Source of the DNA: Byssovorax sp.
Lineage (GTDB): Bacteria > Myxococcota_A > Polyangia > Polyangiales > Polyangiaceae
Length of the DNA: 64,000 bases
Assembly: GCA_025362495.1 (NCBI GenBank)
Contig: JANYGI010000126.1
Coordinates: forward strand, 117,815 to 181,814
Reading direction: 5' to 3'
The stretch's first letter is position 1. Every line of letters starts with the position of its first letter. The notes under the pieces were generated by a model that worked only from the letters and a program-made list of their open reading frames with translations, had not been told where the DNA came from and made no database searches. This document shows positions 1 to 64,000 of the stretch, piece by piece. A program made the position numbers and the translations under genes.

Positions 1-549
<549 letters not shown>

Positions 550-636
550 CCTTTCTCGATCCTTGCCTCGCTCCGCGCGAGGACTCGCGGTCATGACGCC
601 CTCCCCGCGGGCGGACAGCTTTGATAAAGGTCGCCG

Positions 637-2637
637 ATGACCGCCAGCGCCCCGCCGAGCCGCGAGCAGCTCCTCCACGCTCTCTACGAAGCCGCCGAGC
701 TCGAGCACAACCTGATGTGCACGTACCTCTACTCGGCGTTCAGCCTGCGCGCCGGCGAGACCGAGGGGCTCTCCGCCGACGAGGCCGAGGCCGTGACGCG
801 GTGGCGCGACGGCATCCTCCGGGTGGCCATCGAGGAGATGGGGCACCTCACCGCCGTGTGGAACATCACGGCCGCGCTCGGGGGCGCGCCGCGCTTCGGA
901 CGCGGGAATTTCCCGCTCGACGCGGGCCTCCTGCCGGCCGGCGTCGTGGTGAAGCTCTCGCCTTTCAACGAGGCTTCGCTCCAGCACTTCGTCTACCTCG
1001 AGCGGCCCCACGACTCGTCGGAGCCCGAGGGCGAAGGCTTCGGGCCGGAGCTCAGGTTCACGCGCGGATCGTCGGCGGCGCGGCTCACGCCGATGGCCAT
1101 CGACTACGACACGGTCGGCGATTTCTACCGGACGCTCGGCGAGAGCATCGTCGCGTTCGTCGAGCACATGGGCGAAGCGGCGGCGTTCTGCGGCGATCCC
1201 GCGCTGCAGCTCTCGCCGAGCGAGGTCGCGCTCCTCGGCGCCAGGCCCGTGGTGTGCTCGAAGACGGCGCTCGCCGCGTTCGCCACGATCCGCGAGCAGG
1301 GCGAGGGCGCGCCGGCGCATTCGGAGGGATCGCACTTCCAGAAGTTCGTGGCGATCCGCGCCGAGCTCGCGGCGCTGAAGGCGGCGAACCCCGCGTTCAA
1401 GCCGGCGTATCCGGCCGCGCAGAACCCGGTGCTGCGGCGCCCGGCGCGGCCCGAAGGGCGCGTGTGGCTCGAGGACGAGGCCGCCGTGGCCACGGTCGAT
1501 CTCGCCAACGCCGGTTACGCGCTCATGCTCCGCTTGCTGGCCTATGCCTACGTCGTGCCGCGTCCGCAGCCGGACAAATCGCTGGCGGTCGATCTCGCGC
1601 TCGGTCTGATGCGCGCCGTCACCCACCTCGCCGAGCGCGCGGCGCGTCTGCCCGCCGGCCCCTCGAACCCCTCGTGCAACGCCGGCATCTCGTTCACGGC
1701 GCTCCGCGACTCGGCCCCTCTGCCGTATGGCCCGAGCTCGGCGCGGTTCTTCACCGAGCGCTTCGCCGAGCTCGACGCGGCCGGGGTGGCCCTCGCGGCC
1801 GGCGGCGACGCCCGCGCCGCGTCGGCGTCGCGCGTGCTGACCGATCTGGCGAAGCGCGCCAACCGAGGATTCGAGTCCACCGCAAAGGCCCCTCCTGCAA
1901 AGTCTCCTCCCGCGACGGTCGCGCCCGCCCCGGTGGCCGCCACGCCTGTCTCGGTGGCCGCCGCCGCGCCTGCCCAGACTCCGCCGGTCCCCACGGTCAT
2001 CGACGGCGTCGAGCACATCCGGGGCAAGAAGCTCACGCTGCTCTACGAGGTCAAGAAGTGCATCCACGCGCGCTTCTGCGTCACCGGCGCTCCAAAGGTC
2101 TTCATCGCCAACATCAAGGGTCCCTGGATCAACCCCGACGCGATGTCGGTCGAGGGGCTGGTCGAGATCGCCCACGCCTGCCCCTCGGGCGCGATCCGCT
2201 ACGAGCGCAAGGATGGAGTCGACGACGAGGCCGCTCCGCCGGTGAACCTGATTGGCATTCGCGAGGCAGGGCCTTATGCCGTGCGCGCCGAGATTCTCCT
2301 CGACGGCGAGCCGGCCCATTACCGCGCCACCCTCTGCCGCTGCGGCGCCTCGAAGAACAAGCCCTATTGCGACGGCTCCCACCACGAGGTCGGCTTCTCG
2401 GCCTCGGGCGAGCCGCCCACGGGCGCGGCCGACATGCTCGCGGTGCGCGACGGCGCGCTCGCCATCGATCCCGAGCTCGACGGCCCGCTCCAGGTCCGCG
2501 GCAACGTCGAGATCACCAGCGGGACGGGGCGAGTCGTCGCGCGCGTCACCCAGGCTCGACTCTGCCGCTGCGGCGGGAGCAACACCAAACCGTTCTGCGA
2601 CGGGACCCACGCCCGCATCGGCTTCAAGAGCACCTGA
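637..2637 (+). CDS. Ferritin-like domain / divergent 4Fe-4S / two CDGSH iron-sulfur domain fusion protein
   Basis: N-term AELEHNLMCTYLYSAF...AIEEMGHLTAVWNI (ferritin-like); KCIHARFCVTGAPKVF...AHACPSGAIRYER (mono-cluster ferredoxin-like); two CDGSH motifs LCRCGASKNKPYCDGSH and LCRCGGSNTKPFCDGTH. Confidence 0.85.
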   Translation: MTASAPPSREQLLHALYEAAELEHNLMCTYLYSAFSLRAGETEGLSADEAEAVTRWRDGILRVAIEEMGHLTAVWNITAALGGAPRFGRGNFPLDAGLLPAGVVVKLSPFNEASLQHFVYLERPHDSSEPEGEGFGPELRFTRGSSAARLTPMAIDYDTVGDFYRTLGESIVAFVEHMGEAAAFCGDPALQLSPSEVALLGARPVVCSKTALAAFATIREQGEGAPAHSEGSHFQKFVAIRAELAALKAANPAFKPAYPAAQNPVLRRPARPEGRVWLEDEAAVATVDLANAGYALMLRLLAYAYVVPRPQPDKSLAVDLALGLMRAVTHLAERAARLPAGPSNPSCNAGISFTALRDSAPLPYGPSSARFFTERFAELDAAGVALAAGGDARAASASRVLTDLAKRANRGFESTAKAPPAKSPPATVAPAPVAATPVSVAAAAPAQTPPVPTVIDGVEHIRGKKLTLLYEVKKCIHARFCVTGAPKVFIANIKGPWINPDAMSVEGLVEIAHACPSGAIRYERKDGVDDEAAPPVNLIGIREAGPYAVRAEILLDGEPAHYRATLCRCGASKNKPYCDGSHHEVGFSASGEPPTGAADMLAVRDGALAIDPELDGPLQVRGNVEITSGTGRVVARVTQARLCRCGGSNTKPFCDGTHARIGFKST

Positions 2638-2665
2638 GCGCTTTTTGCAGGTGCCAGTGCCGCAG

Positions 2666-2829
2666 CCCTCACCCCAACCCCTCTCCCGCGGAGCGGGAGA
2701 GGAGCTCGGAGCTGTTGCGAGGAGCTTCCGCCTCGCCCGCTCGGCAGGAGAGGGGGACCGAGGGGGTGAGGGCTCTCCGGGGGGACCGAGGGGGTGAGGG
2801 CTCTCCGGGGGGACCGAGGGGGTGAGGGA
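2666..2829. repeat. Intergenic repeat element: CCCTCACCCCAACCCCTCTCCCGCGGAGCGGGAGAGG palindrome followed by about 2.7 copies of a 28-bp tandem repeat ending GGGGGTGAGGG
   Basis: Direct reading: GGGGGGACCGAGGGGGTGAGGGCTCTCC has period 28 (ACCGAG at 2757, 2785, 2813); terminal CCCTCACCCC is inverted relative to GGGGTGAGGG. Confidence 0.8.
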
Positions 2830-3004
2830 GCGGCACTACCGACCCCGAAACACGCTCTGAACGCGGCGAAACCGTGGCCGACGCGCCATCAGGAAAAAAA
2901 GATGACACGATCCGATCTGGACGTGGCACACGCGCGTAGGCTAAAGGTCGGTGAGCAATCGATCAGGCGCTCGCGCTGAGCCCTGTACCCACCTCGGATC
3001 TGTC

Positions 3005-5197
3005 ATGCCTTCTTTTGCGTGCTTCCGCAGGGCCCGCCATGCGTGTGCCCTTGGCCTCCTCGCGGCTCTCGCCGGACAGACCTTCGCCTCGTCGGCCTTT
3101 GCCCACGATCCGAAAGAAGAGGAAGCAGAGCGCTTGAAGGAAGAGGCCGAGCGCGCCGCGCGCGCGCCGAAGCAAGAGGCTGATCCCATCGAGATCACCA
3201 TCCAGGCCGAGAAGCCTGGTGGGGAGTCGTCGTCGCGGATCGTGATTGGCCGGCGCGAGCTCGAGCTGCGGCCCCGGCTCCGGCCCGGCGACATCCTGGA
3301 AGCGGTACCCGGGCTCTTCGCCGTTCAGCACGCGGGCGGGGGCAAGGCCAATCAGTACTTCCTGCGTGGCTTCGACGCCGACCACGGGACGGATGTGGCC
3401 TTCTCGGTCGACGGGGTCCCGATCAACATGGTGAGCCACGGGCACGGCCAGGGCTTCACCGACTTTCACTTCCTGATCCCGGAGCTGGTCACTTCGCTCG
3501 ACGGCTACAAGGGCCCCTTCTACGCCGCGCAGGGCGATTTCGCGACCGCGGGCGCCGTGAACCTGCACCTGGCCGAGAAGCTCGAGGAGAGCTTCGCGCA
3601 GTACAGCATCGGTCAATACGGCATCATGCGCGCCCTCGTGGTCGAGTCGCCCGACCTCGGCGACTCCTTTCGCGCCGTCATGGCCGGGGAGCTCTACAAG
3701 GACGACGGGCCCTTCCAGAACCCGGAGCAGCTCAAGCGGTACAACGTGTATCTCAAGGCCACGCACGATATCGGCCGCGCCGGCAAGGTGCAGATGACGC
3801 TGATGTCCTACGGGTCGACCTGGCACGGATCGGGGCAGATCCCGGCGCGCGCCGTCTGCGGTGAGGGCGAGGCGGGCACGCCGGATCCGACGACCCTCAC
3901 CCCTCCTCAGCCTTGCATCGATCACTTCGGCAACGTGGATCCCACCGAGGGCGGCTCGACGCAGAGGCACCTGGCCTCGATCGCGTTCTCGACCGCGTGG
4001 GCCGACTCGGACTTCACGGCGATGGCCTATGCCGTCAAGTATCGATTCACGCTCTACTCGAACTTCACCTTCTTCGCCGACGATCCCGTCCACGGCGACG
4101 AGGTGGAGCAAGACGACGATCGCTCCGTGGTCGGCACGGATCTGCGGGTGAGGCGGCACGATCATTACCTCGGCGGGCAGTTCACCACCTCGCTGGGGGC
4201 GCAGGTGCGCGTCGACTCGATCGACAACGCGCTCTACCACGACGTGGCCCGCGAGCGGCTCGAAGCCCGGGTCAAGGCCAGCATCGTCGAGAGCCAGATT
4301 GGCATTTACGTGGAAGAGGACGCGCGTGTCCGCAAGTGGCTCCGGTTCATCGCCGGGGCGCGGGCGCAGCGCGTCGACGTCAACGTCGAGGACCAGCTCG
4401 AGGACCTGAAGACGCTGGGCAACAAGTCGAGCGGCTTCAAGGGCGCGACGCAGTTCCTCCCGAAATTCCAGGGGATCCTCTCGCCCATACCCCAGATCGA
4501 CATCTTCGCCTCGTACGGGCGCGGCTTCCACTCCAACGACGCTCGCGGCGTGGTGCGGGAGCAGAACCCGGCGACGCTGCTCACCCCGGCGACCGGCTAC
4601 GAGGCCGGGGTGAAGGTCACGCCGATACCGAACCTCACCCTGTCCGCCTCGGGGTTCCTCATCGATCTCGACTCGGAGCTGGTCTGGGCCGGCGACGCGG
4701 GGACGACCGAGGCCTCGGGCCCGACGCGCCGCTACGGGGCCGAGCTCGACGCGCGATTCCACATCTCCAACTGGCTCTTCGCCGACGTCGACGGCACGTT
4801 CACCCACGCGCGCTACCGGGAGAACGCCGGCAACGGCAGCGCCGTGGCGCTGGCGCCGACACGGACCTTCTCCGCGGGTATCGGCGTGCGTCCGACGGTG
4901 GGCGACTTCATCCCTTCGGCCTCGATCCGGGTCAAATCGATCGGCTCGCGCCCCGCCAACGAGGACGCGTCGCTGATCGCCGAGGGCTTCACCGTCGTCG
5001 ACGCCACGGCGGGACTGCGCTGGAAGCAGATCGAGGCCGGCCTCGACGTGCAGAACCTCTTCAACGCCACCTGGCGCGAGGTGCAGTTCGCCACCACGAC
5101 GCGGCTCGCCTACGAGCCGGCCCCCGTGACTGGCATCCATTACTCGCCGGGCTGGCCGCGCACCGTGATGGCGCGGGCGGCGCTCTACTGGAAGTGA
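3005..5197 (+). CDS. TonB-dependent receptor
   Basis: Signal peptide, plug domain (RPGDILEAVPGLFAVQHAGGGKANQYFLRGFDADHGTDVAFSVDGVPIN), long beta-barrel ending aromatic (ALYWK). Confidence 0.9.
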   Translation: MPSFACFRRARHACALGLLAALAGQTFASSAFAHDPKEEEAERLKEEAERAARAPKQEADPIEITIQAEKPGGESSSRIVIGRRELELRPRLRPGDILEAVPGLFAVQHAGGGKANQYFLRGFDADHGTDVAFSVDGVPINMVSHGHGQGFTDFHFLIPELVTSLDGYKGPFYAAQGDFATAGAVNLHLAEKLEESFAQYSIGQYGIMRALVVESPDLGDSFRAVMAGELYKDDGPFQNPEQLKRYNVYLKATHDIGRAGKVQMTLMSYGSTWHGSGQIPARAVCGEGEAGTPDPTTLTPPQPCIDHFGNVDPTEGGSTQRHLASIAFSTAWADSDFTAMAYAVKYRFTLYSNFTFFADDPVHGDEVEQDDDRSVVGTDLRVRRHDHYLGGQFTTSLGAQVRVDSIDNALYHDVARERLEARVKASIVESQIGIYVEEDARVRKWLRFIAGARAQRVDVNVEDQLEDLKTLGNKSSGFKGATQFLPKFQGILSPIPQIDIFASYGRGFHSNDARGVVREQNPATLLTPATGYEAGVKVTPIPNLTLSASGFLIDLDSELVWAGDAGTTEASGPTRRYGAELDARFHISNWLFADVDGTFTHARYRENAGNGSAVALAPTRTFSAGIGVRPTVGDFIPSASIRVKSIGSRPANEDASLIAEGFTVVDATAGLRWKQIEAGLDVQNLFNATWREVQFATTTRLAYEPAPVTGIHYSPGWPRTVMARAALYWK

Positions 5198-5207
5198 TCC
5201 GCTGGAG

Positions 5208-6596
5208 CTAGTCCACACGCGCCTTGGCGATACCGGGCCACGCGCGCCGGAGCATGGCTGTCGCTTCGCGATCGAGGGCGTCCATGCGGTGGTGGGCCTC
5301 GTCGCCGACGATGGCGAACACCCGGGCCGAGACGAAGGGCTCGATGGCGAACATCGCCACCGCGGCGGGGTCGAGCTTCACGTTCACGTGCAGATAGCGC
5401 ACGGCCGGCACCTCGCCTTCGGGGTAGAGCAGGAGCACGGCCTCCTCGTCGCCAGGCACCTTGCGCAGCTCGTGGCGGAAGCGAAACGCCTCGACTTGTG
5501 CGGCGTCGCCGTCGCCCGCCGCCACCAGCCGACCTTGCTGCGGCGCCGCGTCGCCCTGGGGGACATCGTGGCGCGAGGCCTGGTAGCCAAAGGCCTCCTC
5601 GGCGTCGCGGGGATCGTCGAGCACGACGCCGATCGTGGCGTCGACGAACACGCGCTGATCGCCGACGCGGACCACGTTCCAGGCATGGCGGCTGTCGGCG
5701 ACGGTGCCGCGGTAGAGCTCGGCCTTCAAGCCGAGCCGCTCGGCCAGATGGAAGAACAGGAACGCTCGATGACGGCAGGTGCCGGCGCGCCGGGCGATCA
5801 GATCGCCTATCGCCACGGGGCGGCCGTCCTGCGCCGCGCACCAGGCGAGGCAGTCGTCGTAAGCCTTCTTCGAGAGCAGGCCTCCCAGGGTGTCGAACAC
5901 CAGCTCCGTCAACCGCACCACGCGCTCGCGCTCCGGCAAGAGGCCCAGGTGACCGCGCGCCCGGCCGAGCAGCTCCTGGAAGGCGGGATGCGTCGGCTCG
6001 AGCACCAGCACGTCGGCGCGCCCCTTGGCGACGTAGCGGTGGAGTCGTGACGAGGGCGGCCGCTCGTCGACGAGCGGAATGCGCAGGAAGAAGCCGCCTT
6101 GATCGATCCGCACGTTCCAGAGCTGCACGCGGAGCGCGCCGTCGCGGCCGACGACGAGGAGCCCATTCTCGATCGCTGGCCCGGGATCGAGGGCGTCGAC
6201 GGGAGGCTCGACCGAGGGCAGCATGACTGTCCGTTCCAGGTCCATCGACGGCACCACCGCCCGGAGCGGGGGCGGCAAGATCGCCGCCGGGACGCCCGGC
6301 GGCAGCTCCGGTGATCGCTCGAGGACGCGAATCGCCGTGGCGCCGATCTGGATCCGATCGCGGTGATGAAGCACCACCTCGCCGCGGACGGGAACGCCGT
6401 TGACCTGCGTACCGTTCGTGCTGCCGTCGTCCTTGATCCAGAGCCGCGTGCCCGCCTGGCGCACGGTACAATGGTGCCTCGACGCGGCCAGCTCACGCAG
6501 GCGCAGGGTGCTGGTCTTGGCCCGCCCGATCGTCGCCATGGTCCCGACTTCGCAGCTCGATCCGTCCGGATCTGTCTCGATAACCAGCCAGGTCAT
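5208..6596 (-). CDS. FHA domain protein with C-terminal transglutaminase-like (EDR1-type) domain
   Basis: N-term IGRAKTSTLRLRELAASRHHCTVRQ...DDGSTNGTQVNG (FHA); C-term AGTCRHRAFLFFHLAERLG...SRHAWNVVRVGDQRVFVDAT (Cys-His-Asp papain-like triad). Confidence 0.75.
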   Translation of the reverse strand: MTWLVIETDPDGSSCEVGTMATIGRAKTSTLRLRELAASRHHCTVRQAGTRLWIKDDGSTNGTQVNGVPVRGEVVLHHRDRIQIGATAIRVLERSPELPPGVPAAILPPPLRAVVPSMDLERTVMLPSVEPPVDALDPGPAIENGLLVVGRDGALRVQLWNVRIDQGGFFLRIPLVDERPPSSRLHRYVAKGRADVLVLEPTHPAFQELLGRARGHLGLLPERERVVRLTELVFDTLGGLLSKKAYDDCLAWCAAQDGRPVAIGDLIARRAGTCRHRAFLFFHLAERLGLKAELYRGTVADSRHAWNVVRVGDQRVFVDATIGVVLDDPRDAEEAFGYQASRHDVPQGDAAPQQGRLVAAGDGDAAQVEAFRFRHELRKVPGDEEAVLLLYPEGEVPAVRYLHVNVKLDPAAVAMFAIEPFVSARVFAIVGDEAHHRMDALDREATAMLRRAWPGIAKARVD

Positions 6597-6704
6597 GACG
6601 GACGCTACCACGGATTGCCCGTCGATCCCCGCGGGAGCAGCCCTCGAGAGCGCGCCCCGGTGAGAGGGTGTCGGGGCCGCCGCCGAGGACGGGCCCGGAG
6701 GCTG

Positions 6705-9700
6705 TCACCGACCGACGCGCTCGAGCCAGCGGAGATGGCCGAGGCGGTCGAAGAGCGCGCGCGCCGCGGCGAAGTGGGGCTCTCGAGCGGGATCGCTGGC
6801 CTCGGCGTGACGGCCGAGATCGTTGTGGGCGAGGCCTTGCTCGAAGGGCATCGCGAGGCGCTCGGCCTCGGCGAGGCTTGCGGCAAAGGCCCGTCGCGCC
6901 CGCGCGAGGTGCCCTGTGCGCGCGTCGAGGAGGCCTTGCAGGCGAAGGGCCGTGGGCCGGCCGACGGCGTAGATGCCCGCGTAAGAGTGCATCTTGCGGC
7001 AGATCAACCGGGCTTGGCGGCCGAGCGCGTCGCGGTCCCGGGCCGACGTCGCGCGCTCCCAGAGCACGAAGATCGCGTCTCCCGTCGCCAGGCATCCCCG
7101 GTAGAAGCGGAAGCCCACGACTCGAAGCTGCGCCAGGTGGAAGAGCGTCTTGTCGATGGCGCGCCTCGCGCTCTCGCGGTCGCCGACGAGCAAGTGGGCT
7201 TCGGCCACGACACCGTGGGTGATCCACTCCGAGGGATCGTTGCGGTAGTCCTCGGCGAGCGTGCGTCGCCGCTCGAAGAGGGCGATGGCCGCGTCGCCGT
7301 TGCCCAGCGAGAGCGCGCTCTGCGCCTTGCCGCCGAGGGCCCAGATCTGGGTCTGCTTGTTGCCGCTCTTCTGCCCCGCGCTCTCGAGCCGATCGCACAG
7401 CACGGCCGCGTCGTCGGGCCGACCGGTGAGGCCCTCGAGCAGGATCAGGAGGCCCAGGCACAGCTCGACCTGCCGAGAATCCTGGATGTCCCGGGCCTGC
7501 GCCATCGCCACGTCGATCGCGCCGCGGGCCTCGCGGAAGCGGCCGGCGCGCAGCGCCGAGAACCCCTGGAGCAACGAGACCCAAGCGAGGCCCTGGCGAT
7601 CGTCGAGAGCCTCCGCGGTCTCCTTCGCGCGCGCCTCGTACAGCATCTGGAGCCGCGGGAGCGGCAGGGCGCTGAGCCCGATGCCGAGCGTGACGTAGCC
7701 TTGAACCAGCTCGAGCGAGAGGCCGAGGCCGCTCGCGAGGTTCACCATCCGCAGCGCCGCGCCGAGGCCGTGGGCCCACTTCTGCTGCAGGAAATGAATC
7801 TGCGTGAGGCGCTGCGCGGCCCGCGTCGCGCCGAGGAGGCGCGCGCGCTCGGCGGGATGGAACGCGCGGGGCGGCAGCGGGCGCAGCAGGATCCGCGCGT
7901 GCGGGGCGAGCTCGCTCACGAAGCGCAGCACCGTCGCCGCGCGCGAGTCGTCGTCGGCGATCGGCTCGCCGCAGAAGCGACGCAGCGCGGCCCGCGTGAG
8001 CCTCTCGGCCTCGGGCAGCAGGCCGACGTTGAGCGCCGCCTCGCCCAGCTGCGACTCGAGCTGCGCGCGCAGAGGCTCGTCGAGCAGCGGCGCGCCGCGC
8101 GCGGGGGACGCGTCGGCGAGCGCGAGGGCGCGGCGGAAGAAGCCCAGCGCCTCGCCCGAGGCCGTCGCGGCGAGGGCGGCTTGCCCGGCCTTCACCAGGT
8201 ACTCGAAGGCCTTGTCGGGCGCGCGCGCGGTGGTGAAGTGGTGGACGAGATCGGGATAAAATGCCGTGATTTCAGGCGTATTTGCGTACCTCGCCTCGAT
8301 GGCGGAGCCCGCCGCCGCGTGTAGCCTCCGCCGCTCGTCCGCGTCGATCGCGCCGTGGATGATCTCGCGGAGCTTGTCGTGGGCGAAGCGGAGGCGACCG
8401 CCGTCGACGTCGATGATCTGCCGCGCGCGCAGCTCTTCCACGGCCTCGAGCTGGGCCACGTCGTCGAGGCTCATCGCTGCGGCGAGCACGTCGGTGTCGA
8501 TCTCGCGGCCGAGCACCGCCGCCATCCGCGCCGCGGCGAGCGCGCCTTTGCCGAGGGCGCCCACGCGTCGGATCACCATGTCGCGCAGCAGCTCGGGCAG
8601 CGGCAGCGCGTCGTACGACGCGAGGCGGGCTCCGCCGAGGGGTTTCACTTGCCACTCGCCCGCGTCGTTGCGGAAGAGCATCCCCTCGCTCACGGCAGAG
8701 CGAACGTACTCGGCGACGAAGAACGGATGACCCTCGGATCGCTCGACGAGGAAGCGAATGAACGCCGCGGGCGGCGCCTCCATCGCGATCATGTCGCTCA
8801 CCATCCGCTCGACCGCGGGGGCGTCGATGCGCCCGAGCTCGAGGTGAGTGACGTCGGGCGCGGCCAGCAGATCGCGGAGCTCGTCGCTGCGCTCTTCGGT
8901 GCGGTACGTGGCGAGGAGCAGCACGCGCGCGGCCGCGAAGTAGGCGTCGTCGAGCGCCTTCAGGAAGCTCATCGAGGCCTCGTCGGCCCACTGGACATCT
9001 TCGAGCACCAGCACCAGCGGCTGGACCTCGGCGAAGGCCGCGATGGTGCCGGCGAGGCAGCCGTTGAGGCGCGCGCGCGCGCCGGCAGCGTCTAGCGCGG
9101 CGAGCTTCGGGTAGAAATGCTGACCCGGGAGCGACGCTATCGACGGCTCGTGGACGGCGAGCGCCGGGCCGCGCGGTCCGAGGACGCGCTCTGTCTCTTC
9201 GAGGCCTTGTTCGCGGCACCAGTCCACGATCGTCGCGAGCAGATGCCGGAACGGGTGGAGGGAAGCGGCCTTGACGTCGGCGCTCGCGTCGAGCTCGGCC
9301 GCGACGGAGACGCACTGGCCGGTGACGATGCCGAGGCCGCGTCGGTGCGCCGAGATGCCGACCTCGAGGGCGAAGCGCGTCTTGCCGACTCCACTCTCGC
9401 CGCCCACGAACACCCGCCCGCCCCGCGCGACGCGCACGTTCTTGAGCTTGGCGTCGACGATCCCGAGGGCGCTGGCGCGGCCGGCGAGCCGCGGACGGTA
9501 GAGGTGGGGCTCGGCGCGGCGCGCGGGCAAGCGCTCGTCGGCGCCGAGCCGCCGCAGCACCGCGGCCACGTCGTCCGCGTACCCGACGCGATCGCGCGGA
9601 CGCTTCTGCAGCAGCCCGAGGATGATCTCTTCGAGCTCCGGAGGCACGTCGCTGACGCGCGCGGAGGGGCGCTCGGGCGGCTCGCGCACCTGCTGATCGA

Positions 9701-10520
9701 GGACCTGCTCGACGGTGCCGACGAAGGGCGCGCTGCCGGTGATGCTCTCGTACATCATGCAGCCGAGCGCGTAGAGATCGACGCGAGCATCCATGAGCTC
9801 GCCGTCGATCTGCTCGGGGGCCATGTACGCCGGGGTGCCGAGGAAGCCGTCGCCCAGCTCGAGCACGTCGCGGCCGCCCGCGCCGCGGAGCTGCATCGCG
9901 AGCCCGAAGTCGACGAGCACCGGGCTTCCATCCGGCCGGATCATGACGTTCTCGGGCTTGAGATCCCGGTGAACGAGCCCCATGCCGTGCACGAACGCGA
10001 GGGCGTCGCAGATGTCGCGGAGCAGGCCGAGGAGCTGCGGGAGAGCGCCGTTCGCCGCGCGGACGAAGCGCGGCCTCGCGACGTCGATCCGGAGATCGGC
10101 GATGCGGTTGGCGACCGGCGTCACCCTGGCGAGCCGCCCGAGGGTGTCGAGCTCGGCGACGTCGGCGTTGTACTCACGCAGCGTCCGCCCCTCGACGACT
10201 TCCATCGCGTACCAGGGCAGATCGCCCTCGATCCCTTCGGCGACGATGCGGACGACGCCGGGGTGATCGACGCGCCGGAGGGCGTGGATCTCGCGTCGAA
10301 TCCCCGAGAGCAGGCTCGCGTCCGCGCTCTCCACCGTCTTCAGCGCCACGCGCTCGCCGGTCTCGGCGTGCTCGGCGAAGTACACCACCGCCATGCCTCC
10401 GCGCCCGAGCGGGCGCAGTAGACGAAAAGCGCCGATGGTGCGAGGGAACACGCCATCCGCGGACCGGCCGGCGCGGGCCCCCCGGCCCTGGACGAGCTTC
10501 GTTGTCGCGTCGCCTCGCAT
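6705..10520 (-). CDS. Serine/threonine protein kinase with AAA ATPase and TPR-like region (PknK-like)
   Basis: Kinase LGRGGMAVVYFAEHAETGERVALKTV...HRDLKPENVMIRPDGSPVLVDFGLA; Walker A FVGGESGVGKTRFALEV; Walker B LVLVLEDVQWAD; C-term helical repeats. Confidence 0.9.
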   Translation of the reverse strand: MRGDATTKLVQGRGARAGRSADGVFPRTIGAFRLLRPLGRGGMAVVYFAEHAETGERVALKTVESADASLLSGIRREIHALRRVDHPGVVRIVAEGIEGDLPWYAMEVVEGRTLREYNADVAELDTLGRLARVTPVANRIADLRIDVARPRFVRAANGALPQLLGLLRDICDALAFVHGMGLVHRDLKPENVMIRPDGSPVLVDFGLAMQLRGAGGRDVLELGDGFLGTPAYMAPEQIDGELMDARVDLYALGCMMYESITGSAPFVGTVEQVLDQQVREPPERPSARVSDVPPELEEIILGLLQKRPRDRVGYADDVAAVLRRLGADERLPARRAEPHLYRPRLAGRASALGIVDAKLKNVRVARGGRVFVGGESGVGKTRFALEVGISAHRRGLGIVTGQCVSVAAELDASADVKAASLHPFRHLLATIVDWCREQGLEETERVLGPRGPALAVHEPSIASLPGQHFYPKLAALDAAGARARLNGCLAGTIAAFAEVQPLVLVLEDVQWADEASMSFLKALDDAYFAAARVLLLATYRTEERSDELRDLLAAPDVTHLELGRIDAPAVERMVSDMIAMEAPPAAFIRFLVERSEGHPFFVAEYVRSAVSEGMLFRNDAGEWQVKPLGGARLASYDALPLPELLRDMVIRRVGALGKGALAAARMAAVLGREIDTDVLAAAMSLDDVAQLEAVEELRARQIIDVDGGRLRFAHDKLREIIHGAIDADERRRLHAAAGSAIEARYANTPEITAFYPDLVHHFTTARAPDKAFEYLVKAGQAALAATASGEALGFFRRALALADASPARGAPLLDEPLRAQLESQLGEAALNVGLLPEAERLTRAALRRFCGEPIADDDSRAATVLRFVSELAPHARILLRPLPPRAFHPAERARLLGATRAAQRLTQIHFLQQKWAHGLGAALRMVNLASGLGLSLELVQGYVTLGIGLSALPLPRLQMLYEARAKETAEALDDRQGLAWVSLLQGFSALRAGRFREARGAIDVAMAQARDIQDSRQVELCLGLLILLEGLTGRPDDAAVLCDRLESAGQKSGNKQTQIWALGGKAQSALSLGNGDAAIALFERRRTLAEDYRNDPSEWITHGVVAEAHLLVGDRESARRAIDKTLFHLAQLRVVGFRFYRGCLATGDAIFVLWERATSARDRDALGRQARLICRKMHSYAGIYAVGRPTALRLQGLLDARTGHLARARRAFAASLAEAERLAMPFEQGLAHNDLGRHAEASDPAREPHFAAARALFDRLGHLRWLERVGR

Positions 10521-10664
10521 CCCGGTTGCAAGAGAGACGAAGCCGCTGCGGGTGTCAATCCGCACAAATTCCCGCGTGGAGTCGTGATCGAGGCCAGACG
10601 AGAAGGATCGAGCCCGCACGGTTTCGGCGCGTCCACGGTTGACGTTGCGCCCGGCTCAGGGCAG

Positions 10665-10784
10665 GCTGGCCGCTTCGACGGGAGTAGTTCCACCGCATCC
10701 GGCGGTGAGGGGCGATCGACATACTGGCCTCGCGGCCCGGTCCCCCACCTCGGTAACCCGAGACGAACGAGACGTCCGACCAGC
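10665..10784 (+). promoter_or_regulatory. yybP-ykoY family (Mn2+-sensing) riboswitch
   Basis: Conserved GGGAGTAG (10680-10687), GATCGACATACTGGCC (10714-10729) and GTAACCCGAGACG (about 10753-10765), closed by GCTGG (10665-10669) / CCAGC (10780-10784); lies upstream of a TMEM165/GDT1 gene, a known target class. Confidence 0.88.
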
Positions 10785-10881
10785 TCTGCTGGCCGGCGTC
10801 GCGTATTCCTCCCCCGGGATCCACGAAGCTCGGTCAGGCAGCCCCCAGAGCCGCCCGCCCACCGAGGCTCCGAGAACCCCG

Positions 10882-11466
10882 ATGCCCGATCTTCACCTTC
10901 TTCTCTCCGTGTTCGGCGTGATCTTCATCGCCGAGATCCCCGACAAGACCGCGCTCGCCGCGCTGGTGCTCGCGACCAAGTTCCGGCCGCTGCCGGTCTT
11001 CCTCGGCACGGCGCTGGCCCTCACGGTGCAAAGCATCATCGCCGTCGCCGCGGGCGGTCTGCTCTCGCTCCTGCCCACGCGGCCCGTGCACATCGGCGCC
11101 GGCGTCCTGTTCCTGGTGTTCGCCGTGATGATGTGGCGCCGCCAGGAAGAGGCCGTCGAGGCCGCCGCCGGGGGCGCGACGGCCAAAGAGCCCACGTTCT
11201 GGCGCGCGTTCGGGCAGGTGTTCGGCGTGGTGTTCCTTGCCGAGTGGGGCGATCTCACCCAGCTCGGCACGGCCACGCTCGCGGCGCGCTACGGCAAGCC
11301 GCTCACGGTGTTCGTCGGCTCGACCCTCGCGCTCTGGTGCGTCGCGGCGATCGCCGTGTTCATCGGTCATCGCGCCGGGAAGGTGCTCAATCCCGCGATC
11401 ACGAAGAAGGTCGCCTCGGTGATCTTCGTGGCCCTCGGGATCGCCCTCCTCGTCGGCTGGATGTGA
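10882..11466 (+). CDS. TMEM165/GDT1 (UPF0016) family cation (Mn2+/Ca2+) exporter
   Basis: Two copies of the family signature: IFIAEIPDKTALAAL and VFLAEWGDLTQLGTATLA, in a multi-TM protein; start chosen at ATG 10882. Confidence 0.9.
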   Translation: MPDLHLLLSVFGVIFIAEIPDKTALAALVLATKFRPLPVFLGTALALTVQSIIAVAAGGLLSLLPTRPVHIGAGVLFLVFAVMMWRRQEEAVEAAAGGATAKEPTFWRAFGQVFGVVFLAEWGDLTQLGTATLAARYGKPLTVFVGSTLALWCVAAIAVFIGHRAGKVLNPAITKKVASVIFVALGIALLVGWM

Positions 11467-11621
11467 CCCCGGCCCACCCCGGTAACAGCCACGTTCGAGG
11501 TGGCGTTGCAGGTCCGACGATGCCAGTTGCGCAAGGGTATTTCATGTCGTGAAAGTAACTTGCGCGAGCTGTACGAGCCTTGGGCGAGCATCGCGCGCGG
11601 GACTTGGAGTAGCCTGCGCCC

Positions 11622-13019
11622 ATGTCTGGAGCCCACGCGGAAGAGGTCGTCAAGAGCGCTGTTCCCATCCCGGATCTCGGGGCCATCGACGCGGCGCTGC
11701 GCGGCGACGCGGCGGGGCTGAAGCTGGCCGTGCAGAAGCATCGCCCCGCCGATCTGGGCCGTGATTTCTCGCGCCGCAGCGTCGCCGAGTGCCGCCGGCT
11801 GATCGAGGCCGCCGACGACCGGCGCGCCGCGGCCATGCTCCGCAGCGCGCACCCCGCGGTCGCCGCGAACGTGCTCGGCTCCTGCGATCCGGCGCACGCC
11901 TCGCGCCTCCTCGCGTTCATGCCCACCGATCATCGCATTGCGATCCTCGGGGCCGTCGCCGCCGAGGATCGCAGCGCGATCGAGGCCGCGCTGCCGCCCG
12001 AGCAGAAGGCCGACGCCGCGCGGATGCTGGCCTACGGCGAGAGCGCCGTCGCGCGCCTGATGACGCCGAAGATCTGGCGCTGCGATCGCGGGGGCACCGT
12101 GGGAGAGGCCATGGCCGAGCTCCGCGCCCACGGCGACCAGATCGAGGTCGCGCAGAACTGCTACGTGGTCGACGGCGACAAGCTGGTGGGCGTGGCCCCG
12201 CTGCGCGAGCTCGCCGTCGCTGCCGCCGACGCCCGCATCGAAGATCTGATGACGCGCGATCCGATCGCCGTCTCCGTCGAGACCGAGCGCGGCGACGCGG
12301 CCGAGATCATCCAGACCCACGATTTTCTCTCGCTGCCGGTCATCACGAAGGACGGCAAGCTGGTCGGCGCCGTCCGCGTCGACGATCTCCTCGACGCCGC
12401 GCTCTCCAAGGTGGGGACTGGCTTCCTCAACCAGGGCGGCGTGTCGGGCAGCGTCGCGGCGCAGGTGCCTTATTTCCAGACGTCGCTGTTCAAGGTGGTG
12501 CGCAGCCGGATCACCTGGCTGGTGCTGCTCTTCGTGGCCGAGACGGCGACTGGCACCGTGCTCCGCTCCTTCGAGGACGAGCTCTCCAAGGTCGTGGCGC
12601 TCTCGTTCTTCATCCCGCTCCTGATCGGCACGGGCGGCAACGCCGGCTCGCAGACGGTCTCGACCGTGATCCGCGCCCTGGCGCTCGGCGAGGTGCGGAT
12701 GAAGGATGTGCTCCGCGTCCTCGCCAAGGAGGTGATGACTGGCCTCCTCCTCGGCGTGCTGCTCGGCGCCATCGCCTTCGGGCGAGCCCGCCTGTGGGGC
12801 GTGGGCAACGATCTCGCGGGCTGCGTGGGTATAACCGTCCTCGTGGTCTGCACCTGGGCCAACACGGTAGGCGCGGTGATCCCGATCGCCGCCCAGCGCG
12901 TCGGCGTGGATCCGACGGTGATCTCCGGCCCGCTGATCACGACCCTGGTGGATGCTTCGGGGCTGTTTCTCTACCTGACGATCGCCAAGTTCATGATCGC
13001 CGCGCTCCACGGGGGCTGA
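11622..13019 (+). CDS. mgtE: Magnesium transporter MgtE
   Basis: MgtE N domain, CBS pair (VAQNCYVVDGDKLVGVAPL...LPVITKDGKLVGAVRVDDL), TM domain LLIGTGGNAGSQTVSTVIRALALGEV. Confidence 0.93.
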   Translation: MSGAHAEEVVKSAVPIPDLGAIDAALRGDAAGLKLAVQKHRPADLGRDFSRRSVAECRRLIEAADDRRAAAMLRSAHPAVAANVLGSCDPAHASRLLAFMPTDHRIAILGAVAAEDRSAIEAALPPEQKADAARMLAYGESAVARLMTPKIWRCDRGGTVGEAMAELRAHGDQIEVAQNCYVVDGDKLVGVAPLRELAVAAADARIEDLMTRDPIAVSVETERGDAAEIIQTHDFLSLPVITKDGKLVGAVRVDDLLDAALSKVGTGFLNQGGVSGSVAAQVPYFQTSLFKVVRSRITWLVLLFVAETATGTVLRSFEDELSKVVALSFFIPLLIGTGGNAGSQTVSTVIRALALGEVRMKDVLRVLAKEVMTGLLLGVLLGAIAFGRARLWGVGNDLAGCVGITVLVVCTWANTVGAVIPIAAQRVGVDPTVISGPLITTLVDASGLFLYLTIAKFMIAALHGG

Positions 13020-13048
13020 GAGAGTATTCCCGCTCGGTCTCGAGAGTG

Positions 13049-14212
13049 TCAGTCTTTCTTGAGGCCGCCGGGGCGGGGGATGCCGAGGCGCGGAGTCGCG
13101 GGGGACATGGGGATTGGCGTCTTCGACGCTTCGCGCGCGCCGGGGCTCGTCGGCGGGTGGATCGCGGCCATGCGCGGGATCGTCAGCGGAGGCGGCTTGG
13201 GCAGCGGCGCGGCGGTGGCGTTCGCGGGCGTCATAGACTCGGGGATCTCCCAGTCGGCGAGATCGGGATCGAGGGGGAGCATTGCGTTGCGCGACGAGGC
13301 GCTCGACGACGGGGCGGCGGGGCCGATGCCGCGCGCGAACTCCGGCGTGCGCGACGACGGGGGCGCGAAGTCGGCGGGCGTCGAGGGCGGGCCTCCGAAC
13401 GCGGCGGGCGTCAGGCGCTGCTCGCTCGATCGGCGCATCGACGGCGGCAGCTCGAGCTCGGCGCGCGCGGCCTCGTCCTCGAGGCGCAGCGCTTCGATCA
13501 GGAACGCGCCGAGCGACTTGTTGCTCTGCGGCACGTCGCGCACGGCGGTGGGCTTGAACGAGAAGCGGCCCACGGTCCACGTGAGCATGGTGCGCAGCGC
13601 CGTCAGCGCCGAGACCTTCGTGCCGCCGATCGATCCGTCGATCACGCCGCCGCGGGCCATCTCGAGCTGGGCGCGGCGCTTCTTGCTCACGACCTCGAAG
13701 ACGCCGGTGCGGCGCTCCATCTCGAGGACGGTGAGCACCGTGGCGATCGACATCTGCCCGAGATCGCCCTCGATGGCGTTGGCCTGCGAGGACGGCGGGA
13801 TCGACATCATCGAGTCGCGTCGCACGCGGAGGCGCGCCGCCATCTGCACGAGCGCGCCGATCTGCGCGACCACCTCGTCGACGCGGAACGGCTTCGTCAT
13901 GTAGACGTCGGCGCCGACGTGAAAGCCTTCCAATCGCGACTGTTCGTCGTCGAGGCCGGAGAGGAAAAGGAACGGCGTGACCGAGACGCGCGAGGCGTGG
14001 GTGCGGACGTTGCGCGCGACCCAGTAGCCGTCGTGGTCGGGCAGATCGACGTCGCACACGATGCAGTCGGGCTGGTCGGCGCAGGCGCGATCGAGGCCTT
14101 CCTGCGCGCCGGAGCACACCACGACGTCGTAGCCCGCTTCACGGATCGCGGCCGAGAGCAGGCTCGAAACCCACCCGTCGTCTTCGATCACGAGAACGGA
14201 GCCCACCGGCAT
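13049..14212 (-). CDS. Response regulator receiver domain protein with DUF4388/PatA-like domain
   Basis: Receiver VLVIEDDGWVSSLL...DCIVCDVDLPDHDG...FLFLSG...GADVYMTKPF; then IEGDLGQMSIATVLTVLEMERRTGVFEVVSKKRRAQLEMARGGVIDG. Confidence 0.8.
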   Translation of the reverse strand: MPVGSVLVIEDDGWVSSLLSAAIREAGYDVVVCSGAQEGLDRACADQPDCIVCDVDLPDHDGYWVARNVRTHASRVSVTPFLFLSGLDDEQSRLEGFHVGADVYMTKPFRVDEVVAQIGALVQMAARLRVRRDSMMSIPPSSQANAIEGDLGQMSIATVLTVLEMERRTGVFEVVSKKRRAQLEMARGGVIDGSIGGTKVSALTALRTMLTWTVGRFSFKPTAVRDVPQSNKSLGAFLIEALRLEDEAARAELELPPSMRRSSEQRLTPAAFGGPPSTPADFAPPSSRTPEFARGIGPAAPSSSASSRNAMLPLDPDLADWEIPESMTPANATAAPLPKPPPLTIPRMAAIHPPTSPGAREASKTPIPMSPATPRLGIPRPGGLKKD

Positions 14213-14346
14213 CGGCGAAACGCTATCATGCGTGCCCTTCGCGTTGCCAAGTGGCGGGCGCACCCGCTGCATGTTGGCGGAAGGTTGACGCCCGGGCCGG
14301 CGTCGTCCTTGCGTCCTCGGGGCCGTTCGCCTCACCATCGCGCCGC

Positions 14347-15990
14347 ATGACGAGGCCTCGGCCGTCTCCCCAAAGGTGCGCTCACGCCGCCCGCCTGGCG
14401 CTCTTGATGCTCGTGGCCGGCTGTGGCTTCCGCTCGGCGCCGCCCCCGGGCACCGCCCCCACGGCCACCGGGACGCCGTGCGCCGTCGACGCCGAGTGCC
14501 CCGCGGCGACGTCGCCCTGCATGGTGTCGACCTGCGCCGACGGCGTGTGTCAGATGCAGGTCGCCACGGCCGGCGCGCTGCCCCGGGTCCAGGTGGCAGG
14601 AGATTGTCAGGAATTGATCTGCGACGGGCGCGGCGCGACCATGCCCCGCGAGAACCTCGGCGACACGCCGGCCGACGACGCCAACGAGTGCACCGACGAG
14701 GTCTGCACGCCCAGCGGGCCCGCGCACGCGCCCCTCGCGGCGGGCGCGAAATGCGGGGAAGCCGGCGTGTGCAACGGCAAGGGGCGCTGCGGCGCGTGCC
14801 TGCCCGACGTGGCCCGCTGCGAGAAGAACGCCGCCCAGACCTGCAGCGGCGAAGGCGACTGGAGCCCCGCGGTCGCCTGCGCCGGAGCGACGCCGATCTG
14901 CGCGGTCGGCCGCTGCGCCGGGATAACGTCGCTCGCGCTCGGCGCGACCCACGGCTGCGTGCTCCTCGACGGCGGCACAGCGCGGTGCTCGGGGTTCGCG
15001 ACCGCGGGGCAAATCAGCCGATCTTCGTCGCGGATCGTGGGCCTCCCGCCCGCGTCGGCGCTCGCCGTCGGGGCCCATCATCGCTGCGCGCTGCTCGGCG
15101 ACGGGACGGTGCGCTGCTGGGGCAACGACGCTGCGGGCGAGCTCGGCGATGGATCGAGCGAGGGGCACCCGACGCCGATCGCGGCGGTCGGCGTCGAGGG
15201 CGTGACCGAGCTGGCGGCGGGCGACGGACACACCTGCGCGCGGCTGGCGAAGGGCACCGTGATCTGCTGGGGGCACGACGAAAAAGGGCAGCTCGGCGAC
15301 GCGGGGACGCCGCCTCCGCCCAACGCCACGACGCATCCGACGATGGCCCTGATGCGCAAGCGCCAGGTCGAGACGGCATTTTTCGCGCCCGAGGTCGCGT
15401 CGTTCGCCCTCGGCGGCGAGACGACGTGCGGCCTGCGCCGCGACGGAAAGGTCGACTGCTGGGGCGCCCTCGGGATCGACGCTGCTCCTTTGATTTCCGG
15501 CAAACCGAGGCCGCCGAAGCCGACGCCGAAGCCGAAGCTCGTGGCCGGCTTGAAGGGCGTGACGGCCGTCGCGCTCGGCGGCGATCACTCGTGCGCGCTC
15601 TTGCAGGACGGGAGCGCGACGTGCTGGGGCGACAACGAAAAGGGGCAGCTCGGCGATGGCAGCCCCGCGAAGAAGCACGCGCCCGCGAAGGTGAAAGGCC
15701 TAGTCGGCGTGGTCGAGCTCGCGCTCGGTCACGATCACACCTGCGCGCGGCTCGGCGACGGCAGCGTGCAGTGCTGGGGCGGCAACGCGGCCGGGCAGCT
15801 CGGCGACGGGACGACGACGGATCGAAAGATCCCCGCGGCGGTGCCGGGGATCGCCGGGGCCGCGGCGATCGTGGCGGCGGGCGATCGCACCTGCGCGCGC
15901 CTGCAAAGCGGATCCGTGCTGTGCTGGGGCGACGACGCCGACGGCGCGATCGGCGGCCCGAAGCCGACCCCCACCGCAGTGACGTGGTGA
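14347..15990 (+). CDS. Lipoprotein with Cys-rich N-terminus and RCC1-type repeats
   Basis: Lipobox LMLVAGC; repeated HRCALLGDGTVRCWGNDAAGELGDGS units. Confidence 0.85.
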   Translation: MTRPRPSPQRCAHAARLALLMLVAGCGFRSAPPPGTAPTATGTPCAVDAECPAATSPCMVSTCADGVCQMQVATAGALPRVQVAGDCQELICDGRGATMPRENLGDTPADDANECTDEVCTPSGPAHAPLAAGAKCGEAGVCNGKGRCGACLPDVARCEKNAAQTCSGEGDWSPAVACAGATPICAVGRCAGITSLALGATHGCVLLDGGTARCSGFATAGQISRSSSRIVGLPPASALAVGAHHRCALLGDGTVRCWGNDAAGELGDGSSEGHPTPIAAVGVEGVTELAAGDGHTCARLAKGTVICWGHDEKGQLGDAGTPPPPNATTHPTMALMRKRQVETAFFAPEVASFALGGETTCGLRRDGKVDCWGALGIDAAPLISGKPRPPKPTPKPKLVAGLKGVTAVALGGDHSCALLQDGSATCWGDNEKGQLGDGSPAKKHAPAKVKGLVGVVELALGHDHTCARLGDGSVQCWGGNAAGQLGDGTTTDRKIPAAVPGIAGAAAIVAAGDRTCARLQSGSVLCWGDDADGAIGGPKPTPTAVTW

Positions 15991-16022
15991 GCCGGGGCGA
16001 GTCCGGCTAAGCTCGGGCCCCG

Positions 16023-17129
16023 ATGACGAAAGAGCGTGTTCTCGTGGCGATGAGCGGCGGAGTCGACTCCTCCGTCGCGGCCGCTCGCCTGCAAGACCAG
16101 GGCTACGACGTCGTCGGCGTGACGCTGCACCTCTGGGATTACCCGGATGACGGGAGCGTCCGCGGCCGCTGCTGCGCGCCCGAAGATCAGCACGACGCGC
16201 GCCGCGTCTCCGTCCACCTCGACATCCCGCACTTCACGTTCGATCGCCGCGAGCTGTTCAAGGAGCACGTGATCGATCCCTTCATCGACGCGTACCTCGC
16301 TGGCGAGACGCCGAGCCCGTGCGTGGCGTGCAACCGGTCGGTGAAGCTGCGCGAGCTGTTCCCGCTGGCCGATCGGCTCGGCGCGCAGCTCGTCGCGACG
16401 GGGCACTACGCGCGGGTCGAGCGGCACGAGGGCAAGGCGCGGCTCTTTCGGGGGCGCGATCGCGTCAAGGATCAGAGCTATTTCCTGCACATGCTGCGCG
16501 AGGACGAGCTCGCGCGCGTGGTGTTCCCGCTTGGCGACTCGACCAAGGCCGAGGTCCGCGCCGAGGCCATCGCCCGCAAGCTCCCCGGCGCCGAGAAGGG
16601 CGAGAGCCAGGAGCTGTGCTTCGTGCCGACGGGGCGCTACGACGCGTTCGTCGCCGAGCACGCCAAGGATCGCCTTCGCCCCGGGCCGATCGTCGACGCC
16701 GAGGGGCGCGCGGTCGGCGAGCACGCGGGCGTCCACGGCTTCACGATCGGGCAGCGCAAGGGCCTCGGCGTCGCGCTGGGCAAGCCGATGTTCGTGGTCG
16801 GCCTCGACGCCGCGACGAGCACCGTGCGCCTCGGCAGCGAGGCCGAGCTGCTCTCGACGGCCGCGCTGCTCGACGGCGTGGCCTGGAGCGACGACGCGAC
16901 GTTCCCGCTCGAGGCTGACGTGCGGGTGCGCGCGCGCCACGACGGCGAGCCCGCGGTGATCGATCGCGAGATCGATCCGCGCTCTGGCGCCGAGGTCTTC
17001 GTGGCGCGCTTTCGCGTGCCGGTACGGGCCGTATCGCCCGGGCAAATCGCCGTCGCGTACCGGGGCGATCGCGTCCTCGGCGGCGGGATGATCACCCGCG
17101 CGATCGCGGAGTCAGGAGCCCCGTCATGA
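16023..17129 (+). CDS. mnmA: tRNA-specific 2-thiouridylase MnmA
   Basis: MSGGVDSSVAAARLQDQGYDVVGVTLHLWDY...TPSPCVACNRSVKL...ATGHYAR...KDQSYFL. Confidence 0.95.
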   Translation: MTKERVLVAMSGGVDSSVAAARLQDQGYDVVGVTLHLWDYPDDGSVRGRCCAPEDQHDARRVSVHLDIPHFTFDRRELFKEHVIDPFIDAYLAGETPSPCVACNRSVKLRELFPLADRLGAQLVATGHYARVERHEGKARLFRGRDRVKDQSYFLHMLREDELARVVFPLGDSTKAEVRAEAIARKLPGAEKGESQELCFVPTGRYDAFVAEHAKDRLRPGPIVDAEGRAVGEHAGVHGFTIGQRKGLGVALGKPMFVVGLDAATSTVRLGSEAELLSTAALLDGVAWSDDATFPLEADVRVRARHDGEPAVIDREIDPRSGAEVFVARFRVPVRAVSPGQIAVAYRGDRVLGGGMITRAIAESGAPS

Positions 17130-17935
17130 GAACGCTGCTGATGGCGATGGCCACGTTAATCGTGACGGGCTGCTCGCTCGGTCAGGGCACGGGCGAGGTG
17201 AAGAGCGACAAGCTTTTCGCGCACGAGTGCTGGGGTCAGGTCGACGGCGGCGGCAACCCGGCCGAGCAGAGCTACGATCTGCAGCCCGACTTTTTCGCGG
17301 CGAACCCGTACCGATCGACGCTGCAGATCCGCGTCCAGGCCGGCAACGATCTGCAAGAGGTCTCCGACGGGATCGCCGTGCTGATCGACGACGTGCCGAA
17401 GATCCGCGCCGCGCTCGACGTCGCGCGCACGCTGCAGTCGGCCGACGCGGGCGTGGCCGACGCCGGCGCGAGCGACGCGGGCGCGAGCGACGCCGACGCT
17501 GCGTGCGCGCCTCCCCCCGGCGCGACGGGCGTGCTCGGTCCTCACGCCGACGGGACGGCCACGTTCCAGGTGGCGCTCCCCGCGGGCGTGACGCCGCCGG
17601 GCTCGCCCAGCGTTCCCCCGCCGGATCTACTCGCCGATCCGCCGATCGTCCACATCGCGTTCTACCTCCACCGCTCGTGCCACAACCAGAACACGGTGCT
17701 CTACGCGGTGAGCGGGACGGTGACGTTCACCGCGCTCTTCAGCGGCGATCCCAACGAGAGCAGCGCCGCCGAGAAGCTCATCGAGGTGCCGCGCCTCGAC
17801 GTGCAGGTCGGGGACATCCGCGACGTGCCGCTCGGCGCGTACCCCCGGGAAATCCCCTGCGACCTGCAATCGCGTCTCCACGGGAGCTTCAAGTTCTATT
17901 TCGACCGCGGCCAGCCCGCGCAGCCGTTTCCCTGA
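17126..17935 (+). CDS. Hypothetical lipoprotein
   Basis: Signal peptide and lipobox MATLIVTGC; ATGA overlap with mnmA. Confidence 0.6.
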   Translation: MRTLLMAMATLIVTGCSLGQGTGEVKSDKLFAHECWGQVDGGGNPAEQSYDLQPDFFAANPYRSTLQIRVQAGNDLQEVSDGIAVLIDDVPKIRAALDVARTLQSADAGVADAGASDAGASDADAACAPPPGATGVLGPHADGTATFQVALPAGVTPPGSPSVPPPDLLADPPIVHIAFYLHRSCHNQNTVLYAVSGTVTFTALFSGDPNESSAAEKLIEVPRLDVQVGDIRDVPLGAYPREIPCDLQSRLHGSFKFYFDRGQPAQPFP

Positions 17936-18060
17936 CGATCACCCGTCGGACCGCGGCAAGTTCGTCACGCGGCAGCCCATCCTTCGCCACGAGCTTTACA
18001 TCGCGAAGCGGTGTCCGATACCCTTGAAGGGCTCGGCACAGCCCCACGTTCGCCGTAGCC

Positions 18061-20652
<2,592 letters not shown>

Positions 20653-20689
20653 GTCTGCCGCGCGGGGCTCTCGCTGCTAGAGAGCGCGC

Positions 20690-22153
20690 GTGGCAGTCCT
20701 GTTTCCCAAGGGTCGTAAAACCAGCATCGGTCCGGCGCTCCACGCGCGCCCTCAGGGTCCCTCGAAGGGCCCTCGCAAGCCCGCGGAGCCGGTGCGCGGG
20801 CCTCGACCCGAGCGCAACAAGCGGCCGACCCTGACGACGGCCACGCTGCGCATCGACAACCTCGCGTCGGGCGGCGACGGCGTCGGCCGACTCGAGAGCG
20901 GCGAGGTGGTCTTCATCCCCGACACGGCCCCGGGCGAGCGCGTCGAGGCGTCGATCGATCTCGGCCAGAAGCCCGCGCAAGGTCGCGTCCTGCAGATCCT
21001 CGAGCGCTCCCCCGATCGCGTGGCGCCGCCCTGTGCCTACGTCGCGGTCTGCGGCGGATGCGACTGGATGCATCTCGCTGCCTCCGCGCAAGAGCGCGCC
21101 CACGTCGCCGTCGTGGAGAGCTCGATCACCCGCGCCGCGCCCGGCGTCGAGGTGCCCACGATCGTCAGCCACGCGGCCGCGTCGGCGCTCGGATACCGCA
21201 CGCGCGCCCGGCTTTTCGTGAAGATCGAGCGCGGCAAGCTGCGCCTCGGCTACCGCGGGCAAGGCTCGCACGAGGTCGTCGCGATCGACACGTGCGTGGT
21301 GCTCCACCCCGCGCTCGCGCCGCTGCTCCGTGATTTGCCGGTGGTGCTCCGGGGCGCGACCGGCGACGGCGACGCGCAGATCGCTCGCGGCAAGGGCGGG
21401 GCTCCCGTCGTCGATCTGGCGTGGCGCGGCGAGATCCCCGCGACGACGTGGGCCGCGCTCGACGCCCGCGTGAAGTCGGGGACGTGGGCCGGCGCGCGCA
21501 TCCGCGTCGAGGGATCGAGCGTGCCGGCGGTGTTCGGTGATCCACGGCCGCACGTCGACGGGGCCGACGGCGCGCCGCTGGCGATCGCCGCCGGCGGCTT
21601 CGCGCAGCCTTCGGATCACGGCGCCGCCGCGCTCGCGCGTCGCGTCGACGAGCTCGCGCGCCTCACGAGCGGGCCGCCGGGGCAGGGTGCGCTCTGGAAA
21701 GAAGAGCGCGCTCATCACCTGGTCGAGCTCTTCGCGGGCAGCGGCACGCTGTCGATCTTGCTCGCGCGCGACGTGGCCTCGTTCCACGGGATCGAGCTCG
21801 ACGAGGCCGCCGCCGCGTGCGCCCGCCAGAATTTTGCGGTCCGCGAGCTCGAGGGGAAGTTCACCGTGGCCGACGCCGACGCGCTGGTGATCCCCCCGCG
21901 CGCCGAGATCGTCGTGCTCGATCCTCCGCGCATCGGAGCGACGGGCGCGATCAAGGCGATCATTGCTTCGTCGGCGCGCGTGGTGATCTACGTCGCCTGC
22001 GATCCGCCGACGCTCGCGCGCGATCTCGGGGCCCTCGTTCGCGCGGGCTTCGTGCTCACGCACGTCGAGACGTTCGAGCTCTTCCCGCAGACGAGCCACG
22101 TCGAGACGGTGGTCCGCCTCGTCCGCCCTCGCCCGGGCAACGCGAACCGCTGA
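20690..22153 (+). CDS. TRAM-domain class I SAM-dependent RNA (uracil-5) methyltransferase, RlmD/RumA-like
   Basis: TRAM IDNLASGGDGVGRLESGEVVFIPDTAPGERVEA; Fe-S CAYVAVCGGCDWMHL; ELFAGSGTLSILLA; VLDPPR; YVACDPPTLARDL. Confidence 0.9.
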   Translation: MAVLFPKGRKTSIGPALHARPQGPSKGPRKPAEPVRGPRPERNKRPTLTTATLRIDNLASGGDGVGRLESGEVVFIPDTAPGERVEASIDLGQKPAQGRVLQILERSPDRVAPPCAYVAVCGGCDWMHLAASAQERAHVAVVESSITRAAPGVEVPTIVSHAAASALGYRTRARLFVKIERGKLRLGYRGQGSHEVVAIDTCVVLHPALAPLLRDLPVVLRGATGDGDAQIARGKGGAPVVDLAWRGEIPATTWAALDARVKSGTWAGARIRVEGSSVPAVFGDPRPHVDGADGAPLAIAAGGFAQPSDHGAAALARRVDELARLTSGPPGQGALWKEERAHHLVELFAGSGTLSILLARDVASFHGIELDEAAAACARQNFAVRELEGKFTVADADALVIPPRAEIVVLDPPRIGATGAIKAIIASSARVVIYVACDPPTLARDLGALVRAGFVLTHVETFELFPQTSHVETVVRLVRPRPGNANR

Positions 22154-22155
22154 CG

Positions 22156-22350
22156 ATGATCCACCGCGTCGACGATCGTTTGCGCGAGGAGGCCCGTCGC
22201 TACCGGCTCGTGTTCGCGTGCCCCGATTGCGTTTCGTTCGATCCCGAAGGCGGAGGCTGCTCGCTCGGCTTCCCCAACGAAATGCACCGTGATCCGAGCC
22301 TTGAAGCGCGCGACGAGGTCGTGTTCTGCAAGGCGTTCGAGCTCGGGTGA
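22156..22350 (+). CDS. Small four-cysteine protein (64 aa), function unknown
   Basis: ATG 22156; MIHRVDDRLREEARRYRLVFACPDCVSFDPEGGGCSLGFPNEMHRDPSLEARDEVVFCKAFELG; stop overlaps the tilS GTG (GTGA). Confidence 0.7.
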   Translation: MIHRVDDRLREEARRYRLVFACPDCVSFDPEGGGCSLGFPNEMHRDPSLEARDEVVFCKAFELG

Positions 22351-23234
22351 GCCGGTCACACCCGCCCTCGCTACGGACCCTCGTCGAGCGGGCGGCGCGC
22401 GACGACGGGCTCTTCGCGCGCGGCGAGATCGTGCTCTGCGCCTGCTCCGGCGGAGCCGACTCGACGGCGCTGCTCCACGTACTGGCGATGCTGCGCAAGC
22501 GCCTCGGTCACGAGGTCGTCGCGCACGGCGTCGATCATGGTTTGCGCCCCGAGGCGGCGGGCGAGCTCGCCCTCGCGCAGCAGGTCGCCGAGGCCGCGGG
22601 CGTGCCGTTCTCGATCACGCGCCTCCACGTCGAGCCCGGCGGAAACCTCCAGGCGCGGGCTCGCGCGGCGCGCCTCGAAGCGCTGGGGATCGCGGCAATC
22701 CACGCGGGCGCGAGCGCGATCGCCACGGGCCACACGGCCGACGATCGCGCCGAGACGCTGCTGATGCGCCTGCTCCGCGGCTCGGGACCGCGCGGCCTCG
22801 CGGTGCTCCCGCCCACCGCGCCGCTGCCCGTCGCCTTGCCCGACGATCTGGGCGAGCGGGCGCCGGTGCTCATCCGCCCGCTCCTGCGCGCGCGACGGGC
22901 CGACGTGCTCGCGCACGTGATGCGTCATCGCCTGCAGTTCGCGCACGATCCCAGCAACCTCGATCCGCGCTTCACCCGCGTCCGCGTGCGTCGCGAGCTC
23001 GTCCCGCTGCTCGAAGATCTCTCGCCGCGCGTCGTCGATCACCTCTGTTCCCTGGCCGACATGATGCTGCTCGAGGCCGATCCGCTGGCTGTTCTGGGCC
23101 TCGGACGCGCGCAGCGGCAGGCGATCGAGCGAGCTCAGCGCCTCGGTCGAAAAGGCGTCGAGCTACGGCTCCGCGGCGGTCGTCGTGTCGATGCGACCTT
23201 CCCCGGAGGCCAGATCGTCCTTAACGAGAAGTGA
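22347..23234 (+). CDS. tilS: tRNA(Ile)-lysidine synthase TilS
   Basis: CSGGADSTALLHVLAML...VAHGVDHGLRPEA...NLQARARAARLEAL...ATGHTADDRAETLLMRLLRGSG. Confidence 0.92.
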   Translation: MSRSHPPSLRTLVERAARDDGLFARGEIVLCACSGGADSTALLHVLAMLRKRLGHEVVAHGVDHGLRPEAAGELALAQQVAEAAGVPFSITRLHVEPGGNLQARARAARLEALGIAAIHAGASAIATGHTADDRAETLLMRLLRGSGPRGLAVLPPTAPLPVALPDDLGERAPVLIRPLLRARRADVLAHVMRHRLQFAHDPSNLDPRFTRVRVRRELVPLLEDLSPRVVDHLCSLADMMLLEADPLAVLGLGRAQRQAIERAQRLGRKGVELRLRGGRRVDATFPGGQIVLNEK

Positions 23235-23408
23235 CGGCGCGTCGCCGGGGCCCGCCCGGTTTGTTGAAGAAGCGTGAAGAAACGGGCCCGCGCCGCCGTT
23301 GTGGGCGATAACGAGGTCGCCCGCCTCTCCCGGCGATGGCATGCTGGTTAGAACAAACGTACCATTTCGGAACAGCCCGTCCGGCCGCCCCGGCGGGGAC
23401 ATTCGAGG

Positions 23409-25358
<1,950 letters not shown>

Positions 25359-25419
25359 TTGCCCAGGGGGCCGAACGCGGCCCCCGACCTCGCCGCTCCG
25401 ATTGCGTGAGCGACGACTG

Positions 25420-25465
25420 AAACGAAGAGCGCCGCGATCCTCCGGGACGGCGGCGCTTTTCGTTT
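25420..25465. terminator. Bidirectional Rho-independent terminator between the convergent ftsH and beta-barrel genes
   Basis: AAACGAAgAGCGCCGC-gatcctccgggacg-GCGGCGCTtTTCGTTT: long near-perfect stem with flanking A/T arms on both strands. Confidence 0.85.
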
Positions 25466-25482
25466 GAGCTCAAACGAATTCG

Positions 25483-26925
25483 CTACGGGGCGTGGATCGT
25501 CGTCTGGAGGAAGGCCCAGTGTTGCAGCTTCGCGGGGCGCCCGGCCTCGATCAAGATCTCGCGGGCGCCGTCGCCGAAGATGAACAGGCCGTAGCCCGCT
25601 TCGAAGTCGACGGGCTTCCACGGGGTGAACTTGAGGGCGTAGTCGATCTCGTGGCCGAGCGCGCTCGACGTCGCGCTCGGTGACGCGCCGACCGGAGCGA
25701 GCGTCGCCGTCGTCCAGCGGCCCTTCTGATCGGCGAGGTTGGCGAAGCGGTAGCCAGCCGTCATCTGCACCTCGTCGCTCGGCTTCACCGCGACCGACGC
25801 GCCCGCCATGAGGATGTTCGACCACGCGAAGAGGCCCATCGGTCCGAGCGTCGTGTGCTCGTCGGGCAAGATGGGATCGAAGCGCTTCTCGGTGCCCGTG
25901 GGCGCACCGCTGTCGCCCGTCGCGTACGCGACCTCGGCGCCGAACGTCACGTGCCACGGCAGCGCAGTCTCGAGGCCGAGACGCGCCGCGAGCGCGAGCG
26001 CCTTCTGATCGCGCAGCACCCCGTACGAGGCGACGCGCCCGAGCTCGTAGGCGGCCTCGACGGCGTAACGGAAGCCGCGGTGATCGCCGGAGATCCTCCC
26101 ATCGATCACGTACGTGTCCGAGGGCGTGAGCGACGCCGGCTCGGGCGCGCGAGCGATGCGCGCGAGGCCTGTCACCTCGACCTGCAGCAGCGGCAAGAGG
26201 TGCCACGTCGCGTCGACTCCATAGAGCTGCGCGCCCGTCCCGGCGGCGGGCTGCTGCGATCCCACCGCGGCCGGCGGCGCGTTGCCGGGGGCCGAGAGCA
26301 GCACGCCCATCGCCTCGATGTCGACGTCGCCGACCTGCACGCCGAGGCGCGCCGCGTCGAGCGATCGCCCCGTCAGCGACCACTCGTTCGCGCCGACGAG
26401 GCGACCGTCACCCCACGTCACGCGCTGCCGCCCGAGCCGCAAGAACGCGCGTCGACCCGAGCGCGTGTGCACGTCGACGTAGGCCTCGAAGGGCGCGAAC
26501 GACGGCAGCGTGGGCTGCCCAGCGCCCGCGACGAGCGCCTCGGTGTCGCCGAGCAGGCGCGCGTCCTGGAGCGTGAAAACACCGGTGACAGGGCCGCGAT
26601 CGACCGCGAGCCCGAGGCGGCTGCGCTCGCTCACGTAGAACTGATCCGGCGTCGCCGCGCCCACGCCGCGCAGCGCGGGCAGCGTCGATCCAGGGCTCTC
26701 GCCGAGCACCGACGTCGTCGCGTAGATCGCCCCGCCGGTGTCGACGGGGTGGCGCCGGTACTCGCCGCGCACGCGCACCTCGAGCGAAGGACGAAACGTC
26801 CACGCGCCGACGACGATCGACTCCGAGAGCGGCGTCGCCTGCGCCCGCGCGAGGGCCGACGTCGAGCACAGCGCGAGCACCGAGGACGCCGAGGCGAGCA
26901 CACGAAGCGGGTTCGATCGGATCAT
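25483..26925 (-). CDS. Outer-membrane beta-barrel protein, alginate-export-like
   Basis: Signal peptide; FRPSLEVRVRGEYRR...YVSERSRLGLAVDRGPVTGVFTLQDARLLG...FLRLGRQRVTWGDGRLVG. Confidence 0.7.
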   Translation of the reverse strand: MIRSNPLRVLASASSVLALCSTSALARAQATPLSESIVVGAWTFRPSLEVRVRGEYRRHPVDTGGAIYATTSVLGESPGSTLPALRGVGAATPDQFYVSERSRLGLAVDRGPVTGVFTLQDARLLGDTEALVAGAGQPTLPSFAPFEAYVDVHTRSGRRAFLRLGRQRVTWGDGRLVGANEWSLTGRSLDAARLGVQVGDVDIEAMGVLLSAPGNAPPAAVGSQQPAAGTGAQLYGVDATWHLLPLLQVEVTGLARIARAPEPASLTPSDTYVIDGRISGDHRGFRYAVEAAYELGRVASYGVLRDQKALALAARLGLETALPWHVTFGAEVAYATGDSGAPTGTEKRFDPILPDEHTTLGPMGLFAWSNILMAGASVAVKPSDEVQMTAGYRFANLADQKGRWTTATLAPVGASPSATSSALGHEIDYALKFTPWKPVDFEAGYGLFIFGDGAREILIEAGRPAKLQHWAFLQTTIHAP

Positions 26926-27114
26926 CGGTCTCGTCGAGGGCGCCGCAGGACCGCGGCTCGGCGCAGTTTAGGCGTCCCGACGCGCTTTGGACAAGGGGCG
27001 GGACGGCGCGCCGCGACCCCGACGCGTTTGCGCGCGCCGGCCTCCCCGAGCGGCCCGTGAATCCCCGCGCAGGCTTCGCGGTCGGCGCGGCCGCGGTGGT
27101 AGGTTCGACCGCTC

Positions 27115-28368
27115 ATGACCGCCCTCCGCATCGAAGTCGCCGAGGCGCGCCTCGAGCGCCGCGGCCTCGCCACCAAGCTGCGCCGCGCGTCCGTCGTGCT
27201 CTTCTTGGCGCCGCTCCTCGCCCTCGCCACGATCGTCGTGTTCCACCTCGGCGTCGACGCGCTCGCGCCGGCCCTCGCCGCGACGATGCTCGCCTCGCCC
27301 GTCGCGGCGATCGCCGCCTACCTCGTGGAGAAGCTCCACCGCGTGCGGCGCGGCGCGCTGATCGTCGACGGCGGCGCCGTCTCGTTGCAGCACGACGCCG
27401 GCCGACTCCACGTCGCGCGCGAGCGCCTCGTCGCGGCGCGCCTCCACGATCGCGACCGCGCCATCGATCTCGATCTCACCGGCGGCGACGTGCTCCGCGT
27501 CCGCGTCCCCACCGCGGCCGACGCGCGCCGCGTGCTTCGCGCGACGGGGCCTGACGTGTCGCGCCGCGCCCTGCGCGTCCCGCTCGGCGCGAGCGCCTTT
27601 CTCGATCGACCCTTCTCCAGCCACGTCTTCCGGCTGGCCTTCGTCGCGACGTTGCTGATCGCCCGCTTCGCGCCGACGCGCGAGTCGGCCGCGACCGTCG
27701 CGCTCGCGGTGTTCACGACGATGCTCCTCGCCTTCGGCCGCGCGCTGATCAGCGCCAGCGAGCTCGTCATCGGCGCCGACGGCGTCACGATCCGCGGTCA
27801 CGTGCGCTCCCGCTTCATCGCCTACGATCGCCTCGCGGGGCTCGACGCGCCGAGGCCACGCGTGCCGGGCGTCGGCGTGCTCGCGCTCCGCCTCGTCGAC
27901 GGATCCACCGTCTCGCTGTCGACGCGCGATCTCTCCGCGGACGCGCGGGTCGAGCTCCTCGCGCGCTTCGAGGAGGCCTCGCGCGCCTGGCGCGACGGCG
28001 GCACCGACACCGCCGTGGAGCACCGCCTCGCGCGCCGCGGGCGACCCGTGGAACAGTGGCGCACATCGTTGACGAGCGCGCTCGAGAGCGCCGAGGGCTA
28101 CCGCGAAGAGCCGCTCACGCGTGAGGCGCTGCTCCGTGTCCTAGCGAGCCCCGCGGCCCCGGCCGAGCAGCGCATCGGCGCGGCGCTCGCGCTCACGCTC
28201 ACGCTCGATCGCCAGCCGGCCGCGCAGGAGATCGTCCTCGACGCCGCGTTCGCCTGCGCCAACCCGCGCCTCCGCATCGCACTCGAAAAGGCGGCAGAGG
28301 GCGAGCTCGACGAGGCCGCGCTCGACGAAGCGATCGCCGACGAAGCGCGGACGCGCGCTGCGTCCTAG
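27115..28368 (+). CDS. Hypothetical membrane protein
   Basis: Long codon-biased ORF with two TM hairpins (VVLFLAPLLALATIVVF; FRLAFVATLLIARFA). Confidence 0.7.
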   Translation: MTALRIEVAEARLERRGLATKLRRASVVLFLAPLLALATIVVFHLGVDALAPALAATMLASPVAAIAAYLVEKLHRVRRGALIVDGGAVSLQHDAGRLHVARERLVAARLHDRDRAIDLDLTGGDVLRVRVPTAADARRVLRATGPDVSRRALRVPLGASAFLDRPFSSHVFRLAFVATLLIARFAPTRESAATVALAVFTTMLLAFGRALISASELVIGADGVTIRGHVRSRFIAYDRLAGLDAPRPRVPGVGVLALRLVDGSTVSLSTRDLSADARVELLARFEEASRAWRDGGTDTAVEHRLARRGRPVEQWRTSLTSALESAEGYREEPLTREALLRVLASPAAPAEQRIGAALALTLTLDRQPAAQEIVLDAAFACANPRLRIALEKAAEGELDEAALDEAIADEARTRAAS

Positions 28369-29285
28369 GGCTCGAAGTCGTCGCCGCCCTTGGGCTTCTT
28401 CTTCGGCGGCGGAGTCGCTGCGGCGGGCGGCGGCTTCGACGCCGGCGGCGTCGCGGCGGGCGGCTTCTTCGCGGGCGGCTGGCTCGCAGAATTGTTCGCG
28501 GCGGGCGGCGCCTGCGGCGGACGCGCCGCGACCGCGTCGTGCGGCGGGGGCTTCGGCGTCGTGCCCTTTGCCGGCTTGGTCGGGGTCGCATCGACGGGGC
28601 CGCCGCCGCCGCTCGTCTCCAGCGCGCGCGCCAGATCGATCGCGAACTTCGCGGCCACACCGCCCCAGCGCTCGCCGGCCTCGCCGGCCTCGGTCAGCAC
28701 CGCGGCCGACGCGTCGAGCTCCATCGTGATTTCGTCGCGCCGCGCCTGGGGCTCCCCGCGGAACGTCGCCGGCGCTTGGGCCCGCAGATCGGCGCGGATT
28801 TTCTCGAGCTCCGTCGCGCGCGCGCTCACCGCGCCGAGCCGCTGGCTCAGCGTGATCGCGCTCTTCGCCGAGGCCTCGGCGGCCTTCGCCAGATCGTCGG
28901 CCTCGAGGTTGACGACGCCCTTGGCCTTCGCGGTCGAGACCTTCGTCTCGGGCACCAGATCGACATGGAACGCCACGCCCGCGTCGTGGAGCTTCTTCGC
29001 GCGCGTCTCCGCCTCGCCCACCGCGAGCGTCGCCGACGCCGACGCCTCGAGGCCGAGCATCGTCACGAGCGCCGCGCGCGCCGACGCCTCGTCGTCCTTC
29101 GCCTTCTGCCCCTCGGCGCGCAGCGTGAGCACGGCCGTGAAGAAGTCGTCGTAGGTGCCTTGCCCTGTCGTGTACGCCTGCCCTTGCGCCATGTGAGGCA
29201 CCGGCTTGGCGCAGCCGACCGCGCTCGATCCAGCCGTGAAAACAAGCCCCATCGTCACGACGGCGCCCCCGAACCGCGCCTTCAT
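28365..29285 (-). CDS. Hypothetical lipoprotein with Pro/Lys/Ala-rich C-terminus
   Basis: MKARFGGAVVTMGLVFTAGSSAVGCAKP lipobox; helical body; low-complexity tail. Confidence 0.65.
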   Translation of the reverse strand: MKARFGGAVVTMGLVFTAGSSAVGCAKPVPHMAQGQAYTTGQGTYDDFFTAVLTLRAEGQKAKDDEASARAALVTMLGLEASASATLAVGEAETRAKKLHDAGVAFHVDLVPETKVSTAKAKGVVNLEADDLAKAAEASAKSAITLSQRLGAVSARATELEKIRADLRAQAPATFRGEPQARRDEITMELDASAAVLTEAGEAGERWGGVAAKFAIDLARALETSGGGGPVDATPTKPAKGTTPKPPPHDAVAARPPQAPPAANNSASQPPAKKPPAATPPASKPPPAAATPPPKKKPKGGDDFEP

Positions 29286-32050
29286 TCGCATTGGAGCACC
29301 GACCCCCAGAGCTCGTAGCTTCGCTCGCCCTTCGACAGGAACACTGCCGCGGCGTAGCCGTTCACCACGCCGAGCACGCCTTGCCCGAAGTTGCCTGCGG
29401 GGGGCGACAGCGCGATCGGATCGCCGAGCGGCGTGAAGCTCGCCTCGAGCGTCTGGGCGCGGATCGCGCGGCTGCCGGACGCGCCCTCGGTCCACACCAT
29501 CACCCAGCGACCGTCGGGCAGGCCGGCGATGTCGGGCGCGAATGCGTCGCCGCCGGGGCCGCCCTTCGGCAGCGGGATCACCGTCGTCGTCGCGGGGATC
29601 GATCCCGTCTTCGCGTGGGCCACGCGGATCTCGTAGTGATCGCTGCCCGCCGGCTTGTCGGCGAAGATCAGCGCGAGCTCGCGGTGGTTCCACCCGATGT
29701 TCGGCTTGCCCACCTGGCCGCCCGATCCCGCGACCTTCACGAGGTCGCCCACGGGCTTGCGATCGAGGCCGATCCAGCCGCTCCAGATCGCGCCGTCGCG
29801 GCGGAACACCAGCCCGTAGCCGCTGCCCTCGGCGATCTGTACGCGCGCCGCGCTCGGGGCCTCGGCGCCCGCGAGCGGCCACAGCGGCGTGGCCTTCGCG
29901 CCTTCGCTGTCGGCCGTCACGATCGATCCGGCCTGCACGCCGATCACGAACGGCGGCTTCGCGTCGACGGGGATGATCGACGCGATCCCGCCCTCTTTCG
30001 CCGCGGTCACCAGGTGAAATTCTCCGGTGGCCGAGGGCGACACGCGATCGAGATCGGCCTCCGACGTCTTCGCGAACGCGGCCTTCACCTCGCCCGTCGA
30101 CGGCGACACCACGATGCCCATCGCCCCGCTGGCGTCGCGCGCGTAGCCGATCGCCAGCGCCCCGCTCGTCGTCGCGGTCACCTCGAACGGGATCGTCTTC
30201 GAGGCCTTCGGCGCCCACATCACCGGCTGCCGCGTCACCCAGCAGGCCTTCGGCGGCGCGGGGATCACCGCGCGCGCCAGCGTCGGGATCGACTGCAGCT
30301 GCGGGCGCGCGACCTGCACCGCGGGCCGCGCCGAGCAGCGGCCGGCGAAGAACGCCGTGACCACCGCGCAGATCAGGGCGCCGCCCGCGCCGTACAGCGA
30401 TCCCACGGGCACTGCGACGGGCGCGCCGGGCATCGGCGGGGGATCCGAAACCCGCGCTCGCGACGGCGGAGCGGCCTGCGCCAACTCGCGCTGCGGTGTC
30501 GGCGGCGCAGCGCGCGATCCGAGGCTCGCCGGCGGAGCCTGGAGCGCGGCGGCCTGCTCCACGGCGGCGAGGCTCGGCGGCGGGCGCGACGTCGTCGGCC
30601 GCAGGCCCTCCATCGGCAGCGGCGGCGGATACGACGGGTGCGTCGCGCGATCGGCGGCAGCCTCCGTGGACAGCTCCTGGAGCCCGGGAGGGAACAGCGC
30701 CGTCGTGGTGACCGTCACCCCGTTCGGCAGCGGCGGCGGATAGGAAATCCGCGCCGGCGGCGGACGCGACGACGGCGAGCTGCGGAACGTGCCCGACGCG
30801 ATCCCGGGCGACAGCGGCGTCGCGTCGAGCGGCATCGTCAGCGGCAGCGGCAGCGGCAGCGGATCCATCGACACCGGCGGCAGCGCTGCGGTCGAGGTCT
30901 CGAGCTGTTCGGTCGTGGGATCGGTGACGGCCTCCACCCCGGGGTCGCTCGGATTCGTTGCGATCGCGACGACCGACGGCGGCGTCGGCGTGGGCGCCGG
31001 GGCCGACGGGAACACGAAAGGCTTCGATCCAGGCGCCGTCACGGGCAGCTTCGGCGCGGTCGGTCGCGTCGCGACGGGGGGCCGATGGATCACGGGGCGC
31101 ACGGGGAGCGCCGGCGGCCGTACCGGCGGGCCGTTCCGCGGCGCGTCGGCCTTCGCCGCGGCGGGCGCGAGCGCGGGGGCCTGCGGCCGACCCACGGGCA
31201 GCGCAGGCCGCGCCTCGTCGAGCTCCGGCGCGTCGATCGACACGGCCATCGGCTCGCCCACGTTCGAGCCTTTTTCCAGGTCGGCGCGCGTCGGACGGGT
31301 CAGCTGCGGCTGGGTCGCGTCCTCGTCGGACGAGTCGGCCACGGACGACCAGTCGCTGTCGATCTCCTGCGTCGTCATCTTCCGCTGCGGCGCGGGGCGA
31401 GGCCGACCCGACGTCTGCGGCAGGGCCGGCGCGCGCGGGATCTCCAGCGCGTCGATGCGGGCCGGCGTCGTCCCTTGCTGGGGGATCTGCGTTATCGCCA
31501 CCCGCTCCGAGCTCGGCGAGGGCACGGCGATCGGCGCGCCCTGCGGCAGCGGTCGCTCGGCCTCGCCGCCGCTCACGCCGATCAGCGTCCGCATCCCGGT
31601 GCGCGGCGACGGCGGCAGCGCACGCTTGGCCGCGGCAGCCGGCAACACCAGCGGCCCGCCGGTCGTCGACCTCGGTCGCGGGGGCGGTGAACCGTTCGTC
31701 GCGCCCTCGTCCGCCAGCGGCTGGGGCATGCCCACCAGCGAGGCTCGACCCTTCGCGGGCGGGGTCCTCGGCGCTTGCGCGACGGCGTCGGCGAGCTCGG
31801 CCATCGTCGCGGCCGGGGCCCACTCCTTCATCCCGTCGCGCCACACGAGCGTCGTCGCGGGCAGGAGCGAGCTGGCCAGAGCCGCGCGCAGCTCGTCCGT
31901 GCCGACCAGGCGCTGCACGCCGCGCTCGTCGGTCCATCTCCACTCGTCACGTGTCGTCGTCAAAGCGCGCTGGTCTCCAGAACGACGGGATCCTACCGCG
32001 ACCCGGAGAAGATGATCGATTTTGTGGGACAGGAACGCAACTTCGCCCAC
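29282..32050 (-). CDS. GYF_2-like N-terminal domain, Pro-rich linker, TM helix and C-terminal beta-propeller-like domain protein (exact start uncertain)
   Basis: EWRWTDERGVQRLVGTDELRAALASSLLPATTLVWRDGMKEWAPA; TM GSLYGAGGALICAVVTAFFAG; C-term repeats. Confidence 0.7.
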   Translation of the reverse strand: MGEVAFLSHKIDHLLRVAVGSRRSGDQRALTTTRDEWRWTDERGVQRLVGTDELRAALASSLLPATTLVWRDGMKEWAPAATMAELADAVAQAPRTPPAKGRASLVGMPQPLADEGATNGSPPPRPRSTTGGPLVLPAAAAKRALPPSPRTGMRTLIGVSGGEAERPLPQGAPIAVPSPSSERVAITQIPQQGTTPARIDALEIPRAPALPQTSGRPRPAPQRKMTTQEIDSDWSSVADSSDEDATQPQLTRPTRADLEKGSNVGEPMAVSIDAPELDEARPALPVGRPQAPALAPAAAKADAPRNGPPVRPPALPVRPVIHRPPVATRPTAPKLPVTAPGSKPFVFPSAPAPTPTPPSVVAIATNPSDPGVEAVTDPTTEQLETSTAALPPVSMDPLPLPLPLTMPLDATPLSPGIASGTFRSSPSSRPPPARISYPPPLPNGVTVTTTALFPPGLQELSTEAAADRATHPSYPPPLPMEGLRPTTSRPPPSLAAVEQAAALQAPPASLGSRAAPPTPQRELAQAAPPSRARVSDPPPMPGAPVAVPVGSLYGAGGALICAVVTAFFAGRCSARPAVQVARPQLQSIPTLARAVIPAPPKACWVTRQPVMWAPKASKTIPFEVTATTSGALAIGYARDASGAMGIVVSPSTGEVKAAFAKTSEADLDRVSPSATGEFHLVTAAKEGGIASIIPVDAKPPFVIGVQAGSIVTADSEGAKATPLWPLAGAEAPSAARVQIAEGSGYGLVFRRDGAIWSGWIGLDRKPVGDLVKVAGSGGQVGKPNIGWNHRELALIFADKPAGSDHYEIRVAHAKTGSIPATTTVIPLPKGGPGGDAFAPDIAGLPDGRWVMVWTEGASGSRAIRAQTLEASFTPLGDPIALSPPAGNFGQGVLGVVNGYAAAVFLSKGERSYELWGSVLQCE

Positions 32051-32070
32051 CTCAGTGTCGATGGACGCTC

Positions 32071-32754
32071 ATGCGCTCCTTTGTCACTCTGGTCTTCTCG
32101 CTCATCCGCCTGCTCCTCGCCGCCGTCAAAGGAGCGCTCGGGCCGCCGACGTGCGCCGCGTGCGACGCTCGGGTCCGCGACCACGTCGTGTTCTGCCCGA
32201 CCTGCGCTGCGACGATCGAGCCGCCGCCGGACCCGGAGGATGCCTCCGCATCCGATCCGCGGCTCGAGGCCACCGTCGCCTTCGGCGCCTTCGGCGGCGC
32301 CCTCGCGATCGCGCTGCGCCGACTCAAGTACCAGGATCGCCCTGACCTCGCGGCGCCTCTCGGGCACCTCGCGCGTCGGGCCGCGCGCGTCGGCGGCCTC
32401 GTGGCGGATCTCGTCGTCCCGGTCCCGCTCCACCCGCGCCGGCTCGTCGAGCGCGGCTACAACCAGGCGGCGTTGATCGCGGCCGAGGTCGCCGTCGAGC
32501 TCGACGCGCCGCTCCTCGCGCGCGCCCTCGTTCGCCTCCGCAACACGCCGCAGCAGGCGCACCTCGATCGCGAGGCTCGCCGCGGCAACGTCGCCCGGGC
32601 CTTTCGCGCCCGCGATCCCCGCGCGATCGCCGGGCGCCGCGTCGTCCTCGTCGACGACGTCGCCACCACCGGCGCCACGCTCGCGGCCTGCGCCGACGCG
32701 CTGCTCGCCGCGGGCGCCGCCTCGGTCACGGCCATCGTCGTCGCTCGCGCGTGA
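32071..32754 (+). CDS. ComF family phosphoribosyltransferase
   Basis: CAACDARVRDHVVFCPTC zinc finger; LKYQDRPDLA; VPVPLHPRRLVERGYNQAALIA; VVLVDDVATTGATL. Confidence 0.92.
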   Translation: MRSFVTLVFSLIRLLLAAVKGALGPPTCAACDARVRDHVVFCPTCAATIEPPPDPEDASASDPRLEATVAFGAFGGALAIALRRLKYQDRPDLAAPLGHLARRAARVGGLVADLVVPVPLHPRRLVERGYNQAALIAAEVAVELDAPLLARALVRLRNTPQQAHLDREARRGNVARAFRARDPRAIAGRRVVLVDDVATTGATLAACADALLAAGAASVTAIVVARA

Positions 32755-32757
32755 CGG

Positions 32758-33342
<585 letters not shown>

Positions 33343-33645
33343 CGGGGCGCGACTATAGCCACGCCGCGCCCGGCGGGCCCAGCGGTCGGCGAACGATCGC
33401 GTCCAGGCGCTCCCGGCCGCGGCGGCGCGCCTGCTTCTCCCGCGCACGCTCACCGATCGAGCGAGGCTCCGACTCGCCCGGCGCTCCAGCGGTCTCGTGT
33501 CTTCGCGCGCCGATCTGTGCAGTCACCGCGCATGGCGGCGTGCTCGTGCGCGCGGCGTTCGCTCGGCTCCGCGGCGGCACGAGCGAGGTTTCAGGTTGCC
33601 CGCACCCCGCCCCCGGTCACCTTCAATTCAAGGAAAGGTGGCAAC

Positions 33646-34353
33646 GTGAAAGTGCGCATTCCAGGCTCGTCCAGCGTCGCTCTCGGCCTTCCGGCAGCGT
33701 CGCTCTTCGTCTCTCTGAGCGTGATGGGCTGCGCCACGGTGCGCTCCGAGTCCATCACCGTCGTCCCCGTCAAGGTCGCCGCGCCGGCGCCGGCCGAACA
33801 CGGCGCCGCGGCCTCACCGCCGCAGGAAGAAGAAGAGGCCCAGCGCAGCGCGCAGCACGTGTGGTGCAAGTACCTCGAGGCCCTCTTCCTCCGCTCCACC
33901 GACGGCTCCACGACCTGGCCTCGCCTCGCGCAGTGCGAGGTCGTGCGGACACCCGCCGCCCCGGCGATGCTCCAGCGCACGGCCGAGTGCTCGATGATCG
34001 CGCTCCAGAAGTTCGAAGGCGATCCCTTCACCGCGGAGTACGCCGCCGAGGTCACCCGCTGCGGCCGCGAGTCGCTCGACGCCACCACGATGTCGGCCAG
34101 CGATCTCGCCCCGTTCGTGAAGGTGATCTGCGCGCGCGCCGTCGCGTGCGGCACGGCGAGCGAGATCGAGTGCCAGCAGGCCATCGACGAGACCCTCGGC
34201 CCGAACCTCCGCCGCGCCATCGGCGCCATCAACAAGCGCGGCCGCGCCGAGCTCCGGGCCTGCCTCGACTCCGCGGCGTGCGACGCCACGAGCGAGCAGA
34301 TCACCGGCTGCCTGACCCCGATCATGGACCGCCTGCTCTGGCTCCCGGAGTAG
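33646..34353 (+). CDS. Hypothetical lipoprotein
   Basis: GTG start; VKVRIPGSSSVALGLPAASLFVSLSVMGCATV lipobox. Confidence 0.6.
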   Translation: MKVRIPGSSSVALGLPAASLFVSLSVMGCATVRSESITVVPVKVAAPAPAEHGAAASPPQEEEEAQRSAQHVWCKYLEALFLRSTDGSTTWPRLAQCEVVRTPAAPAMLQRTAECSMIALQKFEGDPFTAEYAAEVTRCGRESLDATTMSASDLAPFVKVICARAVACGTASEIECQQAIDETLGPNLRRAIGAINKRGRAELRACLDSAACDATSEQITGCLTPIMDRLLWLPE

Positions 34354-34391
34354 CCCTCACCCGCCCGGCGGGCGAGGGGCCAGAGCTCCGA

Positions 34392-35381
34392 TCACGGGAC
34401 GCGCAGCCGCGCGATCAGCGGCACGTGATCGCTCAGCCCCGAGAACGCCCCGGCCTCGCCGAAGCGCTTCGTGTCCTCGAAGTCGAGCCATTCCAGGCCC
34501 GGCGACGAGTACACGTGATCGAGGTGCATCCGCAGGTTGAGGAAGCCCGCGGTCGGGTAGTCGCGCGACTCGGTCGCGGTCAGGTTCTGCACCTTCGAGA
34601 ACGCGTCGACGAGGCCGCGCTCGTCGCGCAGGTAGCAGTCGACGGGCGATCCCGGGAGCGAGTTGAAATCCCCCACGACCACGTAGTTCTCGCAGCGCTT
34701 CTCGGCGGCCACGAAGTCCGCGAGCGTCTTCGCCTCGGCGAGCTGGTTCGGGCCGAAGCCCATGCGCGCCTGCTCGGTCCAGAACTCCTTGCTGAAGATG
34801 TTGGGCAAGCTCAGGTGGGTGTTGAACACGTCGAACGTGAAGCCGTCCTTGTGCTTGAACGAGATGTGCGCGCAGATCCGCGTCTGCTTCAGCTTCTTCG
34901 CGCGGAGCCGGTGGGTGATGTCGTGCGGCTGCCCGGCGTTGTGGTGGCCGATCTCCAGCGCGTCGCTGGCGATCACGGCGAGGCCCGTCGTGTAGATGTT
35001 GGTGCGCTGGGTGAGCCGGTACTTGTGCGCGGGGAAGTAGTACGCCGTGTAGCGCTCGGGCTTCTTCGCCCGCGCGAGCGCCGCGTGCAGCTCGGTCATC
35101 ACGCGGTCGAGCTGCGTCTCGGCCGGGTGCCAGAGGCGGTTCGCTGTCGTCGATCGCAGCGACTGGGTCTCGACTTCCTGGAGGCACACCAGATCGGGCA
35201 GGGGTGAGAGCGCGGCGAGCGACCGGGCGATGCGCCGGAACGCCGGCCCGGTCGAGGCGATCCCGCGCGTGGCGTGGCCGAAGTACCGGACGTTGTACGT
35301 CATCACGCGCAGCGTGCGCGCGGCGCCGGCCGGACCGCGCGGGGGGCTCGAACAATCGATCGGTGCGTCAGCGAGGGTCAT
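34392..35381 (-). CDS. Endonuclease/exonuclease/phosphatase (EEP) family protein
   Basis: LRVMTYNVRYFG...LVCLQEVE...VFNTHLS...VVGDFNSLPGS...HLDHVYSS...LSDHVPL. Confidence 0.9.
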   Translation of the reverse strand: MTLADAPIDCSSPPRGPAGAARTLRVMTYNVRYFGHATRGIASTGPAFRRIARSLAALSPLPDLVCLQEVETQSLRSTTANRLWHPAETQLDRVMTELHAALARAKKPERYTAYYFPAHKYRLTQRTNIYTTGLAVIASDALEIGHHNAGQPHDITHRLRAKKLKQTRICAHISFKHKDGFTFDVFNTHLSLPNIFSKEFWTEQARMGFGPNQLAEAKTLADFVAAEKRCENYVVVGDFNSLPGSPVDCYLRDERGLVDAFSKVQNLTATESRDYPTAGFLNLRMHLDHVYSSPGLEWLDFEDTKRFGEAGAFSGLSDHVPLIARLRVP

Positions 35382-35395
35382 GTATTCTCCAGGCC

Positions 35396-35890
35396 ATGGG
35401 TAAGACCATCATCGTTTCCGAGGAGACCGTCCGCGACCTCTTGGAAGCGCATGCTTCCCTGTCCGCCTGGTACTACGAGCTGTGGTCAGGTCTGCGCGCG
35501 GCCAACGCTACCGCACGGACGCCGGATGATGCCGCCCGAGCAGCATTTGTCGAGCGCCTCGCCGCCGACTTCCCCGAGCTCGCCTCGGTCGCGAAGCAGA
35601 TCCGCGTCCCGCGCATGTACGTCCCGGCCCCGCCCGCCTACGCCACGCCGTCGGCCTCGCCCAGCTCGATGCCCGGCGCCCTGCCGCTCCCGCCGCCCCC
35701 GCCGGGCGGCGACAATGGCCCTCTCTCCCTGGGCCGCCTCCCGCCCTTGCCACTGCCTCTCCCGTTCCCGCCCAACTTCGACGAGCCCGCCACGCTGATG
35801 GAGCCCGCCCAGGCCCGCGTCCGCGAGGTCTCCCCCGAGGTGGCCCCTCCGCCGATGATCGTCCCCGGAGCCGTGAAGTACGACCGCTGA
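35396..35890 (+). CDS. Hypothetical Pro-rich protein
   Basis: MGKTIIVSEETVRDLLEAHASLSAWYYELWSGLRA... then Pro-rich tail. Confidence 0.5.
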   Translation: MGKTIIVSEETVRDLLEAHASLSAWYYELWSGLRAANATARTPDDAARAAFVERLAADFPELASVAKQIRVPRMYVPAPPAYATPSASPSSMPGALPLPPPPPGGDNGPLSLGRLPPLPLPLPFPPNFDEPATLMEPAQARVREVSPEVAPPPMIVPGAVKYDR

Positions 35891-36028
35891 GCCGACTGGC
35901 ACTCTCGGACAGCGCCGACAAACGCCAGACTCGAGCTCGGATTTCGAGGGCGCAAACACACCGTCAGCTCCCGCAAGCGACCCCTGATCTCCATCCCGCC
36001 GAGGGTCGGAAGGAGAGCCGCAGGCGGC

Positions 36029-36622
36029 TCAGCTCCCCTTCGCGTCGGCAGCGCCGAAGACCTTCAGGTAAATCTCGTCGACCTCGAGCACGCAGTCGAT
36101 TGACGCGAGCTCGATCTTGCCGCCCGCGCGGGCCTCCCGCAGCACCCACGAGTTGTCGGCCTGTCGATTGAAGTGCTCGATCAACACATGATCTTGCGCC
36201 ACGAGGAGATACTCGGTGAAGCTGGGGATACTGCGGTACTGCTCGAACTTCTTGCCTCGGTCGTAGGCTTCGGAAGACTCGGACAGCACCTCGACGAGCA
36301 CGCGCGGGTTCAGCAGCGTGTCGCGGGTCTCGTCGTCGAGGTCGGCCTTTCCGCAGAACACGACGGCGTCCGGATAAGTGTAGAGCCCGGTCGCCGGGAC
36401 CTTGACGCGCATGTCCGAGGGGCAGGCCGTGCAGGCTTTTTCTCGCAGCGCGCTGCGGAGCTCGCCGACGACGTTGGCGACGAGGACATTGTGTTCCAGC
36501 GTCGCCCCCGCCATGGCGAAGATCTCGCCGTCGAAGAACTCGTGCTTGGTGGGCTGCAGGCGCTCCCACGCGAGGTACTCCTCGGCGGTCCAGCTCCTCT
36601 TCTCGGCGGGCTCGGCGCTCAT
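36029..36622 (-). CDS. Uma2 family (DUF820) putative PD-(D/E)xK nuclease
   Basis: WTAEEYLAWERLQPTKHEFFDGEIFAMAGAT..HN......RVKVPATGLYTYPDAVVFCG...NPRVLVEVLSESSEAYDRGKKFEQYRSIPSFTEYLLV. Confidence 0.92.
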   Translation of the reverse strand: MSAEPAEKRSWTAEEYLAWERLQPTKHEFFDGEIFAMAGATLEHNVLVANVVGELRSALREKACTACPSDMRVKVPATGLYTYPDAVVFCGKADLDDETRDTLLNPRVLVEVLSESSEAYDRGKKFEQYRSIPSFTEYLLVAQDHVLIEHFNRQADNSWVLREARAGGKIELASIDCVLEVDEIYLKVFGAADAKGS

Positions 36623-36684
36623 GGGGCCACTCTACACGCGACGCGCGCTCACCGCGAGCGATCTACCCGCGGTGATTCGATCGC

Positions 36685-37398
36685 CTATTGCGGTGCCGCT
36701 TCGGGCTGGTTGGCTTTCTTGCTCTTCTTTCCCTTCTTCCCCCGCTCCACCGTCGGGAAGAACGTATCCACCCACTCCGTGCCAAGCTTTCGCTCCGCCG
36801 CGATCTGCTTCAGGGCGCCCTCGATCCCGAGGAGCACGGCATTGGCATCCTCGCGCCACGACGCGATCTTCGCGCTCACCCGGCCCGCGGCCGCAAACGC
36901 CTCTTCCCGGCCGCGAATCGCGCTCTCGCCCCGATCGATGGCCTCGGCGAGAGGCTTGGTGTGCGCCTTCTTCAGCGCTGCCGGGGTCTCGTCCTCGGCG
37001 AGCTTGTGGGCGAGGGCGCGGAGCACGGGGAGCTCGCTCTCCAGGGATAACCGCACGACGACGGAGAGGGTGGCCGGGAACAGGCGTATGAACAGCGCCG
37101 CGCTCCTGTCCTGCTTCACGTGACCGAGCGTGTCGTTGTGGAGATCGGTTGCGACGGAGTCGGCTTGCACGTCACGGCGGCGCACCAGCGCGTGCGATTT
37201 GCCGACGGCGCGGCGCCTGGCGCGACGATCGGTGTCGAGCGCCTCCCACCGTGCCAGCAGCTTCTCCGCCGCGTGGGCGAGCGCGCCAACGGCCTTGTCA
37301 CCATCTTCCCCGGCGAGCGCCAGGGCATCTGCCGTGTAGGCGACGGCGCCGTGGCCGTCGTCCCATGCGGTCCGGTCCGAGAGATCTCGTCTTCCCAT
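36685..37398 (-). CDS. Hypothetical protein
   Basis: Coding-like ORF from ATG 37398; MGRRDLSDRTAWDDGHGAVAYTADALALAGEDGDKAVGAL. Confidence 0.5.
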   Translation of the reverse strand: MGRRDLSDRTAWDDGHGAVAYTADALALAGEDGDKAVGALAHAAEKLLARWEALDTDRRARRRAVGKSHALVRRRDVQADSVATDLHNDTLGHVKQDRSAALFIRLFPATLSVVVRLSLESELPVLRALAHKLAEDETPAALKKAHTKPLAEAIDRGESAIRGREEAFAAAGRVSAKIASWREDANAVLLGIEGALKQIAAERKLGTEWVDTFFPTVERGKKGKKSKKANQPEAAPQ

Positions 37399-37533
37399 CT
37401 GCGTCACTCCTCTGATCCCGTGATCGATGGTTGCAGGATGGGAGTATCCGACCCGGTTGTTTCGCGCAAGGGCGCCTGCACAACGGTCGCGAAAGGGCTC
37501 CCGACGGGGCGCGGCGGCAGGCGCGGCAGGTAG

Positions 37534-37610
37534 GTCAGGCACCGCCGACGCGCGCGGTGCCTGACACCAGGGCTGCGCTGCGCATCCCGACGGCGCGCGG
37601 TGCCTGACAC
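37534..37610. repeat. GTCAGGCACCGC/GCGGTGCCTGAC inverted repeat plus downstream direct copy of CGCGCGGTGCCTGACAC
   Basis: Perfect 12-bp arms 37534-37545 / 37554-37565; direct copies 37551-37567 and 37594-37610. Confidence 0.8.
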
Positions 37611-37682
37611 AACGCTCGTGCGAGGCACCACGCGCGGGCGTGGTGGCCTTCGCGACGAGCGCGCGAGCCCACCACGCGCAGC

Positions 37683-37970
37683 TCACTCCTGCGGCGCCAC
37701 CGCCCGATCCGCGGCCGCGAGGAGATGCTCCAGCGCTCGCCGCCCCACCTCGATCGCCTCCCGCGCCGCGGCGCGCCCGAGCCGCCGCTCGCCGGGCGCC
37801 CTCGTCGCGTCGTCACCGGCAGCGACGACGTCCTCGATCTGCGCGCGCAGGTGGGTGAGCCACGCGCGCACCGCGTCCGGATCGCGAAAACTGAGCAAGC
37901 TCAGTTTCGTGGTGGGGGCACGCGGATCTCCCCCTTTGCCCCCTGCAGGGGCCTGGTGTACCTCGGCCAT
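37683..37970 (-). CDS. Hypothetical small protein
   Basis: 95-aa ORF, coding-like but no family recognised; start uncertain. Confidence 0.4.
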   Translation of the reverse strand: MAEVHQAPAGGKGGDPRAPTTKLSLLSFRDPDAVRAWLTHLRAQIEDVVAAGDDATRAPGERRLGRAAAREAIEVGRRALEHLLAAADRAVAPQE

Positions 37971-38116
37971 GTCGCAACCTCAGTTGTGTGGGGTTTCGGC
38001 GAGTCGCTCGGGGGACGTCCATCCCCCGGGCGGCGCTTTGAAGGTTTCCCCACGCCTCGGTGCGGGGGATCTAGACCATGCAATAAACTCTAATGTTGTC
38101 TCGTGCAAGCTAAAAA

Positions 38117-38344
38117 GTGAGCGAAGATCCCGACCAGCTGCTCACCCGGATCGGGCTCCGGGTCGTCCGGCGTCGCGAGGCACTCGGGCTGTCGCAAAAA
38201 AAGCTTGCAGAGAGGCTCCAGATGGCGGCGCCGAGCGTGAGCAACATCGAGCATGGCGAGCGGAACCTCACCATCCGCACCCTGTGCAAGCTGGCCGAGG
38301 CCCTGGAGATGACGCCGGCCGAGCTGTTCACCGGGACGAAGTAG
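38117..38344 (+). CDS. XRE-family HTH transcriptional regulator
   Basis: RIGLRVVRRREALGLSQKKLAERLQMAAPSVSNIEHGERNLTIRTLCKLAEALEMTPAELF. Confidence 0.9.
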   Translation: MSEDPDQLLTRIGLRVVRRREALGLSQKKLAERLQMAAPSVSNIEHGERNLTIRTLCKLAEALEMTPAELFTGTK

Positions 38345-39192
38345 GGCGCTCTTTGTCAGCCGTCGGCTCGCCGGCGCTCGGAGCGGGGGCGCGGGCAGCG
38401 ATGGGGGCGGGCCAGGCCTGAGCGGCCCATTCCGGTGGTCGAAGCCACGACGAAACCCAGTCCTGGATTTCCGGGAGCTTGGCGATTGCGGCCTGCGCGA
38501 GCGGGCGATCACTGTCTTGAGCCGGCTTCAAAAGCATCTCTCGCACGATGCCGAGCCAGGGGCGCGATGGCGACAGGTGAGCTCGCAATCGCTCTTTCGT
38601 CTCCTCCGAGACCTCTGACTCCTGGATGACGCGCGCGAACAGGAACCTCAGATCTTTCGCAGCGTGAAGCCGTTCCCCATCGTAGAGCCGCAGGGCGAAG
38701 GCTACGCGCGTCGCCTGCGCTCGCTCTCTGCGGCCTGGCAAGGGACAGCCCATCGTCGCGCCCGTCAACGGATACCAGCTCAAGTAGTCGAGCGGCTCGT
38801 CACGCGTTGGATCGAGGAGCAACGGTGCGCCATCGAGCCCGAGCGGCATCGCCTCTCCGCGGGCGCTGTTGCAGTTGCGGCACACGGGGAGGAGGTTGTT
38901 CCAGCGAAACATCCGCGCCGGATAAGCCGACCTGGGAAAGACATGCTCGCCCGTGAGCGGCGCTATCTGCTCGCAGTAGGCACATTTGCCGTGGAAACAG
39001 GAGAAGAGCCACACCCAAGACCTTTTTCCCTGCCTCTTGTGGGTGTCTGGATCGGAACTCGTTCCAGCGCGACTTGATGAGCTTGATGCCCGGCGCGAGA
39101 TCCCTCCTGGCCTTGCGGTGGTTGTCGATCAGCGCACGCCCCGTGTCGGCATCGAGCACGCGCTTTGCCGGTGGGCGCTCGCCGCGGATCAT
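38328..39192 (-). pseudogene. HNH endonuclease, PtuB-like, split by a 1-nt frameshift near an A5 run
   Basis: N-term frame MIRGERPPAKRVLDADTGRALIDNHRKARRDLAPGIKLIKSRWNEFRSRHPQEAGK; +1 frame SWVWLFSCFHGKCAYCEQIAPLTGEHVFPRSAY...WNNLLPVCRNCNSARG. Span is 3n+1 nt; removing one base gives a 287-aa ORF. Confidence 0.75.
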
Positions 39193-39896
39193 CCGGCCTT
39201 GGGGAGCTCGGCGAGTGTCTCTTCCACGTACCGCGACATCTCCTCGTCCCGCTGCCGTTCCGCCAGCGTGTCGCCCGGCCCCGTCAAGCGCTCCCCGAGC
39301 TGCGCCTCCAGCGCCGTCAGCTCGTGCTGCTCGGCGGGCGAGAGTGCCTCCCATCTTTTCTTCGCGGCCAGCGCATGATAGCTCGCAAGCAGCTTCTCCG
39401 TCTCCTCGTCGCGCGTCTCGGCGAGGCCGAAGAGCGGGCTCAAGAGGATCTGCTCGACGCGCCACCCCTTGACCGAAGGCTCCGGCTGCTAGAGACGCAC
39501 CGGGCCGCCATCGTCGCCTTGCCGCAGGACGAAGAGCCCACGGTCACTCGCCGTCTGGGCGATGAACGGGCTGTGGCTGGTGACGATGAACTGCATCCTG
39601 GGAAACACCTCTCGCAGGCGCCGCCCGGCGATGTCGGCCTTACCTGCAACGATCTCCGCTGTCACCAGCGCATGATCGGCGCCTTGACGCACGTATCCCC
39701 GAGGCGTGAGCAGCTCGCGGGTGGCGACGTCCCCGAGCAGGGCCAGAGCCATTGCCTGCAGCAGTGTGCTCTTGCCCGTGCCGTTGCCGCCCAGCAGGAC
39801 GATCCACCCGCTGTAGTCGCCGTTCTCCCCGGGGAAATCGATCTCGAGGGAGTCGAAGCACTTCAGTTGCTTCACGATCAGCTTCTTCAGGTACAT
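39189..39896 (-). pseudogene. AAA/ABC-type ATPase (PtuA/OLD-like) remnant: internal deletion plus in-frame TAG
   Basis: MYLKKLIVKQLKCFDSLEIDFP...LLGGNGTGKSTLLQAMA (Walker A) runs directly into LREVFPRMQFIVTSHSPFIAQTA (D-/H-loop), then VRL-TAG-QPEPSVKGWRVEQILLSPLFGLAETRDEE...LAELPKAG in the same frame; TGA overlaps the HNH ATG (ATGA). Confidence 0.75.
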
Positions 39897-40164
39897 CGCG
39901 CCCTCACGGTAGTCGATTTCACCGTCCACGGGGTACGCGTTGCCGGAGATTTTGCTCGGGGAACGGGCTGCGTCAAGAGCGCGTCTCCGCACCATCAGCC
40001 GACGGGGTGACGGTCGCGCGGAGCTGGCTGCCGGACGCGTGCGTCAGGGTACGGGGTGGCGTCCAGCCCCAGCGGGCGCCGGCACTCTGCATGCCGTGAT
40101 GACCGAAGTGGCGTCCGCGCGCCGCCCCGATCCTCTCCTCCGCTCCGCGCGGTGGGCCCGCTCT

Positions 40165-41748
40165 CTACGGCGTGAACACGCCGGAGACCGCCGTCGCCGT
40201 GCCGCCCGTCGTGGCGGGCTTGAACGGCGACGTCACCGAGCCCGCGGTCTGCGCGGTGATCCGTACGAAGTACGATGAGCCGCTCGCCAGCATGCCCGGC
40301 GGCAGCGTGACGCTCGTCCCCTGCGTGAAGAAGCGCCCGGCGAAATGACCGGCGCTGACGGCCTCGTCGATCAGGCGCACGTTGACCTGGTAAAGCACGC
40401 TCGTCCCCAGGGTCGGCGCGCTCCAGCTCAGCACGGGAGTCAGGCCGACTCCGGTGTTCACCGCAAAGGCATCCTTCCCGCCGACCTTCAGCGCCGAGGG
40501 CGGCGAGATGAGCGGCTTGACCGCGCCGGCGGCGACGTCGGTGACCGTGCCGGAGAGATCGATCGTGGTGTGAGCGTGCTTCATCGTCGCGGTGCCCGGG
40601 ACGAGGTAAGGCACCGAGAAATCGGCGTAGATGAAGGCCTCGGGGCCCCAGCTTGCCGGGAAGGGGTCGCCGTACGCGAGCTTCAACGACACGTCGTCCA
40701 CGCCGGCGTCGCTGCCGTAGAGGATCGTCGGTACGTAGGAGTTCGTCGACCGCGTCGCGCCGCCCGGCTCGCCGAACACGTAGACCGAGCAGGTCGTGAC
40801 GGCGGCGGTCGGATTCACCGCTGACGCGAGGCCGGCGAAGAGCGACCGCTTCCAGTCGAGAGTGACAGTCTTCTGGGTCACGTCGGTGAAGGCGCCGGCC
40901 AGAGGAGTCGTCGCCCCGTCGAGCAGCGAGAATGCCGCCGGCTGGAAGCTCTTGCCGATCGAGTCGTAAGAAAACGTCCCCGAGGTGAGAGTGACGAGCT
41001 GCGTGAAGTACGTCGCGTCGCTCTTGGCCGCTTCGATCTGGTTGGGCACAAAGAGAGCAGCGGCGTCGGTCGACAGGGCGGTGAGCGCGGTGTCGCCAGC
41101 GGTGGGGACCGTCATCGCCGCGGCGAGGAGATCGCCCCCGGCGGCCGCGCCTTGCGAGTAGATCTCCAGAGTGTCGAGGTCGTCCCAGGGCGCCATGCCC
41201 GTCAGGTTGAGAACCAGGTTGGTGGGCGACGTGGTGATCGGTTTGACGTCTTGCCGGCCCGCGTAGAAGTAGCCCAGATCGAGCGTGCGCTGGTCGGTGA
41301 CGATGAAGGTGTCAGTCGATCCGGCGCTCTGGAGCCCGACGTAGACCGTGCCCGCAGGCACGTTCGGGATCTTGAAGCTCCCGTCGGGAGCGACGGTGCC
41401 GGTGATCGTCGTGAACGTGTTGCCCGAGGGGACGAGCGCAATCGGCGTCCCTGCGAGGTTGGGGACCGCGGTGTCGCTGCCCTGGTTGATGTAGGTGTCG
41501 ACGATGGTGCCGGTGATGTCGCTCGCCGGCCCGCCCGTGCCCGTCGACGCGCTCGACGACGCGCCGGAGGAGCTCGCCGCGCCCCCGGTGCTGGAGGTGG
41601 TGTCACCGCTGCTCGTGGAGGAGCCGCCGCCGGCGCCTCCCGCGCCGGTGGAGCCGCTCGCGCCTGTGGTCGTCGTGCCGCCGTCGCTGCAGCCGCCGAG
41701 GGTGAGCGCGAGAAAGAGACTGCCCGATACTGAAGGAAGATAACGCAT
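40165..41748 (-). CDS. Surface lipoprotein with Ser/Thr/Gly linker and Ig/FnIII-like domains
   Basis: LFLALTLGGCSDGGTTTTGASGSTGAGGAGGGSSTSSG; SDITGTIVDTYINQG...GSFKIPNVPAGTVYVGL. Confidence 0.7.
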   Translation of the reverse strand: MRYLPSVSGSLFLALTLGGCSDGGTTTTGASGSTGAGGAGGGSSTSSGDTTSSTGGAASSSGASSSASTGTGGPASDITGTIVDTYINQGSDTAVPNLAGTPIALVPSGNTFTTITGTVAPDGSFKIPNVPAGTVYVGLQSAGSTDTFIVTDQRTLDLGYFYAGRQDVKPITTSPTNLVLNLTGMAPWDDLDTLEIYSQGAAAGGDLLAAAMTVPTAGDTALTALSTDAAALFVPNQIEAAKSDATYFTQLVTLTSGTFSYDSIGKSFQPAAFSLLDGATTPLAGAFTDVTQKTVTLDWKRSLFAGLASAVNPTAAVTTCSVYVFGEPGGATRSTNSYVPTILYGSDAGVDDVSLKLAYGDPFPASWGPEAFIYADFSVPYLVPGTATMKHAHTTIDLSGTVTDVAAGAVKPLISPPSALKVGGKDAFAVNTGVGLTPVLSWSAPTLGTSVLYQVNVRLIDEAVSAGHFAGRFFTQGTSVTLPPGMLASGSSYFVRITAQTAGSVTSPFKPATTGGTATAVSGVFTP

Positions 41749-42115
41749 GCCCCGGTGTATCCGTGAAACCTCCACGGCGCAACCGCCGTTCACGGGCGCC
41801 CGGGCTCGATTCCCGACTTCGTGAGCGGTCCGGCCGCGCCCGCCCCGTCACGGGCCTTGCGAGGCGCGAGGCGTTCTGTCACCTTCGGCGGTCCCCGTGG
41901 GTGAACGATCATGATCTCGATTCGCTCGCTCCTCGATGCTCTCGCCTCCGCCGAGCCGGCGGCCGCGCAAAGCGGCCTCGTGCAGCGCCTCGCCGCGCGA
42001 CGGGCCGAGATCCGCGACGAGCAGTGGAGTCGCTTCCCCGAGCTCCGCACCTGGGTGACGGCGGGGTGGACTCCACCCGTTCTCGCGGCCGATCTCTGCT
42101 AGCGTCGCCGTCGCC

Positions 42116-43522
42116 ATGCGCACGACGACGGCCGCCATCTCCGCGTTCCTCTCGCTCCACGCGCTCGGGTGTCGCTCTCCGGAGACGACGCGTCCCGACG
42201 CTGCGGCCTCGTCGAGCCCTCTGCCGGTCGCCGCGTCGGCCAGGGCGCCGACGCCGAGCGCGCTGCCCGATGGGTGCGCGCGCGGCACGCAGGCCTGCGG
42301 CAAGCTGAAGCCAGGGCCGTATTCCCCGCCGCCCGTCGGCGCTCCGGCGACTCCCGACGTCGCCCCGACGCCGAGCGCCGCCGCGCCGCGCAAGTTCGGC
42401 ACGATCGACGACTGGGTGAAGGCCTATTCGGGCGATGGCGGGGCCGAAAACAAGCGCCCTCCGCGGCTCGGCGTCCTCGCCGATCTCCCCGATTTGCCCC
42501 GCACCACGCTCGTTTACGTGCGCTCCACCCGGATTGTCCGCGTCGACTTTCCCGGCGCCGTCGAGAAGGTCCTCACGAGCGGTCCGTCCGCCAACCGATC
42601 TCCGCGCTGGACGCGCGACGCGCGCTTCCTCTTCTTTCTCAGCAACCGTGACGGCGGCGTCGAGAAGATCTTCCGCATGCGCGCCGACGGCTCGAACGTC
42701 GAGGCCGTCTCCAGGGCGGTTCGCTCGGGCCACGTCGACATCGAATGGGCGATATCCGACGATGGATCCCACGTGGCCTATGTCCCCGGGGACTTGCCCG
42801 AGGTGAGCGAGCTGCATCTGGTCGACGTCGCCACCAGGGCCGACGAGGTGGCCTTTCGCGACGTGCAGTTCGCCGATCTCGGCTTCGCGCGCGACGGCAA
42901 GACGCTCTTCGTCGTCCACGGCTGGTCCTCGCCGCCGGGCACCGACCACGCACGGACGATGAGCTCGCTCGACGTCGCCACCCACGCTCTCAAGAAGCTC
43001 CCGAGCACGGGAGTCACCGAGATCACCTCTCCGCAGGAGCTCGCCGACGGCCGCCTGCTCTTCGTCGCCAGCATGGATTTCTCCATGGCCGGTCGCGAGC
43101 CGCGGATGCACGTGATGCCGAAGGGCGGCGGCGCCTGGGCCGACATCAACCCGCTGAGCGCGCCTGCCGGCTACATTCATCCGGTCGTGTCGCCCGATGG
43201 CAAGAAGATCGCCGTGGCCGAGAGCCGACGTGAGGGCGGCTTCGGGGCAGACTGGCAGGTCGACGTCGAGGTCGTGCCCTTCGACGCCGGCCCGGGGCGC
43301 CGCCTCACCCCGGATTTCCCGCGCCCGTTCTAATCGGCCACGCACCCGAGCTGGGCCACCGACAGCCGACACCTGGCCTTCGAGCTCTCGCTCTGCCCGT
43401 ACGTCGGGTGTGATCTCACGGTCCGCAGCGTCGTCCTCGTCGACACCGCCGCTGCGACACCCAAGCTCGCGTTCGTCGGCTACGGCGGCTCTCCGGAGAT
43501 AGCCCCGGTCACACCGCCCTGA
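42116..43522 (+). pseudogene. TolB/PD40-like beta-propeller lipoprotein interrupted by an in-frame TAA at 43331-43333
   Basis: LFFLSNRDGGVEKIFRMRADGSN...HPVVSPDGKKIAVAESR... LTPDFPRPF-TAA-SATHPSWATDSRHLAFELSLCPYVGCDLTVRSVVLVD...TPP-TGA, all in one frame. Confidence 0.7.
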
Positions 43523-43613
43523 CCGGACGCTGCTCCCCGCGCCCGGGGCTCGCTCGCGCCCGGATTCCCCTCTTGCCGCTCGGCGGTCGTTCGCTTATGA
43601 AGGGCGGAGGAGG

Positions 43614-44246
43614 ATGGCAATGTCAATCACGTTCTATTACAGCGCTCGTTCCAACGCCGATCGGATCCTGGCCTCGCTCGAGGAGCTCGGCGTCCCGTAC
43701 GAGAAGGTCAGCGTCGATCTCCGCGCCGGCGCCCAGAAGAAGCCCGAGTTCCTGGCCCTCAACCCCAACGGCATGGTGCCGACGATCGTCATCGACGGCC
43801 AGCCGATGTTCGAATCGGTGGCGATCCAGATCGCCCTCGGCGAGCGCTACGGCGTCGCCAAGGGCCTGTGGCCGGCGCTGGGCTCCGCCGAGCACCTCCA
43901 GGCGCTCACCTGGCTCGTCTGGGGCCAGGTCACGCTCGGGACCTCGGTGATGCGCTACATGCAGAACACGAGCGAATTCTTCCCGAAAGAGCTCCAGCAC
44001 GCCGGCCAGGCCGAGGCCGCGCTGAAGAGCATTCACGCCCAGCTCGGCATCCTCGAGGCGCGCCTGTCCACGCAGGCGTTCCTCACCGGCGACCGCTTCA
44101 CCCTCGCCGATCTCGACGTCGTCGCCGTCCTCGGCTGGGCCATCCACGCCGGGAAGATCGACATCTCCGCCTATCCGAAGCTCGGGGCCTGGATTGGCAC
44201 CGTCAGCCAGCGGCCCGCCATGCGCGCGGGCATGTCCGCGACCTGA
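43614..44246 (+). CDS. Glutathione S-transferase family protein
   Basis: ITFYYSARSNADRILASLEELGVPYEKVSVDL...NPNGMVPTIVIDGQPMFESVAIQIALGERYG; C-term DRFTLADLDV. Confidence 0.9.
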   Translation: MAMSITFYYSARSNADRILASLEELGVPYEKVSVDLRAGAQKKPEFLALNPNGMVPTIVIDGQPMFESVAIQIALGERYGVAKGLWPALGSAEHLQALTWLVWGQVTLGTSVMRYMQNTSEFFPKELQHAGQAEAALKSIHAQLGILEARLSTQAFLTGDRFTLADLDVVAVLGWAIHAGKIDISAYPKLGAWIGTVSQRPAMRAGMSAT

Positions 44247-44653
44247 TCTCCAGAGGGCTTCACGCCGCGACGATCGCGGCGATATCGCCGACGATCCTGC
44301 CCTCGTGGACTGGCACGCACGAGGGCGGGAGATCGGCGACGAGCTCCATCCCCCGCTCCCGAGCGGTGGTGATGAAGTGCTCCAATCCTCAGAGGCACGC
44401 TCCCGGCACGTCGTCCGGCGGCCCGCGCTCCCGTGTTCACCTGAAGAGCCTCTTTGCGCACGTCGCCGCGCCGGATGCGCGTCCGATGGTGGTTGGAGCG
44501 TCCGGCCTGAAAAGGCGCGTTTGCCGGTGGTGGCGGCCACCCGAGCGTGCACGCGCGTACAAATTCGTCTCAAGTGCGCCGCGATCACGTCGTAGTGCCC
44601 GCTTCACCTATCCATTTGTCGGAACACGCGATCTCGCGACGGTTCAAGGCACC

Positions 44654-45021
44654 ATGAAGAGAGTATTCGCACTCACAGTGCTATCCCTCGGGCTGCTCGC
44701 CGGGTCGACGGGGTGCGAGGTCATCTCGTCGATCGATCGCAGCAATACGGCACGGGCGCCACGCCCTGGTCGCTCATCGCCGCTGATCTCACGGGCGACG
44801 GCATCCCCGACCTCGCGGTCGCGAACATCGACGACGCGACGGTGAGCGTGCTGGTGAACCAGGGCAATGGCACCTTCGCCGCCAGCGTCGATCACGCGGT
44901 GGGCGGGGATCCGGTGTCGGTCGTCGCCCGCGACCTCAACAACGATGGTCGACGCGACGTGGTCGTGGCCGACTACTCGAGCAACGACGTGAGCATCGTC
45001 TACGGACACTGCGGGCCGTGA
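44654..45021 (+). pseudogene. FG-GAP/VCBS-repeat lipoprotein remnant (signal peptide and repeats in different frames)
   Basis: MKRVFALTVLSLGLLAGSTGCEVISSIDRSN (frame of 44654), then +2 frame: YGTGATPWSLIAADLTGDGIPDLAVANIDDATVSVLVNQGNGTFAAS...ARDLNNDGRRDVVVADYSSNDVSIVYG. Confidence 0.65.
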
Positions 45022-45033
45022 CCCCCGGGTTCG

Positions 45034-46143
45034 TCAGCCGGAGCCGAACACCCGGCTGACGAACCACACCAGACCCGCCACGGTGATCGCCCCGCTGATC
45101 ACCTTCACCCCCTGGTCGCGGAAGATCGCTCGCTTCCGCGCCAGGTAGATCAGCGGCAGCACCAGGGCGAGCACCGCGAGCTGCCCGGCCTCCACACCCA
45201 CGTTGAAGAGCACCAGCGCATAGGGCACGTCGGCCTTCGGCATCTCCACCGCCTGGAGCGCGCCCGCGAAGCCGAAGCCGTGAATCAGGCCGAAAGGAAA
45301 GGTGATCCTCCACCGCTTCTCGGCGTTCTTCACGAAGAAATTCTCCACCCCGACATAGGCAATCGAGAGCGCGATCGCCGGCTCGACGATCCGCGGGCTC
45401 GGCGCCCAGACGCCCAGCGCCGCCAGCGCCAGCGTGATCGAGTGAGCCAGCGTGAAGGCCGTGACCACCATCAGGAGCGAGCGGAGGCGGCCACCGACGA
45501 TCACCAGGCCGAGCAGGAAGACCAGGTGATCGTACCCCGTGAGGATGTGCTCTACCCCCATCGGAAAGAACGAGAGCTTGCCGCGATACGAGGCCTTCGG
45601 CGGCGCGGCGCCGGCCTCGGCCGGGGTCGACGTGAACGAGAAGCGGAGGTTGCGCTGGAAGAGCACGGCGTCGGAGGGGCCGCTCGGGCCGGCGAAATGC
45701 GCCAGGTGGCGGTGGCCGAACGGGAGATCTTCGAGCAAGCCCACCTCGACATCGACCGCGCTCACGGGCGCGGGGCAACGGTACGTCGCGCGCAGGGTGA
45801 CGCCGTCGTCCTCGGCGAGGCGCGCTTCGGTCAGCTCTCCGGGGCAGGCGACGCCGTCGCCCTTTATCTTGATTCTCCCGACCAGCGCGCCGTTCAGCCC
45901 GTCGTGATCCCGGGCTATCTCCGCCTCGGTGAGCGCGCCGTCGTGATCGGCGTCGAGCCCCGCCACGAGCGAGAGGACGTCGCGCCGCGCGAAGGTGAGC
46001 TGCGCGGTCACGCTGGCGCCGGAGGCGGCGTATTCGCCGCGCGAGAGGCCGACCTCGTGGGCCGCCGCGGGCCGCGCCACGCTGGAGATCAGGAGAACGG
46101 CGAACGCTGCGAGGGCGAGCCCCGTGCGGTGGAGTACGGGCAT
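45034..46143 (-). CDS. HupE/UreJ family membrane protein with EF-hand-like N-terminal region
   Basis: FFPMGVEHILTGYDHLVFLLGLVIVGGRLRSLLMVVTAFTLAHSITLALAALGV...EPAIALSIAYVGVENF...FGLIHGFGFAGAL; N-term DADHDGALTEAEI. Confidence 0.9.
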   Translation of the reverse strand: MPVLHRTGLALAAFAVLLISSVARPAAAHEVGLSRGEYAASGASVTAQLTFARRDVLSLVAGLDADHDGALTEAEIARDHDGLNGALVGRIKIKGDGVACPGELTEARLAEDDGVTLRATYRCPAPVSAVDVEVGLLEDLPFGHRHLAHFAGPSGPSDAVLFQRNLRFSFTSTPAEAGAAPPKASYRGKLSFFPMGVEHILTGYDHLVFLLGLVIVGGRLRSLLMVVTAFTLAHSITLALAALGVWAPSPRIVEPAIALSIAYVGVENFFVKNAEKRWRITFPFGLIHGFGFAGALQAVEMPKADVPYALVLFNVGVEAGQLAVLALVLPLIYLARKRAIFRDQGVKVISGAITVAGLVWFVSRVFGSG

Positions 46144-46218
46144 CGGGCGGCTCTACGGGTTGCGAGGGATCTCGGTTGCTCGTGCGACGAGGTTGACGTC
46201 GGGTAGGATGCGCACCCC

Positions 46219-47283
46219 ATGACGCTCTCCGCAAGACATTCACGGCGTCGATCCAGCCTCCGCGGGCGGTGGCTCGTCGTCGCGGCCCCGATCGCGCTCC
46301 TCGTTCCCGTCACCGCCGGCGGCTGCACGTGCTCCAGAGTCGACAGCGATCCGGCGGTCGCCGCGAGCGCTGCGCCCACGGCGACGGCTGCCGCGACGTC
46401 GAGGCCCGACAGCGATGTGCGGCCGGTTTACCCGGTCGACGCGGGCCCGCCGGAGCCGCTGGCCGTCCGCTTCTGCGAGGCCGTGCAGACGTTGCCCGAG
46501 AAGCGCCGCGGCGAGTGCTGCGCCGGCGCCCGCGTCGGTATCGCGCCCGTCGACGCCTGCGTGCGCACGATGAGCTACGCGATCGCGCAGCAGGCGATCA
46601 CCGTCGACGCGGCCGACGTCGATCGCTGCGCCGCGGCGATGAAGGCGGCGACGACGGGCTGCGACTGGGTGACGCCCCTGGCGATCCCGATCCCGCCGGC
46701 GTGCGTCGGGATCATGAAGGGCAAGCTCGCGGACAAGGCCCCGTGTCGATCCTCGCTCGAGTGCGCGGCAGGGCAGCGCTGTCAGGGCCTCTCGGCGACC
46801 GATCTCGGCGTGTGCGGCGGCCCGCGCCCGGCGCGCTTTCAGTGCGGAGTCGGCGTCGACACGCTCGCGGCGTACACGCGGCAAGACCACGTCGATCGCG
46901 ATCACCCGGAGTGCGAGGGTCGCTGTTCGCGAGGCAGCTGCGAGGACGCGATCGCGCTCGGCGCCGAGTGCAAGAGCGACTCGCAGTGCGGGAAGAACCG
47001 CTGTCTGTCGGGCAAATGCGTCGACGCCGCGCGGTCGCTGCCGGCGCTCGGCGCCGCGTGCCCCGGCGGCCTGTGCGCGCCCGGGGCGGGCTGCGTCAAC
47101 GCCGTATGCGTCGCTCCGAAGGCCGAGGGCGAGGCGTGCAGCTCACGTGGGGAGTGTCGCGGCGACTGCGTCCGCGGAGACGCGGGCCCGGAGGGCACGT
47201 GCGCGATGCGCTGCCCCTCGTTCGCGTTGCCGCTGCGAGCCCCGCCGGAGCGCCGGAAGATCTCCCCGATGAAGGCGCGCTGA
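46219..47283 (+). CDS. Cys-rich secreted lipoprotein, hypothetical
   Basis: LLVPVTAGGCTCSRV lipobox; C-terminal CxxGxxC / CSRGSCEDAIALGAECKSDSQCGKNRCLSGKC modules. Confidence 0.65.
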   Translation: MTLSARHSRRRSSLRGRWLVVAAPIALLVPVTAGGCTCSRVDSDPAVAASAAPTATAAATSRPDSDVRPVYPVDAGPPEPLAVRFCEAVQTLPEKRRGECCAGARVGIAPVDACVRTMSYAIAQQAITVDAADVDRCAAAMKAATTGCDWVTPLAIPIPPACVGIMKGKLADKAPCRSSLECAAGQRCQGLSATDLGVCGGPRPARFQCGVGVDTLAAYTRQDHVDRDHPECEGRCSRGSCEDAIALGAECKSDSQCGKNRCLSGKCVDAARSLPALGAACPGGLCAPGAGCVNAVCVAPKAEGEACSSRGECRGDCVRGDAGPEGTCAMRCPSFALPLRAPPERRKISPMKAR

Positions 47284-47476
47284 GGAAAGCGCTCTGCTGC
47301 TCGCCGCCCGCCTGCGACGAGGAGGCCATTCGACCGGTGAAGCGGGTCCGACTCTCTCTGCGCATCCCCCCGTCATCGGAGGGAAGCGCGAGAGATGAAG
47401 GACAATTCGAGCGCCTGCGGGAGATCGCGCCGGATCCGCGATGTGGTCGGCTCACGCTCCCGTCAGGCGCCCTCGG

Positions 47477-48955
47477 TCAGGGGAGCGAGTTGGCCGAGCG
47501 CGGGTTGGCCGAGCGGCCCTCCCACGGCGACGCGAGGTAAGGGAACGTGGCCTTGAACGGCGTCTCGTTGCCCGTGGGACCGTCGGGGATGCCCGCCGGG
47601 AACGGCGTCCCCGCGTTGAGCGTGCAGAGCAGGAGCTTGAGCTCCACGTCGACCACGTCCTCGTCGAGCTTGCGCCCGTTGGGGAAGCCGGAGGGCTGCC
47701 CGAGGTCGACGCGGAGCACGTCGCCGATCGAGTTGATCTTCTCCGCGCCGGTGTGATCGGGCAGGTTGATGATCGGCACGATGTCGCCGAGGCGCCCCGA
47801 CTCGAGGGCCGCGAGGCCGCCGCCGGGCACGCAGGCCGCGAGGGGCCCGCCCGCCGCGTAGAAGCCAATCGCCTCGGCGTCGCGCACCACGATCGGCTTG
47901 TCGAAGTACTGCGCGTAGTAGGTGGCGTCGTCGTTCGGAGCGCGCCTGTTCCAGCCGTCCTTGTCCTGGAGGCCAATCACGGCCTCGTTGATCAGCGGCA
48001 GGCCGAGGCGCGAGACCTGACGCCACCCGCCGTAGTGATCGTCGTCGCCGTCCTTGCGAAGGATGGTGACCTGTTGCCGGCTGGCCGAAGCCCAGACTCC
48101 CACCGTCTGCGCGGCGTGCGGCCCGGCGACGGGCGCGTTACCCCCGTTGGCGACCGTGAGCGGGATCTCGAGGGTGATCGAGTGCACGTTCATGTACTTG
48201 ATGCTGTCGCGCGCGGCCTCGGTCGGGTTGGCCACGGGGCGGATCTGGGCGAGATCGAAGATGCCGCCGAGGTCGACGAAGAACGGATCGTCGCGCGGGC
48301 CGGCAAAGGCCTTTCCGCCGCCGGGGATCGAGGCGACGTACGAGGTCGCCGCGTCGTCGATGAAGAACTGCTCGTAGGTCTTCCCCGCGGGGATCGCGTA
48401 AGCGACGCTGTTGGTCGCCGGCCCCACGTTGGGCGGAGGCACCTTGGCGTTGACGACGATGTTCTTCGACGGCTTGCCCGGCTCCTTCATCGTCACCGTG
48501 TAGGTCTGCTTGAAGGCGCCGCCGCCGGAGAGCTGACCGAAGAACTCGCGGCCGCCGGCGGGCGCAGCCTCGTTGAGCATCGGATCATGGTAGACGACGG
48601 GCGCCGTCTTGAACCGGATCTGGTAGGTGAGCGCGTCTTGAAGGCTGTTGGCGCCGCGCGTGAGGTGGATCTCGTAGAGCACGTCGTCGGAGAACTTCGC
48701 CCAGTTCGGCCCGCCCTCCGGCAGCTCGAGGCCGATGTAATTGGCCACGACGACGAGGTTCGAGCCCTGGACCCAGGCGTAGGTGTCGGTGTTGTCCGCC
48801 GCCGGATCATCGGCGATCGCGGGGGCTTCGCGGTGGCTCGAGGCCGACGCGACGGTGGACATGCCAAGCAATCCGAGCGCCGTCAGCCCGGCGCTCATCC
48901 TGCGGAGTTGCTTCATCATGGTGGGAGCTCCTGCGGTAACGTTGCGACGAATCAT
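47477..48955 (-). CDS. DUF4331 domain-containing secreted protein (full length)
   Basis: SSHREAPAIADDPAADNTDTYAWVQGSNLVVVANYIGLELPEGGPNWAKFSDDVLYEIHLTR...VSRLGLPLINEAVIG...FPYLASPWEG. Confidence 0.88.
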   Translation of the reverse strand: MIRRNVTAGAPTMMKQLRRMSAGLTALGLLGMSTVASASSHREAPAIADDPAADNTDTYAWVQGSNLVVVANYIGLELPEGGPNWAKFSDDVLYEIHLTRGANSLQDALTYQIRFKTAPVVYHDPMLNEAAPAGGREFFGQLSGGGAFKQTYTVTMKEPGKPSKNIVVNAKVPPPNVGPATNSVAYAIPAGKTYEQFFIDDAATSYVASIPGGGKAFAGPRDDPFFVDLGGIFDLAQIRPVANPTEAARDSIKYMNVHSITLEIPLTVANGGNAPVAGPHAAQTVGVWASASRQQVTILRKDGDDDHYGGWRQVSRLGLPLINEAVIGLQDKDGWNRRAPNDDATYYAQYFDKPIVVRDAEAIGFYAAGGPLAACVPGGGLAALESGRLGDIVPIINLPDHTGAEKINSIGDVLRVDLGQPSGFPNGRKLDEDVVDVELKLLLCTLNAGTPFPAGIPDGPTGNETPFKATFPYLASPWEGRSANPRSANSLP

Positions 48956-50094
48956 TTGATCACGAACACCTTGCCGCCCGCGGGGCCGGCGCTGCTGTCG
49001 GCCCAGGCGAAGATCTCTGCCTTCTTCGCGCGATGGAGGCCGGCCGACTCGGTGAAGGCACCGATCTCGGCGCTGAACGTCTCGGTGCTGGTCTTGGCAG
49101 CGACGTCGACGAGGACGAGACGATCGGTGAGCGTCTGGGGGCTGAACGCCGAGGCGTAGAGCGTCTTCTCATCCATCGAGAGCGCGACGCCGGCCGGGTA
49201 GCCGAGCCGCAGATCCGCGACGACGATGGTCGGAGCACCGCCGCCCGCCGGGAACAGCAGGATCTGAGCGGTGTTGCCGTCCGCGCCGACGGTGTCGGCC
49301 ACGTAGACATCACCGTTCTTGGCGACGGCGATACCGCTCGGATCGCGGAGGATTCCGCCCACCGAGATGGTGGTCAAGGCCCCTCCGGTGGCGGGGATCG
49401 AGAAGACTCCGGGCAGCCCGCCCGGCTTCGGCTCGGTGCCCGTGAAGTAGAGCGTATCGACGCCGCCGACCGCCACGATATCGAGGCTGTGCGGCGAGGT
49501 GCCGTCGGTGCCAGAGAGCTCCGTCGGCGCGCCGCCGCCGATCGGCAGCTCGTAGATCCCGCCGCGATCGCTCGCGCCGGCCGCGCTGTCGCTGACGAAG
49601 AGCTGCTTGCCATCGCTGCTGATGCCGATGCCGAACGGCGCCACGAAGGGGTCGTTGGGATCGTCGGCGATCGTCGGATAGACGGCCACCGCCGCGGGCG
49701 AGCTGCCGTCGGCAGGTGCCTTGTACACGCCGAGCCCGTTCACCCCGCTGGCGGTGAAATAGATCTCGGTTCCCTCGGGATCCGGCGTGGCGTCGAGCGC
49801 CCTCTTGACGTCGGCCGCGGTGGCGATCGCCTGGGTGGTGCTCCCGCCGGTGCCGCTGGTGCTGGCGCCGGTCGTGGTCGTGGAGGTGGAGGTGGTGGTC
49901 GCGGTGGTGCTCTCGGCGCCGCCGCTGCCTCCCATTCCACTGCTCGTGGAGGTCGTCATTCCTCCGCTGGTGCTGCTCGTGGTGGTGGTGCTATCACCCC
50001 CACAGCCGGGGGCTGCCCCCGCCGCGATGGCTGCGCCGGCGACCACAAGGGGCCCGGCGCGGTGCCAGAAGCGTTCACGTCTTCTGTCGGTCAT
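48952..50094 (-). CDS. Lipoprotein with Ser/Thr/Gly linker and SMP-30/NHL-like beta-propeller
   Basis: PGCGGDSTTTTSSTSGGMTTSTSSGMGGSGG; FGIGISSDGKQLFVSDSA...PSGIAVAKNGDVYVADTVG...YPAGVALSMDEKTLYAS; ATGA overlap with the DUF4331 gene. Confidence 0.75.
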   Translation of the reverse strand: MTDRRRERFWHRAGPLVVAGAAIAAGAAPGCGGDSTTTTSSTSGGMTTSTSSGMGGSGGAESTTATTTSTSTTTTGASTSGTGGSTTQAIATAADVKRALDATPDPEGTEIYFTASGVNGLGVYKAPADGSSPAAVAVYPTIADDPNDPFVAPFGIGISSDGKQLFVSDSAAGASDRGGIYELPIGGGAPTELSGTDGTSPHSLDIVAVGGVDTLYFTGTEPKPGGLPGVFSIPATGGALTTISVGGILRDPSGIAVAKNGDVYVADTVGADGNTAQILLFPAGGGAPTIVVADLRLGYPAGVALSMDEKTLYASAFSPQTLTDRLVLVDVAAKTSTETFSAEIGAFTESAGLHRAKKAEIFAWADSSAGPAGGKVFVIK

Positions 50095-50256
50095 GATTGT
50101 TCTCCTTCGGTGGTTTGCGCGATCGAACGACGACTCCGCGCGCAACGCGGCGATCGCGCTCGCAACCGGGATACGACCGGGCGCGATCCGCTACGTCGCA
50201 AGCCCGACCACGGTTGCGACACTCGCGATCGAAATGTCGCGACTACCGCAACGCGC

Positions 50257-51525
50257 TCAGCGCTTGGCGCAGGCGTCGTTGACGATGCCGCGGAGCATCT
50301 CCGACGCGTGGGGTTGCTTCACCCCTTCGGTGCCGAGACGACAGGCCTCGTCGCGCGATCCGGCCGCGATCCCGGCCAGCACGGCGAGCTCGTAGGCCTT
50401 GCCGCTGGTGCGCACGGCGAGGTTCTTCTTCGCGAGCGCGAGGGCTTTCCCGGGATCTTTCCCTTCGTCGAGCCAGAACCAGCCCGCGTGATCGGCGAAC
50501 GCCTCTGGGTGCCTGTCGACGAGCTCGTCGTAGCGCGCCTTCACGTGCGCGAGGCGGAGGTCGGCCCCGGCGGCGTCGCCCTCGTCGCGCAGGCGCTGGC
50601 TCAAGCCCAGCTCGAACTCGGGATCATCGGAGGCCGCGACGATGGGCGTGAGCAGCTCGATCGCCCGCGCCGGCGGCTCCAGCGCCGCGTAGTGCGACAC
50701 CGCATGAGCGTAGATCGGTAACCGCTCCGAGGCGACCTTGTAGAAAGCCCTGGCCCGCGGCCCGAGCCCGGCCTTCTCCCACATCAAGCCTTCTTGAAAC
50801 AGAGTCCACGCCACCGGGAACGGGTAGACGTTGCGGTACGACTCCAGCGCTCGCTGGAACAGCTTCGAGGCGTCGTCGTGGCGGCCAATCTCGCCCAGCA
50901 GGGCGGCCTCGGCGCTCAGCGAGGTGATGCTGGGGCTCTCCTCGGAGATGGCGTGTCGCAGCAGCAGCGCGCCGTCGAGATCGCCCCTCGCCTGGAGGAT
51001 CGAGGCCCGCGCGGCCCGCGTCGCCGCCGGCGGAGCGCCCCGCGTCTCGGCCTCGTCGAGATCGGAAATAGCCTGCGAAAACAGGTGAAACGTCGATCGC
51101 GCCGCGGCCCGGCCCAGGTACGGCTCGGGCTTCGTGGGCGCCAGCTTCACGGCCTCTTCCGTCAGCGCCAGGGCGCGCTCGTAATCGGCCACCTTCGAGA
51201 GATAAAGGCCACGGAAGGCCACGAGATCGGCGAGCGAGAGCGCGGTCTGGACGCTCTTCGGATCCTGGGCGTGGTCCTTCTCGAGGACGTCAATCTGGCC
51301 TTTCAGCGTGCCAAAAGCGTTGTTGCCGTCAGTCGTCGGGTGCTGGTGCGGCCCCGGCGGTGATACGGTATCTGGAGCCTCGGCCCGAGCGCCGGCGTCG
51401 GCGTGAACAGGCACGCTCTTCTTCGAGGAGCAGCCTTGAACGAACAGGCTGGCTGGCGCGACAAAAAACGACAGGGCCCCCGCGAGGAGGGCCCTGCGCG
51501 CGATGCTACGGAGACGCCAAGTCAC
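50257..51525 (-). CDS. TPR-repeat lipoprotein
   Basis: Lipobox PASLFVQGC; ALALTEEAVKLAPTKPEPYLGRAAARSTF, SLSAEAALLGEIGRHDDASKLFQRALESY. Confidence 0.75.
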   Translation of the reverse strand: MTWRLRSIARRALLAGALSFFVAPASLFVQGCSSKKSVPVHADAGARAEAPDTVSPPGPHQHPTTDGNNAFGTLKGQIDVLEKDHAQDPKSVQTALSLADLVAFRGLYLSKVADYERALALTEEAVKLAPTKPEPYLGRAAARSTFHLFSQAISDLDEAETRGAPPAATRAARASILQARGDLDGALLLRHAISEESPSITSLSAEAALLGEIGRHDDASKLFQRALESYRNVYPFPVAWTLFQEGLMWEKAGLGPRARAFYKVASERLPIYAHAVSHYAALEPPARAIELLTPIVAASDDPEFELGLSQRLRDEGDAAGADLRLAHVKARYDELVDRHPEAFADHAGWFWLDEGKDPGKALALAKKNLAVRTSGKAYELAVLAGIAAGSRDEACRLGTEGVKQPHASEMLRGIVNDACAKR

Positions 51526-51543
51526 GCGCGCCTCCGCTGCTTC

Positions 51544-52272
51544 TCAGTGCGGCTTCGCGAGGTACGGGAACGTCGTCCCCTTGGTGTCCGCGTCCGGCGG
51601 GACGCCGTCGGTCACCGCCGCGCCTGCCAGCGTGGTGTAGCTCGCGTCGATGACGTCGTAGTCGAGCTTGCGTCCGCCGCAATCCGTGTTGGTCATGCCG
51701 AGGGCGTTGACTTCGACGGCGAGGTACGTACTGCAGGTCGTACCCTCGGTGTTGACTCGCACGCGGTCGTCCGCGAGGACGCCGGCGAGCGCGGCGTAGC
51801 TACCAGGAGCCGGCGGCTTCATCGCGAGGATCTGGTTGCCACAGTTGGTGTCGAGGCTGTCGAGGATCGCGAGGTTGGCCGAGATCTCCTTGACGTTCGA
51901 CGTCCAGGTGGTCGGATCCGACTGCTGGTTGTAGGCGTCCTTGGCCGCGCCCTTGGTCGCGTCGACCGGGTCGAACGCGTGGTTCAGCGCCGTGTTGATC
52001 GCCGGGCGACCGAAGCGGTCGATCTGCGTGCCGAGCTTCGGCGGAGCCGGGGTCGTCATGCCGCCGCCGGTGCCCGATGCCGAGCTGGACGACGTGGTGG
52101 ACGCCGCGCCGCCGGTGCCCGCCGCCGCCGTCGACGAGGTCGCCTCGGAGGAGCCGCCGCCGGTGCCGCTGCTGGTGCTGGTGGTGGTCGTCGTGTCGCT
52201 GCCGCAGCCCTGGAGGGCAGCGACGGCAAGCAGAGAAGAAGCGAGCAGGCCGATGTAAAGCTTGGTGTTCAT
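51544..52272 (-). CDS. DUF4331 C-terminal-half lipoprotein
   Basis: LAVAALQGCGSDTTTTTSTSSGTGGG... then LGTQIDRFGRPAINTALNHAF...LDYDVIDASYTTLAGAAVTDGVPPDADTKGTTFPYLAKPH, matching the second half of DUF4331 proteins. Confidence 0.7.
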   Translation of the reverse strand: MNTKLYIGLLASSLLAVAALQGCGSDTTTTTSTSSGTGGGSSEATSSTAAAGTGGAASTTSSSSASGTGGGMTTPAPPKLGTQIDRFGRPAINTALNHAFDPVDATKGAAKDAYNQQSDPTTWTSNVKEISANLAILDSLDTNCGNQILAMKPPAPGSYAALAGVLADDRVRVNTEGTTCSTYLAVEVNALGMTNTDCGGRKLDYDVIDASYTTLAGAAVTDGVPPDADTKGTTFPYLAKPH

Positions 52273-52276
52273 GTGA

Positions 52277-53002
52277 TCAGCCTCCCACGTTGGTGCTGGC
52301 CCAGGCGCTCATGATCGGGCCGCCAGCGTTGAGCATCGACTTGTCGACGGAGAGCACGATCGAGAGGACGTTCTTGCCCGCGAAGAAGTCCTTCGCAGCG
52401 GCGCCCGGAGGAGTCGACGTCGGATCGGTGCTGAGCGCCTTCACGAGCGCCATCGACGTCGCGGCGTCGACCGCGGGGCAGCCCGCGGCATCGAACGTGA
52501 GCGAGGCAGCTTTGGCTTCGACCGCCCCGACGGCGGCCTTGAAGCCGGTGAGGTTGAAGAAGAACGGGTCGTCGCGGAGGCCGGCGAAGACCTTGAACTT
52601 CCCGTCGGCGCTCGCGAGGCCGCCGGCCGCGCTGGCGTCGCCGGCGACGTAGCCCTTCTCGCCCACCCAGACGCTGGCCTTCTGGGCCGCGTCGAACGTG
52701 ACGATGATGTCGGACTTCTCGCCCGGCTTACCGAAGGCCGAGGCGCTCTCGGTGTGGATGACGTACTGGACCTTGTCCGAGAACTTCGCGTCGGTGGCCG
52801 CGAGCGGCGTGACGTTGAGCACGAAGACCACGTGGCCCTTGTCGACGCCGGCGGTCTCGGTCCAGGTGTAGAGGTCGGTGATGTCGGCCGCGGGGTCGGC
52901 GATCGCAGCGGGCGCGTCGATGTGATCGGCCGCCAGGGCCCACGACGCAGCGCTGAGCACGGAGAGCGCGAGCGCGCCCTTTAACCAAGTCATTCTCTTC
53001 AT
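52277..53002 (-). CDS. DUF4331 N-terminal-half secreted protein
   Basis: Signal peptide ALSVLSAASWALA; DHIDAPAAIADPAADITDLYTWTETAGVDKGHVVFVLNVTPLAATDAKFSDKVQYVIH...FAGLRDDPFFFNLTGF. Confidence 0.8.
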   Translation of the reverse strand: MKRMTWLKGALALSVLSAASWALAADHIDAPAAIADPAADITDLYTWTETAGVDKGHVVFVLNVTPLAATDAKFSDKVQYVIHTESASAFGKPGEKSDIIVTFDAAQKASVWVGEKGYVAGDASAAGGLASADGKFKVFAGLRDDPFFFNLTGFKAAVGAVEAKAASLTFDAAGCPAVDAATSMALVKALSTDPTSTPPGAAAKDFFAGKNVLSIVLSVDKSMLNAGGPIMSAWASTNVGG

Positions 53003-53176
53003 GAGCTCCCTCCTTGGGCAAGACTGGCTCCCTGATGCAGTGCGCGAGACGTCGCGTCACGGCGGGTTGACCAGCCGAGCCCAGCCTACGCTCGCCCCGG
53101 GCGCTCGGTTGCAAAATTCGTCGATGGCAGCATGCACGCGACGGTCCGCAATTCTGTCGCGATATTCGACAGGCTG

Positions 53177-53240
53177 CGGTGCTACGAAATTATGAGTGGG
53201 TGTTACGTTGGTGGCACGAGTCGATTGCTTGGTGTTACGA
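53177..53240. promoter_or_regulatory. Three GGTGYTACG direct repeats upstream of kbl (candidate operator array)
   Basis: GGTGCTACGA 53177, GGTGTTACGT 53198, GGTGTTACGA 53231; spacings 21 and 33 bp. Confidence 0.4.
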
Positions 53241-53283
53241 TAGAAGATCGACCTCGGCGCGGAGACGGCCTATAAGGGCCCCC

Positions 53284-54474
53284 ATGTTCGACGTCGCCCG
53301 ATCGATCTACACCGAGACGCTCGCCGAGATCCGCGCCGCTGGCCTCTACAAGGAAGAGCGGGTGATCACCTCGCCGCAGGGCGCGACGATCCGCACCGCC
53401 GCGGGGCAAAGCGTCCTCAATTTTTGCGCGAACAACTACCTCGGCCTCTCGTCGCACCCCGACGTGATGAAGGCCGCAAGCGGAGCGCTCGACAGCCACG
53501 GCTTCGGCATGTCGAGCGTGCGCTTCATCTGCGGCACCCAGGACTTGCACAAGAAGCTCGAGGGCAGCGTCGCCCGCTTCTTCGGCATGGACGACGCGAT
53601 CCTCTACTCGTCGTGCTTCGACGCCAACGGCGGCCTCTTCGAGACGCTGCTCGGCGAGGAAGACGCGATCATCTCCGACGCGCTCAACCACGCTTCGATC
53701 ATCGACGGCGTGCGCCTCTGCAAGGCCGAGCGGCACCGCTACCCCAACGGCGACATGGCCGCGCTCGAAGAGGCGCTCCGCAAGACGCAGGGCAAGCGCC
53801 TGCGGATGATCGCCACCGACGGCGTGTTCTCGATGGACGGCTACCTCGCGCAGCTCGACACGATCTGCGATCTCGCCGATAAATACCGGGCGATGGTGAT
53901 GGTCGACGACTCGCACGCGACCGGCTTCATCGGGCCGACGGGCCGCGGGACGCCGGAAGAGTGCGGCGTGCTCCACCGCGTCGACGTGCTGACCTCGACG
54001 CTGGGCAAGGCGCTCGGCGGCGCGAGCGGCGGCTTCACCGCAGGCCGCGCCGAGATCGTCGAGCTGCTCCGGCAGCGCTCGCGTCCGTACCTGTTCTCGA
54101 ACTCGCTCGCGCCGAGCATCGTCGGCGCGTCGATCGCCGTGCTCGAGCTGCTCGATCGCGATCCCGCGCCGCGCCTCCGCGTGATGGACAACGCCCGCCA
54201 TTTCCGCGAGGAGATGACGGCCGCGGGCTTCACGATCAAGGCCGGGATCCACCCGATCGTGCCGATCATGATCGGCGACGCCAAGCTCGCCTCCGACATG
54301 GCGAGGGCCATGCTCGACGAGGGGATTTACGTGATCGGATTCTCGTACCCGGTGGTGCCGAAGGGCGAGGCGCGCATCCGCGTGCAGCTCAGCGCCGGGC
54401 ACACGACGGAGAACGTCGATCAGGCGATCACGGCGTTCACCAAGGTGGGCAAATCGATGGGAATCATCGATTGA
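53284..54474 (+). CDS. kbl: Glycine C-acetyltransferase (2-amino-3-ketobutyrate CoA ligase)
   Basis: [20 protein letters not shown]...[41 protein letters not shown]...[22 protein letters not shown]...[12 protein letters not shown]. Confidence 0.95.
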
Positions 54475-54584
54475 GGGCCTGGGCGCGTCGGCTCGGCGCC
54501 GAACAAAGAACAGACGCCTTCCCATATCTTGAGTTGGCGACCGGGCGCCACGGCCATTCTTGTCTCTGGCAGCCTGATGTCAGT

Positions 54585-57500
54585 TCACGTCCCCCACCGA
54601 CGTCTCTCATACTCTTCGCGCGCCGCGTGCAGCTCATGGGTTCGCTCAAGCTCGTCCACCAGCAGGTTGGCCCATGCCCGCACTTGGGGACTTGCATCCG
54701 TCGTCCACGGCCGTGCTCTTGCCACCTGCTCATTCACGAAATCAGCCAGACTCGACACAGCCTGAGGCGTGCTTTCGAGCTGAGCGGCGAGCAACCGGGA
54801 ACAGGGCCCATCTGGGCCGAATCGATCAATCAGCGCATGTGCGATAACGGGCAAGCCGGGGCCGTCGTGCATTGGCACCATCGCTGCGACGAGATGCGCA
54901 CGTTGCTCATCTCCGTCTACCCAAGCGAGAATGTCGGGATGACGAAGAGACGAGAGGATTCCATGCTGGGACATCCCCATGGCGAGCAACCCTGCAGACC
55001 GCCCCTTCACTTCTAGACGCTCCGCGATCCGCTTCCAGGTTCTCTCGGGGTCCTTCTTCGCGCATTCGCGCAGCACGGACCAGACCTCGTCGTTGCCAAG
55101 ATCGTCGTCCTCAGTACTCAGCGCGCTGACGGCGAGCTTCGTGACGATTGCCACGTCGCCCATGGAAATGAGTTCTTTCGCGCCCATCTCCCAATCATAG
55201 GCGACCATGCCTGCGAGCTTGCTCGTAATGGCGTGCCTGAGCGCGCGAGAGAGCAAATCCTTCCATCGTGTGGCCGAACTTTCTTGTTCCTTGATCCGGT
55301 GAGCTACCAGATTGAGAGCGATTTCTGTTGCTTGCGTTGAACCTCGATCGAGGAGCGCTTCGAGTAGCTCTGCCAGCGTGTCGTCGCTGGCTGCCTTCTC
55401 CCAGCTCCCGAGCGTAAACATGGAGAGTATGCGATCGGGGAGCCGACCAGCGCGAAGATCTTCCACCACGAAACGGAGCCGCTCCTCGGTCGCACCGAGT
55501 CGCCACACGGCGAGCGCAACAGTTTCGGCGAACGCCTCTTCGCTACGAAGTCGGCGGAGGAGCACGTCGACCTCGGCTTCGCGGCCAGCCAGCTGAAAGC
55601 CTCGCAAGTAGGCTGTGAAGAGATCCGGATGACCAGCCTTTGCCCGCTCGAGCAGACGCTCCAAGATGATCCCTTCGTTGTCGGCCTTGCCGAGTGCGAT
55701 CGAAAATGGCGTGCTACGAACCGCGTCGGTTGAAGAAAGCCAATCAAGCTCTCGGAGAACCGGCCGGTCGGGAGGGGAAAGTCCTTCTCGTGCGAGCGCC
55801 GAGTCATTTCTATCAGCTTCCAGATGTGCGGCGCGGCTCCATGAGCCCACGCGCTGGCGGAGCCTCTCGCTGAATGATTGTGCCTTTGTCGCTTCGACGA
55901 GAGCGTTCCAGTCGTCGTTTGCCCCTACTTGTTTGATGTTCTGCCCGTTGCGCTCGCTCGCGAGCGAGATCACATCGCGCAGTTTTCTCAGATCATTCTC
56001 GCCAAAGTGCTGAATAAGAGGAATCAGCAGGCGCGCGACGTCGCCGATGAGGGCTGTGCGCGTCACACCGGGGATCTGGTGGATCATGATCGCTCGCGCC
56101 TTCGAAGCCACCGTTGGATCTGGATCGCGTACGCACTCTGCTAGCAGGGTCCAAGCTGCAAGTCGCGCGTGTCGAGCCTCAGCATGGGTAAGCGACGGAT
56201 AGGCACCGTCGATCTCTTCTCCCGCCATGTTCCAGCTATGTGTCGAAATCGCTGCTGTAAGACCTCTCAGCGCCACAAGGCGCGATTCAGAATCCCCCAT
56301 CGTACAACGCTCGCGCAAGCGCGGCAGTTTTTCCTCGAAGCGCTGATATGTGGCGTTCAGCTCGATGAGAAATAGGCTCGCCCACAGGCCGCTCGCATTG
56401 TTGGCAAAGGCTTCGTTTTCGGCAACAGCGAGCCGGAAGAGCGCAGACTCGGCTTCGTCAAAGCCCAAGCGCCTTCCGGCGAGCGACTGGAGCGCAAAGA
56501 TCAGGTCGCGACGCAGAGCCACGCGCGACCGTAGCTCGTCGAGAGACGTTTCTTCGATCCGGATCCGAAGCAGGTGGACTACAGCCTCAGGCTGGTAACG
56601 AGCGGCGAAACGCAGCGCCGCGCCCGACACTCCCCCCCGTCCCAGGACAGCGAGCCCGGGCGGTGCCGCCTCCAAGGCTCGGACGATGGGCAGCGCCAGT
56701 TGCGACAGAATTGTGACGTCGAAGCCTAGCTGCTGGAGACGTTCATAGAACCGCGGCAAGAAGCGGCGAGCATATCTCTCCAGATCTGGTCCGCGCGGCT
56801 CAGTGCCGTCGGGAGGATCGAGCAGCATTCGCGCGACCTCCCGTTCCAGGACAGCAGGCGTGACATATCGATAGGCGTCCTTGAGACGTATCCGGAGCAG
56901 ACCTCGTTTGTTGCACTTCCGCGTCGCGCTCTCGACCTCCGTCCAGTGATTGAGCCCGACCGCTTTACACAGGTCCTCACGGTCCGCCAAGGTGAGCGAG
57001 CTCCAAGCCACGTTCTCCGTGAGCATCGCGACGAGAAGCGCGCGAGCACGACGAAGTATTTCGTCTTCCCAGGCGTCATCGCTTACCCCATGCCTTGGGG
57101 ACAGCGCTAATTTGGCAGCTTGGGCGGCGGTCGTGGGTGGTGCGGCACCAAGCTTTATCTCCTTTGCAACGAGGAGCGCATACCATGGAAACCCCTCCGC
57201 AAGACGCGCGACTGAAGCAACGTTGGTCGAGCTTGCCGGCTCGCCAAGCTCGCGAGCAATGAGCTCGGCGAGCGAGGTCTCGTTCATCGGATTGATCTCG
57301 ATCCGATTGAGCCCGTGCCGCGGTTTCTCATTCCGACTCCACTCGGGCGCCATCGGCGTGAGCACGACCAGCCCACCTTTCGCATGGTGGTTGGTCGATG
57401 TCAACCATGGCATCAACGCCTCGAGTCCTTCCGGGGGGGCAGTCGTCAACGATGAGTATGGCCGTGGGATAACGATCGTAGAGGCCGTAGTCTCGCGCGG

Positions 57501-58491
57501 CGGCAACAGCTTCCTCGAAGGACGGCGCAACGAGGGCGCGTTGGCGGAGAAGAGCATCGCTTCGGAGAGTTTCGACGACGAGCCGCGTTTCCCCCACGCC
57601 GGGCGCGCCGATAAGCCAAGCGACACGGCCGTAGGGATCGTCGGTGTCCGCAGTCAGCAACGAGCGGAGCTGATCCTGAATTGTCGTGCGCTTCGGGTCG
57701 AGCACAAATGGCGGCGTCCCACGGTCCCGATCATGGTAAAATCGCCACTGGTCCAGCATGAGAAGGCCGGGTATCGGTGCGGCTGCTAGCTTGTTGCGGA
57801 GCGCAAGTGACAGCTCGTTCGGCTTGCGACAGCAAATGTAGTCTTTGAGATCATTCGCGTCGACGATGCGTATCCTGTCGATTGGATTCGACGCGCCGGG
57901 CGCTATCGTGCGCATGCGATCGCCGTATATTTCTTCGAGCTGATCCGTGAGTGTCTTGCCTGGCGCTGATAACGGGATGGACGTGCTCGCTCCCTTGGTC
58001 TTCAGCGTAGATTTGGCGAGCTTCTTTTTCAGGCTCTTCTTCGCGGATTTATTTCCCGGCGAAGTCGGGCCCCGGTCGATGGGTAGATTGACCAGAACAA
58101 CAAAATATCCGCCTCCGTGGAGGGCATCAAGCGCCCAAGGGCTGCCGTTGCGTGCCTCGTCGAGCACGGTTTTTTGCCAGTTTGCTCCGGTCTTGCAGCT
58201 GAAGACCGTGTATGCGACGAGATCTCCCGTGAGCGGAGCCACGTTCCACTCAGCGCGAAAGTCTGCGTTTGATTTCCTAGGAGGGCTCTTGATCCGAAGG
58301 CCAAGATCCTTCCCGGGCGAATACTTCGCGGGTGGGCCCTCGAACACGTGGTCCTCGGAATGACGATCCTTGCTCTCGAGCGAGATTAGCTCGGAGCACA
58401 GCCCCTCGAACTCGCCAGGGTCGAGTTGTCGTAGCGCATCGGGCGAAACGTCGTCCCAGCCGAGACTCCAGCGCGAGGTGCCATTTGCCAT
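54585..58491 (-). pseudogene. Avs-like STAND NTPase with N-terminal PD-(D/E)xK-like domain and long helical C-terminus, interrupted by a 1-nt frameshift in a C7 tract (plus-strand G7, 57433-57439); may be phase-variable rather than dead
   Basis: N frame: LDPGEFEGLCSELISLES...YSPGKDLGLRIKS...VAYTVFSCKTG; GRVAWLIGAPGVGETRLVVETLR; PTAILIVDDCPP | other frame: PPEGLEALMPWLTSTNHHAKGGLVVLTPMAPEW...; span is 3n+1 nt, minus one base gives 1301 aa. Confidence 0.75.
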
Positions 58492-58644
58492 GCCAGGAGC
58501 CTCGCACGAGGATTTCCATGCCGCTACCCGGAAGCGACTACGCTGGCACTCGCAGCTCTGCGTTCGCTCGCCTGCCCGAGGCGGTGTCGCTCATTCGCGG
58601 TTCGGACGCCCGCTGGGGCCACCCGTATGCGGTGCGGGTTTTCG

Positions 58645-58850
58645 CGGCGCCAACCTCGTCCAGACGACCTTTCGGGCGATCGACCGGGGCCTCGACCACG
58701 CCCCGGCGATTTGCAGGGCGATGCTTCGGCGGTCCGACCTCGCCCGGGCGACCAGCAGCGCGAAGGTTTGGGGGTTCTGATCTCGCCGACGCGACGTGCA
58801 GGTCGATCGGTAGGGGTTCCGACCTCGTCAGGAGCAGCGACGGCCACTGA
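58645..58850. repeat. Degenerate about 42-bp tandem repeat, 5 copies
   Basis: Aligned motif ACCTCG/ACCACG/ATCTCG at 58653, 58695, 58737, 58780, 58822 (steps 42, 42, 43, 42); minus-strand translation shows a 14-aa periodicity. Confidence 0.7.
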
Positions 58851-58875
58851 TCCCCACGCGATGCGCGCGCGCCGG

Positions 58876-60045
58876 TCAGTACGTGATGACGACCTTGGGA
58901 TAGGTCGAGATCGCCTTCTGGAAGTCGTCCTTGTCGTACTCGTCGAACTTGAACATCGTGCCTTCGCCGCGGTTCAAGATGACCTCCCAGATCAGATCGT
59001 GGATGTTGGGATCGCGCGACTCGAGGAGGTGCCGGGTGATGTGCCAGGTCTCGAAGATGCGGCGGCCGATCACGCTGTGGAGGCTGATGCCATCGACGAT
59101 CAGGCGGTCGAAGTTCTCGATCACGGCGTCGCCCGTCTTCAGGCCGAAGAGGATGACGTCGCCGCCGCGACGAACGGAGTGGATCGCGTTGTTGACGCTG
59201 GAGTTGATGCCCGTCATCTCGAGGACGACGTCGACGCCGACGCCGTCGGTGAGCTTGCGAATGCGGGCCGTGAGCTCGGGATCGCTCTCGTGCGAGTGGC
59301 CGTTCTTCGCGGGCTCGGGGCGGAGGACGACGTCGGCGCCGAGGCGGCGGGCCATCTCGGCGTGGTTCTCCATCGGCTCGACACCGATGACGTAGATGGC
59401 GCCCATGGCGCGGGCGATGGCGATGGCGAAGAGGCCAATCGTCCCGCAGCCGACGATGGCGACGCGCTTGCCGCGCAAATTCACCTTGGTGCAGGCGTGG
59501 ACGGCGTTGCCGAAGGGCTCTTGCACCGCGGCGACCTCGGGGCGAATCCGCTCCAGGTTGGTGCGCCAGATCGTCTTGGCGGGGAGCTTCACGACCTCGG
59601 CGAAGCAGCCGTCCTCGCTGATGCCGATGATCTTGTCGTCGGCGCAAACGTGGGTCTCGCCGATACGGCACTGGTAGCAGGCGCCACAGATGATGTGGCT
59701 CTCGGTGGTGACGACGTCACCCACCTCGATGCCATAGGCGCGCCGCGCCTCGGTGCCCGCCGCGACGACGCGGCCGAGCAGCTCGTGCCCGATGACGCGC
59801 TTGTCCTTGTGGTCGCGATCGAGCGACTTCATGATCATGTCTTTGAAGGACGACCGGAACCAGATCCCGCGGTCCGAGCCGCAGAACCCGGTCATCATCG
59901 GCTTCACGAGCACGCTGGCGCGGTCGTGATAGTCCTTCGTTTCGTCGAGTATCGGGCGCTCGACCTCGGTCTTTCGCAGGCCGACAGTCTTGTCCCACTC
60001 GTCGGTGGAACGGTCGTACGTGAGCGCCAACATCCTGTCAGTCAT
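58876..60045 (-). CDS. Zinc-dependent alcohol dehydrogenase family, L-threonine 3-dehydrogenase-like
   Basis: KPMMTGFCGSDRGIW...VIGHELLGRVVAAG..EVGDVVTTE...CGACYQCRIGETHVCAD...EPFGNAVHA...VAIVGCGTIGLFAIAIARAMGA. Confidence 0.82.
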   Translation of the reverse strand: MTDRMLALTYDRSTDEWDKTVGLRKTEVERPILDETKDYHDRASVLVKPMMTGFCGSDRGIWFRSSFKDMIMKSLDRDHKDKRVIGHELLGRVVAAGTEARRAYGIEVGDVVTTESHIICGACYQCRIGETHVCADDKIIGISEDGCFAEVVKLPAKTIWRTNLERIRPEVAAVQEPFGNAVHACTKVNLRGKRVAIVGCGTIGLFAIAIARAMGAIYVIGVEPMENHAEMARRLGADVVLRPEPAKNGHSHESDPELTARIRKLTDGVGVDVVLEMTGINSSVNNAIHSVRRGGDVILFGLKTGDAVIENFDRLIVDGISLHSVIGRRIFETWHITRHLLESRDPNIHDLIWEVILNRGEGTMFKFDEYDKDDFQKAISTYPKVVITY

Positions 60046-60121
60046 GGGACCTCGATGCCTGTGGGGAACTGCCCCGCTCTCCTAGTGGAGAGCGGGTGTT
60101 TGTCCAGGCGCTCTGTTCGCC

Positions 60122-60655
60122 TCAGTGGCGGGGCTTGATCACGATGCCGGGGCGCACGCGCGTGCCGGCGTCGGCGGGCGGGGGAGGCGGGGCGCCCGCG
60201 TCGACCACGACCACCGGGGCCGTCGTCGTGGTGGTCGTCGTCGGGGCCGGGCTCGTGCCGAGGCGGGGATCGCTCACGCCGCCGCGCAGCTCGATCCAGC
60301 CGGGGGAGAGCTGGCCGACGCCCGTGGGGAACTCGATCAGGAACCAGTTGGAGTAGCTGGCCTTGATGTTGATCCAGGTGCCGACGCTGACGTGGCCAAT
60401 CGTGTTGGAGTTGTTGTCGGCGCCCTGCTTGACCGTGAACGACTGCAGCGTCTGCCGGGTGATGCTGCCCATGTTGACCTGGCCCGGGTAGCTCGTGACT
60501 TCGCCGGCGGCCGGCGCAGCCGCGACGGGCGGGGTCCCGATGGTGGCGCCCGAGCTGTCCGGGGCCGTGCCCGCGGGATCAGACTTCTTGCAGGCAACGA
60601 CGTTGATCGCCAGCGAGGCAACCATCATGAGCGTGAGCGTGGTCTTGATCGACAT
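60122..60655 (-). CDS. SH3-like domain lipoprotein
   Basis: SLAINVVACKKSDP lipobox; TLQSFTVKQGADNNSNTIGHVSVGTWINIKASYSNWFLIEFPTGVGQLSPGWIEL. Confidence 0.7.
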   Translation of the reverse strand: MSIKTTLTLMMVASLAINVVACKKSDPAGTAPDSSGATIGTPPVAAAPAAGEVTSYPGQVNMGSITRQTLQSFTVKQGADNNSNTIGHVSVGTWINIKASYSNWFLIEFPTGVGQLSPGWIELRGGVSDPRLGTSPAPTTTTTTTAPVVVVDAGAPPPPPADAGTRVRPGIVIKPRH

Positions 60656-60790
60656 GCGTCTTTTCCTCCGTCGGCGCAGAGCCCCGCCGCGGCCGCAGGC
60701 TACAACAAGACCGCGCGGAGCACGCTACTTTCCGATCAAGGAATCGAGCGAAACGCGCTCGGTGAGATTGGCCCCATGGCCGCTCGTCGA

Positions 60791-62251
<1,461 letters not shown>

Positions 62252-62328
62252 GAGGAGGCTTATGTATACGCCGCCGTGGTGAGGGGCAAGCAGAGCGCGG
62301 GGCCTGCCCCTGAATTCAGCGCGGTGCT

Positions 62329-63393
62329 TCAGTCTTCGAGCGTGATGACGTAGCTGACGAGCGCGGCGCGATCGTCCTTGGCGAACCCCGGCGGGGCCGA
62401 TCGTCCGGCCGTCGCGGTGTTGTCCAGGACGAGGTAGTACGAGCCCGGCGCGAGCGGCAGCGATCGATGCCAGATGGGCCCGGAGAACACCGTCTCGTCG
62501 AGCGCCGGCGTCCCCGGCGGCGGGGTCGTGGCCGCCTGCGTCGTGTACGTCTGGAGCCAGGGCTCGCCCATGTAGCGGGGAACGACGAGGAGATCCGCGC
62601 CGGGCGCGCCGTCGACCGAGAGCGTGACGCCGAGCTTCGCGCCCTTGGGCACCTCGTAAGGACCCAGGAAATCCCGCTGATTCTGGTGAATTTCGCAGCG
62701 CTCGTTCTCGAGCACGGGGTGGCCGCTCGCGTCGGGTTTGTACGGCAGCGTCGGGTGCTCGCCCTTCTCGATCACGCCGAGGCCGAACTCGACGTCGCCG
62801 CTCGATTTGCGGATCACGGTGAAGCCCTTGGCGATCTCGCCGCGCATGATCTGGCTGCCGAGATCGTTGGCCACGTTCCCGCTGCCCGCGATGAGGTTGA
62901 TCCCGCCGAGCGGCGTCGCCACCTGCGGCTGCTCGACGAGCTTGATCGTGAACGCGGCGGCCGACGTCGATTTCTGGCGGAAGTACACGTACATCGTGGA
63001 TCCATCCATCAAAAAGTCGGTGTCGTACTCGACCGATCCGCTGGCCTCGAAGCTCATCCGCTGCGTGAGGTTCGTCCACACCCAGCCGAAGCCGCCGAAG
63101 GTGACGGCGAGGTTGCCCGTGGCGAGGGGCGCGACCTGGCAGTTGGTGGCGTGGAAGCGGCCGATGATCGGGTCCTCTTCGTGGAGCTTGAGCGGCAGGC
63201 TTCGCTTGTAGACCTCCTCGCAGATCTTGCTCGTTCCGAAGCCCAGGATCGCCTTGCGCAGGGCGAGGTTGCCCGGGTCGTTGACGACGCCGGGGAACAG
63301 GCCGAGCGCGGTCTGGCCGCAGCTGGCGCCGACCGCGAACGAGGCGAAGAGGGCGAACGAGAGCAGGCGGAGCGCGGCGACCCGGGTCGACAT
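62329..63393 (-). CDS. Hypothetical secreted protein
   Basis: Signal peptide LLSFALFASFAVGASCGQ; long codon-biased ORF. Confidence 0.65.
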   Translation of the reverse strand: MSTRVAALRLLSFALFASFAVGASCGQTALGLFPGVVNDPGNLALRKAILGFGTSKICEEVYKRSLPLKLHEEDPIIGRFHATNCQVAPLATGNLAVTFGGFGWVWTNLTQRMSFEASGSVEYDTDFLMDGSTMYVYFRQKSTSAAAFTIKLVEQPQVATPLGGINLIAGSGNVANDLGSQIMRGEIAKGFTVIRKSSGDVEFGLGVIEKGEHPTLPYKPDASGHPVLENERCEIHQNQRDFLGPYEVPKGAKLGVTLSVDGAPGADLLVVPRYMGEPWLQTYTTQAATTPPPGTPALDETVFSGPIWHRSLPLAPGSYYLVLDNTATAGRSAPPGFAKDDRAALVSYVITLED

Positions 63394-63434
63394 AGGCGCG
63401 CGAGCATAGCCGATGGGGTGGTAGGCTCGCGCGC

Positions 63435-64000
63435 ATGATGAACGTCGCCGTTCTGGGCGCGGGCGCGTGGGGTACCGCTCTCGCGAAGCTGCTCGCCGAC
63501 AAGCACTTCCCCACGAAGCTCTGGTCGCACCGCGCCGACCTCGTGGCGCAGATCAACGAAGGCCACGTCAACGCGCGCTACCTGCCGACGGCCGAGCTGC
63601 CCGCGAACCTCGTCGCCAGCCACGATCTCGAAGAGGTGCTGCGCGGCGCCGAGCTGGTCGTCACGGTCGTGCCGTCGCACGCGCTCCGCGGCGTGATGCG
63701 CGAGGCGCGCCCGTTCATGCCCGCAAATGCCTTGATTTGCAGCGCGACGAAGGGCATCGAGAACGACTCGCTCGCGCTGATGAGCGAGGTGCTGCTGCAG
63801 GAGCTCGGGCACACCACGCAGCCGCGCCTCACGTACCTCTCGGGGCCGAGCTTCGCGAAAGAGGTCGCGCAGCGCCAGCCGACGGTCGTCGTCGTCGCGG
63901 GCACGAGCGAGCTCGAGACCGAGGCCGTGCAGCGCGCCTTCGCCACCGACAGGTTCCGCGTCTACTCGTCGTCGGACGTCACGGGCGTCGAGATCGGCGG
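63435..64000 (+). CDS. gpsA: NAD(P)H-dependent glycerol-3-phosphate dehydrogenase (3' truncated by window)
   Basis: MMNVAVLGAGAWGTALAKLLADK...LWSHRADLVAQINEGHVNARYLP...VVTVVPSHALRGVM...CSATKGIENDSL...LSGPSFAKEVAQRQPT. Confidence 0.95.
   Translation, partial: MMNVAVLGAGAWGTALAKLLADKHFPTKLWSHRADLVAQINEGHVNARYLPTAELPANLVASHDLEEVLRGAELVVTVVPSHALRGVMREARPFMPANALICSATKGIENDSLALMSEVLLQELGHTTQPRLTYLSGPSFAKEVAQRQPTVVVVAGTSELETEAVQRAFATDRFRVYSSSDVTGVEIG

Follow-up and report, generated by a model that had tools for sequence, protein, structure and literature searches.

Riboswitches of the yybP-ykoY family are stabilised by Mn2+ in their P1.1 helix, which permits expression of the gene downstream. In the crystallised Xanthomonas oryzae aptamer, L3 reads ACA48U49ACU52, the N7 of A48 contacts Mn2+, and A10 of L1 makes an A-minor contact (PMC6754395). 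In L. lactis, engineered compensatory changes in P1.1 and the terminator showed that the two compete (PMC11087558). Control of UPF0016 genes by yybP-ykoY elements is already well known, such control being reported for 328 out of 333 UPF0016 genes screened in bacteria, and the bacterial GDT1 members studied have been linked to Mn2+ only (PMC7380456). The element described here is a further case, one missed by Rfam, and the open-access literature yielded no paper linking the yybP-ykoY riboswitch with Myxococcota or Sorangium.

The element lies in a window of 64,000 nucleotides (the whole stretch of DNA analysed) from a Byssovorax genome. The earlier note had placed conserved yybP-ykoY pieces in the right order ahead of a UPF0016 gene, and all three are present in that order on the + strand, as is the ATG at 10882: GGGAGTAG at 10680-10687, GATCGACATACTGGCC 3' of it at 10714-10729, and finally CGAGACG at 10768-10774. 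Written as the pattern GGAGTAG-N15..45-TCGACATNCTG-N25..55-CGAGAC, this three-part core occurs once in the 10.8-Mb genome. Across 284 genomes of the phylum it has one further match, which lies in a distant genome and is not accompanied by the remaining structure. The element sits between the GDT1 gene and a divergent gene on the minus strand (6705-10619), the place expected of a leader. The divergent gene encodes a large serine/threonine kinase that includes an AAA_16 ATPase domain. A DNA-level plasmid search gave nothing but short chance matches.

The assignment of the downstream gene to the UPF0016/GDT1 family, also made in the earlier note, holds (PF01169, E=1.5e-43). The element lies in the leader of a gene for Mn2+ homeostasis, as it does in the relatives described below. 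The protein carries the motifs E-I-P-D-K-T and E-W-G-D-L-T; in this protein and its Polyangia orthologues the first motif reads E-x-P-D-K-T, not E-x-G-D-(K/R)-(S/T). For this protein, no NCBIfam model scored above its cut-off and no solved structure was similar in sequence. A gene for an MgtE magnesium transporter (TIGR00400; 11622-13019) follows in the same direction, 155 nt downstream of GDT1. Its inclusion in the regulated unit was considered and dropped, as no MgtE-like gene was seen beside GDT1 in the reading frames of the relatives, judged by eye from the translations and without a family search.

Family membership was examined with three covariance models, whose E-values are rough but have large margins. 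R1 was built from six Polyangia leaders, R2 is the leave-one-out version without the window, and R3 draws its training set entirely from beyond the window's subgroup. Its six leaders are those of E. coli mntP and alx, Hydrogenophaga, Embleya, and two other Polyangia, each of them a Mn riboswitch that is known or recognised by RF00080. As its alignment was fitted to the structure of R2, R3 is independent in sequence and not in assumed structure. R3 scores 67.5 bits (E=1.5e-13) at window positions 10673-10778, and across the 10.8-Mb genome the element is its best and sole significant match (E=2.6e-11); a second weak site in the same genome (C166, 26.7 bits) was rejected, as it lacks the L3 core. 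The element was also the top R3 match in all five genomes tried, and R3 recovers an Acinetobacter RF00080 element unused in its training (54.7 bits). On the whole genome R2 gives the window 94.7 bits (E=4.3e-20), the next best match reaching 22 bits. In the reverse direction, the best R1 match of the E. coli mntP locus is its riboswitch (30.6 bits, 5.8e-7); the same is true of alx (19.4 bits, 5.7e-4), and of both loci with R2. In all, R2 finds six leaders in other bacteria, each known or supported by RF00080, and these are the six on which R3 was trained. An Embleya replicon (Actinomycetota) also has a sub-threshold Mn riboswitch ahead of a GDT1 homologue (L071, 965-1064; RF00080 26.9 bits, R2 33.7 bits). 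With these scores, and with the L1 and L3 adenosines in place, the element is a member of the yybP-ykoY family, as the earlier note had proposed.

The earlier note had also suggested a search with RF00080 and treated the lack of a significant score as grounds for abandoning the identification. With Rfam 15, RF00080 gave no match to the window at the gathering score and none up to E<=10, exactly the result so described. However, this silence says little, because the same library under-detects accepted members: the E. coli mntP leader reaches 41.6 bits against a cut-off of 45, alx is unlisted at E<=1, and the RF00080 model alignment draws no P1 helix. The absence of a score therefore does not refute the identification. 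The under-detected E. coli loci are L049 964-1072 (mntP) and L048 1374-1500 (alx). A chance resemblance in GC-rich DNA, with which the missing RF00080 match would agree, is already refuted, because the element is the genome-wide best match of R2 and R3, both of which exclude the window, and because its helices carry compensatory changes; the core is also absent from 10 Mb of random sequence matched in composition. We give chance practically no weight.

The features of the leader are collected in Table 1. They form a four-way junction of P1.1/L1/P1.2, P2, P3/L3 and P4, and the alignment A3 supports P1.1, P2, P3.1, P3.2 and P4, with 94.6% of cells paired. Five pairs in A3 are changed on both sides, a count equalled by none of 500 shuffles and far above that obtained when the alignment is slid. 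Two of the pairs changed on both sides fall in P1.1, which is GACG/CGTC in the window and AAGG/CCTT in most relatives. When folded alone, the aptamers of the five relatives adopt the four-way junction, P1.1 and P1.2 included, the latter shifted or partial in some. The window aptamer keeps P2 to P4, and P1.1 is absent from its minimum-energy fold, which is compatible with an inherently weak switch helix and is no proof of one.

Table 1. Features of the GDT1 leader and its gene in window coordinates
Feature	Position	Strand	Sequence or partner	Evidence
yybP-ykoY (Mn2+) aptamer, whole covariance-model match	10673..10778	+		R3 67.5 bits, E=1.5e-13; leave-one-out R2 94.7 bits
P1.1 switch helix, 5' strand	10677..10680	+	GACG; pairs with 10773-10776	
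L1	10681..10686	+	GGAGUA	Invariant in all relatives; A10683 corresponds to A10 of the A-minor contact (PMC6754395)
P1.2, 5' strand	10687..10690	+	GUUC; partner GAAC 10765-10768	Paired in 6/6, U-G in one
P2 hairpin	10691..10707	+	CACCGC-AUCCG-GCGGUG	One pair changed on both sides; folds
P3 hairpin (P3.1, L3, P3.2)	10709..10746	+		Covariation; folds
L3	10719..10725	+	ACAUACU	A10721 corresponds to Mn2+-sensing A48 (X. oryzae) / A41 (L. lactis); A invariant in relatives
P4 hairpin	10749..10762	+	CUCGG/CCGAG	Covariation; folds
P1.1, 3' strand	10773..10776	+	CGUC	Common to aptamer and competing hairpin
Competing (OFF) hairpin, proposed attenuator	10768..10803	+	CGAGACGUCCGACCAGC-UCU-GCUGGCCGGCGUCGCG	Dominant predicted fold in 6/6 leaders; no U-tract
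GDT1/TMEM165/UPF0016 family cation exporter, 194 aa	10882..11466	+		PF01169 E=1.5e-43; orthologues behind the same element

On one point of anatomy the earlier note was mistaken. It had the aptamer closed by a GCTGG/CCAGC stem, whereas the closure is the short P1.1 helix, GACG/CGTC. The letters of the upstream GCTGG (10665-10669) and of CCAGC (10780-10784) are indeed complementary, but the upstream GCTGG is missing at that place in four of the five relatives, the fifth having only CTGG, and in folding CCAGC pairs instead with a downstream GCTGG (10788-10792), just as it pairs with a downstream partner in all relatives. CCAGC is thus part of the hairpin at 10768-10803, and closure by the outer stem is very improbable.

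Compared with the RF00080 types of X. oryzae and L. lactis, the window has the same P1.1/L1/P1.2, P2, P3 with a 7-nt L3, and P4 (PMC6754395, PMC11087558). It shares the L3 letters ACAUACU with the X. oryzae aptamer (PMC6754395), and in both the window and the L. lactis switch the 3' strand of P1.1 is common to the aptamer and a downstream hairpin (PMC11087558). L1 is an GGGGAGUAG-type strand with A10, here CGGGAGUAG with A10683. The window differs from these types in being very GC-rich, in its GACG/CGUC P1.1, in an OFF hairpin free of a U-tract, and in going undetected by RF00080. The E. coli mntP and alx leaders have the same core and fold as the window; they differ in controlling MntP and Alx rather than GDT1, in lower GC and, for alx, in a long P4. 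The UPF0016/GDT1 leaders of Hydrogenophaga and Acinetobacter agree with the window in both gene family and riboswitch family. With RF00080 they score 112 and 57.6 bits, above its cut-off, while the window's Polyangia subgroup falls below it.

The sensing loop also bears on ligand identity. An intact aptamer that mainly answers another ion, or one whose specificity has drifted, could be imagined given that some eukaryotic GDT1 relatives have been linked to Ca2+ (PMC7380456) and that Cd2+-bound structures of the aptamer are mentioned (PMC6754395). Yet the L3 of the window is identical in letters to the Mn2+ loop of X. oryzae, with the discriminating adenosine present as A10721 (PMC6754395), and the tie of the studied bacterial GDT1 members is to Mn2+ only (PMC7380456), which makes this reading improbable.

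Downstream of the junction, CGAGAC and the 3' strand of P1.1 can pair instead with a downstream arm to form the hairpin at 10768-10803, whose matching arms are conserved in all six sequences. P1.1 of the aptamer and this hairpin are mutually exclusive pairings. One position is shared by the two. In the five relatives it is a C, with a G as its partner in P1.1 and again in the hairpin; the window has a G at this position, and each of the two partners has changed to C. This is the same three-part compensation as in the engineered P1.1/terminator mutants of L. lactis (PMC11087558), occurring naturally.

Of the two marks of an intrinsic terminator, a GC-rich hairpin and a run of U, the hairpin is present and the U-tract after it is absent; no canonical terminator pattern and no canonical sigma-70 promoter were found. 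The end of the hairpin lies 78 nt from the start codon in the window and 48-98 nt across the six leaders. With no U-tract and a gap of 78 nt, therefore, the leader offers no obvious case for classical intrinsic termination or for a hairpin that simply occludes the ribosome site. The riboswitch could respond to Mn2+ and yet reach its OFF state through Rho-dependent termination, pausing or reduced translation instead of a self-sufficient terminator, a prospect that we put somewhat below even; translational control is known for E. coli mntP. While the lack of a U-tract and of a terminator pattern speaks for such a route, a hairpin that captures the P1.1 strand, with matching arms in six of six leaders, has the same layout as the L. 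lactis switch, which is transcriptional (PMC11087558), and its end lies well ahead of the start codon in every leader.

The 5' leader of GDT1 is thus very probably a yybP-ykoY Mn2+ riboswitch of the ON type, with a downstream hairpin as the proposed attenuator. The element itself, its place in the family, its conserved position before GDT1 and the two mutually exclusive pairings are observed directly, while the solved and assayed relatives point to Mn2+ as the likely ligand, to the ON direction, and to attenuation at the level of transcription. At high cytosolic Mn2+, the ion would contact the N7 of A10721 and so bridge the loops L1 and L3 in the four-way-junction aptamer. Such bridging would lock L1 and stabilise the short P1.1 helix, which would keep its 3' strand (CGAGACGUC) out of the hairpin at 10768-10803. 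With the hairpin blocked, RNA polymerase would read through and the exporter would be made; without Mn2+, the hairpin would capture the 3' strand of P1.1 and expression would stop. In this OFF state, the U-tract-free hairpin may silence the gene by intrinsic termination, through Rho, by pausing or at the level of translation.

Among 241 Polyangia genomes, 16 have a GDT1 orthologue at E<=1e-20, and the element stands upstream of six of these: the window, L004, L029, L030, L031 and L040, with the same core and differing stems. An R1 scan of the 241 genomes returned these six as strong matches (102-113 bits), all of them preceding the orthologous GDT1 gene. It also returned four weak matches (25-30 bits), two of which were inspected and lack the core. 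The Kofleriaceae genome L028 has an element identical to the one in L040. The other ten sampled orthologues (L005, L032-L039 and L041) have no upstream element, also with R3, and some of them directly follow another gene. Weak R1 matches in five other Myxococcota genomes (L043-L047) were set aside as chance, being without the L1, L3 or CGAGAC core. RF00080 itself rises above its cut-off in one of the 241 Polyangia genomes.

These results put Mn2+-sensing riboswitches on record for Polyangia (Myxococcota), a group in which the standard model detects hardly any, and they show that RF00080 under-detects members of the family, E. coli mntP and alx among them. It is proposed, tentatively and at somewhat less than even confidence, that the Polyangia elements belong together as a GC-rich subgroup within the Mn2+ riboswitches, one unrecognised by Rfam, in which the U-tract-free competing hairpin may act through Rho, pausing or another non-canonical stop. 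Since the three-part compensation engineered in L. lactis has a natural parallel in the window, the model in which P1.1 and the downstream hairpin compete gains support.

What the first reader, a model, noticed from the sequence alone, without database searches (positions are those of the whole stretch)
54585..58491. Avs-like STAND anti-phage candidate: nuclease-like N-terminus, P-loop, about 850-aa helical sensor region
After repair of one base, a 1301-aa protein results. It has an N-terminal domain with LDPGEFEGLCSEL...GKDLGL...VFSCKTG (PD-(D/E)xK/Mrr-like spacing), a STAND-type P-loop (GRVAWLIGAPGVGETR, Walker B-like TAILIVDD) and a long C-terminus of weakly repetitive helices. This effector-NTPase-sensor layout is that of Avs proteins. 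I could not assign it to a named Avs type.
Basis: partly seen in the sequence, partly recalled or inferred. Interest (0 to 1): 0.78.

Follow-up and report, generated by a model that had tools for sequence, protein, structure and literature searches.

The report
Damaged nuclease–STAND phage-defence gene
A large myxobacterium-type genome carries a horizontally acquired gene for a three-part phage-sensing 'alarm' protein (DNA-cutting head, nucleotide switch, long helical sensor); it belongs with the PD-lambda-4 defence proteins rather than the Avs proteins, and this copy looks switched off because its reading frame is broken and the key residue of its nucleotide switch is changed.

Summary
On the minus strand, 58491 to 54585, two overlapping frames together encode one ~1,301-residue protein; the frame changes inside a 7-base C run (coding strand). 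Intact single-ORF relatives of 1,256–1,291 aa exist in other genomes. The layout is Mrr/PD-(D/E)xK-like nuclease, STAND NTPase, ~850-residue all-helical region. Profile comparisons support the first two (Mrr profile 91–96% probability against <1% for decoys; NB-ARC structures at E 3.9e-8).

With the frame break, this copy is probably inactive, although assembly error is not excluded.

It is not a typed Avs. The Avs2 model does not match this genome, and no Avs structure is hit although an Avs2 structure is in that PDB copy. The family aligns end to end with PD-Lambda-4_A-type proteins (hhalign probability 100%, E 2.9e-53), as a separate branch with SxK instead of QxK in the nuclease motif.

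The gene sits alone between kbl and tdh, which are neighbours without it in 28 related genomes. Its GC3 is 0.66–0.69 against 0.86–0.93 next door: horizontal gain.

The parts
54585..58491 (-). whole gene, broken in frame: nuclease-like domain, STAND NTPase, helical sensor region (PD-Lambda-4_A-related)
57432..58491 (-). in-frame N-terminal piece, 353 aa (nuclease domain, linker, first half of NTPase)
54585..57431 (-). in-frame C-terminal piece, 948 aa plus stop (rest of NTPase, GxP motif, helical region)
57433..57439 (-). run of 7 C (coding strand) inside which the reading frame changes; one of only two G/C runs of 7 or more in the 64 kb window
58396..58425 (-). LDPGEFEGLC, first helix of the Mrr/PD-(D/E)xK-like domain
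58300..58314 (-). GKDLG, catalytic-type Asp of the nuclease motif (GGxD in relatives)
58186..58203 (-). FSCKTG, SxK motif; this Lys is kept in all 16 relatives that have the domain
57583..57609 (-). degenerate Walker A, GAPGVGETR; Glu where 17 of 17 relatives have Lys (codon 57589-57591)
57442..57462 (-). Walker B-like AILIVDD
57177..57194 (-). GFPWYA, GxP-type motif at the end of the STAND NTPase
54588..56873 (-). all-helical C-terminal region, putative sensor, ending in the family's conserved RRxGT tail
53284..54474 (+). left flank: Kbl-like glycine C-acetyltransferase (aminotransferase class I/II)
58876..60045 (-). right flank: Tdh-like zinc dehydrogenase; adjacent to kbl without the gene in relatives

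Best explanation
This is a horizontally acquired, probably inactivated copy of a nuclease-STAND-helical-repeat phage-defence protein. It belongs to a branch of the PD-Lambda-4_A superfamily found mainly in this bacterial class. In intact relatives the long helical C-terminus would bind a phage component, the STAND NTPase would exchange nucleotide and drive oligomerisation, and the clustered N-terminal Mrr/PD-(D/E)xK-like domains would then cut DNA, stopping phage replication, probably with death of the cell. Shown here: homology, domain layout, patchy distribution, insertion site, foreign composition, the frame break and the Walker A K-to-E change. Inferred: phage sensing, oligomerisation, DNA cutting, cell death and loss of function in this copy.
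For: Intact single-ORF relatives. Full-length profile match to PD-Lambda-4_A-like proteins, probability 100%, E 2.9e-53, 1,177 columns; the window gene itself hits the PADLOC model PDLC03991 at E 4.8e-6 and L020 at 1.3e-12. Nuclease: N-terminus against Mrr profile 91-96%, decoys and shuffles below 1%; the motif Lys is invariant. STAND: NRC1, NRC3 and MLA13 NB-ARC, NLRP1 and Apaf-1 in the PDB, Walker B and GxP motifs. Helical C-terminus (HEAT hits in 2 of 5 relatives). Gain: kbl-tdh adjacent without the gene in 28 relatives, GC3 0.66-0.69 against 0.86-0.93, sparse in the order. Some relatives lie beside defence genes: type I restriction plus integrase (L028), SIR2 (L026), AAA_21 ATPases (L021, L023), phosphorothioation methyltransferase plus integrase (L144). 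Lesions: frame break and Walker A K-to-E. Lys-to-Ala at this position abolished Avs5 immunity (PMC12931631).
Against: No phage-defence phenotype is known for this branch; the tested system is the E. coli PD-lambda-4. Most relatives in this class sit alone among ordinary genes. The single-sequence fold of the N-terminus was unusable (pLDDT 36). Apart from the two lesions the window copy shows no excess of changes at conserved positions (5 of 44, against 0-9 in intact relatives), so inactivation is recent or apparent. The motif is SxK rather than (Q/E)xK, so catalysis is not guaranteed.
Confidence: 0.68

Rival explanations
1. The gene is intact and functional in the organism; the frame break, and possibly the K-to-E change, are sequencing or assembly errors in this 240-contig draft.
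For: The break is in a homopolymer run, a classic error site, and the rest of the protein shows no excess of lesions.
Against: The Walker A change is a substitution, not an indel. In about 52 kb of other coding sequence in the window the frame scan gave six direct frame changes; those inspected sit at gene junctions and none is in a run of 7 G or C, although one (39192) was left unresolved. Two independent errors in one gene would be needed.
Confidence: 0.27
2. It is a true Avs protein (Avs1-Avs5).
For: Same nuclease-STAND-C-terminal sensor order; one relative gives a marginal Avs2 hit (E 0.0078).
Against: The Avs2 model has no match in this genome. hhalign of the family against a genuine Avs2 from the same phylum gives 1.3% probability, though that side was a single sequence. 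No Avs structure is hit by a 13-member profile, although Avs2 9o4e is in the same PDB copy. The sensor is homologous to PD-Lambda-4_A over its length.
Confidence: 0.05
3. It is a STAND regulator or signalling ATPase with a non-defence role, for example in development, and the N-terminus is a catalytically dead REase-like domain.
For: Bacteria of this kind are rich in STAND proteins (general knowledge); the nuclease motif is SxK; most relatives in this class are solo genes among ordinary genes.
Against: Sparse distribution, horizontal gain at an otherwise empty site, invariant nuclease Lys, homology to a defence protein and defence neighbours of some relatives.
Confidence: 0.12
4. The C run is a functional switch: programmed frameshifting or slippage lets some cells or ribosomes make the full protein.
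For: The break lies in a 7-C run, and both G/C runs of 7 in the window are in this gene.
Against: None of six intact relatives has the run at this place; 7 is short for phase variation; the Walker A Lys would still be missing.
Confidence: 0.03

Closest known systems
PD-Lambda-4_A (PADLOC PDLC03991; PD-lambda-4 system of Vassallo et al. 2022, PMC9519451)
   Same: Same length (1,283 positions), same domain order, end-to-end profile homology (probability 100%, E 2.9e-53); shared GGxD...K nuclease motif, Walker A/B and GxP positions.
   Different: Only 19-20% identity to L020; SxK instead of QxK; separate branches in the tree; no second component was identified beside the relatives examined; this copy lacks the Walker A Lys and is frame-broken.
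Avs1-Avs5 (AVAST)
   Same: Nuclease or other effector, STAND NTPase, C-terminal sensor; presumably the same working principle.
   Different: No sequence match to the Avs2 model in this genome and none to Avs structures.
Mrr-type restriction endonucleases (PF04471)
   Same: N-terminal domain profile match 91-96% with aligned FE helix, GGxD and K.
   Different: The Q of QxK is S in this branch; fused to a STAND NTPase; below Pfam thresholds for single sequences.
Plant and animal STAND NTPases (NRC1, NRC3, MLA13, NLRP1, Apaf-1)
   Same: About 180 aligned residues of the NB-ARC/NACHT-type NTPase.
   Different: Different effector and sensor; remote similarity only.

Membership tests
PD-Lambda-4_A superfamily | Matches the PADLOC PD-Lambda-4_A profile | tested here: met
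   Window gene E 4.8e-6 over positions 553-749 in its own genome; L020 1.3e-12. The match is partial; the single-piece scan of the N-terminus gave only E 0.031.
PD-Lambda-4_A superfamily | Full-length colinear homology over all three regions | tested here: met
   hhalign probability 100%, 1,177 aligned columns, family 6-1262 against 2-1239.
PD-lambda-4 system | Second component beside gene A (the '_A' label implies a partner) | tested here: inconclusive
   No PADLOC partner hit among two neighbours of L069; window flanks are kbl and tdh; which partner is required could not be confirmed from the text held.
PD-lambda-4 system | Protects against phage | not testable with these tools
   Shown only for the E. 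coli system (PMC9519451).
STAND NTPases | NB-ARC/NACHT-type NTPase with Walker A, Walker B and GxP motifs | tested here: met
   Family: PDB NB-ARC hits at 3.9e-8, motifs. For the window copy itself the Walker A Lys is missing.
STAND NTPases | Walker A lysine present in this copy | tested here: not met
   GAPGVGETR; 17 of 17 relatives have Lys.
Mrr/PD-(D/E)xK nucleases | Profile homology to Mrr catalytic domain with decoy control | tested here: met
   91.3% (this branch), 96.2% (all members), decoys 0.9% or less.
Mrr/PD-(D/E)xK nucleases | Catalytic D and (E/Q)xK | tested here: inconclusive
   D and K present; the E/Q position is Ser in the window and Ser or Thr in the relatives of this branch.
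Avs1-Avs5 | Sequence match to an Avs family | tested here: not met
   Avs2 model: none in own genome. No Avs chain hit while the positive control finds 9o4e. Avs1, 3, 4 and 5 models tested only through the PADLOC scans.
Avs1-Avs5 | Recognises terminase, portal or another phage protein | not testable with these tools
   Needs experiments.

The most novel reading that the evidence does not exclude
The branch in this bacterial class and PD-Lambda-4_A together form a separate, largely unrecognised lineage of bacterial pattern-recognition STAND nucleases, parallel to Avs1-5, with its own helical sensor and, in this branch, a serine-variant (SxK) nuclease site.
Probability: 0.4. Interest if true: 0.55.

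Novelty: new variant of a known kind. Interest (0 to 1): 0.36.

Why it matters
It ties an orphan experimentally found defence protein (PD-lambda-4 A, reported with only a P-loop) to a clear effector–STAND–sensor plan, and supplies a divergent set of intact relatives in which the phage trigger and the nuclease site can be tested. It also shows that the window's own copy is a poor choice for that test.

Tried and rejected
AlphaFold2 on the window's N-terminal piece alone: pLDDT 36, not used. The C-terminal piece: pLDDT 51, only its all-helical content is used; Foldseek hits were importin/HEAT-like and other solenoids with query-normalised TM-scores below 0.2, so no fold claim is made. Two scans of genome contigs and three of viral contigs found no relatives; protein searches of phages with L069 and of plasmids with L020 gave none, while L069 found 44 plasmids. 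Age of decay: an odd-one-out count at conserved positions showed no excess in the window, so an old pseudogene is rejected. Mobile-element ends: no convincing flanking repeats. The codon-model frame scan does not recognise most of this gene as coding, which fits foreign composition.

Full report
What is there. The window lies in a 10.8 Mb draft genome of 240 contigs; genome sizes of 13–16 Mb in the same family suggest large-genome myxobacteria (inference). On the minus strand, ORF 57328–58491 (387 aa) and ORF 54585–57626 (1,013 aa) overlap in different frames. The first aligns with intact relatives up to its residue 353, and the second takes over at once: 323 and 333 in L020, E 1.7e-55 and 3.3e-132. 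The frame changes in a run of seven C on the coding strand. Six intact relatives have no such run at that place.

Relatives. Searches of 186 genomes of the same order found relatives in 8 (N piece) and 7 (C piece), own genome included; one of the N-piece hits (G184) is a P-loop-only match to a kinase-like protein. Intact ORFs of 1,256–1,291 aa were retrieved from G168, G531, G012, G002, G005, G007, G494, G489 and G591, and C-terminal or truncated copies from G166, G005 and G010. The window protein groups with G168 and G531 with support 0.996.

Domains. The N-terminus of this branch matches a profile of true Mrr domains collected from the same order: 91% alone and 96% with the PD-Lambda-4-like members, against 0.9% or less for other parts of the same proteins and for column-shuffled Mrr. 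The aligned features are the FE helix, GGxD and K. The window keeps the Asp (GKD) and Lys (FSCK). The E/Q position is Ser in the window and Ser or Thr in this branch, but Gln in the PD-Lambda-4-like members. A profile of 13 members finds NRC1 (3.9e-8), NRC3, MLA13, NLRP1 and Apaf-1 over up to about 180 residues, so the centre is a STAND NTPase. The rest is predicted all-helical (mean pLDDT 51), with weak HEAT hits in two relatives.

Damage. The Walker A Lys is Glu in the window (GAPGVGETR; codon GAA). It is Lys in all 13 members of the first alignment and all 17 of the second. In Avs5, changing this Lys to Ala abolishes immunity (PMC12931631). At other conserved positions the window is no worse than intact relatives (5 of 44 changed, range 0–9). 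Both lesions are therefore recent, or one or both are errors. The rest of the window shows no comparable break at a long G/C run: there are only two G/C runs of 7 or more, both in this gene and only one at a frame change. Six direct frame changes were flagged elsewhere; those inspected lie at gene junctions, and one near 39192 was not resolved.

Origin. The gene lies between kbl and tdh-like genes. In 28 related loci kbl and tdh lie within 1.5 kb of each other with no such gene between; 17 of these, including the closest, have the same convergent order as the window. In G168 the relative of this gene is elsewhere on the chromosome. GC3 is 0.69 and 0.66 for the two pieces, against 0.86–0.93 for neighbouring genes. 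This is a single-gene gain at an otherwise empty site. No mobile-element ends were recognised.

Which family. PADLOC's PD-Lambda-4_A model finds the window gene (4.8e-6), L020 (1.3e-12) and true members such as L069 (7e-90). Family against PD-Lambda-4-like profiles align over 1,177 columns at E 2.9e-53. The wider PD-Lambda-4_A family occurs on 44 plasmids, many from Rhizobium; one copy lies near a phosphorothioation-associated methyltransferase and an integrase. Avs was tested and not met: no Avs2-model match in the genome, 1.3% against a genuine Avs2 used as a single sequence, and no Avs PDB hit with a working positive control. Avs1, 3, 4 and 5 were tested only through the PADLOC scans.

Mechanism. 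By analogy with STAND defence proteins (PMC12931631; PMC12724215), intact relatives probably detect a phage component with the helical region, switch by nucleotide binding, oligomerise, and activate the nuclease to cut DNA. Everything after the domain assignments is inference. The window copy as assembled would make a 387-aa fragment with the nuclease and half an NTPase, plus possibly a separate C-terminal fragment. It should not work as a sensor.

Verdict. A real and correctly read domain layout, filed under the wrong family name, in a copy that is most likely inactive. It is a divergent branch of a known kind of system.

Noticed in passing
window 58652-58832: Four copies of a 42-43 nt periodic unit, 63-70% alike, just upstream of the gene; Tandem Repeats Finder does not call it and the best match elsewhere in the genome is weak (E 0.015).
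   Followed up: partly
window 51547-52272 and 52280-53002, minus strand; also 47480-48955: Three DUF4331 genes; two adjacent ones carry complementary parts of the DUF4331 profile (251-421 and 127-235), as if one protein were split in two genes, the downstream one with its own lipoprotein-type signal.
   Followed up: no
window 56632 and 57433: The only two G/C runs of 7 or more in the 64 kb window are both inside this one gene; only the second coincides with the frame break.
   Followed up: partly
L025:7718-8935 (G166): A C-terminal-only remnant, 44% identical to the window protein, preceded by a repeated low-complexity reading frame: another degraded copy of the family.
   Followed up: no
L028:7820-15226 (G010): A truncated PD-Lambda-4-like gene (809 aa) between a phage-type integrase and type I restriction R and S genes.
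   Followed up: partly
L083, L090, L091, L092: The kbl-tdh junction is 0.7-1.25 kb long in some relatives, so other small insertions may use this spot.
   Followed up: no
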